Positions 1 to 62,273 of a stretch of DNA of 62,273 nucleotides are shown here, one piece after another (within the stretch, counting starts at the first letter, position 1; every line of letters starts with the position of its first letter). This stretch comes from Citromicrobium sp. GTDB taxonomy: Bacteria > Pseudomonadota > Alphaproteobacteria > Sphingomonadales > Sphingomonadaceae. Made by a program: the position numbers and the translations under genes. The stretch covers positions 1-62,273 of the forward strand of contig PBYQ01000020.1 of NCBI GenBank assembly GCA_002729695.1, in the 5' to 3' direction. The notes beneath the pieces were generated by a model. That model saw nothing but the letters and a program-made list of their open reading frames with translations. It ran no database searches and had not been told where the DNA came from.

Positions 1-500
1 TCGCGCAGGGTCAGATCGAGCGGCGGCGGAACGGCGAGACCAGCGGCGATGGCAGGACCGCGCTCTGCCCAGCGTCGGGCGACTTCGAACGGCAGGGTCG
101 GCACTTCGGGCAGTGAGGCTTCGCGCCCTGTCAGCGTCGAGAACACGCCATGGGCCAGCCTTCGCGGGCCGCCCGCGAGCATGTCGAGCCCGGTCGCAAC
201 CACCGCGTGCGGCGGCGTTCCGAGCCTCAGCCACTGGGCGAGCATCATGCGCAGCACCGTGCGCGCCTTTGCATCGTCGGGCAGCGGCTTCTTCGTCGCG
301 CTGTCGATCAGTGCATCGAGGTCGACCAGCCAGCGCAGCACTTCGCTGGCAATAGCCCTGGCGAGCGCCTTGTCCTCGAACTTGCGCACGTCCTTGGTCG
401 CGCCATTGAAGGCGATGTCGAGCGTCTCGCCTCGGCGCAGCACTGCATCGAGCAGGCGCAGCGCAGCGCGGCGGGCATGGATACCTTGGGGTTGTGCCAT
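1..500 (-). CDS. rsmB: 16S rRNA (cytosine-C5) methyltransferase RsmB family, N-terminal part (cut by window edge)
   Basis: The reading frame runs leftwards from an ATG at 500 and leaves the window at base 1, so only about 166 N-terminal residues are visible. They form the NusB-like RNA-binding domain (ARRAALRLLDAVLRRGE, then KALARAIASEVLRWLVDLD) and end in PPPLDLTLR, the junction that precedes the methyltransferase domain in RsmB/Sun proteins. Known family role: SAM-dependent m5C methylation of 16S rRNA. The catalytic cysteines lie outside the window and cannot be checked. It is divergent from the small SDHAF4-like gene. Confidence 0.85.
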   Translation of the reverse strand, partial: MAQPQGIHARRAALRLLDAVLRRGETLDIAFNGATKDVRKFEDKALARAIASEVLRWLVDLDALIDSATKKPLPDDAKARTVLRMMLAQWLRLGTPPHAVVATGLDMLAGGPRRLAHGVFSTLTGREASLPEVPTLPFEVARRWAERGPAIAAGLAVPPPLDLTLR

Positions 501-551
501 CGGCTGCGCGCCTTACGCGCACTTGAAACCGCGCGCCAGCCTGCGCATTCT

Positions 552-716
552 ATGAATATGACCGAGCGCGCCACCAAACGTCCCGACGGCTTCGAGAAGC
601 CCTCGCACTGGACCAACGATCCTCCTCCCCCGCCGAAGAAGGCCAAGGACGAGGAAGACCTCAGCCCGACGCGCTACGGCGACTGGGTGAAAGACGGGAT
701 CGCGATCGATTTTTAG
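552..716 (+). CDS. DUF1674 / SDHAF4-like succinate dehydrogenase assembly factor
   Basis: This 54-residue protein has a charged, proline-rich N-terminal half (NDPPPPPKKAKDEED) and ends in RYGDWVKDGIAIDF, the signature C-terminus of the DUF1674 family. Members related to mitochondrial SDHAF4 help assemble flavinylated SdhA of succinate dehydrogenase, and alphaproteobacteria commonly carry one of this size. ATG 552 is used; an ATG two codons later at 558 is also possible. There are no sdh genes nearby, so the role rests on the family alone. Confidence 0.8.
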   Translation: MNMTERATKRPDGFEKPSHWTNDPPPPPKKAKDEEDLSPTRYGDWVKDGIAIDF

Positions 717-722
717 TGGTGA

Positions 723-755
723 TCCTCCCCGTTTTGCGCAGCCAAACGGGGAGGA
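723..755. terminator. Perfect 12-bp hairpin between convergent genes
   Basis: TCCTCCCCGTTT (723-734) pairs exactly with AAACGGGGAGGA (744-755) around a 9-base loop. It lies between the stop of the small gene (716) and the stop of the convergent P450 gene (761), the place of a bidirectional terminator. There is no long T-tract. Its CCTCCCC/GGGGAGG arms also resemble the GC-rich repeat near 54.9 kb, so it may be a domesticated repeat arm. Confidence 0.65.
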
Positions 756-760
756 ATTGG

Positions 761-2149
761 TCAAAGCTTCTCCAACCGGATCTGCAATCCATCCTTGGGC
801 TGCGGGATCGGCCAGGCCTGCCATGCGGGCGCGTAGCCATCGCTTACTTCGACCCGGCAGCGGGTCAGCAGGTGCGCCATCATGATCTTGATCTGCATGT
901 AGGCGAAGTGGAGCCCCAGGCACATGTGCGCGCCGCCGCCGAACGGCACCCACGCATATTTGTGCCGCGCCTTTTCCGCCTCGCGGGTGAAGCGCATCGG
1001 GTCGAAGCTTTCCGGATTGTCCCAGATTTCCGGGTCGTGGTGGACGAAGTGCGGGTTCACTCCCACCGGAGTGCCCGCCGGAATGCGGTATCCACCGAAC
1101 TCGAACTCCTCCAGCGCGCGACGCGGGATAGAGGGCACGGGCGGCATCATGCGCAGCGCTTCCTTGAACGCCATTTCGGTCAGCTCGGCCTGGCCAAGCT
1201 CGTCGTAATTGAGCGGGCGCCCCTTGCCCCCGGTGATCGCGCGCAGTTCTTCGCGCAAGCGGTCCTGCCATTCGGGGTTCTTCGCGAGGTAAAAGACCAG
1301 CGTCGTGGCGGACGACGTGATCGTGTCGTGCGCCGCCATCATCAGGAAGTTCATGTGGTCGACCACCTCGTCGACCGGAAGCAGGCTGCCATCCTCGCGC
1401 GTGGCGGTGGCGAACTGGCTGAACATGTCCTGCCCGCCGCCCTCGGCGCGGCGACGCTCGGTCTCGCGGGTGAAATAGTCGACCAGATAGGCGCGCCCGT
1501 CGACGCCCTTCTTGAGCTTGGTGAACGGCAGCGGGCGCCGGATCGGCGCGACCGAGGCCTGCACCATGTCGACGAAGGCCTGGTTCACCTTCTCAGCTTC
1601 GGGGCCGAACGGAATACCGATGAAGCTGTCCGCCGCCAGATCGAGCGTCAGCTGCTTGATCGCTGGATAGAAGGCCATGTCGCCCGCGCCCCATTCCTCG
1701 ACCCGCTGCGCGATGCCGTGGTTGAGCGCGCCGACATAGTGGCGCATCGGTTCGGGCTTGAAGGCGATCGACAGCGCCTTGCGGTCGGCGCGGTGATGGT
1801 CGAAGTCCATCAGCATCAGCCCGCGCGGGAACAGCTGGTCGAGGATCGGGCCCCAGCCCTGCTCGCTCGAGAAAATCTTCTGGCGGTCGAACAGCACCAG
1901 CTCGTTCGCATCCGCACCTACCAGCGCCACGACCGTGCCGCCAAAGGCATTGTTCTTGTACACACGCCCGTATTTCTCGACCATCGCGCGGGTGAAGGCG
2001 GGCGGATCGGCGAGCATCTTGAAGGTGTTGCCGATGATCGGCAGGCCGGTTTCGCCCGGGATATGGGCGAGGTCCGCATTGGACGGATTGTCTTCCTTCC
2101 AGTGAGTCGGACGGACGGAAGCGGGCTGGTGAGCGGCGAGTGTGGCCAT
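761..2149 (-). CDS. Cytochrome P450
   Basis: The 462-residue protein has the P450 landmarks in order: an I-helix oxygen-binding motif in MMAAHDTITSS, the K-helix ExxR in FKEALRMMPP, and the heme-thiolate loop FGGGAHMCLG, whose Cys is the axial ligand. There is no N-terminal membrane anchor, so it is probably a soluble class I enzyme needing a separate ferredoxin and reductase, neither of which is adjacent. The start has a good ribosome site (AAGGAGAGG about 8 bases upstream). It follows hemH by 44 bases on the same strand, so the two may be co-transcribed. The substrate cannot be read from the sequence. Confidence 0.9.
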   Translation of the reverse strand: MATLAAHQPASVRPTHWKEDNPSNADLAHIPGETGLPIIGNTFKMLADPPAFTRAMVEKYGRVYKNNAFGGTVVALVGADANELVLFDRQKIFSSEQGWGPILDQLFPRGLMLMDFDHHRADRKALSIAFKPEPMRHYVGALNHGIAQRVEEWGAGDMAFYPAIKQLTLDLAADSFIGIPFGPEAEKVNQAFVDMVQASVAPIRRPLPFTKLKKGVDGRAYLVDYFTRETERRRAEGGGQDMFSQFATATREDGSLLPVDEVVDHMNFLMMAAHDTITSSATTLVFYLAKNPEWQDRLREELRAITGGKGRPLNYDELGQAELTEMAFKEALRMMPPVPSIPRRALEEFEFGGYRIPAGTPVGVNPHFVHHDPEIWDNPESFDPMRFTREAEKARHKYAWVPFGGGAHMCLGLHFAYMQIKIMMAHLLTRCRVEVSDGYAPAWQAWPIPQPKDGLQIRLEKL

Positions 2150-2193
2150 CGGGGTCCTCTCCTTATTGACCCCAATGTAAGTTATTTAGAACA

Positions 2194-3216
<1,023 letters not shown>

Positions 3217-3262
3217 CTCTCCCGCCAACGCGAACCGCGCGCGTTCGTCAAGATGACCTTGT

Positions 3263-5629
3263 TCAGGATGGCATATCCGATGGGGTTTCCGACGGCTCCG
3301 GCGATGGGCTGGCATCGGGCTGCGGGGAGGTTGCGGCAGGCGGTGCTGCGGGTGCAGCCTTGCGGGCGAGACGCAAGTCCAGCGGCAGGCTGCGCAAACG
3401 CGATCCGATTGCGGAAGACAGCGCATTTGCGATGGCGGGCGGCGCGATGACGGCCCCCAGTTCGCCCGGATCGAACGGCGCGGCATCGCTGGTGACAAAG
3501 TCGACCGCAATTTCCGGGCAATCGGCGAGCCTCGGCAGATCGAGCGCGGCAAGGCTCTTCTTGTCCGGGAAACCCTTGGCGAAGCCGATCGACGATCCCA
3601 GCGCGAGCGACATGCCGTAAATCAGCCCGCCTTCGATCTGCTGGCGGGCAAGGTCGCGGTTCACGATCCGCCCGATATCCACCGACGCGCTCAGCCGCGT
3701 GATTCGCGGGCCGCGCTCACCCGGGCTTGCCTGCGCGACGCAGGCAATGCGCCCGCTCCGGTCGCCCAGTGTCATGCGGTGACAGGCAAGGCCCTGGCCG
3801 CCCGCCACCTCGCCGCCATTCCATTCCGCCAGCCGCGCGACGCGCTGCAACACCTCGACCATGCGCAAATCCTGCCCCAGCATCGCAATCCGGTAAGACA
3901 GCTTCTCTCGCCCGAGCTTCTCGGCGAGTTCATCGACGAAGCACTCGGTGAAGAACGCGCTCAGCGCGTCGCCGCCTCCACGCATGCGCGCCACCGGCAG
4001 GTCGATGCTGACGGGGACATGATCCACGGCGAGGTTGGGGATCGAATAGGCCGGAACCGCACCCGACAGCCCAAGTGGGTCGGCCTTTCCGGCGGTCTCT
4101 TCGCGCGCGGCCCACGTGGTCCGGTTGTCGAGTGTCCGCGCGCCCTGTTCGCGCATGAAGGGCGGCACCGCGATCCGCGCCTTGAGCGCCACCACGCTGC
4201 CATCGCGCCCGAGCCGCGCGCTCATTTCGGCGGAGGCGGGCGCGCGCGGCGGGCTCCTGAGCATTTCCTGCCACCGGCTCCACGTCAGTTGCACCGGGCG
4301 ATCGAGTTCGCGGGCGATTACCGCTGCCTCGATCGCGTGCAGGTGATCGAGCCGGGCATCGAAGCTGCCGCCCGCCGCCATCGGCACAAGGATGACATTC
4401 TCGACCCCGATACCGATCGCGCGCGCAGCCGCGACCCGCGCGCGCTCGGGCGCCTGGCTGGCGATCCACAGCGTCAGTTTGCCGTCCTTGAGCCAGGCGG
4501 TCGCGGTCGCGGTTTCTATCGAAGCGTGGACCGCAGGTGCTATGTCGTAGCGGCGAGTGATCGTCGGCTTGCCCTCGCCGACTTCGCTCGCGCCAATCTG
4601 CGCGATGCGCGTCGCCGACCCCTTGGCAAGACCCTCGGCGAGGTCGCTGGAGATCGCCTCGCTGCCGAACGGAGTGTCGATGGTGAAGATCGGGCGCATG
4701 GCGTCGAGCGCCTTGTTCGCAGCCCACCAGCTCTGCCCCGCCGCCGCCAGCCAGCGGTTGCCTTCGACGACGCCCAGCAATCCCCGGACCTTGGCGGCCG
4801 CCTTCTTGTCGTATCTCTTCAGCCGCGAACGGCCGATCGGTCCGTGGCGGATCGCGGCGAAGACCATGCCCGGCAATCGGACATCGCCGGCGAACAGGAA
4901 ACTGCCATCGACCTTCGCCGGCAGGTCGAGCCGAGGGAACATCATTTCGGCAGCCGGACCCGCGCCGGTTGGCCGTTCGGCCGGTGGCTCGCTGTAGAGG
5001 GGCGGCACGTCGGGAGGGTCGCGCCGCGCGGCCCCTTCCGCCAGATCGGCAAAGCGCAGCCGCTTCTTGTCGAAGACGACGAAACCATCGGCGGTACGGC
5101 ACTGTTCCGGGGCGATCTTCCAACGCGCCGCCGCTTCCTCGATCAGCATGGCGCGTGCGGTGGCCGCAGCCTCGCGTGCGGGGCGCTCGTATGCGGCCAG
5201 CGTGGTCCCGGCAGCGGTGGCGGTAAAGCGCGTACGCTCGGCAAACCGGCGCGCGAGCAGCGATTCTGGATCGCTGGCGATATCCGCACCGCCCGCCAGC
5301 CACAGCTGTGCCCAATGGCTCGCGAGCGCGGTGTTGGGATAAGCGCCCGCCGGCGGCGCGGGCTCGACCGCGATCTGCCGCCAGTCGGCGCCCAGTTCCA
5401 TGGCGACGATCTGCGGAATCAGCGTGGTGACGCCCTGCCCCATCTCGCACTGCGGGACCGCGACGGTCACGACACCGTCGGTGGCGATCTTGAGCCATGC
5501 ATTGAAGCCGACCTCGCCCTCGGCAGGGGCCAGCGGGGCATCGAACCGCTGCGGCAGGAGGACGTAGGCGATGGCGAGCCCGCCACCTGCCGCCGCCCCC
5601 GCCAGCACGCCACGACGCGAAATCTTCAT
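3263..5629 (-). CDS. Molybdopterin-binding aldehyde/xanthine oxidoreductase, large subunit (IorB-like), Tat-exported
   Basis: The 788-residue protein starts with a twin-arginine signal (MKISRRGVLAGAAAGGG, then a hydrophobic run), so it should be exported folded. It then matches isoquinoline-1-oxidoreductase beta-type molybdenum subunits: EGEVGFNAWLKIATDG, CEMGQGVTT, a hammerhead-type domain, and a late conserved stretch with GGGDALSAF and EGGLIYGMSLALG. The [2Fe-2S] small subunit that normally pairs with it is not next to it (hemH downstream, hflK divergent upstream). The partner must be elsewhere or the protein works otherwise. The substrate is unknown. Confidence 0.85.
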   Translation of the reverse strand: MKISRRGVLAGAAAGGGLAIAYVLLPQRFDAPLAPAEGEVGFNAWLKIATDGVVTVAVPQCEMGQGVTTLIPQIVAMELGADWRQIAVEPAPPAGAYPNTALASHWAQLWLAGGADIASDPESLLARRFAERTRFTATAAGTTLAAYERPAREAAATARAMLIEEAAARWKIAPEQCRTADGFVVFDKKRLRFADLAEGAARRDPPDVPPLYSEPPAERPTGAGPAAEMMFPRLDLPAKVDGSFLFAGDVRLPGMVFAAIRHGPIGRSRLKRYDKKAAAKVRGLLGVVEGNRWLAAAGQSWWAANKALDAMRPIFTIDTPFGSEAISSDLAEGLAKGSATRIAQIGASEVGEGKPTITRRYDIAPAVHASIETATATAWLKDGKLTLWIASQAPERARVAAARAIGIGVENVILVPMAAGGSFDARLDHLHAIEAAVIARELDRPVQLTWSRWQEMLRSPPRAPASAEMSARLGRDGSVVALKARIAVPPFMREQGARTLDNRTTWAAREETAGKADPLGLSGAVPAYSIPNLAVDHVPVSIDLPVARMRGGGDALSAFFTECFVDELAEKLGREKLSYRIAMLGQDLRMVEVLQRVARLAEWNGGEVAGGQGLACHRMTLGDRSGRIACVAQASPGERGPRITRLSASVDIGRIVNRDLARQQIEGGLIYGMSLALGSSIGFAKGFPDKKSLAALDLPRLADCPEIAVDFVTSDAAPFDPGELGAVIAPPAIANALSSAIGSRLRSLPLDLRLARKAAPAAPPAATSPQPDASPSPEPSETPSDMPS

Positions 5630-5746
5630 GCCGCGCCCATCCGATCCAGCCCTTGCCTCTCACCCGTCGTCACGCGCCCGTCAATAACAGCAAAAATGCG
5701 CGGGCAACCCCTGTTTTTCGCGAGAAGTGTGCCTATAACCGGTGAC

Positions 5747-6925
5747 ATGAAAATTCTGGACGGGTTCCAATCGCGAATCGCGCTGGCAATGGCCGGCAAA
5801 AATCCCTGGGGCAATTCTTCCGGCGACTCATCCGATGGAGGCGATCGATCCGACGCCCCGAAAGGTGGCGATGGGGAAGGCAGCAAGCCCAAGGGGCCGC
5901 GCAATCCGTGGCTGCCGCAAGGCGGCGGCGATGGCCCGCGCCGGTCTGCGTCGATCGACGATATCTTCAAGAACCGTGGGCCCGAAGGGCCGCGCCGCGG
6001 GTCCGGCGGGCCGGGCGGCCCCAATTTCCGCATGCCCGAGCGGCCCGGCGGCAAGAGCTGGATCCCGCTGATCGTCATCGTCGTGCTGGCGATCTGGTGC
6101 CTGGTGACGAGCTTCCACCTTATCGGCCCGCAGCAAAAGGCAGTGGTCAAGACGCTCGGCAATTATACCCGCACGCTCGATTCCGGGCTGAAATTCACCG
6201 CGCCCTTCCCGATCGAAACGATCGAGATCGAGGATGTCGAAGGCGTGCGCGCAGTGACGATTCCGGCGAACCGCGCGAACGCAAAACTGATCCTTACAGG
6301 CGACCAGAATCTGGTCGACCTGAGCTACATCGTGCGCTGGAACATCAAGGATCTCGAGCAGTTCAAATTCCGCCTCGCCGAACCCGAAGAGACGGTGAGC
6401 GAAGTCGCCGAAGCCGCCATGCGCGCGACGGTGGCGGAAAAAACGCTCGACGAGACATTCTCCGGCCAGGGCCGCGCAGAAATCGAACAGGCGGTGCGCG
6501 AACGCATGCAGCGCGTGCTCGACAGGTATCGTGCCGGGATCAACGTTCTCGGTGTCGAAATCGACAAGGCCGACCCGCCGAGCGAGGTGGTCGATGCCTT
6601 CCGCGATGTCTCCGTCGCCGAACAGAACGCCGACGCTGCGCGCAACCAGGCGCGCGGCTACGCGCAGCAGGTCATCGCCAACGCGCAGGGTGAGGCGCAG
6701 GCCTTCGACAAGGTCTACGAGGAATATCGCCTCGCCCCCGAAGTCACCCGCCGCCGCCTCTATTACGAAACCATGGAGCGCGTGCTCGGCGAAACCGACA
6801 AGACCATCGTCGAGGCGGAAGGCGTGACGCCATACCTGCCGCTGCCCGAGGTCAATCGGAGGCGCAGCACCGTAACGCCGCCGCCGGCGGCCCCGTCGGC
6901 CACTACGACCCAAGGGGGGCAGTGA
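5747..6925 (+). CDS. hflK: FtsH protease modulator HflK
   Basis: The 392-residue SPFH/prohibitin protein has a Gly/Pro-rich cytoplasmic N-terminus, one transmembrane segment (IPLIVIVVLAIWCLVTSFH), then the SPFH domain beginning GPQQKAVVKTLGNYTRTLD and a coiled-coil tail. HflK and HflC form a membrane complex around FtsH that restrains degradation of membrane proteins. The frame is open far upstream, but coding similarity begins here. ATG 5747 (MKILDGF) is chosen; ATG 5789 (MAGKNPWG) is a real alternative because neither has a strong ribosome site. It is co-transcribed with hflC. Confidence 0.9.
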   Translation: MKILDGFQSRIALAMAGKNPWGNSSGDSSDGGDRSDAPKGGDGEGSKPKGPRNPWLPQGGGDGPRRSASIDDIFKNRGPEGPRRGSGGPGGPNFRMPERPGGKSWIPLIVIVVLAIWCLVTSFHLIGPQQKAVVKTLGNYTRTLDSGLKFTAPFPIETIEIEDVEGVRAVTIPANRANAKLILTGDQNLVDLSYIVRWNIKDLEQFKFRLAEPEETVSEVAEAAMRATVAEKTLDETFSGQGRAEIEQAVRERMQRVLDRYRAGINVLGVEIDKADPPSEVVDAFRDVSVAEQNADAARNQARGYAQQVIANAQGEAQAFDKVYEEYRLAPEVTRRRLYYETMERVLGETDKTIVEAEGVTPYLPLPEVNRRRSTVTPPPAAPSATTTQGGQ

Positions 6926-6927
6926 TC

Positions 6928-7776
6928 ATGCAGAACCTTTGGGAAAACTACCGCGCCGCAATCATCCTTGGCGGACTGATCCTAATCGGGCTGATGCTGA
7001 GCATCTACATCGTGCCCGAGGAAGAGCAGGCCGTGGTCCTGCGGACCGGGGAACCGGTGCGCGTGGTCAACACGGTCAACGGCACCACCGGCGCGGGGCT
7101 CTACGTGCGCCTCCCGCTGATCGAGAGCGTGCGTCTGATCGACAAGCGGCTGCTCGACCTCGAAATGACCGACGAGGAAGTGCTTTCGCAGGACCAGCAG
7201 CGCCTGCTGGTCAATGCCTATGCCCGGTTCCGGATCGTCGATCCCGTCCGCATGGTCGAACGTGCGGGCACCACCGATGGCGTGCGCGTGGCGCTCGAGC
7301 CGATCCTCAACTCGGTGCTGCGGCAGGAACTCGGTCGTCGTACCTTCCAGTCGATGCTGACCGCCGAACGCGGCAGCGCGCTGGCCAACGTGCGCGCGAA
7401 TCTCGACCGGCAGGCTCGCCAGTACGGTGCCGAGGTGGTCGATGTGCAGATCAAGCGGACCGACCTGCCAGATGGCGCGCCGCTGCAATCCGCCTTCCAG
7501 CGGATGCAGAGCGACCGCCAGCGCGAGGCGCGTACGATCCGCGCGCAGGGTGATCGCGACGCGCGGATCATCCGCGCCGAAGCCGATGCTTCTGCCGCCC
7601 GCATCTACGCCGAAAGCTTCGGCAAGGACCCGGATTTCTACGATTTCTACCGCGCCATGCAGAGCTACAACGAAACGTTCCGCAAGGCCCGGGATGGCGA
7701 GGAGCCGAGGGGCGATAGCAACATCATCCTTTCCCCGGACAACGAATATCTGCGGCAGTTCCGCGGACGTCGTTGA
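6928..7776 (+). CDS. hflC: FtsH protease modulator HflC
   Basis: The 282-residue SPFH partner of HflK has an N-terminal transmembrane segment (ILGGLILIGLMLSIYIV) followed by PEEEQAVVLRTGEPV, the usual start of the HflC periplasmic domain, and later an EARTIRAQGDRDARIIRAEAD-type helix. ATG 6928 is preferred over GTG 6922 because AAGGGGGG lies about nine bases upstream of the ATG and too close to the GTG. It begins two bases after the hflK stop, so translation is probably coupled. Confidence 0.93.
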   Translation: MQNLWENYRAAIILGGLILIGLMLSIYIVPEEEQAVVLRTGEPVRVVNTVNGTTGAGLYVRLPLIESVRLIDKRLLDLEMTDEEVLSQDQQRLLVNAYARFRIVDPVRMVERAGTTDGVRVALEPILNSVLRQELGRRTFQSMLTAERGSALANVRANLDRQARQYGAEVVDVQIKRTDLPDGAPLQSAFQRMQSDRQREARTIRAQGDRDARIIRAEADASAARIYAESFGKDPDFYDFYRAMQSYNETFRKARDGEEPRGDSNIILSPDNEYLRQFRGRR

Positions 7777-7785
7777 CCGTTCGTC

Positions 7786-7825
7786 GAACGAAATCGCCGT
7801 TCGCCAAAACGACGGCGGTTCGTTC
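7786..7825. repeat. Imperfect inverted repeat after hflC
   Basis: GAACGAAATCGCCG (7786-7799) faces CGGCGGTTCGTTC (7813-7825), giving an imperfect hairpin ten bases after the hflC stop. It may terminate or attenuate the hflKC message before the protease gene, but there is no T-tract, so this is only a suggestion. Confidence 0.35.
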
Positions 7826-7932
7826 AATCGCGATTAAGCGCCCCCGGCGTTCAAAAGAGCCAGGGGATAGGACCGGCCCGTGAGGCGTTGTCGCCAGCGG
7901 GGGCCGACGAGAGAAAAAGGAACCAGAAGGAC

Positions 7933-9465
7933 GTGAGACCCGTGCGATATGCTTATGGCGTAACTTCCGCACTGCTGCTCGGCGGTGCGACCATCTCCCT
8001 CATCACCGGCCAACCCGCCGGCGCGCAGGTGGCCCAGAACGACGACGCGCGGATCACCGCGGTCACACCGCGCGCGGGTGCGCCCGCGAGCTTCGCCGAC
8101 CTGACCGAACAGCTCGCACCGGCGGTGGTTAACATCTCCACCCGGCAGAGGGTCGAGGTGCAGAGCTCCAACCCGTTCGCGGGAACGCCGTTCGAAGGCA
8201 TGTTCGGCGATCGCGGCGGCGACCAGCCGACGACCCGCGAAGGCCAGTCGCTCGGCTCCGGCTTCCTGATTTCCGCAGACGGTTACGTGGTGACCAATAA
8301 TCACGTCGTCACGCCGCAAGGCAACGGCACGGTCGAAGAGATCACCGTGACGATGCCCGACGGGTCCGAATACGAAGCGAAGATGGTTGGCAAGGACGCC
8401 GAATCCGACCTCGCCGTTCTCAAGATCGACCGCGCCGAACCTTTCCCCTTCGTCAAGTTCGGCGATTCGGCGCAGGCACGCGCGGGCGACTGGGTCGTCG
8501 CGATCGGCAACCCCTTCGGCCTTGGCGGCACAGTCACCAGCGGGATCATCTCTTCGGTGCTGCGGACCGCAGGTGCAGGTGCCTACGACCGCTTCATCCA
8601 GACCGACGCGGCGATCAACCGGGGCAACTCGGGCGGTCCCCTGTTCGACATGCAGGGCAATGTCATCGGCATCAACAACGCTATCCTCTCGCCCTCGGGC
8701 GGCAGCGTGGGCGTGGGCTTCGCCATTCCGGCAGACACCGCGGCCCCGATCGTCGAGCGTCTGCGCAGGGGTGAAGCGATCGAACGCGGCTATCTGGGCG
8801 TCAGCATCGGCCCGGTGACCGACGATTTCGCCGCCGCTCTCGGCCTGCCGCGCAACCGCGGCGAAGTCGTCCAGTCCGTCGTCGACGGCGAAGCGGCCCA
8901 GAAGGCGGGAATCGAGCCGGGCGACGTCGTGATCTCGGTCAACGGCAAGGACGTGACGCCCGACCAGACGCTTTCCTTCCTCGTGGCGAACGTGAAGCCG
9001 GGCACCACGATCCCGGTTACGCTGATCCGCGACGGAAAGCAGCGCACGATCAAGCTCAAGGTCGGTACCCGGCCCAGCGCCGAAGAACTCGCCCAGTCCC
9101 AGATGTTCGGCGACGAGGGCGAGGAAGACGAGATGAACGCGCCGCTCGATCAGGAAGAATTCCTGGCCGAGAAGCTGGGTCTTGGTGTTGTCCCGATCAA
9201 TCCGGGGATTGCCCGCCAGCTGGGCATTTCTGCCGAGACGACTGGCCTGGCCGTTGCCGCGGTCGATCGGAATTCGGATGCGGCGCGTAAGGGTATCCAG
9301 CGCCGCGACATCATCCTCTCCGCAAACTACCGCCCGGTGACGTCGGCCGAGCAGCTCGAGGGCATCGTCCGCGACGCCGAGCGTGATGGTCGCAACGCCG
9401 TCGTGCTTCGCGTTCAGCGCGCGCGTGGCCCCGCAGGCTACGTGGCCGTACGCATTCAGGACTGA
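7933..9465 (+). CDS. Periplasmic Do-like serine protease (DegP/HtrA family)
   Basis: The protein of about 510 residues has a short signal region (ALLLGGATISLITGQPAGAQ) and a trypsin-like domain with the full triad: His in VTNNHVV, Asp in ESDLAVLKID, Ser in NRGNSGGPLFD. Two PDZ domains follow (from about RGYLGVSIGPV and from LGLGVVPINPG). The family degrades or refolds misfolded envelope proteins. No ATG is available; GTG 7933 and GTG 7942 are both possible after AGAAGG at 7925-7930. Together with hflKC upstream this is an envelope protein-quality cluster. A strong terminator follows. Confidence 0.92.
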   Translation: MRPVRYAYGVTSALLLGGATISLITGQPAGAQVAQNDDARITAVTPRAGAPASFADLTEQLAPAVVNISTRQRVEVQSSNPFAGTPFEGMFGDRGGDQPTTREGQSLGSGFLISADGYVVTNNHVVTPQGNGTVEEITVTMPDGSEYEAKMVGKDAESDLAVLKIDRAEPFPFVKFGDSAQARAGDWVVAIGNPFGLGGTVTSGIISSVLRTAGAGAYDRFIQTDAAINRGNSGGPLFDMQGNVIGINNAILSPSGGSVGVGFAIPADTAAPIVERLRRGEAIERGYLGVSIGPVTDDFAAALGLPRNRGEVVQSVVDGEAAQKAGIEPGDVVISVNGKDVTPDQTLSFLVANVKPGTTIPVTLIRDGKQRTIKLKVGTRPSAEELAQSQMFGDEGEEDEMNAPLDQEEFLAEKLGLGVVPINPGIARQLGISAETTGLAVAAVDRNSDAARKGIQRRDIILSANYRPVTSAEQLEGIVRDAERDGRNAVVLRVQRARGPAGYVAVRIQD

Positions 9466-9486
9466 CCCAACGGTCCAGCTCAAATG

Positions 9487-9518
9487 AAAGCCCCGCCGGA
9501 GCGATCCGGCGGGGCTTT
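9487..9518 (+). terminator. Strong terminator after the Do-like protease
   Basis: AAAGCCCCGCCGGA (9487-9500) and TCCGGCGGGGCTTT (9505-9518) form a perfect 14-bp stem with loop GCGA, 22 bases after the protease stop. The A-rich and T-rich ends make it useful in both directions, and the convergent penicillin-binding protein gene ends at 9571. Confidence 0.9.
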
Positions 9519-9570
9519 CTCATGTCCGACGCTGGCTTCGAACGATTGGGCTCAAGGCGCGAGGCGCGGC

Positions 9571-11784
9571 TTACTGGTTCTGCTGTCGCTGCGATGGGGG
9601 CAGATTGGGCGCCTCTCCACGACCCGCCGGCTGCGCCGGGGTGGGCCTCGGTAACGGCGTGGGGGGCGGCTGCTGCTGCGGCGGCTGCGGGCGAGCCGCT
9701 TGCCCTCCGCTGTTGTTACCGCCGATCGCACGCCGGAGGAAATCGTCGTCGACCGCCTGCTGCTCGCCGTCGGCACCTTGGCCGGGCTGCGAACGCGGCT
9801 GTTCGGTCACCGCCTCGCTCGACGGGCCCGGCTCGCCTGCGCCCCGCCCCGGTTCGATCAGGTTGCCCTGTTCGTCGATGAAATAATAGTCTTCCGGGTC
9901 GCCGTAGTTGAACTCTTCGTTCGGCTCACTCTGCCAGTCGGGCAGGTCGGTATCGGTTTCGAAAGGCTCGATCGGGCGATCCTTGACCGCGAAGCGCATG
10001 AACGCGGCAAAGGCCTTCGCCGGTGCGGCCCCACCGGAGAGGCCGGCGACTGCCTTGTTATCGTCGCGACCCATCCACACGCCGGTGGTCAGACCGGACG
10101 AGAAGCCGACGAAATAGCCGTCCTTGTTCGAACTCGTGGTCCCGGTCTTGCCCGCGACCGGGCGCCCGATCTGCGCCGCCTTGCCGGTGCCGGTCTGGAC
10201 CGCCGCCTGCAGCAGGTCGGTCATCTGGGTGGCCACGTAATCGGGCACCAGCCGCACGTCGCGGGGCTTCTCGTGCTGGTAGAGCGTCTCACCCGAAGCG
10301 GTCGTCACCTTGACGATGCCATAGGGTTCCACCGCCATGCCCCCGTCGGCGACCGAGGCAAACGCGCGCGTCATGTCGAGCAGGCGGACTTCGGAACTGC
10401 CCAGAACCATCGAGGGGAAGGTGGACACAGGCGAGGTGATCCCGAACCGCCGCGCCATCGAGGCGACCGTGCCGAACCCGACTTCGTTGCCGAGCTGCGC
10501 CGCGACCGTGTTGACCGAATAGGCGAAGGCCTGGCGCACGCTCATCTCACCTGCATAGCGCCCGTTGTAATTCTTGGGGCTCCAGCCATCGATGGTGATC
10601 GGCGCATCGACTACCTTGTCATCGACACGGTAACCGGATTCGAGCGCGGCGAGATAGACGAACAGCTTCCATGCCGACCCTGGCTGCCGCTGTGCGACCG
10701 TTGCGCGGTTGAAATTGCTGGTAACGTAGTCGGTACCGCCGACGAGCGCGCGGATCGCCCCGTCGCGGTCGAGCGAGACGAGCGCGCCCTGCGTGCCCTT
10801 GGGCGCGTTGGCTTTTACCGCCGCGCTTGCCGCACGCTGCATCCCGGTGTCGATCGTGGTCCACACCTCGATCGGCTCGAGCGTGTTGGGCAGCAGGATA
10901 TCGAGCTGCGGCAGCGCCCAGTCGGTGAAGTAGCGGACCGAGTTCTGACCCGGCTCCTGCTTCAACTTCACCGCCGTCGGATCGACCGACGCCTGCTCGG
11001 CGGTAATCAGCCCCTGTTCGCGCATCAGCCGCAGCACCACCTGCGCGCGGCCGACGGCAGCATCGACGTCGGCGGTCGGCGAATAGCGGCTCGGGGCCTT
11101 GACCAGCCCGGCGATGATCGCTGCTTCGGCGGTGCTCAGTTCGGTGGCGGGATGGCTGAAGAACTTGCGGCTGGCGGAATCGACCCCGTAGGCACCACCG
11201 CCGAAATAGACCTTGTTCAGATACAGCTCGAGAATCTGCTCCTTGTCGAACTTCATCTCGATCGCCATCGCCAGCACCGCTTCGCGGACCTTGCGGTCGA
11301 GCGTGCGGTTGGAATTCAGGAAGACGTTGCGCGCCAGCTGCTGCGTAATGGTCGAGGTGCCGCCGACTCGCGCGCGAGAGCCGGTGAGCCCTTCGATCAG
11401 CGCGCCGCCGGTGCGCCAGATGTCGACCCCGAAGTGCGAGTAGAAGCGGCGATCTTCCACCGCGACCATCGCCTGCTTCATCTCGTCGGGGATCTGGTCC
11501 TGGTCGAGCCACTCGCCGTAACTCGGCCCAAGCTCGAAGATCTCGCTGCCATCGGCTGCGCGCACGACGATGGTCTGCGCGGTCTGCGCCGCCTTGAGTT
11601 CATCGTAGGAAGGGAGCGAGCGCGCTGCGAAGGCGACGGCCAGAAACAGGAAGATCACTGCGAGCAGCGCGAGGCCGAAGGCCCACATCAGCGTCAGGCG
11701 GAGCCAGCGCGGCGTCTTGTCCCACATCTCGGCGCCAGGAAAACGACGTTTGTTATCGCCGCGCGTGGTTACGTACCTTGCCAT
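9571..11784 (-). CDS. Penicillin-binding protein 1A family (bifunctional transglycosylase/transpeptidase)
   Basis: The 737-residue class A PBP has an N-terminal membrane anchor (LTLMWAFGLALLAVIFLFL), a GT51 glycosyltransferase domain with EDRRFYSHFGVD and GGTSTITQQLARN, and a transpeptidase domain with all three motifs: SxxK in PGSAWKLF, SxN in AYSVNTVA, and KTGT in AGKTGTTSSNKD. The last ~70 residues are low-complexity Gln/Pro-rich tail. It polymerises and crosslinks peptidoglycan at the cytoplasmic membrane. It is probably monocistronic: 123 bases separate its start from msrB, which reads the same way. Confidence 0.93.
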   Translation of the reverse strand: MARYVTTRGDNKRRFPGAEMWDKTPRWLRLTLMWAFGLALLAVIFLFLAVAFAARSLPSYDELKAAQTAQTIVVRAADGSEIFELGPSYGEWLDQDQIPDEMKQAMVAVEDRRFYSHFGVDIWRTGGALIEGLTGSRARVGGTSTITQQLARNVFLNSNRTLDRKVREAVLAMAIEMKFDKEQILELYLNKVYFGGGAYGVDSASRKFFSHPATELSTAEAAIIAGLVKAPSRYSPTADVDAAVGRAQVVLRLMREQGLITAEQASVDPTAVKLKQEPGQNSVRYFTDWALPQLDILLPNTLEPIEVWTTIDTGMQRAASAAVKANAPKGTQGALVSLDRDGAIRALVGGTDYVTSNFNRATVAQRQPGSAWKLFVYLAALESGYRVDDKVVDAPITIDGWSPKNYNGRYAGEMSVRQAFAYSVNTVAAQLGNEVGFGTVASMARRFGITSPVSTFPSMVLGSSEVRLLDMTRAFASVADGGMAVEPYGIVKVTTASGETLYQHEKPRDVRLVPDYVATQMTDLLQAAVQTGTGKAAQIGRPVAGKTGTTSSNKDGYFVGFSSGLTTGVWMGRDDNKAVAGLSGGAAPAKAFAAFMRFAVKDRPIEPFETDTDLPDWQSEPNEEFNYGDPEDYYFIDEQGNLIEPGRGAGEPGPSSEAVTEQPRSQPGQGADGEQQAVDDDFLRRAIGGNNSGGQAARPQPPQQQPPPTPLPRPTPAQPAGRGEAPNLPPSQRQQNQ

Positions 11785-11907
11785 CTAGGTGCCTTGTTCC
11801 GGCCTGCGGTGCGCCGCGACACGCACCAGAAATGTCGCATCTCGCCTATGCAGGGACAAAGCTCAATGGCGAATGAATGGAAGACATTTTTCCGCCGCAA
11901 TTCGCGA

Positions 11908-12324
11908 TCAGCTGCCGACCGGCGGATCGCCTGCGGCTTCGAACTCCAGCGCAACCGAGTTGATGCAGTAACGCAGGCCCGTGGGACGCGGCCCATCGGG
12001 AAAGAGGTGGCCAAGGTGCCCTTCGCAATTCGCACACAACACCTCGGTCCGGGTCATCCCGTGCGAAATATCCTCGCGCGTTTCGACCGCGTCATCCTCG
12101 GCGGGCGCGTAGAAGCTGGGCCAGCCCGATCCGCTGTCGTATTTTTCGTTGCTGCGGAACACCAGGTTGCCGCACCCGGCACAGTAATATTCGCCCTCGT
12201 CCTTCAGCTTGTCGTATGCGCCGCTGAAGGCACGTTCGGTGCCCGCCTCGCGAAGGACGGCGAACTGTTCGCGCGTCAGACGTTCGCGCCACTGGTCTTC
12301 GGTCAGGTTCAGCTTGTCGGTCAT
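11908..12324 (-). CDS. msrB: Peptide-methionine (R)-S-oxide reductase
   Basis: The 138-residue MsrB domain has two zinc-binding CxxC pairs (YYCAGCGN and VLCANCEGHLGH), the conserved GWPSFYAP, and the catalytic Cys in LRYCINSVALEF. It reduces the R-sulfoxide of methionine in oxidised proteins using thioredoxin. A repair enzyme for oxidised proteins fits an aerobic phototroph but is ordinary housekeeping. No msrA is adjacent. There are 51 bases to the GST-like gene transcribed in the same direction. Confidence 0.95.
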   Translation of the reverse strand: MTDKLNLTEDQWRERLTREQFAVLREAGTERAFSGAYDKLKDEGEYYCAGCGNLVFRSNEKYDSGSGWPSFYAPAEDDAVETREDISHGMTRTEVLCANCEGHLGHLFPDGPRPTGLRYCINSVALEFEAAGDPPVGS

Positions 12325-12375
12325 CGGAAAAATCCTTTCGCCACTACTATGGGCGGGGAACGGGTGCGTTCCGCG

Positions 12376-13047
12376 TCAATCGTCCAGCTGGTTATAATGC
12401 GCCGGCGGCTGGATCACATCCATCCGCTCACTCAACAAAGGGCCGAAGCTGGGCCTGCTCTTGAAGGCGGAATACCAGTCGCGCGTCGGCCCGTGATCCT
12501 TCCAGTCGATCCCGCCGAGGTAGTCGGCGACCGATAGCTGCGCGGCGGCGGTGATGTCCGCCAGGCTCATCTGCGGCCCTGCCAGCCACGCGCGGTGATC
12601 GAGCAGCCAGTCGAGATAGTCGAGATGCGCGTGCGCCAGCTTCATCGCTTCGCGGATGATCCGCGAGTCGGGCGGCTGGCGCAACACCAGTCGCTTCTGC
12701 ATCCGTTCGTGCAGCAGCGGCATGGTGACGTCGCCGAAAAGGTTTTCTTCGAACAGCGCGACCAGCCGGCGAATCTCGGCGCGGGCGAGTGCAGAGCCGT
12801 TGATCATCGGCGCGCGGTCGACCGTCTCTTCGAAGAATTCGCAGATCGCGGTCGAGTCGCTCAGGACGATGCCCTTCTCGGTCTCCTCGACCACCGGCAC
12901 GCGGCCTGCGTGGTTCATGTCGAAGAAGTCGTCGTCGGCCTTCCACGGATCGATCCGCTGGAGGCCGAAGGGCACGCCCTTTTCGCGCAGCAGGATGCGT
13001 ACCTTGCGGCTGAACGGGCAGAGGGGGAATTGGTGGATGGTCCACAT
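12376..13047 (-). CDS. fzlA: Glutathione S-transferase-like protein, probable FzlA (FtsZ-binding)
   Basis: The 223-residue protein has a thioredoxin-fold N-terminal domain starting with HQFPLCPFSRKVRILLREKG, an ESDSTAIC-type region (VLSDSTAICEFFEE), and an all-helical C-terminal GST domain. The start CPFSRK and the C-terminal tail QPPAHYNQLDD resemble FzlA, the alphaproteobacterial GST homologue that binds FtsZ and couples it to constriction; its extreme C-terminus matters for that. The final residues are DD here rather than the DF I associate with the family. It could be an ordinary GST if the tail match is misleading. Confidence 0.65.
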   Translation of the reverse strand: MWTIHQFPLCPFSRKVRILLREKGVPFGLQRIDPWKADDDFFDMNHAGRVPVVEETEKGIVLSDSTAICEFFEETVDRAPMINGSALARAEIRRLVALFEENLFGDVTMPLLHERMQKRLVLRQPPDSRIIREAMKLAHAHLDYLDWLLDHRAWLAGPQMSLADITAAAQLSVADYLGGIDWKDHGPTRDWYSAFKSRPSFGPLLSERMDVIQPPAHYNQLDD

Positions 13048-13127
13048 GCGCGCCCCAGATGGAGCATTCGCGTTCGCAAATCCAGATGCTTGGCGCGGCT
13101 TATTCGCTTGCCGGTGTCGTGTGTGCG

Positions 13128-13502
13128 CTAGAGCCCCGAGGCGTCGAGCAGGAGCAGGCAGGGCGGCATGATTTCGTCGAGCGAACCATCCGCCAGAATT
13201 GCGCCTGCTTCGGCCCGGAGCCGCTCCTCGATCGTCGCCCGGGTTAGCCCAGCCTGATCCATCAGCTGCGCGCCGGAGCGCACGAAGAACTCGCGTCCGC
13301 GCTCGCCCATTGGCGGGTATTCGAGCGCGGCCGGATCGCCCTTACTCTGCCGTTCGGCCACGAGGGCGAAGGCCGCCGAACAGCGAAGCGCGCCCTGCTG
13401 CGCAGCGTTGAGCGGAGCGGGTGTTCCCGCTTCGACGGGGTCGGCTGTGCCCGCGACGGGCTGGGAAACGAGAAAAACGAGAGTCAGGAGGTTGGCGATC
13501 AT
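13128..13502 (-). CDS. Small secreted hypothetical protein
   Basis: The 124-residue protein begins with a probable signal peptide (MIANLLTLVFLVSQPVAGTA). The mature part is mostly helical and hydrophilic, with two cysteines (ALRCSAAFAL and MPPCLLLLD) that could form a disulfide in the periplasm. I do not recognise a named domain. Its start is divergent from the aldehyde dehydrogenase, with about 97 bases between them. Confidence 0.7.
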   Translation of the reverse strand: MIANLLTLVFLVSQPVAGTADPVEAGTPAPLNAAQQGALRCSAAFALVAERQSKGDPAALEYPPMGERGREFFVRSGAQLMDQAGLTRATIEERLRAEAGAILADGSLDEIMPPCLLLLDASGL

Positions 13503-13599
13503 GGTCCGCGACTATACCTGAGGTCCAGCAAACGCGCTGCCCCTTTCTGGGCGATAGCGCGAAAACAAGACGAACCGTTGCCAACAGGAGCCAATTTCT

Positions 13600-15030
13600 A
13601 TGTCCGACCATTCCTCCCTCCACCTCCTGATCGGCGGCGAAAAGCTTTCTGGCGGCAGCCGCGAGACGCAGGACGTGATCGACCCGGCAACCGCCGAAGT
13701 GCTCGGTTCGCTGCCGCACGCGACCTCGGACGATCTCGACACCGCGCTCGCCAATGCGGACAAGGGTTTCCATGCGTGGCGCAAGGAAAGCGCGGACAAG
13801 CGCGCCGCCGCGCTCAACAAGGCCGCGCAGCTGATCCGCGAGCGCGCGAAGGATATCGGCATGCTGCTGACCCGCGAACAGGGCAAGCCGATCAAGGAAG
13901 CGGTCGGCGAAGTGATCTACTGCGCGATGCTGTTCGAATTCTATGCCGGTGAAGCCAAGCGCACCTATGGCCGATCGCTGGTTCGCCCCGAAGGCCAGTC
14001 TGCGCGCGTGATCTACGTGCCCGTCGGCCCCGTCGCCGGTTTCGCCGCGTGGAACTTTCCCGCGATCAACGTAGCCCGCAAGATCGGCGGCGCGATCGCG
14101 GCGGGCTGCTCGGTCATTGTCAAACCGTCCGAGGAAACGCCCGCAGCCGGCCTCGCGCTGGTGCAGTGCCTGCTCGATGGCGGCGTGCCCGGCGATGTCT
14201 GCCAGGTCGTGTTCGGCGTGCCCGACGAAGTCAGCCGCCACCTGCTCGGCTCGCCCATCATCCGCAAGGTGACCTTCACCGGCTCCTCCGCCGTGGGCAA
14301 GCATCTGGTCAAGCTGGCTGCCGACGATCTGAAGGTGACCACGATGGAACTGGGCGGCCACGCGCCGGTGATGGTGTTCAAGGATAGCGACGTGGAGAAG
14401 GTGCTCGATACGATGGTCGGCGCGAAATATCGCAACGCGGGCCAGGTCTGCGTCAGCCCCACCCGCTTCCTGATCGAGGAAGACATCTTCCCCGCCTTCC
14501 GCGATGGTTTCGTGGAGCGCGCCAAGGCGATCAAGGTCGGCAACGGGACCGAGGACGGCACGCAGATGGGCCCGATGGCGAACGAGCGTGGCCCGCAAGG
14601 CCTCGCCAAGAAGATCGCCGATGCCAAGGACAAGGGCGGCAAGCTGGAAACCGGCGGCGACCGGATCGGCAACCAGGGTTTCTTCTTCGAGCCGACCGTG
14701 CTCAGCGAAGTGCCCACCAATGCCGAGATCATGAACGAAGAACCCTTCGGCCCGGTCGCGATCGTCAATCCGATGGCGAACGCGGACGCGATGATCGAGG
14801 AGGCGAACCGCCTGCCCTATGGCCTCGCGGCCTATGCCTGGACCAACGATCCCAAGCTGCGCGGTCGCCTCGCCGCCGATGTCGAGGCCGGTATGCTGGC
14901 CATCAACGGCGCCAATGTCAGCGCACCCGACGCGCCGTTCGGCGGCGTGAAGTGGTCCGGCTTCGGCCGTGAAGACGGCGCGGAAGGCGTGATGCATTGC
15001 ATGGTGCCCAAGACAATCCACGAAAGCTGA
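13600..15030 (+). CDS. NAD(P)-dependent aldehyde dehydrogenase, succinate-semialdehyde dehydrogenase type
   Basis: The 476-residue protein is a complete ALDH-fold enzyme. Visible motifs are the cofactor-site NFPAINVARKI, VTFTGSSAVGK, the active-site Glu in TTMELGGHAP, the nucleophile Cys in NAGQVCVSPTRF, and EEPFGPVAIV near the C-terminus. The overall pattern is closest to the GabD/succinate-semialdehyde group, but substrate cannot be fixed from sequence alone. It is probably monocistronic: a clear terminator follows and the upstream gene is divergent. Confidence 0.9.
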   Translation: MSDHSSLHLLIGGEKLSGGSRETQDVIDPATAEVLGSLPHATSDDLDTALANADKGFHAWRKESADKRAAALNKAAQLIRERAKDIGMLLTREQGKPIKEAVGEVIYCAMLFEFYAGEAKRTYGRSLVRPEGQSARVIYVPVGPVAGFAAWNFPAINVARKIGGAIAAGCSVIVKPSEETPAAGLALVQCLLDGGVPGDVCQVVFGVPDEVSRHLLGSPIIRKVTFTGSSAVGKHLVKLAADDLKVTTMELGGHAPVMVFKDSDVEKVLDTMVGAKYRNAGQVCVSPTRFLIEEDIFPAFRDGFVERAKAIKVGNGTEDGTQMGPMANERGPQGLAKKIADAKDKGGKLETGGDRIGNQGFFFEPTVLSEVPTNAEIMNEEPFGPVAIVNPMANADAMIEEANRLPYGLAAYAWTNDPKLRGRLAADVEAGMLAINGANVSAPDAPFGGVKWSGFGREDGAEGVMHCMVPKTIHES

Positions 15031-15040
15031 TTCCGCAACA

Positions 15041-15076
15041 CGGGCGGCGTGACCACTGGGTCCGCCGCCCGCTTTT
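15041..15076 (+). terminator. Terminator after the aldehyde dehydrogenase
   Basis: CGGGCGGC (15041-15048) pairs with GCCGCCCG (15064-15071), followed by CTTTT. It lies 10 bases after the ALDH stop. Confidence 0.85.
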
Positions 15077-15154
15077 CGATTACCCTCGATCGACGCCGTT
15101 TCCCGGCACGCGCACGCATCTTCCTGACACCCGCCAAATAGTGTATTGCACGCC

Positions 15155-16480
15155 ATGGCCTTCACGGAGCACCCCTTGCGGCGTGAACTGGTGCACGAGA
15201 TGCACTTGCGCCGCTTTGCCCCGGTCGATGCTCCATCCCGCCTGGTCCAGATGGTTTTCCTGATAGAGGAAGACCAACGCGAGGTGGAGCGAGCTCTGCT
15301 ATCCTCCCCTCCCCTGACACCGCTCTCGTCCAAGCACGAAAACCGCCATGCGGTGTTCGAATTTCCGGGCGGTGTGACCATGCTGTGGGAACGGCAGACC
15401 GAAGCCACCACGATCACGCTGATCTCTTCCGAAAGCCACAGCGAAGGCATGATCCCGCTGCTGGAGTGGCTCGGCGAATGGCCCGGTGCCGTGCTGCGCG
15501 CGACGAAGCTGTTCGTTGTCGCCAGCGTACCGGATGCGGAAGCATTGCTGCCCGGCATGGGTTTCGAGACCGCAGACCTCGTTTCCTGCCACGTGTGCGG
15601 CAGCGTACGCGTATGGTCGGATTTTCGCATTCGGGAAGACGGTTACGGGCGGCTGCTGGTAGCTGCGCAGGATCGGCAGCCCGACGACCTCGGGCGGATC
15701 GTCCAGCGCCTCCAGGAACTGGGCAATTACCGCAATCTCGCGCTGGTCGGGTTGCCCGCGGTGCAGCGTCTGATGCCGGAATTGAACGCGCTCGAGGCGC
15801 GTCTTGCAAAGCACGCGCAAGCTCTCGCCGCTGATGATGCCGAGCGTGACGACGAGGACCTGCTGCGCGATCTTTCCAAGGTCTCCGCCGAACTCGCGCG
15901 GTTACGTTCGGAAAACAGCTATCGCACCAGTGCAAGCCAGGCCTACGCCCAGATCGCCGCCGACCGGCTCGACGCGCTGGCGGTGCAACCGATCGACGGC
16001 TTCCAGAGCCTGACCGATTTCACCGAGCGGCGACTTGTGCCCGCCACCCGCACGATCGAGACCTTCACCAACCGCCTGCGCAGGCTATCCGAACGCAGCG
16101 GCGATGCCATCGCGCTGCTCAACACGCGCATCGATACGCGGATCAAGGCACAGAACCTCGAACTGCTGCGCTCGATGGAAAGCAGCTTCAACCTTCAGCT
16201 GCGGCTGCAGAACCTGGTCGAGGCGCTGTCTGTAATCGCAGCGAGCTACTACGCGGTGGCGCTGATCGCTTACATGGCCAAGGGCGTCGATGCTTTCGGC
16301 AAAGAAGATCACGTCGTCGACATAGTCATCGCGTTAATCGCACCGCTGGTGATCCTGACGATCTTCCTGCTGGTCTCGCGTATTCGCCACCGGTTTATTC
16401 GGGAAACCGAAACTGCCGTCCACCGTTCGGACAAGGGGCAAGCAGCGCGCGCTATGATCGACAATGAAAAGGGTCTATAG
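15155..16480 (+). CDS. DUF3422 family membrane protein
   Basis: The 441-residue protein starts FTEHPLRRELVHEMHLRRF, the characteristic opening of DUF3422, and ends with two transmembrane segments (around VIAASYYAVALIAYMA and IVIALIAPLVILTIFLLV) after a long helical region that is probably coiled coil. The large N-terminal part should be cytoplasmic. The function of the family is not established. ATG 15155 fits the family start. The cytochrome c gene follows after 41 bases, so a shared transcript is possible. Confidence 0.85.
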   Translation: MAFTEHPLRRELVHEMHLRRFAPVDAPSRLVQMVFLIEEDQREVERALLSSPPLTPLSSKHENRHAVFEFPGGVTMLWERQTEATTITLISSESHSEGMIPLLEWLGEWPGAVLRATKLFVVASVPDAEALLPGMGFETADLVSCHVCGSVRVWSDFRIREDGYGRLLVAAQDRQPDDLGRIVQRLQELGNYRNLALVGLPAVQRLMPELNALEARLAKHAQALAADDAERDDEDLLRDLSKVSAELARLRSENSYRTSASQAYAQIAADRLDALAVQPIDGFQSLTDFTERRLVPATRTIETFTNRLRRLSERSGDAIALLNTRIDTRIKAQNLELLRSMESSFNLQLRLQNLVEALSVIAASYYAVALIAYMAKGVDAFGKEDHVVDIVIALIAPLVILTIFLLVSRIRHRFIRETETAVHRSDKGQAARAMIDNEKGL

Positions 16481-16521
16481 CACCTGCGGGGTTTTGGACA
16501 TTTGGGTGAGGAGAAGACGTA

Positions 16522-17013
16522 ATGAAGAAGATTCAAGCTTTTATCGGCGGATCAGCTCTTGCTTGTCTCATGCTGACGGCCGGCTGCAACAGCCGCGCGG
16601 ACGAGGAGCCCGCCACTCCCGAAACGACTGCGGCAGCACCTGCTGCCACCGAAACCGCTGCCGTTGCTACCGAAGCCCCGACGCCAACCGTCGAGTTCGC
16701 CAGCCTCACCGGCGATGCCGAGGCGGGCAAGAAAGTGTTCGCCAAGTGCATGACTTGTCACAGTGTCGACGCGGGCGTGAACAAGGTCGGCCCGACGCTG
16801 CACGGCGTCGTCGGGCGTCATTCGGGTTCGGTGGAAGGCTATTCCTATTCGGACGCGAACAAGAACAGCGGCATTACCTGGACGCCCGAGGAACTGTACG
16901 TTTACCTCGCCGATCCGCAGGCCACGATTCCAGGCACCAAGATGGCCTTCCCCGGCCTGAAGGATCCGCAGGATCGCGCCAATGTGATCGCGTACCTGCA
17001 AACACAGTCCTGA
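16522..17013 (+). CDS. Lipid-anchored class I cytochrome c
   Basis: The 163-residue precursor has a lipoprotein signal (ACLMLTAGC, lipobox LTAGC), so the mature protein should be anchored by an acylated Cys. A linker of about 35 residues rich in Ala, Thr, Pro and Glu follows, then a cytochrome c domain with heme site CMTCH, KVGPTLHGVVGR, and GTKMAF holding the probable Met ligand. This build of tether plus c2-type domain suits electron delivery from the bc1 complex to the reaction centre or an oxidase. It lies directly beside the photosynthesis cluster, convergent with hemA. Start: GGAGAAGACGT just upstream of the ATG. Confidence 0.9.
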   Translation: MKKIQAFIGGSALACLMLTAGCNSRADEEPATPETTAAAPAATETAAVATEAPTPTVEFASLTGDAEAGKKVFAKCMTCHSVDAGVNKVGPTLHGVVGRHSGSVEGYSYSDANKNSGITWTPEELYVYLADPQATIPGTKMAFPGLKDPQDRANVIAYLQTQS

Positions 17014-17032
17014 TCAGCATCGCCGATGCTTG

Positions 17033-17066
17033 AAAAGGCGCTGTCGCGAAAGCGGCGGCGCCTTTT
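17033..17066. terminator. Terminator between cytochrome c and hemA
   Basis: AAAAGGCGC (17034-17042) pairs with GCGCC plus a T-run (17058-17066) around a loop region. It sits 20 bases after the cytochrome stop and could also end the convergent bchF-hemA transcript. Confidence 0.8.
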
Positions 17067-17131
17067 TCGTGTCCGGTTTGGAGCGACGGTGCGAAGCCGC
17101 GCCCTCTCCCCGGTCAGTCAGAAAACTGGCG

Positions 17132-18352
17132 TCACGCCACCGCGTCCATCCGCGCCAGTTCGCACCGCGACCAGATCTCGCTCAGCGCGTCGATCAGTCG
17201 GCCCGTGTCGCCATCGGTGTGCACCGGAGAGGGCGTGATCCGCAGCCTTTCGGTGCCCACGGGCACGGTCGGGTAGTTGATCGGCTGCACGTAGATGCCG
17301 TGATTCTCCATCAGCCAGTCGCTGATCATTTTGCACTTCTTCGCATCGCCAACCATCACCGGGATGATGTGGCTCGGGTTGGGAAGGTGCGGGATGCCCA
17401 TCGCGTCGAGCTTGCGCCGCACCTCGGCCACCCGTTCCTGGTGCAGCGTGCGTTCGCGATCGCTCGTCTTGAGGTGGCGGATGCTCGCCGCCGCACCCGC
17501 AGCGACGGCAGGCGGCAGCGCGGTCGAGAAGATGAACCCGCTGGCGAAGGTGCGCACGTAATCGACCAGGTCGGCGCTCGCGGCGATATAGCCGCCCATC
17601 ACACCGTAGGCCTTGCCCAGCGTTCCCTCGATCACCGTGATCCGGTCCATCAGCCCTTCACGCTCGGCAATTCCGCCGCCGCGCGGGCCGTAAAGGCCGA
17701 CCGCGTGAACCTCGTCGATATAGGTCATCGCGCCGTGGCGTTCGCACACGTCGAGGATTTCCGCGATCGGCGCGATGTCGCCATCCATCGAATAGACGCT
17801 CTCGAACGCGACCAGCTTGGGCACGTCGGGCCCGTAGTCGGACAGCATCCGGTCGAGATCCTCGGGGTCGTTGTGCTTCCAGATCTTGTAGGGTGCGCGC
17901 GATGCGCGAATGCCCTCGATCATCGAGGCGTGGTTGAGCGCGTCGGAAAACACCACGCAGCCCGGAATGCGGCTGGCGAGCGTGCCGAGCGCGGCCCAGT
18001 TGGAGACGTATCCGCTGGTGAACAGCAGCGCGGCTTCCTTGCCATGCAGGTCTGCCAGCTCGCGTTCGAGCTCGACATGATAGTGATTGGTGCCCGAGAT
18101 ATTGCGCGTACCGCCCGCCCCTGCGCCGCATTCGTCGAGCGCCGAGTGCATCGCATCGACCACCACCGGGTGCTGGCCCATGCCAAGGTAGTCGTTCGAA
18201 CACCACACGGTGACCGGCTGCGTGTCCTCGTCAATAAAGCGAGTCGCCTGCGGAAAATTGCCACGATGGCGCTTGATGTCGGTGAAGACGCGATAGCGCC
18301 CCTCCTCGCGAACCGCGTCGAGCTGGTTGGCGAAAAAGGCGTCGTAGTCCAT
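17132..18352 (-). CDS. hemA: 5-Aminolevulinate synthase
   Basis: The 406-residue PLP enzyme condenses glycine with succinyl-CoA to give 5-aminolevulinate, the committed precursor of heme and bacteriochlorophyll. Motifs include [38 protein letters not shown], and the PLP lysine in [24 protein letters not shown] is taken as start because CGGAGAA lies six bases upstream and orthologues begin alike. An ATG at 18376 overlapping the puhE stop (TAATG) would add eight residues and couple translation. It is the last gene of the long bchF operon, tying precursor supply to pigment synthesis. Confidence 0.95.
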
Positions 18353-18375
18353 CGGGGAATTCTCCGTCTCGTGCA

Positions 18376-19176
18376 TTATAGCCCCCTCATCGTGTTCACG
18401 TGCGCCCGCTTGTCCCGCGCGGCAATAGCCCATCCCCACAGCGCACCATCGCGCAACGGGAGGGCAAAAAGCAGGTGTTCGAGCGCGCCCAGCGCGGCGA
18501 GCGCAAACAGCAGGCTGCCCGCGACGGCATCCGCGTCGGGCGCGGCAAGCGCCGCCTCCACGCCAAGCCATGCGGCCAGCGCGATCGTGGCGGCAATGCT
18601 GGCGCCTAGGAGGGCGGTGAAGCGGTTGGGGCCGAAATAGCTGGTCAGATAGGCAAGGTGGCGCGGCAGGATGTCCGTGCTGGCATTTGGTACGCCAGCG
18701 AAAAGGTTGAGCTTGGCCAGCAACCGCAGCGCAAACAGCAGCGCGAAGACCTGTGCGCCGATCGGATTAGACTGCCCCCACGAGAGTGCGATCAGGATCG
18801 CGGCCGTTGCCGCAAGCGCGATTTCGTGATGGATCACCGCACCGGTCGCGAAGCGGAAACGCGCTTTTTCCCCCGCACCTTCAGGGCAGGCATCGCGGCG
18901 CGGGCCGGTGACGCCGCCCGTGAGGAAGGCCAACTCGTGCCAGCCCCAGATCGCCAGCGCACCGGCAAAACCCAGCATCGCCCCGTTCGCGCCTTCCATC
19001 GACAGCGAGAGGACAACCGCCACCAACCCGGCTGCACCCGCGACCCCAGCGACCAGCAGGCTGCGGGCGAAGGTTTCGCGCGCACGGTTTGCCGCCCAGG
19101 CAATCAGCCCGGTTGCGACGAACCACACCGCGATCACCGCCAGCACGGGCAGGACATGATCGGCGAAGCTCACCAT
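18376..19176 (-). CDS. puhE: Photosynthetic complex assembly protein PuhE
   Basis: The 266-residue polytopic membrane protein of the PuhE/DUF3623 family has about seven hydrophobic segments, with [17 protein letters not shown] and [11 protein letters not shown] between them. In purple bacteria puhE follows acsF and affects assembly of the reaction centre-LH1 complex. ATG 19176 (MVSFADHV) overlaps the acsF stop by seven bases. The stop overlaps the first possible hemA ATG. Confidence 0.9.
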
Positions 19177-20231
19177 GCGGGTTGCAGTCGGACGGTTTGT
19201 GGCAAGGCATTCGTGCGGGTCCGGTGGAAATACATGCTGGCGAAGGCAGCGCCCGCACCTGCCATCCCACTGACGCGTTTCATCAGACCGCCAAGGCCGC
19301 CTTGCGCCTTGCCAGCATCGATCCGGTCGGCCGCGCGGCGCAGCCCCGCCATCTTCACGCGGAACGCGGGATCGTCGGTTTCCAGCTCGACCGGGAAGAC
19401 CTGCCGGGCGATCTGGTTGCAGACCGAGAACACCTCGTAATCGTACGCGGTCGGATCGACCCCCAGCGCTTCGTGGAACACCGGGCGATTGTGGTCGCGC
19501 ACGAACATCGTCGCGTAGACCGACAGCAGGAAGAAACGGATCCACAGCTTGTTTTTGCCACGCAGTAGCTTCGGATCGGACCGCAGCAGCATGGCGAAGG
19601 CCTCGCCATGGCGGAATTCGTCGTTGCACCACTCCTCGAACCAGTCGAAGATCGGGTGGAACTTGTGCTGCGGGTTCGCGGCCAGATGCCGGTAGATCGT
19701 GATGTAGCGCGCGTAGCCGATCTTTTCCGACAGGTAGACCGCGTAGAAAATGAACTTCGGTTTGAAGAAGGTGTATTTCTTGGTCTTGGTCAGGAAGCCC
19801 AGATCGACGCCGATCCCAGCATCCTTCAGGCTCTCGTTGATGAAGCCCGCGTGCCGGCTCTCGTCGCGGGCGAGCAGCTTGAACAGCTGCTTCACGTCCG
19901 GGTTCTTCGTCCGCTTCGCGATCTCGGCATAGAGCACGCAGCCGGAAAATTCCGAAGTCATCGAACTGACGAGGAAGTCGGTGAATTCCTTGCGAAGCGC
20001 AGGCGGCAGGTTCTCGATCACCCCGGTGAAGCTCTCATTGTGCTTGAAGTGCACCTTGTTGGGATCGCCGATCATCTCTTCGATCAGCGCGTCCCACTCC
20101 TCGCGTACCGGTGACACATCTATCGCGTCGAGCGCGTCGAAATCGGTGGTGTAGAAACGCGGGGTCAGCATCGTATCCTGGGTCGCCAGCGCCATCGCCT
20201 CTTCGCTGGTCATCGGCTTGTAGGCGTTCAT
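19170..20231 (-). CDS. acsF: Mg-protoporphyrin IX monomethyl ester oxidative cyclase
   Basis: The 353-residue diiron enzyme forms the isocyclic (E) ring of bacteriochlorophyll using O2. Both iron-binding ExxH motifs are present, in [12 protein letters not shown] and [12 protein letters not shown]. The start ATG 20231 ([13 protein letters not shown]) overlaps the previous gene by ATGA. No anaerobic bchE is in the cluster, so pigment synthesis here should require oxygen, as in aerobic anoxygenic phototrophs. Part of the bchF-hemA operon. Confidence 0.97.
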
Positions 20232-20515
20232 TTGATCCTCCCGGCGTTGAAGCTGACCTCGTAGAGTTCGGTCAGGTCGAAATAGGCGGCGAGACGGGTG
20301 AGCCCGCGCCTGACGGGCCCTGCGCGGGTCACGGTGGCGGTGCGTTCGAAAGTTTCGCGGCTGCCGAACGGGATCGAGATCGGCGCGCCATGAACGCGGA
20401 CCTTGTCGCCCGCCTCCATCGCCACCGTATCGGGCAGTTCCACATGCGCGTGGAAATGCTCGGAGCTTTGCTCGACCAGAATGCGACAGGGAATTTCGAA
20501 GGTGCGGCTGCCCAT
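20228..20515 (-). CDS. Conserved small PGC protein between puhC and acsF
   Basis: The 95-residue protein has no signal or membrane segment and looks like a small beta-rich domain ([33 protein letters not shown]). A small ORF at this place, between puhC and acsF, is typical of alphaproteobacterial photosynthesis clusters. Its function is not known to me. It overlaps puhC by a base and acsF by ATGA, so it is translated with them. A role in cyclase function or assembly is inferred only from position. Confidence 0.75.
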
Positions 20516-20991
20516 CAGGTGGCCTCCCTTTCCAGCAGCACTGCAAAGGCCGCGCGGTTGTCCTTCCCGAAGGCGTCCAGTTCGCGGGTTTCGCCCGTTG
20601 CGGGATCGGTTAGCGTCAGCCCGCCATTGTCCCAGAGGGTGAGCTCGAACGGCGTCGCGGCGTCCAGCCCTTCGCGCTGGCGGACATGCGCAAGGCCGCG
20701 CATGGTGGAGCGGATGAAGCCACCGGTGCCCGGCTCGACCCGCGCGATTTCGGTGTCCGTCGCAGCGTCGTAGACCACCACGCCGCCGTCCGCAGCGTCC
20801 TGAAAATGCAGGCTCCGGCTGCTAGCCATCTGCGTCCCCGCAGCCGTCCGCGAAATCTCGGGCACGGCGTCGCGCCCGACCAACCCGAAGCTGACCGAGG
20901 ATGCGAGCGCGAGCGCCAGTCCCGCCACCGCCGCCAGCGCAATCAAGGGTGCCTTGGGAGAGGGTTCGAAGTGGTCGTGATGCAGGCTCAT
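20515..20991 (-). CDS. puhC: Photosynthetic complex assembly protein PuhC
   Basis: The 158-residue protein has one N-terminal membrane anchor ([21 protein letters not shown]) and a periplasmic domain with [20 protein letters not shown] and [18 protein letters not shown], as in PuhC. PuhC aids reaction centre-LH1 core assembly. It overlaps puhB (ATGA) and the following small ORF. Confidence 0.9.
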
Positions 20992-21623
20992 GCCAGTGCG
21001 CCCTCGATAGTCGGTGCCGGTGCCGACGGAGCGGCGATGGCGCCGGGTCGTTCGATCCGGTTATGCGCCGCCACCGCTTTTGCCAGCCGTTCGGCCACGG
21101 TCGCGGCGTCGGCAAGCCCGCGCATCATCGGCTGCGGATGGCTGAAGCGCCACGGGCGGGCGTGCGGCCACAGCAGCAGATAGCCGAGCGAATGCCCGCC
21201 GATTACTTCGAGCGCGATCTCGCCATAGCCGTGCCCGCGATCGGCCAGGTCCGCCGCGCCGATCTTCGCGAGCGGCAGATTGATCGTCTTCTCGATCGCC
21301 ATTCCGACATGCAGGATTATCCGCCGATCGGTCAGGATATAGCGCGTCGTGCGTGCCGATACGAAAGCGATGGCGGAGAGGATCGCCATAACCGCCGCCC
21401 CCGCGAGCAGCGTTAGCGCAGCACCGCCCAGCCCCCCGCCGAACAGGATGGCGATCGCCGCGAGCAGCGCGAAATAACCGGCGATGACCGGGGTCCGGAA
21501 CGCCGTGCGAGCGAGCACCATCGCATCGGGCGCACCCTGCCACAGCACCGCCTCGTCTGCCTGCGGACGCCACAAGGTCTCGGCCTGCGAAGCGCTCAGT
21601 AGGGGGCCCCTGCCCTCGCTCAT
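20988..21623 (-). CDS. puhB: Photosynthetic complex assembly protein PuhB
   Basis: The 211-residue protein has two or three adjacent membrane segments (around VIAGYFALLAAIAILFGG and ALTLLAGAAVMAILSAIAF) followed by a PH-like domain (TTRYILTDRRIILHVGMAIEKTINLPLAKI), the PuhB arrangement. PuhB helps reaction centre assembly. The gene overlaps puhA by ATGA upstream and puhC downstream. Confidence 0.92.
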   Translation of the reverse strand: MSEGRGPLLSASQAETLWRPQADEAVLWQGAPDAMVLARTAFRTPVIAGYFALLAAIAILFGGGLGGAALTLLAGAAVMAILSAIAFVSARTTRYILTDRRIILHVGMAIEKTINLPLAKIGAADLADRGHGYGEIALEVIGGHSLGYLLLWPHARPWRFSHPQPMMRGLADAATVAERLAKAVAAHNRIERPGAIAAPSAPAPTIEGALA

Positions 21624-22393
21624 AGCAGCGGCTCCTGTCTTTCAGGCGTTGCATACAGATAGCCGCCACCGAAATAGGCGACGATCCGCTCTTCCTCGTA
21701 GAAAGTGATCCGGTCGGGCGCCGCGGGTGTCGGAGCGCCGGCGAACTGAGCGGCCAGCAGCGCGTCGATAGTGATGGTCCCGAGCCTCTTGCTGACCAGT
21801 GCCATCGGCATCGGCGCTAGCACGTTGACACCGCCGGAGGTGGTGATCGCCAGATAGCGGATGACGTGCTCCGACCGGTCGATCCAGACTTCGCTCACCG
21901 TGCCCGCGACTTGGCCATCGGCCCCCAGCACTGTCATTCCGATCGGGTTGGGATCGCGCGTAGCGATTGTGATCTCTGCCTCGAGGCTCAAGGGAACAAT
22001 CCTCGGTTCGCCGTGCGCGGTGACATCGGGCACATTCTTGCGGTTGGCCCATGAGGCCGGGCCAATTCCGTCCAGCAGCGGATCGCCGGTCGGCACATAG
22101 GGTGCGCCACTGGCGCCGAAAGAGCGCCTGGCCGGAAGGTCGACCCGCTCACGGGCACCGTTTTCCGGAGTCGACGAGCCATGCCCGTGCGGCAGCCTGA
22201 AGGTCTTGGGTGTCGCGCGGCTGAGCGGCCCGCCGTAGCTTTCGATCAGGCCGGTCGCCTCGTCCTCCAGCGGATAGCCTTCGCGCCGGTCTTCGCGGCG
22301 CAGGTAGAAAATCAGGCCGACGAAAAACAGCACGAAGGCGAAGAACACGAGCTGGGTGATATCGAGCGAACCCACGATATGTGAATCGATCAT
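21620..22393 (-). CDS. puhA: Reaction centre H subunit
   Basis: The 257-residue PuhA has one N-terminal transmembrane helix (TQLVFFAFVLFFVGLIFYL) followed by RREDRREGYPLE, then a PRC-barrel cytoplasmic domain (EITIATRDPNPIGMTVLGAD, HVIRYLAITTSGG). It caps PufLM on the cytoplasmic side and guides proton uptake to QB. ATG 22393 (MIDSHIVGS) fits the family; upstream frame is a shadow. It starts 22 bases after lhaA ends, inside the bchF-hemA operon. Confidence 0.96.
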   Translation of the reverse strand: MIDSHIVGSLDITQLVFFAFVLFFVGLIFYLRREDRREGYPLEDEATGLIESYGGPLSRATPKTFRLPHGHGSSTPENGARERVDLPARRSFGASGAPYVPTGDPLLDGIGPASWANRKNVPDVTAHGEPRIVPLSLEAEITIATRDPNPIGMTVLGADGQVAGTVSEVWIDRSEHVIRYLAITTSGGVNVLAPMPMALVSKRLGTITIDALLAAQFAGAPTPAAPDRITFYEEERIVAYFGGGYLYATPERQEPLL

Positions 22394-22415
22394 TTGCGCT
22401 CTCCTTGCGTGGCGG

Positions 22416-23846
22416 TCATGTCGGGAACTCGCGCAGTCCGAAGGAACCCGCGATGGGCTGCGTGCCGCCGATATCCCGACGACGCGCGACGAGCGGGCCG
22501 AGCGCCACGAGCGCAGCCAGCAAGAGGACGATTTCGATGATGTAGACGCCGGCATACCCGGCGGCTGGGGTGTTGAGCGCACCCGACAGCCCCCCCGACG
22601 ATGCAGTATGCGACAATGCGTCGCGCAGGCCGCCACCGATGGCGATGGCGACCCCGGCGCAGCTCGCCTGCACCGCGCCCCATGCGCCCAGCGCCAGCCC
22701 GGCACCCTCGCCGCGCGCGCGAACCATCGTTTCGGTAAGCGTACCGACCGAAAACAGGCCGAGGCCGAAGCCGATGGCGAAGGCTCCGGCAAACAGCAGC
22801 AGGACCGATGCGAATGGCGCGGCGAACAGCACCAGCAGGAAAGCGGTGATCCCGGCGACCAGCCCCACGCCCGCCAGCCGCAACGGGTCTCCGCCGTGCG
22901 AAAGGCTGCGCCCGGCAAGGCAGAAACCCATCAGCGCTCCCCCGGCCCACGCGCCGGTCAGCATGGTCGTGCTGCCGACCGACAGGCCCAGGATCTCTCC
23001 GCCGTAGGGCTCGAGCAACGCGTCCTGCATCGCAAAGGCGGCCGCGCCGATGCCGATTGCGGCCAGCAGGCGGGCGGTGCGTTCTTCGGCAACGAAGGCC
23101 CGCCACAGCGTCATGAAGCTGGGCCCATCAGGGTCAGATGCCGTGCGCAAGGTACCGCGCGGCTCCTGCTTCCACAACGCGACGATGTTGAGAACGAGCG
23201 TCAGCGCCGCCGCGCCCTGGATCACCTGCACCAGCCGGGTTGGCGAGAAATCGACCAGCAGCGATCCGATCACCAGTGCGGCCAGCATCGTGCCAGCCAG
23301 CAGCATGACATAGAGCAGCGCGACCGCGCGCGGGCGCTTGTCTTCGGTGGCAAGATCGGTCGCCAGCGCCAGCCCGGCGGTCTGCGTGGTATGCAGCCCC
23401 AGCCCGGTCAGCAGAAAGGCCAAGGCGCTGATCGCGATGCCAAGCGCGACGTGATCGGGACCGGACAGCAGCAGCAGCGCGAAAGGCATGATCGACAGCC
23501 CGCCGAACTGCATCATCGTGCCGAACCAGATATAGGGCACCCGCCGCCACCCGAGCACCGAGCGATGCGTGTCCGACTTGTGACCGATCAGCGCACGCAG
23601 CGGTGCTACCAGCAGCGGGATCGCGATGATCGTGGCGACCAGCCCGGCGGGGATCGACAGCTCGACGATCATCACCCGGTTCAGCGTGCCGGTCAGCAAC
23701 CCCGCCGCCATCCCCACGCTCACCTGAAACAGCGCCAGCCGCAAAAGGCGCGACAGCGGCAGCTCTGCACTCGCCGCATCGGCGAAGGGCAGCCACGTCG
23801 TGGCCACCTGCATCCACCGGGCAGACAAGGGCGGGCGCTCGCTCAT
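22416..23846 (-). CDS. lhaA: Light-harvesting complex assembly protein LhaA (PucC/BCD family)
   Basis: The 476-residue MFS-like protein has about twelve membrane segments. Conserved stretches include GTLNRVMIVELSIPAGLVA, APLRALIGHKSDTHRS and MQDALLEPYGGEILG, as in LhaA/PucC. LhaA promotes LH1 assembly, probably handling bacteriochlorophyll. ATG 23846 overlaps the bchM stop (TGATG). A second member of the same family is encoded at 35930-37252. Confidence 0.94.
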   Translation of the reverse strand: MSERPPLSARWMQVATTWLPFADAASAELPLSRLLRLALFQVSVGMAAGLLTGTLNRVMIVELSIPAGLVATIIAIPLLVAPLRALIGHKSDTHRSVLGWRRVPYIWFGTMMQFGGLSIMPFALLLLSGPDHVALGIAISALAFLLTGLGLHTTQTAGLALATDLATEDKRPRAVALLYVMLLAGTMLAALVIGSLLVDFSPTRLVQVIQGAAALTLVLNIVALWKQEPRGTLRTASDPDGPSFMTLWRAFVAEERTARLLAAIGIGAAAFAMQDALLEPYGGEILGLSVGSTTMLTGAWAGGALMGFCLAGRSLSHGGDPLRLAGVGLVAGITAFLLVLFAAPFASVLLLFAGAFAIGFGLGLFSVGTLTETMVRARGEGAGLALGAWGAVQASCAGVAIAIGGGLRDALSHTASSGGLSGALNTPAAGYAGVYIIEIVLLLAALVALGPLVARRRDIGGTQPIAGSFGLREFPT

Positions 23847-24564
23847 CAGCCGCGCACCAGCTCGATCGCGTGGCTGATATAGAACCCGCTCGAGACGCGT
23901 TCGCTGCGGGCGACGCGCCATTCGGGCAGGTCCCGTGCGAGGCGCGCCCGAAGCTGCTCTTCGCCAAGCGGCACCAGCCGAGGCGAGCGGTCGCTGCGTG
24001 GGAACAGCTTGCCCGCCTGATACATCGCGAACAGCAGCGGCGTGCGCGGTACGAAGGTGAACAGCATCGACTGAGAAGTGCGCTCGCCCAGCTGCGCCAG
24101 CGCCGCAACCAGATCCGCCTCGCGGTAGTGGATCAGCGAATCCATCGCGACGACATGCGCAAACTCGCCCAGCGCCGGGTCGAGCATGTCGCCCGATCGC
24201 CACGCGATCTTGCCGTGGCCGAGAAACGAAGGCTCGCGCTTGCGCGCCACCTCGACCAGCCCAGCCGCGACATCCACGCCAGTGACTTCCGCCCCGCGAT
24301 AGGCCACCTCCACGCTGAAGGCTCCGGTACCGCATCCTGCATCGAGCACGCGCGTGCGCCGAAGGTCTTGCGGCAACCAGGATAGCAGCGTGCCCCGCAT
24401 CGCATCGCGCCCTACCCGCACCGTGGCGCGCACGCCGCTGACCGGCGCATCCGACGTCAGGTCGATCCACGCCTTCTGCGCGGTGCTGTCGAAATAGGTC
24501 GCCAGCCTATCGCGATTGAGATCGTAGGGGGTCGCCCGACCCTGCTGCATTGCGTGACTGGCCA

Positions 24565-24565
<1 letters not shown>
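23846..24565 (-). CDS. bchM: Mg-protoporphyrin IX O-methyltransferase
   Basis: The 239-residue SAM methyltransferase has motif I in VLDAGCGTGAFSVEVA and a C-terminus FYISHAIELVRG typical of BchM. It methylates the C13 propionate of Mg-protoporphyrin, making the AcsF substrate. It starts by TAATG overlap with bchL. Between bchL and lhaA as in most alphaproteobacterial clusters. Confidence 0.95.
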
Positions 24566-28994
<4,429 letters not shown>

Positions 28995-29005
<11 letters not shown>

Positions 29006-30599
29006 AATGCGCCTTCGCGTCGTAGAGCGTTTCGAGGTCAATCGCGGCGCGGCCCTGCTCGGCGGCGAAGCTCTCCGTGTTCCGGCGCGCCTTGCCGCGC
29101 ACGAAGAATGGGATCTTCTTCAGTTCGGCCTCGGCCTCGGCGGTCCAGATTGAATTCTCTCCGTCACCCCGAACTTGTTTCGGGGTCCAGTCTTCTTCCT
29201 GGTTTGGCGTATCGGGTTGCGGACTGGATGCCGAAACGAGTTCGGCATGACGAATGGGCTGGCTCGGTGCGTGAGCGTGCAGATGGCTCGCCCCGGCATC
29301 GTCGGAGAACTCGAAGTCCTCGCGGAACATGGTCAGCAGGTGCTCTTCGAGCCCCATCACCAGCGGATGCACCCAAGTATCGAACAGCACGTTCGCGCCC
29401 TCGAACCCCATCTGCGGGCTGTGGCGCGCGGGGAAATCCTGCACGTGGACCGGGGCCGAGATGACCGCGCAAGGGACGCCCTGCCGCTTGGCGATGTGGC
29501 GCTCCATCTGCGTGCCGAGCACCAGTTCGGGCGCGGCGGCGGCGATCGCGTCTTCAACCTCGAGATGATCGTCGGTGATCAGCGGTTCGACACCGTAGAG
29601 CTTCGCGGCATCGCGCACCTCGCGGGCGAATTCGCGGTTGTAGCAGCCGAGCCCGACGACCTCGAAGCCCAGTTCCTCGTGCGCGACCCGTGCTGCGGCA
29701 ACCGCGTGGGTCGCATCGCCGAACACGAACACGCGCTTGCCCGTGAGGTAGGTCGAGTCGACCGAGCGGCTCCACCACGGCATGCGCGACTCGCCGTCTT
29801 CCAGCGCAGGCTCGGGATCGACTTCGGCGAGCGCTGCAACCTCGGCGATGAACTCACGGGTTGCGCCAACGCCGATAGGGATGTTCTTGGTTCGTGGCTG
29901 CTTGAACTCGCGCTCCAGCCAGCGGGCGGCGCTGTCGCCGATTTCGGGGTAGAGCACGATGTTGAAGTCCGCCGCGCCGATCCGGGCAATGTCGGCGGGC
30001 GAGGCACCCAGCGGCGCGACGCAGTTCACCTCGATGCCGAGCGTGTCGAGAATGCCGCGCACCTCGCGCACATCGTCGCGGTGTCGGAAGCCGAGCGCTG
30101 CGGGGCCGAGGATATTGACCAGCGGCCTGCGGGCTTCACGCGGCGCGGGGCGCACGCCGCGGTCGGCCAGATGGCGCACGATCTGGTAGAAGGTTTCGCC
30201 CGCGCCCCAGTTCTCCTTGCGCGAATAGCTCGGCAGTTCGAGCGGGACGACCGGGCACGGCAGGCGCATCGCCTCGGCGATTCCGGCAGGATCGTCCTGG
30301 ATCAGCTCGGCGGTGCATGACGAGCCCACCAGCATCACCTGCGGGTCAAACCGCGAATAGGCATCGCGCGCCGCGCGCTGGAACAGGTCGGCGGTATCCT
30401 TGCCCAGATCACGCGCCTGGAAGGTGGTGTAGGTGACCGGCGGGCGTGCATCCCGCCGCTCGATCATCGTGAACAGAAGGTCCGCGTAGGTGTCGCCCTG
30501 CGGCGCGTGGAGCAGGTAGTGGACTCCGCGCATGGCTGTCGCGACCCGCATCGCGCCGACATGAGGAGGCCCCTCGTAGGTCCAGACCGACAGCTGCAC
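28995..30599 (-). CDS. bchB: Light-independent protochlorophyllide reductase subunit B, with repeat-encoded insertion
   Basis: The 534-residue BchB is a catalytic subunit of DPOR with BchN. It begins [17 protein letters not shown] from a GTG at 30599 (no ATG fits), carries the Asp of [10 protein letters not shown] that ligates the NB cluster, and ends with the C-terminal domain [15 protein letters not shown]. Between these parts, about residues 450-485, it has an extra stretch around [17 protein letters not shown] that is translated from a palindromic repeat (29163-29251). The insertion keeps frame and falls in the linker before the C-terminal domain, so the enzyme may still work. Overlaps bchH by 11 bases. 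Confidence 0.95.
29163..29251. repeat. Palindromic repeat element inserted inside bchB
   Basis: Two 30-base arms are inverted copies: 29163-29192 (GTCACCCCGAACTTGTTTCG then GGGTCCAGTC) and 29222-29251 (GACTGGATGCCGAAACGAGT then TCGGCATGAC), with a 29-base spacer. Each arm also holds its own small palindrome. In the bchB frame it encodes HAELVSAS and related residues. The build matches small non-autonomous palindromic elements seen many times in sphingomonad genomes and, in principle, Rickettsia palindromic elements inside genes. Confidence 0.88.
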
Positions 30600-30601
30600 C
30601 G

Positions 30602-32482
<1,881 letters not shown>

Positions 32483-32503
32483 CTACGCCCCCGATAGCGC
32501 GAG

Positions 32504-32521
32504 TGTCAATCTACGATGACG
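32504..32521. promoter_or_regulatory. PpsR-type operator upstream of bchF
   Basis: TGTC-N10-GACG, one base off the PpsR/CrtJ palindrome TGTC-N10-GACA, in the 212-base region between the divergent bchF and ppaA. It could control both genes. Confidence 0.55.
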
Positions 32522-32660
32522 ACAAGTTAGTTAGACACCTCATCGTTTGCCAAATCTTTATCGGAGGCGTACGCTTCGGAAAGTTCGGGCGGAGTCGCAT
32601 CCAACAACGCATGCCTGAATCGACGCAATCCGCGCCGCTACCAGACTGGGAGAGTCTGAC

Positions 32661-33530
32661 ATGGCATCGGTATTTGAGGTGGGATCAAGTGCCCTTCGCC
32701 ACATCATCGCGAACCCACTGGGCACGCGAAGGCGATCGCACGAGAACGACGCGCGCGAGCTGGCGGACATTGTCGAGCATCACATGATCCCCCGGCTGAT
32801 GCTCGCCCATTCGCGTGAGAAGACCTCCCCCCTCGTCGAAGACCTTGGCCCCCTGTCGCCGAAATTTGCGGACGAATTCGCAATAAATCTGCTGGACTGG
32901 GACGCCGACCGGGCGCTGCGCGAGGTCGAGGGCCTGGTGAAACACGGTTACGGCATTCAGGCGATCTTCCTCGACCTGCTTGCCCCCGCCGCCCGCAAGC
33001 TTGGCGCGCTGTGGGAAGAGGACCGTTGCGACTTTGTCGAAGTCACCATGGGACTGTGGCGATTACAGGAAGTCATGCGCGAAATCGCTTCGCGCGCGCC
33101 GCCGATCGAACGCTCTCTGCGCGGACCGGCACGCGCTCTGTTCTCCCCCATGCCGGGCGACCAGCACGGGTTCGGTGCGCTCATGATCGACGAAGTATTT
33201 GCGCGTGCAGGCTGGGAGAGCGAAGCGCTGATCGATCCACAGAGGCGCGAACTGCTGACCGTGATTTCCCAGAAATCCTTCGATCTGGTGGGATTGACCA
33301 TCACCAGCGATTCACCTAGCAGCGCGCTTCAATCCCTGATCCGGGCCATTCGCACCGTATCGGCCAACCCGGCAGCGCGCGTTATGATCGGCGGCCGGAT
33401 GGTCAACGCACACCCCGAAATCGCGGAGGAAGTCGGCGCCGACGGTACGGCGAAGGATGCTTTCGAAGCGCTCGGAGTGGCGGAGCAGATGATCGCCGGA
33501 ACGGGACTACACCTTAACCCCGCACCCTAA
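32661..33530 (+). CDS. ppaA: Cobalamin-binding PpsR antirepressor, PpaA/AerR type
   Basis: The 289-residue protein has a helical N-terminal domain and a B12-binding domain with the DxHxxG motif (GDQHGFGALMIDEVFARAG), whose His coordinates cobalt, followed by DLVGLTITSDSPSS and VMIGGRMVNAHPEIAEEVGAD. In Rhodobacter AerR binds hydroxycobalamin in the light and antagonises CrtJ/PpsR. The gene sits just before ppsR (10 bases), the usual arrangement. Start ATG has GGGAGAG seven bases upstream. Confidence 0.92.
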   Translation: MASVFEVGSSALRHIIANPLGTRRRSHENDARELADIVEHHMIPRLMLAHSREKTSPLVEDLGPLSPKFADEFAINLLDWDADRALREVEGLVKHGYGIQAIFLDLLAPAARKLGALWEEDRCDFVEVTMGLWRLQEVMREIASRAPPIERSLRGPARALFSPMPGDQHGFGALMIDEVFARAGWESEALIDPQRRELLTVISQKSFDLVGLTITSDSPSSALQSLIRAIRTVSANPAARVMIGGRMVNAHPEIAEEVGADGTAKDAFEALGVAEQMIAGTGLHLNPAP

Positions 33531-33540
33531 GGGGGCGAGT

Positions 33541-34959
33541 ATGCTGACGAGAAAGCAAGGCAGCCCTGCAGACAGGTCGTTCGGCGATTCCGCCGGGCTT
33601 TTCGGCTCTCTCAATTCCGAAGCGGCGCAGCGACTGGCTGTGGCGGCGGGCGACATTGCGCTGGTGCTGGACGATACCGGCGACATCCTGGACGCATCTT
33701 TCGACGCCCGCGAATTTCCCGACTTCGGCGATTGGGTGGGGGCCAACTGGCTGGAGACCGTAACGATCGAGAGCCGCCCCAAGATCATGGAAATGCTCGC
33801 TGCAGCCCGCAAGGGCGAGCCGCATCGTTGGCGCCAGGTGAACCACCCGTCGACCGATGGCGACGTGCCGCTGCGCTACACGCTGGTCCAGTTGGGCGAC
33901 GGACGCCATCTCGCGCTGGGACGCGACCTGCGCGATGTGGCCCGCACGCAGCAACGACTCCTGCAGGTCCAGCAGGCGCTGGAACGCGATTATATGCGCA
34001 TGCGCCAGCTCGAAGCGCGCTATCGCATGCTGTTCGAACGGTCGCGCGAAGCGGTGCTGATCGTCGAAGCCGACAGCCACCGTATTCGCGAGGCGAACCC
34101 GGCTGCATACCAGCTGGCCGGCGCGCGGGCGGACAGCCTGCAGGGCAAGAAGTTGGGCGGCCTGTTCGACGGCGCATCGCGCGACCGGCTGACCACGCAG
34201 CTCGGCTCCGCATTGGGATCGGACACGGCAACACCTATCAGGGCAACGCTCGCCAAAGGCGGTCGCGAGGCGCAGGTTGCCGCCACCGGCTTCAGTCAGA
34301 ATCGGCGGCAATATCTCCTGCTGATCATCACTCCCGCGGACGAACGCCCCCTGAGCGACGAGCGGCCGCTTGCCGAGATCATCGAGTCCATGCCCGACGC
34401 CTTCGTAGTGGCGGACGAGCAGATGCACATCCTGAACGTCAACGCGGCCTTTGTGGAAATGGTCGACGCGGCGAGTGAAGAACAGCTCAGCGGTCGGTCG
34501 CTGTCGCGCCTGCTCGGTCGGCCTGGCATCGATCTCGATCTGATCGCGAACCAGATCGAGAAGGACGGGGTCGCGCGCAACGTCACCAGCGTCGTTCGCA
34601 ATCTGAGCGGCACGTCCGAAGAACCGGTCGAGATTTCTGCCGTGTCTGCGGGCGAAGAGACGCGGCGCTTCGGCTTCGTTATTCGCCCGGTCGGACGGCG
34701 CTTGCGCGAGGTCACCACCGGCGGGGAAGACCTGCCGCGCTCGGTCGACGAACTGACCGATCTGGTGGGCCGGATGCCGCTCAAGGATATCGTGCGCGAG
34801 AGCACCGATCTGATCGAGCGCCTGTGTATCGAGGCGGCGCTGGTCTACACCTCGGACAATCGCGCATCGGCTGCCGAAATCCTCGGCCTGAGCCGCCAGA
34901 GCCTGTATTCTAAACTCAACCGGTACGGGCTCGGCAAGCAGGGCGAGGAAGCAGAGTAA
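33541..34959 (+). CDS. ppsR: Transcriptional regulator PpsR/CrtJ
   Basis: The 472-residue repressor of photosynthesis genes has an N-terminal PAS domain, a long Q-helix (RLLQVQQALERDYMRMRQLE), two further PAS domains (from about residue 160 and 280), and a Fis-type helix-turn-helix at the C-terminus (RASAAEILGLSRQSLYSKL). Only one cysteine is present in the whole protein, just before the HTH (IERLCIEAAL), equivalent to Cys420 of CrtJ; the second redox cysteine is missing. It is probably co-transcribed with ppaA. Confidence 0.95.
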   Translation: MLTRKQGSPADRSFGDSAGLFGSLNSEAAQRLAVAAGDIALVLDDTGDILDASFDAREFPDFGDWVGANWLETVTIESRPKIMEMLAAARKGEPHRWRQVNHPSTDGDVPLRYTLVQLGDGRHLALGRDLRDVARTQQRLLQVQQALERDYMRMRQLEARYRMLFERSREAVLIVEADSHRIREANPAAYQLAGARADSLQGKKLGGLFDGASRDRLTTQLGSALGSDTATPIRATLAKGGREAQVAATGFSQNRRQYLLLIITPADERPLSDERPLAEIIESMPDAFVVADEQMHILNVNAAFVEMVDAASEEQLSGRSLSRLLGRPGIDLDLIANQIEKDGVARNVTSVVRNLSGTSEEPVEISAVSAGEETRRFGFVIRPVGRRLREVTTGGEDLPRSVDELTDLVGRMPLKDIVRESTDLIERLCIEAALVYTSDNRASAAEILGLSRQSLYSKLNRYGLGKQGEEAE

Positions 34960-34968
34960 TCCCTGCCT

Positions 34969-34997
34969 GACAAAGTGACTGTCAAAATGGTTTGACG
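34969..34997. promoter_or_regulatory. PpsR-type sites upstream of bchG
   Basis: A half-site GACA (34969-34972), seven bases, then TGTC-N10-GACG (34980-34997). They lie in the 68-base gap between ppsR and bchG. The GACA-N7-TGTC spacing is the same as in the tandem boxes before bchC. Confidence 0.5.
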
Positions 34998-35027
34998 GGG
35001 TCTGCTGGCAGGCATAGGCTGCCGGTC

Positions 35028-35933
35028 ATGAATCGTTCGGCGCTCTCACTCGGAACGTCGCCGCCGCCAGCGGCTCGCGACGCCCTTGCGCTGCTCAAAC
35101 CGATCCCCTGGTTCCCGCCGATGTGGGCCTTTGCGGTCGGCGTCGTCTCCTCCGGAGCCGCCATCGACGGTCGCTGGTTGCTGGTGGGGCTCGGCGTCCT
35201 GCTCGCCGGGCCGATGGTGTGTGGAACGAGCCAGGCGGTCAACGACTGGTTCGACCGGCATGTCGATGCCATCAACGAACCCGACCGCCCGATACCATCG
35301 GGCCGCGTGGCGGGCCGATGGGGTCTCTACATCGCCATCATCGGCACGTAGCTGTCGCTCCTCGTCGCAGCGGCGCTCGGGCCGCTGGTGCTCGCTGCCG
35401 CCGCGATCGGCCTCGCCCTCGCCTGGGCTTACAGCGCCCCGCCCTTCCGCCTGAAAGTCAGCGGCTGGTGGGGCCCGGCGGTTGTCGGGCTGACTTACGA
35501 GGGGCTGAGCTGGTTCACCGGCGCGGCAGTTATGCTCGGCGCGATGCCGTCGATGCAGGTGCTGGCGATCCTGCTGCTCTATTCGATCGGTGCGCACGGG
35601 ATCATGACCCTCAACGATTTCAAGGCGGTCGAGGGAGACCGCGCGACCGGGCTCCGCTCGCTCCCCGTCACCATGGGCGTGCGCAATGCCAGCCTGCTGG
35701 CCTGTGCGGTCATGGGGGGCGCGCAGATCCTCGTGGTTGCCCTGCTGCTTATGTGGGGCCAGCTTCTTTCCGCCGCCATCGTCGCGCTGCTGCTTGCCGG
35801 ACAGGTCGCGCTGATGCCGCGCCTTGTTCGCGACCCCGCAAAGCACGCGCCTTGGTACGGAGCGACCAGCGTGACGCTCTACGTCTTCGGCATGCTCGCA
35901 GCGGGCCTCGGCCTTGGAGGCTACTTCGGATGA
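35028..35933 (+). pseudogene. bchG: Bacteriochlorophyll synthase BchG, interrupted by an in-frame amber codon
   Basis: A UbiA-family prenyltransferase of normal length (about 301 residues) if one codon is read through. It attaches geranylgeranyl pyrophosphate to bacteriochlorophyllide a. The first Asp-rich motif (NDWFDRHVDAINEPDRPIPSG-like, positions 35238-35300) and the second (NDFKAVEGDRATGLRSLP) are intact and in the same frame. Codon 108, at 35349-35351, is TAG; the reading continues LSLLVAAALGP as in intact homologues. One base change (TGG or CAG to TAG) explains it. If real, the product is truncated inside the membrane domain. Overlaps the next gene by ATGA. Confidence 0.9.
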
Positions 35934-37252
35934 GCACCGCTGTCGCCCGAGGCTTCGGCTGGATTGCCATTGTGCGGCTCGGGCTGGTGCAGGCCGCAAT
36001 CGGCGCAATCGTGATGCTCGCCACCTCGCTGCTCAACCGGGTCATGGTGGTCGAATACGCGCTCGCCGCGGCGATACCCGCAGGGCTGGTTGCCTGGCAC
36101 TATGCCGTCCAGCTCGCCCGCCCCCTCTGGGGTCACGGGTCGGACCGGGGGCGCAAGCGGACACCGTGGATCGGCGGCGGCATGGCGGTGCTGGCTGGCG
36201 GGGCCCTGTTGGCGGTGCGGGCAACCACGCTGATGCCCGGAAGCGCCCTTGTCGGCGGCGTTCTTGCGGTCGCCGCATTCGCGATGATCGGCTTTGGCGT
36301 GGGGGCTGCGGGTACCTCGATGCTCGCCCTTCTCGCTTCCGGCGTCAGGCCCGAACGCCGCGCGGCTGCGGCCGCGGTCACATGGACGATGATGATCGCG
36401 GGCATCGTGATCGCGGCTGGCGTGGCGGGCGCGCTGCTCGATCCATTCAGCGAAGCGCGGTTGACCGCCGTTGCCGGCAGCATCGCCCTCGCCGCCTTGG
36501 GCGTCGCCTTGATTGCGATATGGCGGCTAGAACCCACAAACCCGGTAGATTTCTCCGATAAGCACAGCAGCGATGCGCCCGGTTTTGCCGAAGCTCTGCG
36601 CGAGATCATGCAGGAAACCGCCGCGCGGCGGTTCACCGTCCTGATCTTCGTCTCGATGCTCGCCTATTCGATGCAGGACCTGATCCTGGAGCCCTTCGCC
36701 GGACTGGTGTTCGGAATGACGCCGGGCGAGTCCACCAGCCTTTCCGGCATGCAACATGGCGGCGTGCTGATCGGCATGATCGTCGCCGGGGTAGGCGGAA
36801 GCGCCTTTGCCGGACGATTGCCGACCGATCTCCGGCTCTGGATCGTCGCCGGTTGCGCGGGCTCGGGGCTCGCCCTCGCGGGTCTCGCAATGGCAGCCAT
36901 CGCAGGGCCCGGCTGGCCGCTCACCGCCAATGTCTTCGCCCTCGGCCTTTGTAACGGCGTCTTCGCGGTTTCCGCGATCGGCGCAATGATGGGTCTGGCG
37001 GGCGCAGGTGAGAAAACCCGCGAAGGTGTGCGGATGGGCGTCTGGGGCGCAGCCCAGGCGATCGCCTTCGGCCTCGGCGGCCTGACCGGTGCGCTCGGTG
37101 TCGACATTGCGCGGCACCTCGCCGGACAGGACGGCGCGGCCTTCCAGCTGATCTTCGCGATCGAAGCCTGCCTGTTCATCCTCGCCGCCGTGCTTGCCGT
37201 GCAGGCGACCATCGGCGCACCCAACGCCAACAGGGGAGTGGCCCGCGCATGA
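35930..37252 (+). CDS. PucC/BCD-family membrane protein between bchG and bchP
   Basis: The 440-residue, twelve-segment MFS-type protein is related to LhaA and PucC (LLNRVMVVEYALAAAIPAGLV, ARPLWGHGSDRGRKRTPWIG, MQDLILEPFAGLVFGMTPGE). The gene in this position, between bchG and bchP, is known as orf428 or bch2 in purple bacteria; a role in delivering bacteriochlorophyll to the antenna is inferred. It starts by ATGA overlap with bchG and ends by overlap with bchP, so the bchG amber codon could reduce its translation. Confidence 0.92.
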   Translation: MSTAVARGFGWIAIVRLGLVQAAIGAIVMLATSLLNRVMVVEYALAAAIPAGLVAWHYAVQLARPLWGHGSDRGRKRTPWIGGGMAVLAGGALLAVRATTLMPGSALVGGVLAVAAFAMIGFGVGAAGTSMLALLASGVRPERRAAAAAVTWTMMIAGIVIAAGVAGALLDPFSEARLTAVAGSIALAALGVALIAIWRLEPTNPVDFSDKHSSDAPGFAEALREIMQETAARRFTVLIFVSMLAYSMQDLILEPFAGLVFGMTPGESTSLSGMQHGGVLIGMIVAGVGGSAFAGRLPTDLRLWIVAGCAGSGLALAGLAMAAIAGPGWPLTANVFALGLCNGVFAVSAIGAMMGLAGAGEKTREGVRMGVWGAAQAIAFGLGGLTGALGVDIARHLAGQDGAAFQLIFAIEACLFILAAVLAVQATIGAPNANRGVARA

Positions 37253-38442
37253 GCGAAACAATCTACGATGCTGTGGTTGTCGGCGGCGGGCCTTCGGGCG
37301 CGACGATCGCGACCGACCTCGCCCGCGCTGGCCGCCAGATCCTGCTGCTCGACCGCGCCGGGCGGATCAAGCCGTGCGGTGGGGCCGTGCCGCCACGCCT
37401 GCTCGAAGAGTTCGGCATACCGCACAGCCTGCTGGTCGCGCGCGCGCGCGCCGCACGGATGATCGCGCCGTCGGATCGGAAGGTCGACATGCCGGTCGGC
37501 GAGATCGGCTATGTCGGCATGGTCGACCGCGACGTTTTCGACGAATGGCTCCGCAAGCGCGCCGCTCAGGTCGGTGCGGAACGGCGCACCGGCACGTTCG
37601 AGCGGATCGAGCGGACCGAAGGCGAGGCACCGACGGTCTGTTATCGCGAGGCACGCGGTGGCGATATCAAACGGGTGCGCACGCGGCTGGTGATCGGGGC
37701 CGACGGCGCTCGCTCGGCAGTGGCTGCTCAGAACATCGCCGCGGCAGAGCGGATGAAATGCGTGTTCGCCTATCACGAGATCATCGAGTCCCCGCAGGGC
37801 ACCAGCGACGCGTTCGACGGGGCACGTTGCGACGTGTTCTACCAGGGCCATCTGTCGCCCGATTTCTACGCCTGGGTCTTCCCGCACGGCAAAACCGCCA
37901 GCATCGGCGTGGGCAGCGCCAACAAGGGGTTCAGCCTGCGCGGATCGGTTGCCCGGATGCGCGGCGACCTGGGCCTGGATTCCTGCGAAACGATCCGCCG
38001 CGAGGGTGCGCCGATCCCGCTGAAACCGCTCAGGCGGTGGGACAATGGCAGCGATGTGATCGTGGCCGGAGATGCGGCAGGCGTAGTCGCTCCGGCGAGC
38101 GGCGAAGGCATCTATTACGCAATGATGGGCGGGCGCTGCGTGGCGCAGGCTGCCGATGCGTTTCTGGCTACCGGACAGCCCGCTGCGCTCAGGCAGGCGC
38201 GCAAGGCCTTCATGCGTGAGCACGGCAAGGTGTTCTGGATCCTCGGCATGATGCAGCACTTCTGGTATTCGAGCGACAAGCGGCGCGAGCGTTTCGTGAC
38301 GATGTGCGCCGATCGCGACGTGCAACAGTTGACGTGGGAGGCGTACATGAACAAGCGTCTGGTCCGCGCCAAGCCCGTTGCCCATGCGCGTATCTTCCTG
38401 AAGGATTGCGCGCATCTTCTGGGGCTGAGGGCCGCCGCCTGA
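37249..38442 (+). CDS. bchP: Geranylgeranyl reductase
   Basis: The 397-residue FAD enzyme has the dinucleotide motif VVGGGPSGATIATDLARAG, PCGGAVPPRLLEEFGI, and the second FAD motif VIVAGDAAGVVAPASGEGI. It reduces the geranylgeranyl tail to phytyl in bacteriochlorophyll. It overlaps the upstream carrier (ATGA) and the tspO start (TGATG). Confidence 0.96.
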   Translation: MSETIYDAVVVGGGPSGATIATDLARAGRQILLLDRAGRIKPCGGAVPPRLLEEFGIPHSLLVARARAARMIAPSDRKVDMPVGEIGYVGMVDRDVFDEWLRKRAAQVGAERRTGTFERIERTEGEAPTVCYREARGGDIKRVRTRLVIGADGARSAVAAQNIAAAERMKCVFAYHEIIESPQGTSDAFDGARCDVFYQGHLSPDFYAWVFPHGKTASIGVGSANKGFSLRGSVARMRGDLGLDSCETIRREGAPIPLKPLRRWDNGSDVIVAGDAAGVVAPASGEGIYYAMMGGRCVAQAADAFLATGQPAALRQARKAFMREHGKVFWILGMMQHFWYSSDKRRERFVTMCADRDVQQLTWEAYMNKRLVRAKPVAHARIFLKDCAHLLGLRAAA

Positions 38443-38921
38443 TGGGTCGCAGCTGGGTATTGCCGATGATCGTCGCGGGGTTCGCCGCGCTGGGTATCGC
38501 GATGCTCGGCGGGACGATCACCGACCTTGGCCCGTGGTACCAGGGGCTGGAAAAGCCGGACTGGACGCCGCCTAACTACGTCTTCCCGATGGCATGGACG
38601 GCGATCTTCGCGCTCGCCGCGATTGCGGCGGTGCGCACGTGGATCGCAGCGCCCAATGCGCGCGCCGCCGACACGGTGGTTGGCCTGTTCGCGCTCAACG
38701 GCTTCCTCAATATCCTGTGGAGCCTGATGTTCTTCCGGATGCAGCGGCCCGACTGGGCGTTTGCCGAACTATTGCTGCTTTGGCTCTCGGTCGCGGCACT
38801 GATCATGGTGTGCCGCCGTTACTCGCGGTTCGCCGCCGCGGCACTGGTCCCATACATCGTGTGGGTCAGCATTGCGGGCGCGCTCAACTGGAGCATTGTC
38901 GAGCTCAACGGCCCCTTCTGA
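38442..38921 (+). CDS. tspO: TspO/MBR family tryptophan-rich sensory protein
   Basis: The 159-residue protein has five membrane segments and family motifs: GPWYQGLEKPDWTPPNYVFP, FALNGFLNILWSLMFF, and the W-rich NWSIVELN end. In Rhodobacter, TspO binds porphyrins and lowers expression of photosynthesis genes in response to oxygen. Its start overlaps the bchP stop, so it is the regulator-like tail of the bchG-bchP operon. Confidence 0.93.
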   Translation: MGRSWVLPMIVAGFAALGIAMLGGTITDLGPWYQGLEKPDWTPPNYVFPMAWTAIFALAAIAAVRTWIAAPNARAADTVVGLFALNGFLNILWSLMFFRMQRPDWAFAELLLLWLSVAALIMVCRRYSRFAAAALVPYIVWVSIAGALNWSIVELNGPF

Positions 38922-38922
38922 C

Positions 38923-39180
38923 ATGGAGGCCCTGTTTGCGAGCGGACACGCGGCCGACATCGTCCTTGCTGTCCTGGCGGCCGAGGCTGTGCTGCTCCGT
39001 CTGCGACAATGGGACATCTCCGCCATTCTCGGACTGCTAGGGCCCGCCGCGCTGATCGTGCTGGGTTTGCGCGCCGCTTTGGTGGGGGCTCCGTGGTATT
39101 GGGTATCGCTCCCCGTCGCGCTCGCCTTCCCCCTGCACTTGCTCGACCTGCGCAACCGCTCGCGCGACGAACGCAACTAG
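38923..39180 (+). CDS. Small hydrophobic membrane protein of unknown function
   Basis: The 85-residue protein is mainly three hydrophobic segments (ADIVLAVLAAEAVLL, ILGLLGPAALIVLGLRAAL, WYWVSLPVALAFPLHLL) and a charged tail DLRNRSRDERN. It begins two bases after tspO and probably belongs to the same transcript. I do not recognise a family. It is followed by a hairpin before convergent pufM. Confidence 0.65.
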   Translation: MEALFASGHAADIVLAVLAAEAVLLRLRQWDISAILGLLGPAALIVLGLRAALVGAPWYWVSLPVALAFPLHLLDLRNRSRDERN

Positions 39181-39191
39181 CGGCGAATAGC

Positions 39192-39224
39192 AAAAGGGCC
39201 CGACCGCAATGGCCGGGCCCCTTT
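39192..39224. terminator. Bidirectional terminator between the bchG operon and pufM
   Basis: AAAAGGGCCCG (39192-39202) faces CGGGCCCCTTT (39214-39224), an 11-base stem with one imperfection. It lies between the stops of two convergent operons, with A and T runs on both ends. Confidence 0.8.
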
Positions 39225-39247
39225 ATCATCGCCTTCTGGCGGTGCGG

Positions 39248-40171
39248 TCAGCTTGGCGCGTAGTGGTGTTCTTGGGCCCACAGGTACCAGTTGTCGACGA
39301 CGGTGCCCGTCAGCAGGATGCCGATCCCGCCGGTCAGCGTGGTCAGGATCGCGAACCACCACGCCCAGCGGTGGATCGATTCCATCGTGGCGTTGAAGCC
39401 CATCGTCCAGCGCCAGAACAGGCCGGCCCGTTCGGCCGCGGTGCCGCGATCGGTGATCTGCTCGATCTCCCGCTCCCCCCCATAGCGGCTGACCGCAAGG
39501 ATCGTCCCGCCATGCATCGCGAACAGCAGGGCAGAGCCGTACAGGAACGCGATCGAAAGGCAGTGGAACGGGTTGTAGAACAGGTTGCCGTAGGTCAGCG
39601 AGAAATTGTTGGTCCAGTCGAGGTGCGGGAAGATGCCGAAGGGCACGGCCTCGGACCAACTGCCCATCAGGCCGGGGCGAATAAAGCCGAGCACCAGGAA
39701 CAGCCAGATCGCGCTGGCAAAGGCCCAGCACACGTGGAGCCCCATGCCGAGCGCCTTGGCCCGCCGATATGTCCGCAGCCACCACAGCAGGATCGAGATG
39801 GTGAGGAAGAACCCGGCGAGGATCCACCAGCCTCCTTCGGCCAGCGGCACGAAGGGCGTAAATCCCCATTCGGGCCCCGGCGGATCGAGCGAGAGCCAGA
39901 AGAACTCGCGCACGAAAGCCTGCGGGTCCCAGTTGACCGAGGCCAGCAGGTTGAGCCCGATGATCTCGATCGCGAAGAAGCCGAACAGCAGCGAAGCGAG
40001 GCCCAGCCAGCCGAGGTAGATCGGCCCGAACTGCGCCTGCCCCAGCTTGCCGAACCAGTGCGCGTTCCAGTGAAGCGGGATGCGGGCATCGTCGGTTTCG
40101 GGCAGGTCGATCCCCATCTCGGGCGGACCGGCAAGCTGAACCTGGGTGAAGATGTTCTGGTAGCGTATCAT
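39248..40171 (-). CDS. pufM: Reaction centre M subunit
   Basis: The 307-residue PufM has five transmembrane helices. Visible ligands are the accessory bacteriochlorophyll/special-pair region ([22 protein letters not shown]), the iron ligands in AMHGGTILA and [11 protein letters not shown], and the Glu-containing loop [13 protein letters not shown]. It forms the photochemical core with PufL. It is the last puf gene: no pufC cytochrome follows, only a terminator. It starts 12 bases after pufL. Confidence 0.97.
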
Positions 40172-40183
40172 GACGTCTTCTCC

Positions 40184-41008
40184 TCAGGACCAGATCGGGA
40201 TGCTGCGCCACCAGTCCCACCATTCGGGGAAGCTGCCCTGATAGAGCGGCCCCGCCAGGATCATGCACGCTGCGCTCCAGAAGCCGGCATTGAGCGCCAG
40301 CAGCAGCCCCAGCCGGTGGATGCCGACGGTGCCGATCGAATAGCCGACGAAGTCGCGGAAGAACGTGTCTTCATATTCGGGCGACTTCACCTCCGTGCCG
40401 CGCGGTACGTTCACCGCCGAGAGCACCAGCGATCCGTGCAGCGCAAGCGCGAAGCAGGTAGTGAAGAAGAACGTGATCGCGACCATGTGCAGCGGGTTGT
40501 AGTGGAAGTTTGCGTAGGAATAGCCGGTGTTCGACACCCAATCGAGGTGGCTGAAAATGCCATAGGGAAACGCGTTCCCCCAGGCGCCGAGCCATAGCGG
40601 GCGGATCACGACGAGCGTTGCATATGCGAATACGGCAAAACTGAAGGCGACCGGGACATGATACCCCATGCCCAGCTTGCGGCAGATCTCTACCTGTCGC
40701 AGCGCCCACGAAACGAAAGCGATCAGCGCGCAGACCGTGATGATTTGCCAGTAGCCGCCGGCATTGAGCGGGGCGGCGGCCAGCCCTGCGTCGATGGGTG
40801 GCGGATCGATCGAGATCAGCCACGGGTTCCAGGTCGGCCCCTGTGATCCCGCGGCAAAGATCATGAGCGTGCCCAGCAGAGCGCTGATCGCCGCCGTCAC
40901 GCCGAAAAAGCCCACGTAGAAGGGACCCACCCAGAAATCGAACAGGTCGCCACCGATCAGCGTGCCGCCACGCACGCGGTATTTCCGCTCGAAACTGAGG
41001 AGCGCCAT
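40184..41008 (-). CDS. pufL: Reaction centre L subunit
   Basis: The 274-residue PufL starts [19 protein letters not shown], the standard N-terminus; an ATG three codons upstream (41017) is less likely because GGAAGG would touch it, while it is nine bases from 41008. Ligands are in [32 protein letters not shown] and [10 protein letters not shown]. It carries half of the special pair and the QB site. Confidence 0.97.
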
Positions 41009-41104
41009 AACGTCCATCCTTCCCGTCGCAGGGGCGGGCTTGCAGGTTTATCGAAACTGTTCGGCCGGCCCGCCATCAGAGGCGGTCGCTGCGGGGACGG
41101 GAAA

Positions 41105-41130
41105 GCCCGCCCCCGTCACGTCGGGCGGGT
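41105..41130 (-). promoter_or_regulatory. Intercistronic hairpin between pufA and pufL
   Basis: GCCCGCCC (41105-41112) and GGGCGGGT (41123-41130) form a GC-rich hairpin at once after the pufA stop. In purple bacteria a stem-loop here stabilises the pufBA part of the mRNA, giving an excess of LH1 over reaction centres. The same role is inferred. Confidence 0.7.
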
Positions 41131-41132
41131 TG

Positions 41133-41321
41133 CTAGCCCGTCGTTGCCGGGCCTTCGACCGCCGCAGCAGTCGTCGCCGGAGTGGCGCTTGCGCCATCGA
41201 GCCAGTTGTACCGATTGGTGCTGAGCAGGATGAAGTGAATCAGCAGCGCGAGCACGAACAGGAACACGAACAGGGCGACGAGCGTCCTGCGCGGATCGAA
41301 AATAAGCCAGATTCTCCACAT
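41133..41321 (-). CDS. pufA: LH1 alpha polypeptide
   Basis: The 62-residue antenna protein starts [20 protein letters not shown], has one membrane helix with the Mg-ligating His in [10 protein letters not shown], and ends with the periplasmic segment [10 protein letters not shown] and an Ala/Thr-rich tail. It pairs with PufB to bind bacteriochlorophyll and carotenoid around the reaction centre. 79 bases after pufB. Confidence 0.96.
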
Positions 41322-41400
41322 GGCTTGGTTCCTTTTTATGTGGTTTCGGCAAATGCTGCCCGCTGGCGCCTCGATGCGTCAGATGGGCACGTCGGATCGG

Positions 41401-41565
41401 TCAGAGCCAGGGCTTGTATGCCCACAGCGCAATGTGCGCGAGGACTGCAATGCCCGTGAAACCGATGAAGGAGCCCATGAAAATCTTGTGAAATTCCTTG
41501 GCTTCTTCCGGCGTCAGGTAGGTTCGCAGACCGAAGCGATCATCGCCAGGTGTCGGATCGTTCAT
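41401..41565 (-). CDS. pufB: LH1 beta polypeptide
   Basis: Translating the minus strand from ATG 41565 gives 54 residues with LTPEEAKEFHKIFMGSFIGF, a membrane helix containing the ligand His in VLAHIALWAYKPWL, and a stop at 41401-41403. This is the classic beta antenna pattern: two histidines, the second one binding bacteriochlorophyll. GGAG lies eight bases upstream. It heads the pufBALM part of the operon, with no pufQ before it. Confidence 0.96.
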   Translation of the reverse strand: MNDPTPGDDRFGLRTYLTPEEAKEFHKIFMGSFIGFTGIAVLAHIALWAYKPWL

Positions 41566-41607
41566 TGGTCAATCTCCAAACTTGCTGGACAAGGTGGGGC
41601 ATTGCGG

Positions 41608-41628
41608 CCCCGGCGGTATCCGCTGGGG
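41608..41628 (-). promoter_or_regulatory. Hairpin in the puf leader
   Basis: CCCCGGCGG (41608-41616) faces CCGCTGGGG (41620-41628) with a three-base loop and one mismatch. It lies in the 121-base gap between bchZ and pufB, where it could shape 5' stability of a processed puf message. I see no further gene in this gap. Confidence 0.4.
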
Positions 41629-41686
41629 CGATGACCCCGGCGAATTTCTGGGCCCGTAGCCGGGCGGATGAAATGAGACGCGCGGC

Positions 41687-43147
41687 TCATCGCGCTGCCC
41701 CTTCGAGCAGGACGTCGGCCAGCCGGTCTGCGGAAACGGTGGTTTCGCCCGCACGTCGCGCCGCGGCTTCGACCGAGTCGCGCATGCGCTTCGCTGCGGA
41801 AATGCGGACCAGCACGGGCTGCGCTTCGACGATTTCGTCGAGCCGCTGCTTCGCATCGGCATCCCAGCGGAGTTCGGCCTGCTTGCGCGCCGGGGTCGGG
41901 GCGGCCTTGTCCATGTCGGACCCGAGCGGGAGGATGTGGAACAGCGCGTCGAACAGCGCATTGCACACCTCCTGCACGAGATAGGTCGCGCCGGAATATC
42001 CCATGAAGGGCGTGCCGGTGTGACGACGGATCGCCGCACCGGGGAAGCTCGCTGCAATGAACTGGCCTTGCGGGCCATGTCCCCTGCCAGCGACCTCCGC
42101 CATGTACATCCGCTCGTTATAGGAACCGAACACCACCAGCGGCGGGTTGGCGTAGATCGCCGCGCGCACATCCTCGTTCCTGGGCTTCACCCCAGCGCAG
42201 CGCCCGAAGGCAAAGTTGCAAGGCAGCCCCATGTCGTCTTCGAGGAAGTGGCGAATACCGCGCGCGTAGGTTTCGTTGGCGCAGATGCCGAAATTGGCGG
42301 TGCCGAAGAAATCCTGCGTGACCGAGCGCCACAGATCCCACAGCGGCTTGATCGTCGTGTGCTTCTCGCGCTCGATGAAGGGTTCGGGGTCGAGCCCCAG
42401 CTCCTCACCCAACGCGCGCAGGAAGCTGGTTGTCGAGGAAAGCCCGAAAGGTGCCTGAAAGTAAGGGCGTTCGAGCAGTTCGCACAGGTTGCGGCCATAT
42501 TCGCGATACATGCACACGTTGGCGCGCGCGTTGGCGAGTTTGCGCATATCGGCGAGATGACTGCCCAGCGGGAAGGACAGATTGACCTCCGCACCGATCC
42601 CTTCGATCAAGCGGCGGATCTCGGCGAGGTCGCTCGCCATGTTGAACATGCCGTACGCAGGGCCGATAATGTTGACGAGCGGCTTTTCGCCCTCCTTCAG
42701 CGCCTTGGCCGCGGGCATTTTCTTCGGGCCGAATTCGGTCCACAGCCAGCTTAGCGCGCGGTCGGCGCTTTGCCACTGATCCTCGTCGATCGTGCGCGGC
42801 AGGAAGCGGCGGATCGTGGTCCCTTCGGGCGTGACCCCGCCGCCGATCATCTCGGCGATCGAGCCCGTGACCACCACCGAGGGAAGTTCGGGGTCGAGCG
42901 TCTTCCACGCGCGCTTCATCGCGGCTTCGGTGCCGGTCTTGCCCAGCTCTTCCTCGCCCAGCCCGGTGACGACAATCGGCAATTCGTGCGGCGGCAGCCC
43001 GTCGGTGTAGTGGAGCACGCTGGTGACGGGCAGGTTCTCACAGCCCACTGGCCCGTCGATCACGACCTGCAGGCCCTTGATCGCCGTGAAGGCGTATACC
43101 GCGCCCCAGTAGCCGCCGGCCCTGTCGTGATCGAGAACCAAGGTCAT
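41687..43147 (-). CDS. bchZ: Chlorophyllide reductase subunit Z
   Basis: The 486-residue BchZ is a nitrogenase-like catalytic subunit of chlorophyllide a reductase. The cluster Cys is in [27 protein letters not shown] and [20 protein letters not shown] are conserved. With BchY it reduces the C7-C8 bond. ATG 43147 overlaps the stop of a 23-codon ORF by ATGA. Confidence 0.96.
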
Positions 43148-43215
43148 GCCCCCCCTCCCGAACGACGCGAGATCGCGACGAAAACAAAAGCTCCGTGATC
43201 GGGAACGAGGGTCAT
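43144..43215 (-). CDS. 23-residue coupling ORF between bchY and bchZ
   Basis: An ORF of 23 codons begins at ATG 43215, overlapping the bchY stop (ATGA), and ends with TGA overlapping the bchZ ATG (ATGA). Its first codons read MTLVPDH, close to bchZ's own MTLVLDH, and the two DNA starts match at 19 of 22 bases. It looks like a partial tandem duplication of the bchZ start that was kept in frame. The peptide itself may have no function; the effect would be on translational coupling. Coding status is inferred. Confidence 0.5.
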
Positions 43216-44783
43216 GATCCCACCGCCTCCGCCGCTTTCAGAGCAGCGGCAGTTTGTGCGGCAAACTTCTTCTTGAACTGCGGGCGATCGACCGGAGTTT
43301 CCTGCCAGATGCCCGCATTGTCGTCCGCGCCCACGCCTTCGAAGAAGTCGCGCATCCTGTCGAAGCGCGCCTTGTTGCCGAGCGCGGCGTTGACCACCTG
43401 CGCGAGGCTCCCGGCTCCCGCAGGGCCCATCAGCGGGCGCGCCGAAATGAGGTTGGTGAAATAGAGCGCAGGCGTCGCGTTCTGCTTGGCATGCTGCACC
43501 ACCGGGGTAGTGCCGATGGCCAGATCGGGGCCGAATTCGTCGACCGCCGCGATGTCTTCTTCCAGGCTGGCGCGATAGTTCACGCGCACGCCTTTGGCCT
43601 CGAGCCATTCACGGTCGGGATCGGACCAGCGCGTCTTCGGGCAGGCGGTGCCCACGTAAGGCACCTCAGCGCCGCTTTCGATCAGCAGCCGTGCGACGAG
43701 CAGTTCGGAACCCTCGTAGCCAGAGACGGTGATCCGGCCCTTGATCGGCATCCCGGCCAGTGCGCCGTCGATCGCGGGCAGGAACGCATTCTTGGCCGCG
43801 TCCACCTTGTCCCGCGCAACACCGCAGGCCGCGCCGATGGCATCGAGCCAGGCAGCCGTGCCGTCGCGCCCGACCGGCGCGGAGCCGACCACCGGGCGAC
43901 CCGCCGCCTCGAACTCGCGCACGCTCGCGGTGTAGAAGGGGTGGATCGCGCCCACGACAGCGCAATCGAGCGCGCTGTACAATTCGCGCCACTCGCGCGT
44001 CGGAACGACCGGACCGGCTGCGAGCCCCAGCGGCTCCAGCATCATGCCGATCCCTACCGGATCCGCGGGGAACATCTCACCCAGCAACGCAACGGTTGGC
44101 CGGTCAGAAATCGGACCTTCAGGCCGCGCGACAGGGCCTTCCTCGGCCTCCTCGCGTGCATATTTGAGCATCGCGCCTGCGAGCACGTCCTTGGCCTCGG
44201 CATGCGTCGGTATGCCGAATCCCGGCACGTCGATGCCGATAATCCGCACGCCGTTGATCTGGTCGGGCAGCAGCCGCAGCGGCACGCCGCTGGCGGTGGG
44301 CACGCAAAGGTTGGTGACGATGATCGTGTCGTATTGCGCGGGGTCGGCGAGCTGCTCGACCGCTTCCTTGATATCCTCGAACAGCTTGCCGGTGACGAGC
44401 GTCTCGGAGCTGAAAGGCACGTAGCCGACCGTCCGCCGTGCGCCGTAGAAATGGCTGGTGAAGGTGAGGCCGTAAACGCAGCACGCGCTGCCTGAGAGCA
44501 CCGTCGCAGTGCGCTTCATCCGCAGACCGACGCGCAGGCTCCCGAAAGCGGGGCACATGCTCTGCGGCTGGTCGTGGGGGCCCTGTTTGCGCTCATCCAG
44601 CGGGTAGTCGCGCGCGTACTGATCGAGCAGCTCACTCTGGCCCGCCTGCCTGGCGGCCTCGCGCATGGTGTCCGTACTCGAACAGCCGCCCGCCTCCGGC
44701 GCGCCGAGGTCCAGCGTGTCGCGTGTGCGAGCGGCGGTCACTGGATCCTGGAGGGGGAGGATCAGTCGCGCCTCAAACCTCAT
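43212..44783 (-). CDS. bchY: Chlorophyllide reductase subunit Y
   Basis: The 523-residue BchY carries the three cysteines for the catalytic [4Fe-4S] cluster, in [26 protein letters not shown] and [11 protein letters not shown]. It partners BchZ. The start overlaps bchX by 11 bases. It is slightly longer than the ~500 residues usual for the family, mainly from the N-terminus, but motifs are complete. Confidence 0.95.
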
Positions 44784-45768
44784 CGTACACCACCTCGAGG
44801 CTCGGCTTGGGCTCGAACGAGCCGCCGCGCATGTCCGCCTGGGTCGCCGGGATCAGCTGGACGTTGCCGCCGGTATCCTCCGGGCTGAAGAGGTCGAGCA
44901 GGCCATCCCCTTCGAGCGGCGTCGGGCGCTGCGGCGGGGCATTGGCGACGTTGATCGCCAGCTCTTCGAAAAGCGGAGCCCATTCGCCGCCGGGCTTGCC
45001 GATGATCTGGTAATTTGCCGACTTGCGCCGGATTTCCTCGTTCGCGGGGATCGCGCACAGCACCGGGATGTCGACCGCCTTGGCAAAGGCCTGCGCTTCG
45101 CCCGTGCCGTCGTCCTTGTTCACGATCATGCCCGCGACGCCGACATTGCCGCCCATCGAGCGGAAATATTCGACCGCCTTGCACACATTGTTGGCGACGT
45201 AGAGCGATTGCAGGTCGTTCGACCCGACGACGATCACCTTCTGGCACATGTCGCGCGCGATCGGCAGGCCGAAGCCGCCGCACACCACGTCGCCGAGAAA
45301 ATCGAGCAGGACGTAGTCGAAGCCCCACTCGTGGAAGCCCAGCTTTTCAAGCAGTTCGAACCCGTGGATGATCCCGCGCCCGCCGCAGCCACGCCCGACC
45401 TCGGGCCCGCCCAGCTCCATCGCGAACACGCCGTCACGCTGGAAGCAGACATCCTCGATGCTGACCTCCTCGCCCGCGAGCTTCTTCTTGGACGAAGTTT
45501 CGATGATCGTCGGGCAGGCCTTGCCGCCGAACAGCAGGCTGGTCGTGTCGCTCTTGGGATCGCAGCCGATCAGCAGCACACGCTTGCCCTGCTGCGCCAT
45601 CATGTAGCTGAGGTTGGAGAGGGCGAAGCTCTTGCCCGAGCCGCCCTTGCCGTAGATCGCGATGACCTGCGTTTCCTTGGTCACCTCTCCATCGTGGACC
45701 GGATCGGGTTCGATCGCGGCTTCTTCGCGCAAGGCGTCGACGACAGAATGTGATTCGAGATGGGTCAT
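44773..45768 (-). CDS. bchX: Chlorophyllide reductase iron protein BchX
   Basis: The 331-residue NifH-like ATPase has P-loop YGKGGSGKSFALSNLS, cluster cysteines in GRGCGGRGI and [11 protein letters not shown], and a C-terminal extension rich in acidic residues. As a dimer it reduces BchYZ. ATG 45768 overlaps the bchC stop (ATGA). Confidence 0.96.
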   Translation of the reverse strand: MTHLESHSVVDALREEAAIEPDPVHDGEVTKETQVIAIYGKGGSGKSFALSNLSYMMAQQGKRVLLIGCDPKSDTTSLLFGGKACPTIIETSSKKKLAGEEVSIEDVCFQRDGVFAMELGGPEVGRGCGGRGIIHGFELLEKLGFHEWGFDYVLLDFLGDVVCGGFGLPIARDMCQKVIVVGSNDLQSLYVANNVCKAVEYFRSMGGNVGVAGMIVNKDDGTGEAQAFAKAVDIPVLCAIPANEEIRRKSANYQIIGKPGGEWAPLFEELAINVANAPPQRPTPLEGDGLLDLFSPEDTGGNVQLIPATQADMRGGSFEPKPSLEVVYDEV

Positions 45769-46700
45769 GCAAGTTCGCTCCAGTCCAGCACCAGCTTGAG
45801 GCAGTCGCGGCTTTCGAAGGCGGTCGGGTAGGCGCTGCACGCCTCACCCGCCGGGGCGACGTCGGTGACGAGGCCGGTGAGGTCGAGTGCGCCGCGGTCG
45901 ATCAGCTCACTCGTCTGCACCAGGTCTTCGGGCTGCCATTCGGCGGCGACGCGCAGGCGTGCCTCGCGCTGGAAGGCGGCGGGAAAGGCGAAACTGATGC
46001 GATTTGCGTAGAAGCCTGCCAGCACGATTTCGCCTTGCCGGGCGAGGCGACCGAGCAGGATGTCGATCACGTCGCTGCTGCCGCTGGCATCGTAGATCGT
46101 GCGGTAATCATGCCGGTCATCGTCCTTGGGGGCGACAACCCGATACCCCTGCGCGCCGCTGCGACGCTGCTCCTTGTTGTCCCACACCGTCGGTGCAGGC
46201 GCACCGCTGGCGATGGTCAGTCGCGCAAGCAGGCGGCCGAGCACACCGTGACCGACAATCAGGTCGGGCGGCGGTCCTCCGGCCAGCGCATGCTGCGCTG
46301 TCGCCGCTAATGCGAAGAGCACGCCCTTCTCGGCCAGCGACTCGGGAATGGGCAGGGCCCGCGCGGAAGGTACGATCAGCGTCTGCGCAGTCCCGCCAAA
46401 GAGCCCGCGCGCCTCGGTGTAGCAATTGGCACCGGGTACGAAGACCCACTCGCCGACGCGCGCCTCAACGTCGGGACCGGCATCGACGATCCGCCCGACC
46501 GACTCGTAACCGGGCACCAGCGGGTAGCCCATGCCCGGGAATGGCGGCATCTCGCCGGTCCACAACAGCTTTTCGGTGCCCGAACTGACCCCGCTCCAAT
46601 GGACCGCGACCACCACGTCGCCCGCCTCGACCGCCCGCAGCCCGAGACGCTTGAGCGCGAGGCGCCCCGGTCCTTGGAGTGTGACGGCCAGTGATTCCAT
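45765..46700 (-). CDS. bchC: 2-Hydroxyethyl bacteriochlorophyllide dehydrogenase
   Basis: The 311-residue MDR-family dehydrogenase oxidises the C3 hydroxyethyl to acetyl. Typical features are VHWSGVSSGTEKLLWTG and PGMGYPLVPGYESVGRIV near the N-terminus and IVGHGVLGRLLARL for the cofactor. GGAGAGG lies about ten bases before the ATG. It opens the bchCXYZ-pufBALM operon; PpsR sites start 86 bases upstream. Confidence 0.95.
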   Translation of the reverse strand: MESLAVTLQGPGRLALKRLGLRAVEAGDVVVAVHWSGVSSGTEKLLWTGEMPPFPGMGYPLVPGYESVGRIVDAGPDVEARVGEWVFVPGANCYTEARGLFGGTAQTLIVPSARALPIPESLAEKGVLFALAATAQHALAGGPPPDLIVGHGVLGRLLARLTIASGAPAPTVWDNKEQRRSGAQGYRVVAPKDDDRHDYRTIYDASGSSDVIDILLGRLARQGEIVLAGFYANRISFAFPAAFQREARLRVAAEWQPEDLVQTSELIDRGALDLTGLVTDVAPAGEACSAYPTAFESRDCLKLVLDWSELA

Positions 46701-46785
46701 TGTCTCTATGCCTCTCCTGCCCCTTGGTCCCACCGCGACAAAAGAGGCGATGGCCCAATTGTCAGCTACGCCTAACGATACGATC

Positions 46786-46828
46786 TGTCAAACTGGAGTG
46801 ACAGGTTAACTGTCAGGCATGCGCGACG
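46786..46828. promoter_or_regulatory. Tandem PpsR/CrtJ operator upstream of bchC
   Basis: A perfect TGTC-N10-GACA (46786-46803), seven bases, then TGTC-N10-GACG (46811-46828). The middle also forms the inverted repeat TGACAG-N5-CTGTCA (46799-46815). The second box runs into the 3' end of crtF. CrtJ of Rhodobacter binds two closely spaced boxes before bchC, so the same cooperative binding is inferred. Confidence 0.8.
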
Positions 46829-47961
46829 ATCACCGACGCAATGAGTGGCTGACGGGTCGGAACCCTGCGACTGCCGGAAAATCCAGCGTCTGCCAGCATC
46901 GCGCGGATTTCCTGCGCTGAGCGTGGACGGCCGGAGCCCATGGCCCAGAGGTACATGCCGAAATAGGCACCGCCCATTGCCTCTGCGCCGGGGGTTTCAG
47001 CCAGGGGTTCGCCGATCAGCAGGGTTTTGCCGGGCGCCAGAGCGGCGCGGATGTTCTTCAGGATATGCAGGGCCGGCCCATCGTCGTGATCGTGGAGGAT
47101 GCGGACCAGCGAAATGCAGTCGTAACCGCTTGGAATATCGTCAGTCAGGAAGCTGCCGGGGTGACGTTCTGCATCGAGCGACTCGGGCACGCCTGCGACC
47201 ACCTCGGGCAGATCGAACAGGCCGAGCCTAAGTCGCGGCGCCACCGCGCCAACCGCCGTGAGGAATGCCCCGTGCCCTCCACCCACATCGAGCAGCGAGT
47301 CGTGTCGGGCAAAATCGTATGCCGCCAGTATTTCGTGCGAGACCGCCGCCTGGGAGGCAGACATAAGCTGTGAATAGGGATCCGCACTGCCGCCTTCCAA
47401 GGCATCGCCACCCTGCCCCGCATAGGTCCAGAAACGCTGCAATCCCGTGGGTTCCGCTCTGTCCGCGCGCAGCAAGGCCAGCGGGTCGGCGAGGTCGGCG
47501 TAGAGCAAGCGGTGGTGCCGGATCATCGCCAAAGCGCCCGCATTGCCGTGCAGTGCCGCGCCGTGACGGCCGAGCATCCAGCAGGCCGCCTTGCCCTTCG
47601 GCCCGAGTTCCTGCGCAATCCCGAGAGCGCTTGCCGCACGCATCAGACGCACGCACGCATCCTCGGAAAGTACCGCAATTTCCGTCAGTTCGAGTGTCGT
47701 AGCGGGGCCTTGCGCCAACCGCTGCACACAACCGCTCTCAACGACAGCTAACAGCACCTGAGAGTAGCTGAACCCCGCCACAAGGTCGAACAGCTGCGCA
47801 GCGCGGCGCCTCGCGATCGAACGGACGAATGGAGTCGCCGCAGCCCATTTCTGGAATCGCTGCGAACCGATCACCCGGTTGCGCCAGCCGAGCATCCGCA
47901 CCCACCACCCCTGCGGTCGATCACCCCTATAGGCAGTTGATTTGGCTTGACCCTCGATCAT
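46813..47961 (-). CDS. crtF: Carotenoid O-methyltransferase (demethylspheroidene/hydroxyneurosporene type)
   Basis: The 382-residue SAM methyltransferase has motif I in LLDVGGGHGAFL, an N-terminal dimerisation part (RNRVIGSQRFQKW, FDLVAGFSYSQVLLAVV), and GKTLLIGEPLAETPGAEAMGG near the end. It methylates the C1 hydroxyl of carotenoids in the spirilloxanthin/spheroidene path. ATG 47961 lies one base from the PpsR box and lacks a clear ribosome site. The stop overlaps the bchC operator region. Confidence 0.9.
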   Translation of the reverse strand: MIEGQAKSTAYRGDRPQGWWVRMLGWRNRVIGSQRFQKWAAATPFVRSIARRRAAQLFDLVAGFSYSQVLLAVVESGCVQRLAQGPATTLELTEIAVLSEDACVRLMRAASALGIAQELGPKGKAACWMLGRHGAALHGNAGALAMIRHHRLLYADLADPLALLRADRAEPTGLQRFWTYAGQGGDALEGGSADPYSQLMSASQAAVSHEILAAYDFARHDSLLDVGGGHGAFLTAVGAVAPRLRLGLFDLPEVVAGVPESLDAERHPGSFLTDDIPSGYDCISLVRILHDHDDGPALHILKNIRAALAPGKTLLIGEPLAETPGAEAMGGAYFGMYLWAMGSGRPRSAQEIRAMLADAGFSGSRRVPTRQPLIASVIVAHA

Positions 47962-47962
47962 T

Positions 47963-47980
47963 TGTCCATTCTGTTGGACA
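47963..47980. promoter_or_regulatory. PpsR operator between crtF and crtD
   Basis: TGTCCATTCTGTTGGACA is a perfect TGTC-N10-GACA in the 61-base gap between the divergent crtF and crtD starts, able to control both. A weak half-site (TGTA) begins seven bases further right. Confidence 0.85.
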
Positions 47981-48022
47981 CATGCTATGTAAATAGCAAT
48001 CGTCTTGCGGGAGAGCAGGCAG

Positions 48023-49603
48023 GTGGCAGACAAGGTTGTCGTGATCGGAGCGGGCATCGGCGGGCTGGTCAGCGCCGCGCTCCTCGCCGCACGCGGCTGC
48101 GACGTCACCGTGGTCGAGAAGGAAGCGCAGGTCGGCGGCAAGGCGCGGCGACTCGAGGTCGATGGCGCCGCCATCGATGCCGGGCCAACCGTCTTCACCC
48201 TGCGCGAAGTCTTCGAAGACGTCTTCCGTGCCTGCGGCGTTTCGCTTTCGGAATCGCTCTCGGTCCGCCCCGCCCGCATCATCGCCCGCCACGCGTGGGA
48301 TACGCACAAGCGCCTCGACCTCTTCGCCGATCCCCTGCGCAGCGAAGAGGCGATCGGCGTCTTCGCCGGAGCAAAGGCTGCGCAGAGCTATCGCAACTTT
48401 CGCGAGGAAGCGCGGCGGATCTACAATATCCTGGACGACAGCCTGCTGCGACAAAGCAAGGTCTTCTGGCCGCTGCCGCTGATGCGACGGATCGGCCTGT
48501 TCCACTTCGGCGATCTCGCCGCGATCCGTCCGTACGAGAGCCTGTGGAAGGCGCTCAGCGAGCATTTCGACGATCCGCGCCTGCGCCAGCTGTTCGGCCG
48601 CTACACCACCTATTGCGGCTCCTCGCCCTTCTCCGCCCCGGCCACGCTGATGCTGATCGCGCATGTCGAGGCGAAGGGCGTGTGGCTGATCGACGGCGGG
48701 ATGAGCGCGCTGGCCGAAGCGTTGAAGGGATTGGCCGAACGCAACGGAGCACGCTTCCGACTGGGCGAAGGCGTTGCTTCGATCGAGGCGGATGCACGCG
48801 GGACGTCGGGCGTGATCCTCGACAACGGCGAAAGGATCGCGGCCGACGCAGTGCTGTGCAACGCCGACCCCGCAGCGCTCGCCACTGGGCGCTTCGGTGC
48901 GGCGGCAAGCCGCGCCGTGGGCCGCACGCCGCCTGCGCGCCGGTCGCTCTCCGCGCTGGTGTGGCTCGCCCATGCGAAGACCGAAGGCTTCCCGCTGTCG
49001 CGCCACAACGTGATGTTTTCGCGCGACTACCCTGCCGAATTCCGTGAACTGTCGCGGGGCAGCCAGATCACCGAACCCAGCGTCTACATCTGCGCGCAGG
49101 ATCGTGACGCGCGCGCCACCGACGGCCCCGGTCCGACCGGGCGTGAGCGATTGCAGGTGATCGTCAACGCCCCCGCCAATGGCGACCGGCACCGATTTTC
49201 CCAGAAGGAGCTCGATCAATGCACCAAGGCCATGACGCGCAGCCTCTCCCGCTGCGGGCTGGATCTGGAGGCGGACTTTCCGCACCGGCTGGTCACTCCG
49301 GCGGATTTCGACGCGCTGTTCCCCTCGACGGGTGGAGCCCTTTATGGACGGGCCTCGCACGGGTGGGCGGCGTCCTTCCTTCGGCAGGGCGCGCGCACGC
49401 GGATCCCTGGGCTTTACTGCGCCGGGGGGAGCACCCATCCGGGCGCGGGCGTGCCGATGGCCGCCTTGTCCGGGCAGATCGCAGCGCGCGCAGCGATGGC
49501 GCGCCTCGCTTCGATGCGGCGATCGCACCCGGTGGCTACGGCTGGTGGTATGTCGACGCGATCAGTGAAGACCCCAAGGGTGGTCAAGGACGCCACGGCC
49601 TGA
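48023..49603 (+). CDS. crtD: 1-Hydroxycarotenoid 3,4-desaturase (methoxyneurosporene dehydrogenase)
   Basis: The 526-residue FAD desaturase has VVVIGAGIGGLVSAALLAARG at the N-terminus, TVVEKEAQVGGKARR, and the C-terminal FAD motif YCAGGSTHPGAGVPMAALSG. It introduces the 3,4 double bond of spirilloxanthin-type carotenoids. GTG 48023 is chosen with GGGAGAG upstream; TTG 48005 is less likely. After the usual family end (around RLAS, about 49515) the frame continues some 29 codons through the beginning of crtC before stopping, which is odd. Confidence 0.9.
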   Translation: MADKVVVIGAGIGGLVSAALLAARGCDVTVVEKEAQVGGKARRLEVDGAAIDAGPTVFTLREVFEDVFRACGVSLSESLSVRPARIIARHAWDTHKRLDLFADPLRSEEAIGVFAGAKAAQSYRNFREEARRIYNILDDSLLRQSKVFWPLPLMRRIGLFHFGDLAAIRPYESLWKALSEHFDDPRLRQLFGRYTTYCGSSPFSAPATLMLIAHVEAKGVWLIDGGMSALAEALKGLAERNGARFRLGEGVASIEADARGTSGVILDNGERIAADAVLCNADPAALATGRFGAAASRAVGRTPPARRSLSALVWLAHAKTEGFPLSRHNVMFSRDYPAEFRELSRGSQITEPSVYICAQDRDARATDGPGPTGRERLQVIVNAPANGDRHRFSQKELDQCTKAMTRSLSRCGLDLEADFPHRLVTPADFDALFPSTGGALYGRASHGWAASFLRQGARTRIPGLYCAGGSTHPGAGVPMAALSGQIAARAAMARLASMRRSHPVATAGGMSTRSVKTPRVVKDATA

Positions 49604-50442
49604 CGATCATTGCCTTTCTGGGCAGCGTATTCTCGCCCTACTACAAGGCAAGCGGGCGTGGCGCCCCGCTGAACCACGCCGCGCTCAATGTTGCGCTGTA
49701 CGGCCCGAAGGCGCGCTGGGCGATGACCGAACGCGGGCAAGGCGAGGTGACGCAGGAACGCGACGCGCTCGCCATCGGGCCGAGCAGCGTGCGCTGGACC
49801 GGCCAGGCGCTGGAGATCGACATCGTCGAGCAGGACAAGCGGCTGGGTATCCCATGGCAGCGCCCGGTACGCGGCACGATCCGCGTGTTTCCCGAAGCGC
49901 TGAACCCCGTATCCTTCGCGCTCGACCCGGAGGGCAAGCACACCTGGCATTGCCTCGCGCCGCGCGCGCGGATCGAAGTCGATATGCGCGAACCCGGAGT
50001 GAGCTGGAGCGGACGCGCGTACCTCGATTCCAATTTCGGGTCCGAGTCGCTCGAAGAAGGCTTCGACGTGTGGCACTGGTCGCGCGCGCATCTGAGCGAT
50101 GGCGCGATGGTCTGCTACGAAGGCACGCGTTCGGACAAATCGCACTTCGCCAGCGCGATACGATTCGACGCCTATGGCACGCCGCAGCAGGTAGAGCTGC
50201 CGATGACCGCACCTTTGCCCAACACCCTGTGGCAGATGGAGCGCAAGACGCGCGGCGACCGCGGCCATGCGAGCGTGATCAAGACTTGGGAGGATGCGCC
50301 GTTCTACGCACGCTCCACGCTGGCCTCGCGGCTGTATGGAGAGCAGGTGGTGGCGGTGCAGGAAAGCCTCGACATGCGGCGCTTCGCCTCGCCGATCGTC
50401 CAGTTCATGCTCCCGTACCGGATGCCGCGCGTGGTCGGCTAA
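49363..50442 (+). CDS. crtC: Carotenoid 1,2-hydratase, start codon unclear
   Basis: The conserved protein runs from about 49500 (APRFDAAIAPGGYGWWYVDA) through LTIIAFLGSVFSPYY, GRAYLDSNFGSESLEEGFDVWHWSRA and GEQVVAVQESLDMRRF to 50442, matching CrtC, which hydrates the C1,2 bond of acyclic carotenoids. In this frame there is no ATG, GTG or TTG between 49366 and 49722. GTG 49363 is the nearest upstream start but adds about 46 residues that look like out-of-frame crtD. Either a rare codon is used, translation slips from crtD, or the start was lost. Confidence 0.8.
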   Translation: MGGVLPSAGRAHADPWALLRRGEHPSGRGRADGRLVRADRSARSDGAPRFDAAIAPGGYGWWYVDAISEDPKGGQGRHGLTIIAFLGSVFSPYYKASGRGAPLNHAALNVALYGPKARWAMTERGQGEVTQERDALAIGPSSVRWTGQALEIDIVEQDKRLGIPWQRPVRGTIRVFPEALNPVSFALDPEGKHTWHCLAPRARIEVDMREPGVSWSGRAYLDSNFGSESLEEGFDVWHWSRAHLSDGAMVCYEGTRSDKSHFASAIRFDAYGTPQQVELPMTAPLPNTLWQMERKTRGDRGHASVIKTWEDAPFYARSTLASRLYGEQVVAVQESLDMRRFASPIVQFMLPYRMPRVVG

Positions 50443-50456
50443 ATCTTGCGGGGTAA

Positions 50457-50603
50457 CTATTCGTCGCGGTCGGTGCGCTTCGCGTCCTTGTCGCGCTTTA
50501 TCTCGCGACTGACCGACCAGTATTGCCAGATGCCGAAGCCGAGCGCGACGAGCGCGGTAAACACGATCTCTACCCAGCCGTAGTGCTCGCTAAACGAACC
50601 GAT
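50457..50603 (-). CDS. Small membrane protein with apparent ATC start
   Basis: A 48-codon frame reads GSFSEHYGWVEIVFTALVAL, then GFGIWQYWSV and a charged tail SREIKRDKDAKRTDRDE: one membrane helix and a basic/acidic end. The pattern resembles small conserved proteins I associate with erythrobacters. No ATG, GTG or TTG begins it, but AGGAGG (50612-50617) lies eight bases before an ATC at 50603, ideal spacing. It may use ATC, or the ATG was lost by one base. It is convergent with crtC. Function unknown. Confidence 0.5.
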   Translation of the reverse strand: MGSFSEHYGWVEIVFTALVALGFGIWQYWSVSREIKRDKDAKRTDRDE

Positions 50604-50637
50604 GCCTAAGCCCTCCTGTGTGCCCTTTTTCCACCCT

Positions 50638-50721
50638 CGTCATTGCGAGGAGCGCAGCGACGCGGCAATCCAGGGCAGGCGCGAAACCGCCATGGATTGC
50701 TTCGCTTCGCTCGCAATGACG
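50638..50721. repeat. Palindromic repeat element (CGTCATTGCGAG family)
   Basis: CGTCATTGCGAGGAGCGCAG (start of left arm, 50638) is mirrored by CTTCGCTCGCAATGACG (end of right arm, 50705-50721); both arms contain GCAATCCA/TGGATTGC. The whole 84 bases fold into a long imperfect hairpin. It fills the gap between the small ORF and bchO and could end the bchIDO transcript. Confidence 0.85.
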
Positions 50722-50740
50722 AGCATCTAGCGAGGCGCTG

Positions 50741-51640
50741 TTAGCCGACATTATATGCGGCCAGAAACTCTGCGATCAGTTCGGCGATATCCTCGGGCCG
50801 TTCCTCGTGCGCGAGGTGGCCGAGCGCCGGCAGAACTTCCAGCTGCGCATGAGGCAGCTTGCGCGCGGCCTCCTCCACCCCGCTCAACGGTATGGCATTG
50901 TCGCCGCGCGCGTGCACCAGCAGCACCGGGTTGCCGATGTCTGGCAAGGCATGATCGAGCGTGTCGAGATCCCAATTGGCCATCATCGCCAGCGCGCCGC
51001 GCGCGTGGCGGCTATTGCCGAGCAGCGTCGCGTAACAGCGCGCGCCCTCGCGATCGATCCGCGAACTGGTCGACCGCTGGATGAAACCGGCGGTATCGCC
51101 AGCCAGCCGCGAAACGCCTGAGAACACCTTGGGCACCAGCGGATTGAGCGCGAGCAGCCGCGCCATCGCGGGGAACACCTGCGTCGCGGGCCACGGCAAG
51201 GGCGTGAGCGCGGCATTGAGGCCGATGATCGGCGTATCGGCGAGCCGATCGCGTTCGCGCGCCATGGTGAGCGCGATCGCCGCGCCCGCGGAATGGCCGA
51301 TGATGGCATCGGGGGTGATGTCCAGCGTCGCGATCAGGCCGAGGATGGCCGTGGCCATACCCGGCAGCGTCATCTGCGCATCGGGCAGCCGCCCGGTGAA
51401 GGCGTGGCCGGGCAGATCGGGCGCGACGAGCGTGTAGCGGTCGGCAAGCGCGGGCATTACCCCGCGCCACGAATGCGTGGATGCGCCCGTACCGTGGAGC
51501 AGCAGCAGGACCGGCGCTGTGCCGGGTTCGCACCCCATCACCTGCACGTGCCAGCGGATGCCGCCGCTTGTCACGAAGCGGCTCGCTTCGCGGTGCGGCC
51601 AGTGGCGTCCGTCGCGATCCCAGTCGAGCGGCTCGCTCAT
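50741..51640 (-). CDS. bchO: Alpha/beta hydrolase BchO
   Basis: The 299-residue hydrolase has the oxyanion region LLLLHGTGASTHSWRG, nucleophile elbow IIGHSAGAAIAL, Asp in LLVHARGDNAIP and His in PALGHLAHEE. BchO is linked to Mg-chelatase genes in purple bacteria; its exact reaction is unsettled. It overlaps bchD by ATGA as third gene of bchIDO. Confidence 0.92.
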   Translation of the reverse strand: MSEPLDWDRDGRHWPHREASRFVTSGGIRWHVQVMGCEPGTAPVLLLLHGTGASTHSWRGVMPALADRYTLVAPDLPGHAFTGRLPDAQMTLPGMATAILGLIATLDITPDAIIGHSAGAAIALTMARERDRLADTPIIGLNAALTPLPWPATQVFPAMARLLALNPLVPKVFSGVSRLAGDTAGFIQRSTSSRIDREGARCYATLLGNSRHARGALAMMANWDLDTLDHALPDIGNPVLLVHARGDNAIPLSGVEEAARKLPHAQLEVLPALGHLAHEERPEDIAELIAEFLAAYNVG

Positions 51641-53334
51641 GCGGCAAGTGCCCCCGGCTGCGTCGCCTTGACCGCCGCGTGAAGCTTCGCCGCATCGGCC
51701 AGCGGCAGCGCAAGGAAGCGGGCGCGCATCGCCTGCGCCAGTTCGGACGCTTCGGGTGCGGTGCGCGCGGAGATATCGACCACCAGTGCATCGAGCCCGC
51801 GCGCGGCGATGGCCCGGCCCGCTTCGATTGCATCGGCTTTCGCCTGTGCGCGACCGCCCAGGCCGCTGGCCCCGATATTGGCGCGCCCGTCGGTCAGGAT
51901 CACCAGATGCGGCGTCTTGCCTCGGGTCGCGACCGCCTCCGCCAGCTGGTGCCCCACCCTGAGGCCCGTCGCGAGCGGCGTACCGCCCCCGCCCGGCATT
52001 CCCGACAGCACACGGCGCGCGCGGGTCAGCGAGCGTGTCGGCGGCAGCAGTACCTCCGCGCCCTCTCCCCGGAAGGCGACCAGCGCGACCTCGCTGCGGG
52101 TGACGTAGGCCTGCGCCAGCATCAGCTCGACCGCACCCTTCGCCTCGGCGAGGCGCGCCGCTGCCGCCGATCCCGAGGCATCGACGCAGAAGATCGTGAC
52201 GCGCCCGGCGCGTTCCTCGAACCGGCGGACGCGCAGATCGGACTTGCGGATAATTAGCTGATCGCCATCGCTCCCGGTCTCGCGTCGCCTGAGTTCCTGC
52301 CACGGAACCGCCGCGCGCAAGGTATCGACCAGCGCCAGCCGCGTGCCTCCGCGCGGGCTTCCCGGCCGGGCGCTCAGCGGCCTGCCGCGCTGGCCCGAAG
52401 TGCGCTTCTTCCCGCCGCCGCTTCCGCCGCTGCGCCGCGTTCGGCCCTCGGCCAGTCGTGCGAGAAGATCGTGCGGGATCGCCGCAAGCGCAGCCTCCAG
52501 CACAACCTCGTCGAGGGGCGCGTCGCCCGGCAGCGCATTCTCGTCCGCCTCGCCCGCGTCGGACCTATCGGGCGTGGGTGGCGGCGCTTCTTCGCTGTCA
52601 TGTTCTTGCGGAGCGGGCATCTGCGTCGCACGCGGGCCCAGAACGAGGCGTGCGGCGGCGGCGATGTCTTGCTCCGCCACCTCTGCCCGCCCTGCCAGTG
52701 CGGCATGCGCTCTGGCGGTGTACCCCGCGAAGTTGAGGGCGCGCACCGAAACCACCCCCAACGCCGTTGCAGTCGCGGCAAGCGCGTGCATCGCGTCATC
52801 GTCCAATGGGGCAACCGCATTCATCGGGAGACTGCCGGTCTCGATGGGACCCCATGCCATCGTCTGCGCGCGCGTCAGGTCGCAGTGAAACGCCACCCGC
52901 TCCATCAGCGCCGCCGGCGGCGCTTCGTCATCCTGGTCACGCCCGTCGTCGAGCAGCACCAGACCGAACTTTGCATCTCCATCGAGCGCCTGCGCCAGCC
53001 GCCCCGCGACATCGCGATCGAGCCGCTCTGCCAGCGGCACCACCAGCACGCCGCCCGCGATCTCTTCCAGCAGGCCCCGCGCCCGCACGCTGCGGCCGGT
53101 CGCGAGACTGGCCGCGAGGTCGACCCCGCCCAGCAGCCGCTCGTCGTCGACATGCGCGGGCAGACGGCGCACCGCCACGCCCGTATTGCAAAGTAGTTCA
53201 AATAAGGCGTCGCGCGCTGGCCCTGCCCCTCGCAGACTCAGGCCGCCAAGCACATCGGGGGCGGACAGGAACAAGGAAAGCGCGAGCAGTGCGTCCGCTA
53301 CGGGATCGCCCCCCTGCCCCGCCTCGGCGTTCAT
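51637..53334 (-). CDS. bchD: Magnesium chelatase subunit D
   Basis: The 565-residue BchD has a degenerate AAA+ domain, an acidic, proline-rich linker (EHDSEEAPPPTPDRSDAGE), and a C-terminal von Willebrand A domain with MIDAS DASGSAAAARLAEAKGA and LVILTDGRANIG. It links BchI to BchH. ATG 53334 overlaps the bchI stop (ATGA). No lesion seen. Confidence 0.95.
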   Translation of the reverse strand: MNAEAGQGGDPVADALLALSLFLSAPDVLGGLSLRGAGPARDALFELLCNTGVAVRRLPAHVDDERLLGGVDLAASLATGRSVRARGLLEEIAGGVLVVPLAERLDRDVAGRLAQALDGDAKFGLVLLDDGRDQDDEAPPAALMERVAFHCDLTRAQTMAWGPIETGSLPMNAVAPLDDDAMHALAATATALGVVSVRALNFAGYTARAHAALAGRAEVAEQDIAAAARLVLGPRATQMPAPQEHDSEEAPPPTPDRSDAGEADENALPGDAPLDEVVLEAALAAIPHDLLARLAEGRTRRSGGSGGGKKRTSGQRGRPLSARPGSPRGGTRLALVDTLRAAVPWQELRRRETGSDGDQLIIRKSDLRVRRFEERAGRVTIFCVDASGSAAAARLAEAKGAVELMLAQAYVTRSEVALVAFRGEGAEVLLPPTRSLTRARRVLSGMPGGGGTPLATGLRVGHQLAEAVATRGKTPHLVILTDGRANIGASGLGGRAQAKADAIEAGRAIAARGLDALVVDISARTAPEASELAQAMRARFLALPLADAAKLHAAVKATQPGALAA

Positions 53335-54331
53335 CCGAAGACTTCGACGATCGCGCGCTCGATCCGCGCGGTCGATCCGGTCTCGTCGAGGACATCGCGC
53401 CGCAACCGGTGGCGCAGGGCCGAAGGCGCAACCGCGATCAGATGCTTTTCCGCGAGCGTCTTTGCGCCCTCCAGCGCCGCGAGCGCCTTGGCCGCGCGCA
53501 TCACGGTCAGCTCTCCGCGCAGCCCATCCGCGCCCACCGCCATGCACAGCTCGGCCGCCTTGGTGAGCATCGCATCGGGCACATCGACCTTGGCCAGCCG
53601 CTTGCGGCCCCGGTCGATCCGACGAAGCACTTTGTCCTCTTCGTCTGACCATTCGCCCGCAAAGCCATCGGGGTCGGCTTCCTGACGCGCGCAGCGGCGC
53701 ATGATCTCCACCCGCGTGTCGATATCGGCGGGCGTGCGCACCTCTACCGATAGGCCGAAGCGGTCGAGCAATTGCGGGCGCAGTTCGCCTTCTTCGGGAT
53801 TGCCGCTGCCGATCAGCACGAAGCGCGCGGGATGGCGGACCGAAAGGCCTTCGCGCTCGACCACGTTTTCGCCCGAGGCCGCGACATCGAGCAGCAGGTC
53901 GACCAGATGGTCTTCGAGCAGGTTGATCTCGTCGATGTAGAGGAAGCCGCGATGCGCCTTGGCGAGCAACCCCGGTTCGAACGCCTTCTCGCCCGAGCGC
54001 AGCGCGCGCTCGAGGTCGAGCGCGCCGAGCACGCGGTCTTCTGTCGCGCCCAGCGGCAGGTCGACGAAGGGCACCGCCCGCTTGCGCAGCGGGCCGGTGC
54101 CGCAGCCGTCCGGATAGCGTGCCTGATCTTCCTTCGAGCAGCCGTATGGACAATCCTTCACCGCCAGGATCGGCGGCAGCAGGGTCGCCAAAGCGCGTGC
54201 AGCGGTGGACTTGCCCGTCCCCCGGTCCCCGAACACCATCACCCCGCCGATCGCGGGTCGACCGCCGCGATAAGCAGCGCCTGCTTCATCTCGTCCTGAC
54301 CGACGATCGCTGAAAACGGGAAACGCGCCAT
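53331..54331 (-). pseudogene. bchI: Magnesium chelatase ATPase subunit BchI, frameshifted near the N-terminus
   Basis: From ATG 54331 the frame reads MARFPFSAIVGQDEMKQALL and IAAVDP, the normal BchI start, then meets a stop nine codons on. One base is missing at about 54252-54253 (CCG-CG-ATC where CCG-CGN-ATC is expected). In the next frame the protein goes on IGGVMVFGDRGTGKSTAARAL (Walker A), YIDEINLLEDHLVD (Walker B) and VLIGSGNPEEGELRPQLLDR to a normal end. The second frame is open upstream to a TTG at 54368, which would give a BchI with a nonsense N-terminus but intact AAA+ core. BchI hydrolyses ATP for Mg insertion. Confidence 0.9.
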
Positions 54332-54343
54332 CTGTACGCAGAG

Positions 54344-54373
54344 TGTCGCAGCAATCGGACGCTGGCAAGTGTC
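54344..54373. promoter_or_regulatory. PpsR-type sites upstream of bchI
   Basis: TGTC-N10-GACG (54344-54361), eight bases, then a further TGTC half-site (54370-54373). They lie 13-42 bases before the bchI ATG, in the 120-base divergent region shared with the VOC gene. Confidence 0.55.
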
Positions 54374-54451
54374 TTCATGGTTTGTCGATTGTGTGCGGGC
54401 GATGCGCTGCTAGGACGAGTGGCAGACTGCAACCAATCGGGAGAGAAATGC

Positions 54452-54832
54452 ATGTTCAGCCACGTGATGCTTGGCGCGGAAGATATCGAAGCTTCGAAGA
54501 CCTTTTACGACGCCTGCTTCAAGGCTCTCGGCGGACGCGAGGGCTCGGTCGATCCCAAGGGCCGGGTGATGTACATCCACAACGGCGGCATCTTCATGCT
54601 AAGCAAGCCGATCGACGGCCAGCCCGCGAGCTGCGGCAATGGCTCGACCATCGGCTTTGCCGCGACCAGCGAGGAACAGGCCAATGCCTGGCACGAGGCG
54701 GGCCTAGCCCATGGCGGCACCGCGATCGAAGACCCGCCGGGCATCCGCGAAGGTGCGGGGATGAAGCTGTATCTCGCCTATCTGCGCGATCCGGCAGGCA
54801 ACAAGATCTGCGCGATGTATCGCCCGGGTTGA
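54452..54832 (+). CDS. VOC (glyoxalase/bleomycin resistance) family protein
   Basis: The 126-residue single-domain VOC protein starts MFSHVMLGAEDIEASKTFYD, with FMLSKPIDG and YLRDPAGNKICAMYRPG at the end. Such proteins are metal-dependent enzymes or binding proteins of many kinds; its substrate cannot be read. The ATG has GGGAGAGA upstream. It is divergent from bchI and marks the right border of the photosynthesis cluster. Confidence 0.88.
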   Translation: MFSHVMLGAEDIEASKTFYDACFKALGGREGSVDPKGRVMYIHNGGIFMLSKPIDGQPASCGNGSTIGFAATSEEQANAWHEAGLAHGGTAIEDPPGIREGAGMKLYLAYLRDPAGNKICAMYRPG

Positions 54833-54842
54833 ACCGGCCTGA

Positions 54843-54955
54843 CTCCTCCCCCTTGAGGGGGAGGCTGGGTGGGGGTGTACGGCGTTCACGGCTTGGGCGG
54901 ACCAAACCACCAATGCCGAACCCCCACCCCCTGCCCCTCCCCACGGGGAGGGGAG
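54843..54955. repeat. GC-rich palindromic repeat element
   Basis: Left arm CTCCTCCCCCTTGAGGGGGA plus GGCTGGGTGGGGGT (54843-54877) is mirrored by ACCCCCACCCCCTGCCCCTC plus CCCACGGGGAGGGG (54920-54954). Each arm has its own inner palindrome. It fills the space between the convergent VOC and metW genes. This is a different family from the bchB element. Confidence 0.8.
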
Positions 54956-54965
54956 AAATGGGGGC

Positions 54966-55568
54966 CTAACCCCGCTCAACCAGAAACAGGGCGAATTCGG
55001 CGCGCAGGTTTGCGCCGAATTCGCCGATCTCGCGGCCCTTGGCGAAGTACCACGCGCGCTCGATCCGCGCGCCGCGATCCGCCACCAGTTCCTTGAAATC
55101 GACCACGGTCAGGTTGCGGATATTGCCGGTTGCGTGCCAGCTTTCGGGCAGCGCGGGCGTCACCGGCATGCGCCCGCCCAGCCCCAGCGCGACCCGCATC
55201 CGCCAGTGCGCGAAGTTGGGGAAGCTGACGAAGGCGGCGCGGCCCACGCGCAGCAATTCGTCGATCACCTCGGCAGGCCGGTCGACCATCTGGATCGTCT
55301 GACCGAGGATCGCGTAATCGAACGCGTCGTCCGGGTAATGCACCAGGTCCGCCTCCGCATCGCCCTGCACCACCGAAAGTCCGTGCGCCACGCAGGTCGC
55401 CACGCGTTCGGGATCGATCTCCAGACCGCGCGCATCGACACCCTTGTGCTCCGCCAGCGCTGCAAGCAGCGTGCCCTCGCCGCAGCCGATATCGAGCACG
55501 CGCGATCCGTCGGGGATGATCCCGGCAATGGCGGCAAGGTCGGGGCGCAGATCGGGAAGCGTGCTCAT
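54966..55568 (-). CDS. metW: Methionine biosynthesis protein MetW
   Basis: The 200-residue protein has a SAM-binding fold (VLDIGCGEGTLLAAL) and family stretches DYAILGQTIQMVDRPAEVIDE, AFVSFPNFAHWRMR. MetW is found with MetX and is needed for homoserine acylation in many bacteria. Here it is the last gene of metX-GNAT-metW, joined by ATGA overlap. Confidence 0.94.
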   Translation of the reverse strand: MSTLPDLRPDLAAIAGIIPDGSRVLDIGCGEGTLLAALAEHKGVDARGLEIDPERVATCVAHGLSVVQGDAEADLVHYPDDAFDYAILGQTIQMVDRPAEVIDELLRVGRAAFVSFPNFAHWRMRVALGLGGRMPVTPALPESWHATGNIRNLTVVDFKELVADRGARIERAWYFAKGREIGEFGANLRAEFALFLVERG

Positions 55569-55987
55569 GCGTAGATGTCCGGGAAATGGCGCTGCATGAA
55601 GATGTCCGGGTCGGCAAGCGGCTGCCAGCCCATTGCGTCGTACAGGCCATGCGCATCTCGCGTCGCCAGCATCCAGCGACGCAGGCCCTGCAGCTCTGGA
55701 TGCTCCTGCAAGTAGCCGACCATCGCCTTGGCCAGCCCCTTCCCGCCATGGCCGTCGAGCACGTAGACATCTGCCAGATAGGCAAAGGTAGCCCGGTCGG
55801 TGATGACCCGCGCCATCCCGACCTGCGCGCCGTCATGCAGCGCACTGACGCACAGGCTGTTGGCCAGCGCCTTCTCGACCGTTTCGAACGCAATGCCGGG
55901 CGACCAGTAGCTTTGGGTCAGGTAGGCGTGAGCGGCGCGCGCATCGGCGCCTTCCCGCAATTCGTATCCGTCCGGAACCGAGCTCAA
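55565..55987 (-). CDS. GNAT-family N-acetyltransferase
   Basis: The 140-residue acetyltransferase has the acetyl-CoA region [20 protein letters not shown] and a C-terminal [11 protein letters not shown]. It lies between metX and metW with four-base overlaps on both sides, an insertion in the usual metX-metW pair. Substrate unknown. Confidence 0.88.
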
Positions 55988-57087
55988 GACACGAACCCCC
56001 GCACAACCTCGTCCAGACCCGGAGTCTCCAGCAGGAACCCGTCGTGGCCGTATGGCGAGGACAGCTCGACGAAGCTGACCGGAGCACCCGCAGCGTTCAG
56101 CGCGCGGACGATGTGGCGGCCCTCCTCTGTCGGATAGAGCCAGTCGGTATCGAAGCTGACGATGCAGAAGCGCGCCGTCGTGTTCGCAAAAGCATCGGCA
56201 AGCCGCCCGCCGTGCTCCTCGGCGAGGTCGAAATAGTCCATCGCGCGGGTGATATAGAGGTAGGAATTGGCGTCGAACCGCCGGGTAAATCCGCTGCCCT
56301 GATAGCGCAGGTAGGATTCGACCTCGAAATCGGCCTCGAAACCGAAGGACTTGGCACCATCGGTGCCATCGGGCCGCTGCTGTAGCCGGCGACCGAACTT
56401 CTCGGTCAGCCCTGCTTCGGACAAATAGGTGATGTGCGCCGCCATGCGCGCCACCGCGAGCCCCGCGTCGGGATGCGCGGCTTCGTAGTAGTCGCCGCCG
56501 TTCCAGTTGGCATCGGCCATGATCGCCTGTCGTCCGACCTCGTGAAAGGCGATGTTCTGCGCGGACTGGCGCGCGGCGCTGGCCAGCACCAGCACACGTT
56601 CGGCGCGGGTGGGGAATTGCGACGCGAACGCAAGCGCCTGCATCCCGCCCATCGACCCGCCTACCGCCGCATGCAGCCTCTCTATACCTAACGTGTCGAG
56701 CAGGCGGCCGATTGCACGAACCATGTCGTGGATCGTTACCACCGGGAAGTTCTGGCCATAGGGCTTGCCCTCGGGGCCTATGCTAGCCGGGCCGGTCGAT
56801 CCCATGCAGCCGCCGATCACATTGGCGCAAATGACGTAGTATCGGTCGGTGTCGATCGGCTTGTCGGGTCCGACCATCCGATCCCACCAACCCGGCTTGC
56901 CGGTCGCCGGATGCGGGCTCGCAACATATTGATCGCCTGTCAGTGCGTGGAAGATCAGCACCGCATTGTCGCGCTCTGGGGAAAGCTGGCCGTAACGCTC
57001 GTAGGCAATGGTCACGGGCGACAGCGTTGCCCCGCTATCCAGCGGCAACGGGTCGGGCAGAGTAAGGGCGGTGGCTGGGTCTTGCAT
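55984..57087 (-). CDS. metX: Homoserine O-acetyltransferase
   Basis: The 367-residue alpha/beta hydrolase-fold enzyme acylates homoserine for methionine synthesis. Motifs: [16 protein letters not shown], nucleophile Ser in [13 protein letters not shown], Asp in FDTDWLYP and His in [14 protein letters not shown] 57087 ([10 protein letters not shown]) fits; the frame stays open 22 codons upstream into a palindromic repeat ([10 protein letters not shown]), an extension I do not accept. Confidence 0.94.
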
Positions 57088-57115
57088 GTTCTGGGCTTGC
57101 ACCAAACGGAAATAC

Positions 57116-57192
57116 GGTGCTTCGACAAGCTCAGCACGAACGGGTTTCTGCAAACCGTCCTCTAACCGCTCGCCCTGAGCTTGTCGAAGGGC
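57116..57192. repeat. Palindromic repeat element between metX and hisC
   Basis: GTGCTTCGACAAGCTCAGCA (from 57118) is mirrored by CCCTGAGCTTGTCGAAGGG (57173-57191), with a ~25-base spacer. It occupies most of the divergent promoter region of metX and hisC. It is a well-known type of sphingomonad interspersed repeat. Confidence 0.85.
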
Positions 57193-57220
57193 TGATTTTC
57201 CTTATGGCCTGACGATCGAG

Positions 57221-58312
57221 ATGACAGAGAAACCCCAGCCCAAACCCTACATCCTCGACATTGCGGCCTATGTCCCCGGCGTAGCCAAGTCGGCGGACGG
57301 ACGGGCGCTGATCAAGCTTTCCGCCAATGAGAATCCGATGGGGTGCAGCGAGGCGGCGCTAGCGGCGATGATGCAACGCCAGGAGGCTGCGCGCTATCCC
57401 GATCCGGACAGTATCGCGCTGCGTGCAGCGCTGGGCGAACTCCACGGCATCGACCCGGCGCTGATCGTCTGCGGCACCGGCTCGGGTGAACTGCTCAACT
57501 GCGCGGTTCAGGCCTTCGCCGGTGTCGGCGACGAGGTGCTGTTCTCGCGCTTCGCCTTCTCGCTCTATCCGCTGCTCGCCAAGAAAGTCGGCGCGAGGGC
57601 GGTTCTTGCGGAGAACGAGGATTTCGCCGCATCGGTCGACAATATCCTTGCTGCAGTAACGCCCCGCACGCGGGTGGTGCTGCTCGATAACCCGAACAAT
57701 CCCACCGGCACGCACCTGCCCGATACGGAGGTCGAGCGGCTGCACGCAGACCTTCCGTCGGACGTCTTGCTGGTGCTCGACCAGGCATATGCCGAGTATC
57801 TCGACGATGCGGGCGCGCCGGGCCTCGCGCTCGCTGGCCGGGCAGACAACGTGCTGGTCACGCGGACCTTTTCCAAGATTTACGGGATCGCCTCTGCGCG
57901 CGTTGGCTGGGCAACCGGAGCGCCGCACCTGATCGACGCGCTCAACCGCATTCGCGGACCGTTCAACGTGTCGGGTGCGGGCCAGGCAGGCGCGCTGGCG
58001 GCAGTGCGCGATCAGGACTTCATCCGCCATTGCCGAAGCGAAAACGCGCAAACCCGCGCCGCTTTCGTCGCGCGGCTGGAATCGCTGGGCAACCGTGGCG
58101 TGCGCGCCTTGCCGAGCGAGGCCAATTTCGTGCTTGCGATCTTCCCCGACCAGGCAACCGCCGAACGGGTCCGCGACGCGATTGCCGATGCGGGTTACGC
58201 AGTCCGTCACCTGCCGGGCCAGGGTTTGGGCGACGCCCTGCGCATCACCATCGGACGCAAGGACGACATGGCCAAGGTCGGCGATGCGATCGAGGCTGCG
58301 CTCGGGAATTAG
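57221..58312 (+). CDS. hisC: Histidinol-phosphate aminotransferase
   Basis: The 363-residue fold-type I PLP enzyme has [15 protein letters not shown] at the start, [25 protein letters not shown], and the PLP lysine in [17 protein letters not shown]. It forms L-histidinol phosphate in histidine synthesis; related activities on aromatic amino acids are possible. Its stop overlaps the convergent plsC stop by four bases. Confidence 0.92.
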
Positions 58313-58989
58313 CGGGCGGACGGCTGCAAGGCGTTGATCGCCTCGCGCACCCTCGCCTCCACGTCTTCTCGCGGAAGGCCGGTTTCGATGGCCGGTCCGA
58401 AACGATAGGTGATCTGCCCGGGTCGCTTGACGAACGAGCGATAGAGAGGTCCGCTGTTCACCGCGACAGGCACCACCGGCAGGTCGAGCAGTTTGTAGAG
58501 CCCCGCAAAACCTGAAACGATGGCCCCCTCGTCTCCATGCGGCGTGCGCGTGCCCTCGGGGAAGATCAGGAACGGGCGCCCTTCCGCCTTCGCGCCCTTG
58601 GCCGCGCGCATCAGGTCGCGCAGCGCCTTCGCGCCTTCGTCGCGGGCAACGGGAATGAGGCCGTACTTGCGCCCAGCCCCACCCCACGCCGGGATCGCGA
58701 GCAGCTCCTGCTTGGCGAAGATCACCGGCTCTCCGAACACGCAGGGCGCGTCGATCGCTTCGAAGAAGCTCTCGTGCCGCATGGCGTAAAGCGCAGGCCC
58801 ATCGATCGGGCCGCCCTGCTGGATGATCCTGATACGCAGCAGATGACGCACGCACCACCGGTGCAGCGCGCTCCAGCCGCCCGCCACCCGGCGCACGCCC
58901 CGCGCCCCTTGGAACGGGATGACGACAAGCAGGACCAGCGTACCGAGATAGAAAACGCCGTAGAAAGCGAGGCTGCGAAGAAGGTTCAT
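58309..58989 (-). CDS. plsC: 1-Acylglycerol-3-phosphate acyltransferase family
   Basis: The 226-residue PlsC-type acyltransferase has a membrane anchor ([20 protein letters not shown]), the catalytic block [12 protein letters not shown] (His with an acidic residue four on), and [13 protein letters not shown]. It would make phosphatidic acid at the membrane. It is the last gene of the ftsE-ftsX-ydcF-plsC group, starting one base before the ydcF stop codon ends. Confidence 0.88.
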
Positions 58990-58990
58990 C

Positions 58991-59521
58991 TCAGGATAGC
59001 AGCGGCCCTACCGTGCGGCTCACCAGCCACTTGTGATACTCCACGAACAGCATCCACAGGCTGGGCTCGCTGCGCACCGCATCTTTCACGATCCGGACGT
59101 TGTCGGGCAGTTCGCGCCGCAATTCGGTCGCAGCGCGGCGCATGTGCCAGTCGCTGGTGACGAGGCGCAGGCTCTCGATGTCGTTCGCCTCCGCCCATTC
59201 ACGCGTCTCCTGCGCGTTTCCGCGCGTGTCGGTCGCGGCGAACCCCAGCGTGACGCAGCAGGCCATGATCTTTTCGGGCACGTTAAACTGGGCGGCGAAT
59301 TCGGCGGGCTTCACCTCGGGATCGACCCCGGTGACCAGCAGCGTATCGGCGCTGTCGGTCTGTACGACTTCCAGCCCGCGCTCGATCCGGCCGGCGGAAC
59401 CGGTCGGCACGATCACCGCATCGGTGCGCTCCATCGGAGCAGGATCGGGCAGCCACCCAGCAAACCAGACGAAGCCCAGCAGCCAGCCGAGCACCACGAC
59501 GAGACCCAGACGCCAGATCAA
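58991..59521 (-). CDS. YdcF/DUF218 family membrane protein
   Basis: The 176-residue protein has an N-terminal membrane segment (LGLVVVLGWLLGFVWFAGWL) and a DUF218 fold (DAVIVPTGSAGRIERGLEV, NAQETREWA, LVTSDWHMRRAATELRRE). The family includes SanA/YdcF, tied to the cell envelope, with unclear chemistry. Overlaps ftsX by ATGA, suggesting envelope or division work. Confidence 0.88.
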   Translation of the reverse strand: MIWRLGLVVVLGWLLGFVWFAGWLPDPAPMERTDAVIVPTGSAGRIERGLEVVQTDSADTLLVTGVDPEVKPAEFAAQFNVPEKIMACCVTLGFAATDTRGNAQETREWAEANDIESLRLVTSDWHMRRAATELRRELPDNVRIVKDAVRSEPSLWMLFVEYHKWLVSRTVGPLLS

Positions 59522-60447
59522 AGCATTTTCCTAACCGCGGCAAGAACGGTGAAACGCGCGGTTGCGACCGCAAGCACCACACCCAGAATAGGGATCAGCG
59601 CGATCAGTATCCAGTCCAGCCAGTCGAGGCCAGCGCTGGCGATCATCCCGCTGTCGAGCGCGGCGAACTGATAGCCGAGCCCCAGAATGGCCGCGAGGCC
59701 GAGGACCAGCCCGACCGCCCCGCCAAGCATCGAATCGAACAGCACCGCCCGCTGGAACAACTGCGCAATCTGCCCGTCGGTGCCGCCCAGCAAATGAACG
59801 ATCGCGATCGTCTCGCGATTATTGCCCAGCGCACTGCGCGCCGCGAGGAACACCGCCGCCGCGCTGGTGACGGCCAGCAGAAGGACCAGCGCCAGCGCGA
59901 GATATTGCAGTGACCTCAAAGCGCTGAACACCGGCTGCAGCCAGGATGACTGCGCATCGATCCGCGCATCGGGGGCGACATCGGCAAGGCGATCGCGCAA
60001 CCGGTCTATCGCCTCGGGAGTGGCGCGCCCGCCCAGCCGCACGTCGATCAGCGCGGGCACCGGCACGGTTTCGGCATCGCCCGCATTGCCGAGCCACGGT
60101 TCGAGCAGCGCGTCGAGCTCTTCCTGCGGTACCAGACGGCTCTGCGCGACCATGTCCATCGACTGCAACGCCTCCTGCGCCGCCTGCGCCTGCTGCGCGC
60201 GCGTGGCGGGATCGGCGTCGAGAATCTGCACCGTCGCCCCGCCCGACAATTCGGATCGCGCACCGCCTGCAAGGTTGCCCAGCGAAAGGCCTGCGCCCGC
60301 CGCCAGCACGGTCAGCGCGACCATGATCGCAAGGACCCACGGCATCGGCCCGGCAAGCCGCGCCTGCGGGATCAGCGCGCGCGCCTTGTCGCCCGTGAAC
60401 GCGGACTGTCCGGCTCGCGCGGCGTCGGTGAGCGGCGGCTGGCTCAT
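59518..60447 (-). CDS. ftsX: Cell division protein FtsX
   Basis: The 309-residue permease has four membrane segments: one near residues 37-57 and three in the C-terminal half (LALALVLLLAVTSAAAVFLA onwards), with NNRETIAIVHLLGGTDGQIA. With FtsE it controls peptidoglycan hydrolases at the septum. ATGA overlaps at both ends. Confidence 0.93.
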   Translation of the reverse strand: MSQPPLTDAARAGQSAFTGDKARALIPQARLAGPMPWVLAIMVALTVLAAGAGLSLGNLAGGARSELSGGATVQILDADPATRAQQAQAAQEALQSMDMVAQSRLVPQEELDALLEPWLGNAGDAETVPVPALIDVRLGGRATPEAIDRLRDRLADVAPDARIDAQSSWLQPVFSALRSLQYLALALVLLLAVTSAAAVFLAARSALGNNRETIAIVHLLGGTDGQIAQLFQRAVLFDSMLGGAVGLVLGLAAILGLGYQFAALDSGMIASAGLDWLDWILIALIPILGVVLAVATARFTVLAAVRKML

Positions 60448-61184
60448 CGCTGCGCCTCTTCCGTTGCGGCCCTACGCGGCGGATAGCGCAGCGCACCGGT
60501 CGGATCCGCCAGCCGCCCCTTGTCCAGCCGCATGATCATCGAACTGCGCACGTTCTGCAACAGGTGCACATCGTGGGTCGCGACGATCACCGTGGTGCCC
60601 AGCCGGTTGAGCGATTCGAACAGCCGCATCAGCTTGAGCGCCATGTCCGGGTCGACGTTTCCGGTCGGCTCGTCGGCCAGCAGGATGTCGGGCCTGCCGA
60701 TTACCGCGCGGGCGATGGCAACGCGCTGCTTCTCACCGCCCGAAAGCGTCTCGGGCCGCGCTTCGGAGCGGTGCGCCAGCCCCACCCATTCGAGCATGTC
60801 GGACACCGGCTGGACCAGCTCGCTCTCGTCCACCCCAGCGATGCGCAGCGGCAGCGCGACATTGTCGAACGCGGAGAGGTGATCGACCAGCCGGAAATCC
60901 TGGAAGACGACGCCCAGCCGCCGCCGGAACCCCGGCAGGCGCGAACGTGGCATGGTGATCACGTCGCTGCCGAACATACGGATGATCCCGCGCGACGGGC
61001 GCTGCGCAAGGTAAAGCAGCTTGAGCAGGCTGGTCTTGCCCGCCCCGCTCGCGCCGGTGAGGAAATAGAAGCTGCCCGGCCACAGCGAAAAGCTGATATC
61101 GGTCAGGATCTCCTTGCCGGTCCCGTAGCGCAGGCCGACATTGTCGAAGAAGGCGACTTCGCCGTCACCCCCCGACATTTTCAT
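60444..61184 (-). CDS. ftsE: Cell division ATP-binding protein FtsE
   Basis: The 246-residue ABC ATPase has Walker A LTGASGAGKTSLLKLLYLA, signature LSGGEKQRVAIARAV, Walker B ILLADEPTGNVDPDMA and H-loop VATHDVHLL. ATG 61184 has GGCGGGGC upstream; ATG 61178 is an alternative. It opens the operon with ftsX. Confidence 0.94.
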   Translation of the reverse strand: MKMSGGDGEVAFFDNVGLRYGTGKEILTDISFSLWPGSFYFLTGASGAGKTSLLKLLYLAQRPSRGIIRMFGSDVITMPRSRLPGFRRRLGVVFQDFRLVDHLSAFDNVALPLRIAGVDESELVQPVSDMLEWVGLAHRSEARPETLSGGEKQRVAIARAVIGRPDILLADEPTGNVDPDMALKLMRLFESLNRLGTTVIVATHDVHLLQNVRSSMIMRLDKGRLADPTGALRYPPRRAATEEAQR

Positions 61185-61343
61185 GCCCCGCCATCATGCT
61201 GCCTCACGCGCTACCGACCCGTCCCGTGGTTAACGAGGGGCGATATAGGGCGCATTGCGTGTGGACAAAAGGCGCAAATCCGGCCCGTCCACCACCGGGG
61301 CGCTTGCCTCGCAAGCCTTGCGCGGCGTAATGACATACTCACC

Positions 61344-62051
61344 ATGATCCTTGCCTGCCCCGCCTGTGACACCCGCTATGCCGTGCCCGACAGCGCCATT
61401 GGTGCCGAGGGGCGGACGGTGCGCTGCGCGCGCTGCCGCCATAGCTGGTTTCAGGAAGGAAGCGAACTCGATCTGGAGACGCTGGAGCAGGACGGATCGG
61501 CCAAGGTAGAGCCCACCCAGCGCCAGCCTTGGCACGATGTCCCGCCGATCAGTTCCAACGACGACCCCGAGGACGAATCAGCAGGCCGGTCGCAATTCGC
61601 TGCCGAACCGCCATTTCGGCCGCGCCGCAATCCGCTCAAGATGTGGGGCATGGCGGCCAGCCTCTTCGCGGTGATTTCCGTCGGGACGATCGCTGCGGTC
61701 AGCTATGCCGGGCTGCCCGACTGGGTGCCTGTCAGCCGCCCCACTTTTGCGATGAACGAGCCCGATCTTGTGCTCGAATTTCCGGCGAGCCAGCAGGACC
61801 GCCGCACGCTACCCGACGGCAGCGAGTATTTCGGCGTCGCGGGCGAGATCAAGAATGTCGGGCACGAAACCAAGGCAGTGCCGCCGGTGCTGATCGTGCT
61901 GTACGATTCGCGCAACCGGAAGGTCTACAACTGGGAAATCCTGCCGCGGCAGGGCCGCCTCCAGCCGGGCGAGACGCTCAGCATCAACGAAGCAATCACG
62001 GACCTGCCGAAATCCGCCAAATTCGCCGAAATCGGCTGGAGCCCTTCCTGA
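61344..62051 (+). CDS. Zinc-ribbon (MJ0042 type) single-pass membrane protein
   Basis: The 235-residue protein begins MILACPACDTRYAVPDSAIG and continues VRCARCRHSWF: a CxxC...CxxC zinc ribbon of the MJ0042 type. One membrane helix follows (MWGMAASLFAVISVGTIAAV) and then a domain with YFGVAGEIKNVGHETKAVP and GRLQPGETLSINEAI, like the DUF3426 fold. Such proteins are conserved in alphaproteobacteria next to ftsEX; the function is unknown. It is divergent from ftsE, with about 160 bases between. Confidence 0.85.
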   Translation: MILACPACDTRYAVPDSAIGAEGRTVRCARCRHSWFQEGSELDLETLEQDGSAKVEPTQRQPWHDVPPISSNDDPEDESAGRSQFAAEPPFRPRRNPLKMWGMAASLFAVISVGTIAAVSYAGLPDWVPVSRPTFAMNEPDLVLEFPASQQDRRTLPDGSEYFGVAGEIKNVGHETKAVPPVLIVLYDSRNRKVYNWEILPRQGRLQPGETLSINEAITDLPKSAKFAEIGWSPS

Positions 62052-62186
62052 CGCAAAGCGCCGCGTGCGGATAGGTGTCGCAAAGGCGCTTGCGGGGCGC
62101 GTACACCCCTGCTAGTGCGCCGCTTCCTCACGGGGTCCAGCCGTAAAGGCAGACCCCGGATGCAGCCCGAACATACGGGCTTGTGT

Positions 62187-62273
62187 GCGGTCGTGGCGGA
62201 ACTGGTAGACGCGCAACGTTGAGGTCGTTGTGGCCGCAAGGCCGTGGAAGTTCGAGTCTTCTCGACCGCACCA
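62187..62273 (+). tRNA. tRNA-Leu, anticodon GAG
   Basis: The 87 bases fold as a class II tRNA: acceptor GCGGTCG paired with CGACCGC, anticodon loop TTGAGGT giving GAG, a long variable arm (TGGCCGCAAGGCC), T-loop GTTCGAGTC and an encoded 3' ACCA at the window end. A small hairpin (AGCCCG-N6-CGGGCT, 62164-62181) lies just before it. The 130 bases between this and the previous gene hold no CDS. Confidence 0.95.

Follow-up and report, generated by a model that had tools for sequence, protein, structure and literature searches.

An in-frame amber codon in the only bchG gene found in a Citromicrobium sp. draft genome, probably a very recent nonsense mutation

What does a stop codon mean in the middle of a bacteriochlorophyll synthase gene that is conserved on both of its sides? 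The question is raised by bchG in a stretch of 62,273 nucleotides from Citromicrobium sp. (GCA_002729695.1, contig PBYQ01000020.1, positions 1 to 62,273 of the forward strand), the whole of which is called the window here. The bchG frame runs from an ATG at 35028 to a TGA at 35931-35933, and the TAG at codon 108 is its sole internal stop, so that the complete open reading frame expected of a BchG is missing. An earlier note on this DNA had placed an amber at codon 108 (35349-35351), and the bases, the frame and the codon number are all as it gave them. The stop is real in the sequence and ordinary in kind. The features of the frame are the following.

35028..35933, + strand: bchG, bacteriochlorophyll synthase frame, 301 codons plus TGA, broken at codon 108 (translation and family models)
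35241..35288, + strand: domain II motif NDXXDRXXDXXXXXXR at residues 72-87, before the TAG (bchG translation; motif from PMC9066304)
35349..35351, + strand: in-frame TAG (amber), codon 108, within the predicted third membrane helix (residues 96-117)
35388..35933, + strand: first in-frame open reading frame downstream of the TAG, GTG start, 181 amino acids, without domain II

With X written in place of the stop, the product of 301 residues clears the curated cut-offs of both NF005742 (380.2 bits against 313) and TIGR01476 (334.8 bits against 212.3). The domain II motif of BchG is present at residues 72-87, and a second acidic stretch lies downstream of the stop at residues 196-204. The earlier description of a UbiA-type synthase whose acidic motifs flank the stop is borne out by the translation as well as by the family models. 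The open reading frame from GTG 35388 alone reaches 222.5 bits with NF005742 and 200.6 bits with TIGR01476, below both cut-offs, and as it lacks domain II it is not a complete synthase. The intact homologue P0001 was modelled with AlphaFold2 (mean pLDDT 74.6; 36 sequences), and residue 108 falls there within helix 96-117, which, from our reading of the helix list, would be the third membrane helix. A search of the PDB with P0001 returned the chlorophyll synthase structures 9sas and 9sau, and the prenyltransferase 6m31 as a more distant match.

The order of the genes around the stop is ppsR, bchG, a PucC-family gene and bchP, and the three neighbors of bchG are full length by family models.

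33541..34959, + strand: ppsR, regulator gene upstream of bchG, full length (TIGR02040, 386.9 bits, model positions 4-442 of 442)
35930..37252, + strand: PucC-family gene, 440 amino acids, its ATG overlapping the bchG stop (ATGA) (Pfam PUCC, 320.3 bits)
37249..38442, + strand: bchP, geranylgeranyl reductase, with an ATGA overlap with the preceding PucC gene (TIGR02023, 489.5 bits)

Since the end of bchG and the beginning of the PucC gene share bases, as do those of the PucC gene and bchP, polar effects would be possible, and translation of the PucC gene may be coupled to that of bchG.

The genome to which the window belongs is a draft of 3.01 Mb in 46 contigs, 93.2% complete with 1.55% contamination. 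It holds three UbiA-type matches, among which the frame at 35028-35933 alone is BchG-like and alone carries a stop; the other two, judged by eye, are a ctaB-like gene adjoining a cytochrome oxidase gene and a ubiA-like sequence. A search for a second bchG had been proposed in the earlier note, and none was found in this 93.2% complete assembly. The lesion lies in the only copy found and would disable it, as is expected of a pseudogene.

A partial second photosynthesis cluster is seen in the same genome at 17957-22940 of contig C29 (L175 and L176), with matches to pufL, pufM, puhA, puhB and puhC. Its proteins are 31-67% identical to their counterparts in the window. The cluster was probed with 13 window proteins as queries, and no match to bchG, hemA, acsF, bchL, bchH, bchZ, bchP or the PucC gene was found in it. 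The last 92 bases of the window (62182-62273), with a tRNA-Leu(GAG) gene, match the first bases of contig C26 exactly, and contigs C6 and C29 have a tRNA-Leu(TAG) in common; in both cases the assembly seems to have broken at a repeat.

Among the named genomes scanned, Alteriqipengyuania abyssalis is the nearest relative, and none turned out to be another assembly of the species studied here. When 98 genomes were searched for bchG, nearly the whole gene was matched in six of the nine genus relatives. Eighteen bchG loci of relatives were aligned at good score, one of them (L022) over residues 69-301 only and with 11 short chance matches excluded by score, and none of the 18 has a stop. A survey of the family found a bchG match (E <= 1e-60) in 78 of 397 genomes, with an internal stop in the Citromicrobium genome itself and in none of the other 77. 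The stop at codon 108 is thus not conserved in the relatives. Three of the nine genus relatives (G003, G005 and G007) have no match to either puhA or bchG, which indicates that cells without phototrophy are viable in the genus; phototrophy is patchy there.

The comparison of codon 108 in close relatives, likewise proposed in the earlier note, gave leucine and no stop in all six bchG-bearing genus members found, three of them carrying CTG and the other three CTT. Among 168 homologues listed (P0001-P0120 and P0241-P0288), a simple pattern allowed the site to be read in 167, and the residues are A in 62, L in 49, V in 39, G in 8, I in 3, F in 2, M in 2, T in 1 and C in 1. Neither Trp nor Gln occurs in any of these 167. 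The proposal that the amber arose by one base change from TGG or CAG is therefore unsupported. TTG is the single leucine codon one base away from TAG, whereas the CTG and CTT of the genus are two or three bases away, so that a TTG intermediate, unseen here, or a multiple change would be needed. TTG makes up 101 of the 1688 leucine codons in 44 frames of the window, and it stands at 24 of the 532 window codons at which all five relatives carry CTG or CTT. The path of the codon does not tell a mutation from an error.

Codon by codon, the dN/dS of bchG against G008, G002, G004, G006 and G001 is 0.132, 0.125, 0.113, 0.147 and 0.154. These values are similar to those of the PucC gene (0.130-0.150) and above those of bchP (0.087-0.095). 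Selection on the rest of bchG thus appears normal, and the lesion is likely very young. The set for dN/dS consists of 44 window frames, some of which exceed the real gene length and some of which lack the stop owing to the coordinates chosen; the frame at 25452-26123 was dropped as it lies out of frame inside bchH. As these frames, bchG apart, were selected as open, they cannot show stops. Stops were scanned for separately by comparing the open reading frames of the five relatives with the window, counting in-frame stops only and calling flanks coding-like if dN/dS was under 0.5 on both sides. Among 147 stop positions with aligned flanks, 35 have coding-like flanks in at least one relative. 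Sorted by strand by eye, 34 of these 35 are antisense to a gene identified in the window, antisense frames passing the test too. The position at 35349 is the sole coding-strand stop in the scan, with flank dN/dS of 0.02-0.16 and coding-like flanks in five of five relatives.

An assembly with many errors was also considered and rejected, with no second coding-strand stop in the window and no stop, by eye, inside the 69 listed matches of three large families in the same genome (23 of 25, 21 of 23 and 25 of 35 matches listed; the other 14 lie outside the count).

Intact proteins nearly identical to the interrupted one exist in other sequences. P0001 (301 amino acids), a cluster with 27 members, matches the window throughout apart from residue 281 (S against G) and the stop. 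P0004 (270 amino acids, 4 members, 5 contigs) has, over its length, the same single difference at residue 281 plus the stop, and P0002 (1 member, 2 contigs) is identical across residues 28-301 except for the stop. The first residues of P0002 resemble another species of the genus. With a start like that of another species and the rest like the window, P0002 may represent a recombinant bchG or a chimeric contig. No cluster identical to the 107-residue truncated product was found among the best 120 of 605 matches, and no separate one identical to the 181-residue fragment among the best 120 of 7961 matches; in both cases larger clusters may absorb fragments. A sense codon in the reads or another intact bchG in the genome had been named in the earlier note as evidence against its reading: near-identical intact proteins do occur, in other contigs, and the genome itself yielded no second bchG.

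Given the near-identical uncut copies, a very recent knock-out is likely, a sequencing error being the less likely alternative. We consider, with rather more belief than doubt, that the TAG at codon 108 of the single bchG found is a very recent nonsense mutation at the level of the strain, which would inactivate the bacteriochlorophyll synthase. Some of the evidence runs against such a null allele. The stop is known from one assembly and no identical truncated cluster is among the matches listed, the CTG and CTT codons would have to pass through TTG or change at more than one base, and selection on the rest of bchG is not relaxed. The main rival, to which we give substantial though lesser weight, is a consensus error at this single site, caused by low coverage, mixed strains or a miscall, in an organism with an intact bchG. 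The near-identical intact proteins elsewhere, above all P0002 with its identity over residues 28-301 except at the stop, speak for such an error, as do the normal selection on the remainder of bchG and the draft state of an assembly in 46 contigs, 93.2% complete and with a 92-base overlap between the window end and C26. Against it stand the absence of any sign of a high error rate in the window or in the 69 family matches, and the number of bases involved: unless the intact codon is TTG, at least two bases would be wrong together. We prefer the recent null mutation over the error, and regard the explanations in which the stop is tolerated or old as unlikely.

The amber might be read through, by a suppressor tRNA, natural leakiness or recoding, to give full-length BchG. 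The frame downstream of the stop is open and conserved, and as the residue at the site varies among homologues (A, L, V, G, I, F, M, T or C), the inserted amino acid could be harmless; moreover, the approximately 7% of the genome estimated to be missing could hold a suppressor tRNA. However, the search for such a tRNA, again a check put forward in the earlier note, found no CUA anticodon at 42 tRNA places in the 93.2% complete genome. Two pairs among these places are repeats between contigs, ARAGORN adds one extra Gly(GCC), and two weaker candidates (E <= 10) fall below the family cut-off and outside the anticodon tally. In G004, a relative listed at 100% completeness, there are likewise 42 tRNA places, whose anticodons are those found here with Pro(TGG) and Ala(TGC) in addition. 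In the Rfam search, neither tRNA-Ile(GAT) nor tRNA-Leu(CAA) appeared in our genome (G000) or in G004, and both were possibly missed or masked. Both bchB and bchN still end in UAG, in the window as well as at the corresponding position of five of five relatives, which is not expected of a genome in which UAG no longer terminates genes; metW ends in TAG at the same place in four of five relatives. No relative examined has a stop at codon 108. The RNA over 122 bases 3' of the TAG showed no stimulatory structure (z = +0.90), 161 of 200 shuffles folding at least as well, and read-through driven by structure was rejected. Read-through is improbable in our judgment, and a novel decoding of UAG is likely not at work here.

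Still less probable is a split gene, with a second start of translation beyond the stop, GTG 35388 being one candidate, and an enzyme assembled from the two fragments. The 181-residue open frame after the TAG would suit it, and both pieces exceed the UbiA Pfam cut-off (44.6 and 53.5 bits against 34.2). The downstream piece, however, has no domain II, the break falls within a predicted membrane helix, the gene is unbroken at this point in every relative examined, and inspection by eye shows no evident ribosome-binding site ahead of GTG 35388. An older bchG pseudogene in a decaying photosynthesis gene cluster would fit the patchy distribution of phototrophy genes across the genus and family, as well as the loss of such genes reported for Citromicrobium in PMC3338782. 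Yet relaxed selection or several lesions, the marks of an old pseudogene, are not what we found: dN/dS is low (0.113-0.154), the gene has one stop, the window has no other on a coding strand, and intact near-identical proteins exist. This is the explanation we find hardest to believe.

If the TAG is a very recent nonsense mutation as we prefer, translation would end after 107 of the 301 residues, inside the third membrane helix, and would leave an enzyme without nearly two thirds of its length. Deletion of bchG in Rhodobacter sphaeroides leads to a build-up of bacteriochlorophyllide a (PMC10136183), and the activity of oat chlorophyll synthase is lost if more than one C-terminal residue is removed (PMC9066304). 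From these two results a BchG of 107 residues is predicted to be dead. By analogy with the same deletion and truncation work, a cell without pigment is expected. Untailed bacteriochlorophyllide a would accumulate, and neither the main photosynthesis cluster nor the partial one on C29 (pufLM and puhABC) would receive bacteriochlorophyll, the latter depending on the same bchG. Translation of the PucC gene may be reduced as well, since its start overlaps the stop of bchG, and the cell itself would be expected to survive as a heterotroph.

A broader reading, which we offer as a tentative and rather doubtful suggestion, is that phototrophy is caught here at the first step of its loss. The window would then represent one haplotype of a natural Alteriqipengyuania population in which bacteriochlorophyll is switched off by a single codon and phototrophs coexist with pigment-less sisters. 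Were this true, a cluster without any other coding-strand stop and a partial second reaction-centre cluster would remain behind after the loss of pigment, and phototrophs could be compared directly with their pigment-less sisters. A real stop would in any case be a natural single-codon knock-out of bacteriochlorophyll synthesis and a clean control for the worth of phototrophy to an aerobic anoxygenic phototroph. It would also bear on how phototrophy is lost in a family with bchG in 78 of the 397 genomes searched. An error, in contrast, would leave only a warning against inferring a phenotype from one draft codon.

Compared with known systems, the frame resembles the BchG and ChlG enzymes of the UbiA superfamily (NF005742, TIGR01476 and PF01040; solved homologue 9sas, "Chlorophyll a synthase") in 300 of its 301 codons, in the domain II motif and in its location in a photosynthesis gene cluster beside a PucC-family gene and bchP, and differs from them by the in-frame TAG at codon 108. 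A functional BchG is not expected here, as in the laboratory bchG deletion mutant of R. sphaeroides, which accumulates bacteriochlorophyllide a (PMC10136183), but here the change is a single codon seen in genome data. Base editing has been applied to genes of R. sphaeroides, bchG included (PMC7183636). A single search of one library on premature stops in bchG turned up no account of such a nonsense allele arising naturally in an aerobic phototroph. A natural parallel is in Citromicrobium itself, where, according to PMC3338782, the close strains JL354 and JLT1363 are with and without phototrophy, respectively. JL354 has one complete and one incomplete (pufLMC-puhCBA) cluster, as the present genome seems to have. 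JLT1363 lacks the whole cluster of approximately 37 kb, whereas in the window described here a single coding-strand stop was found.
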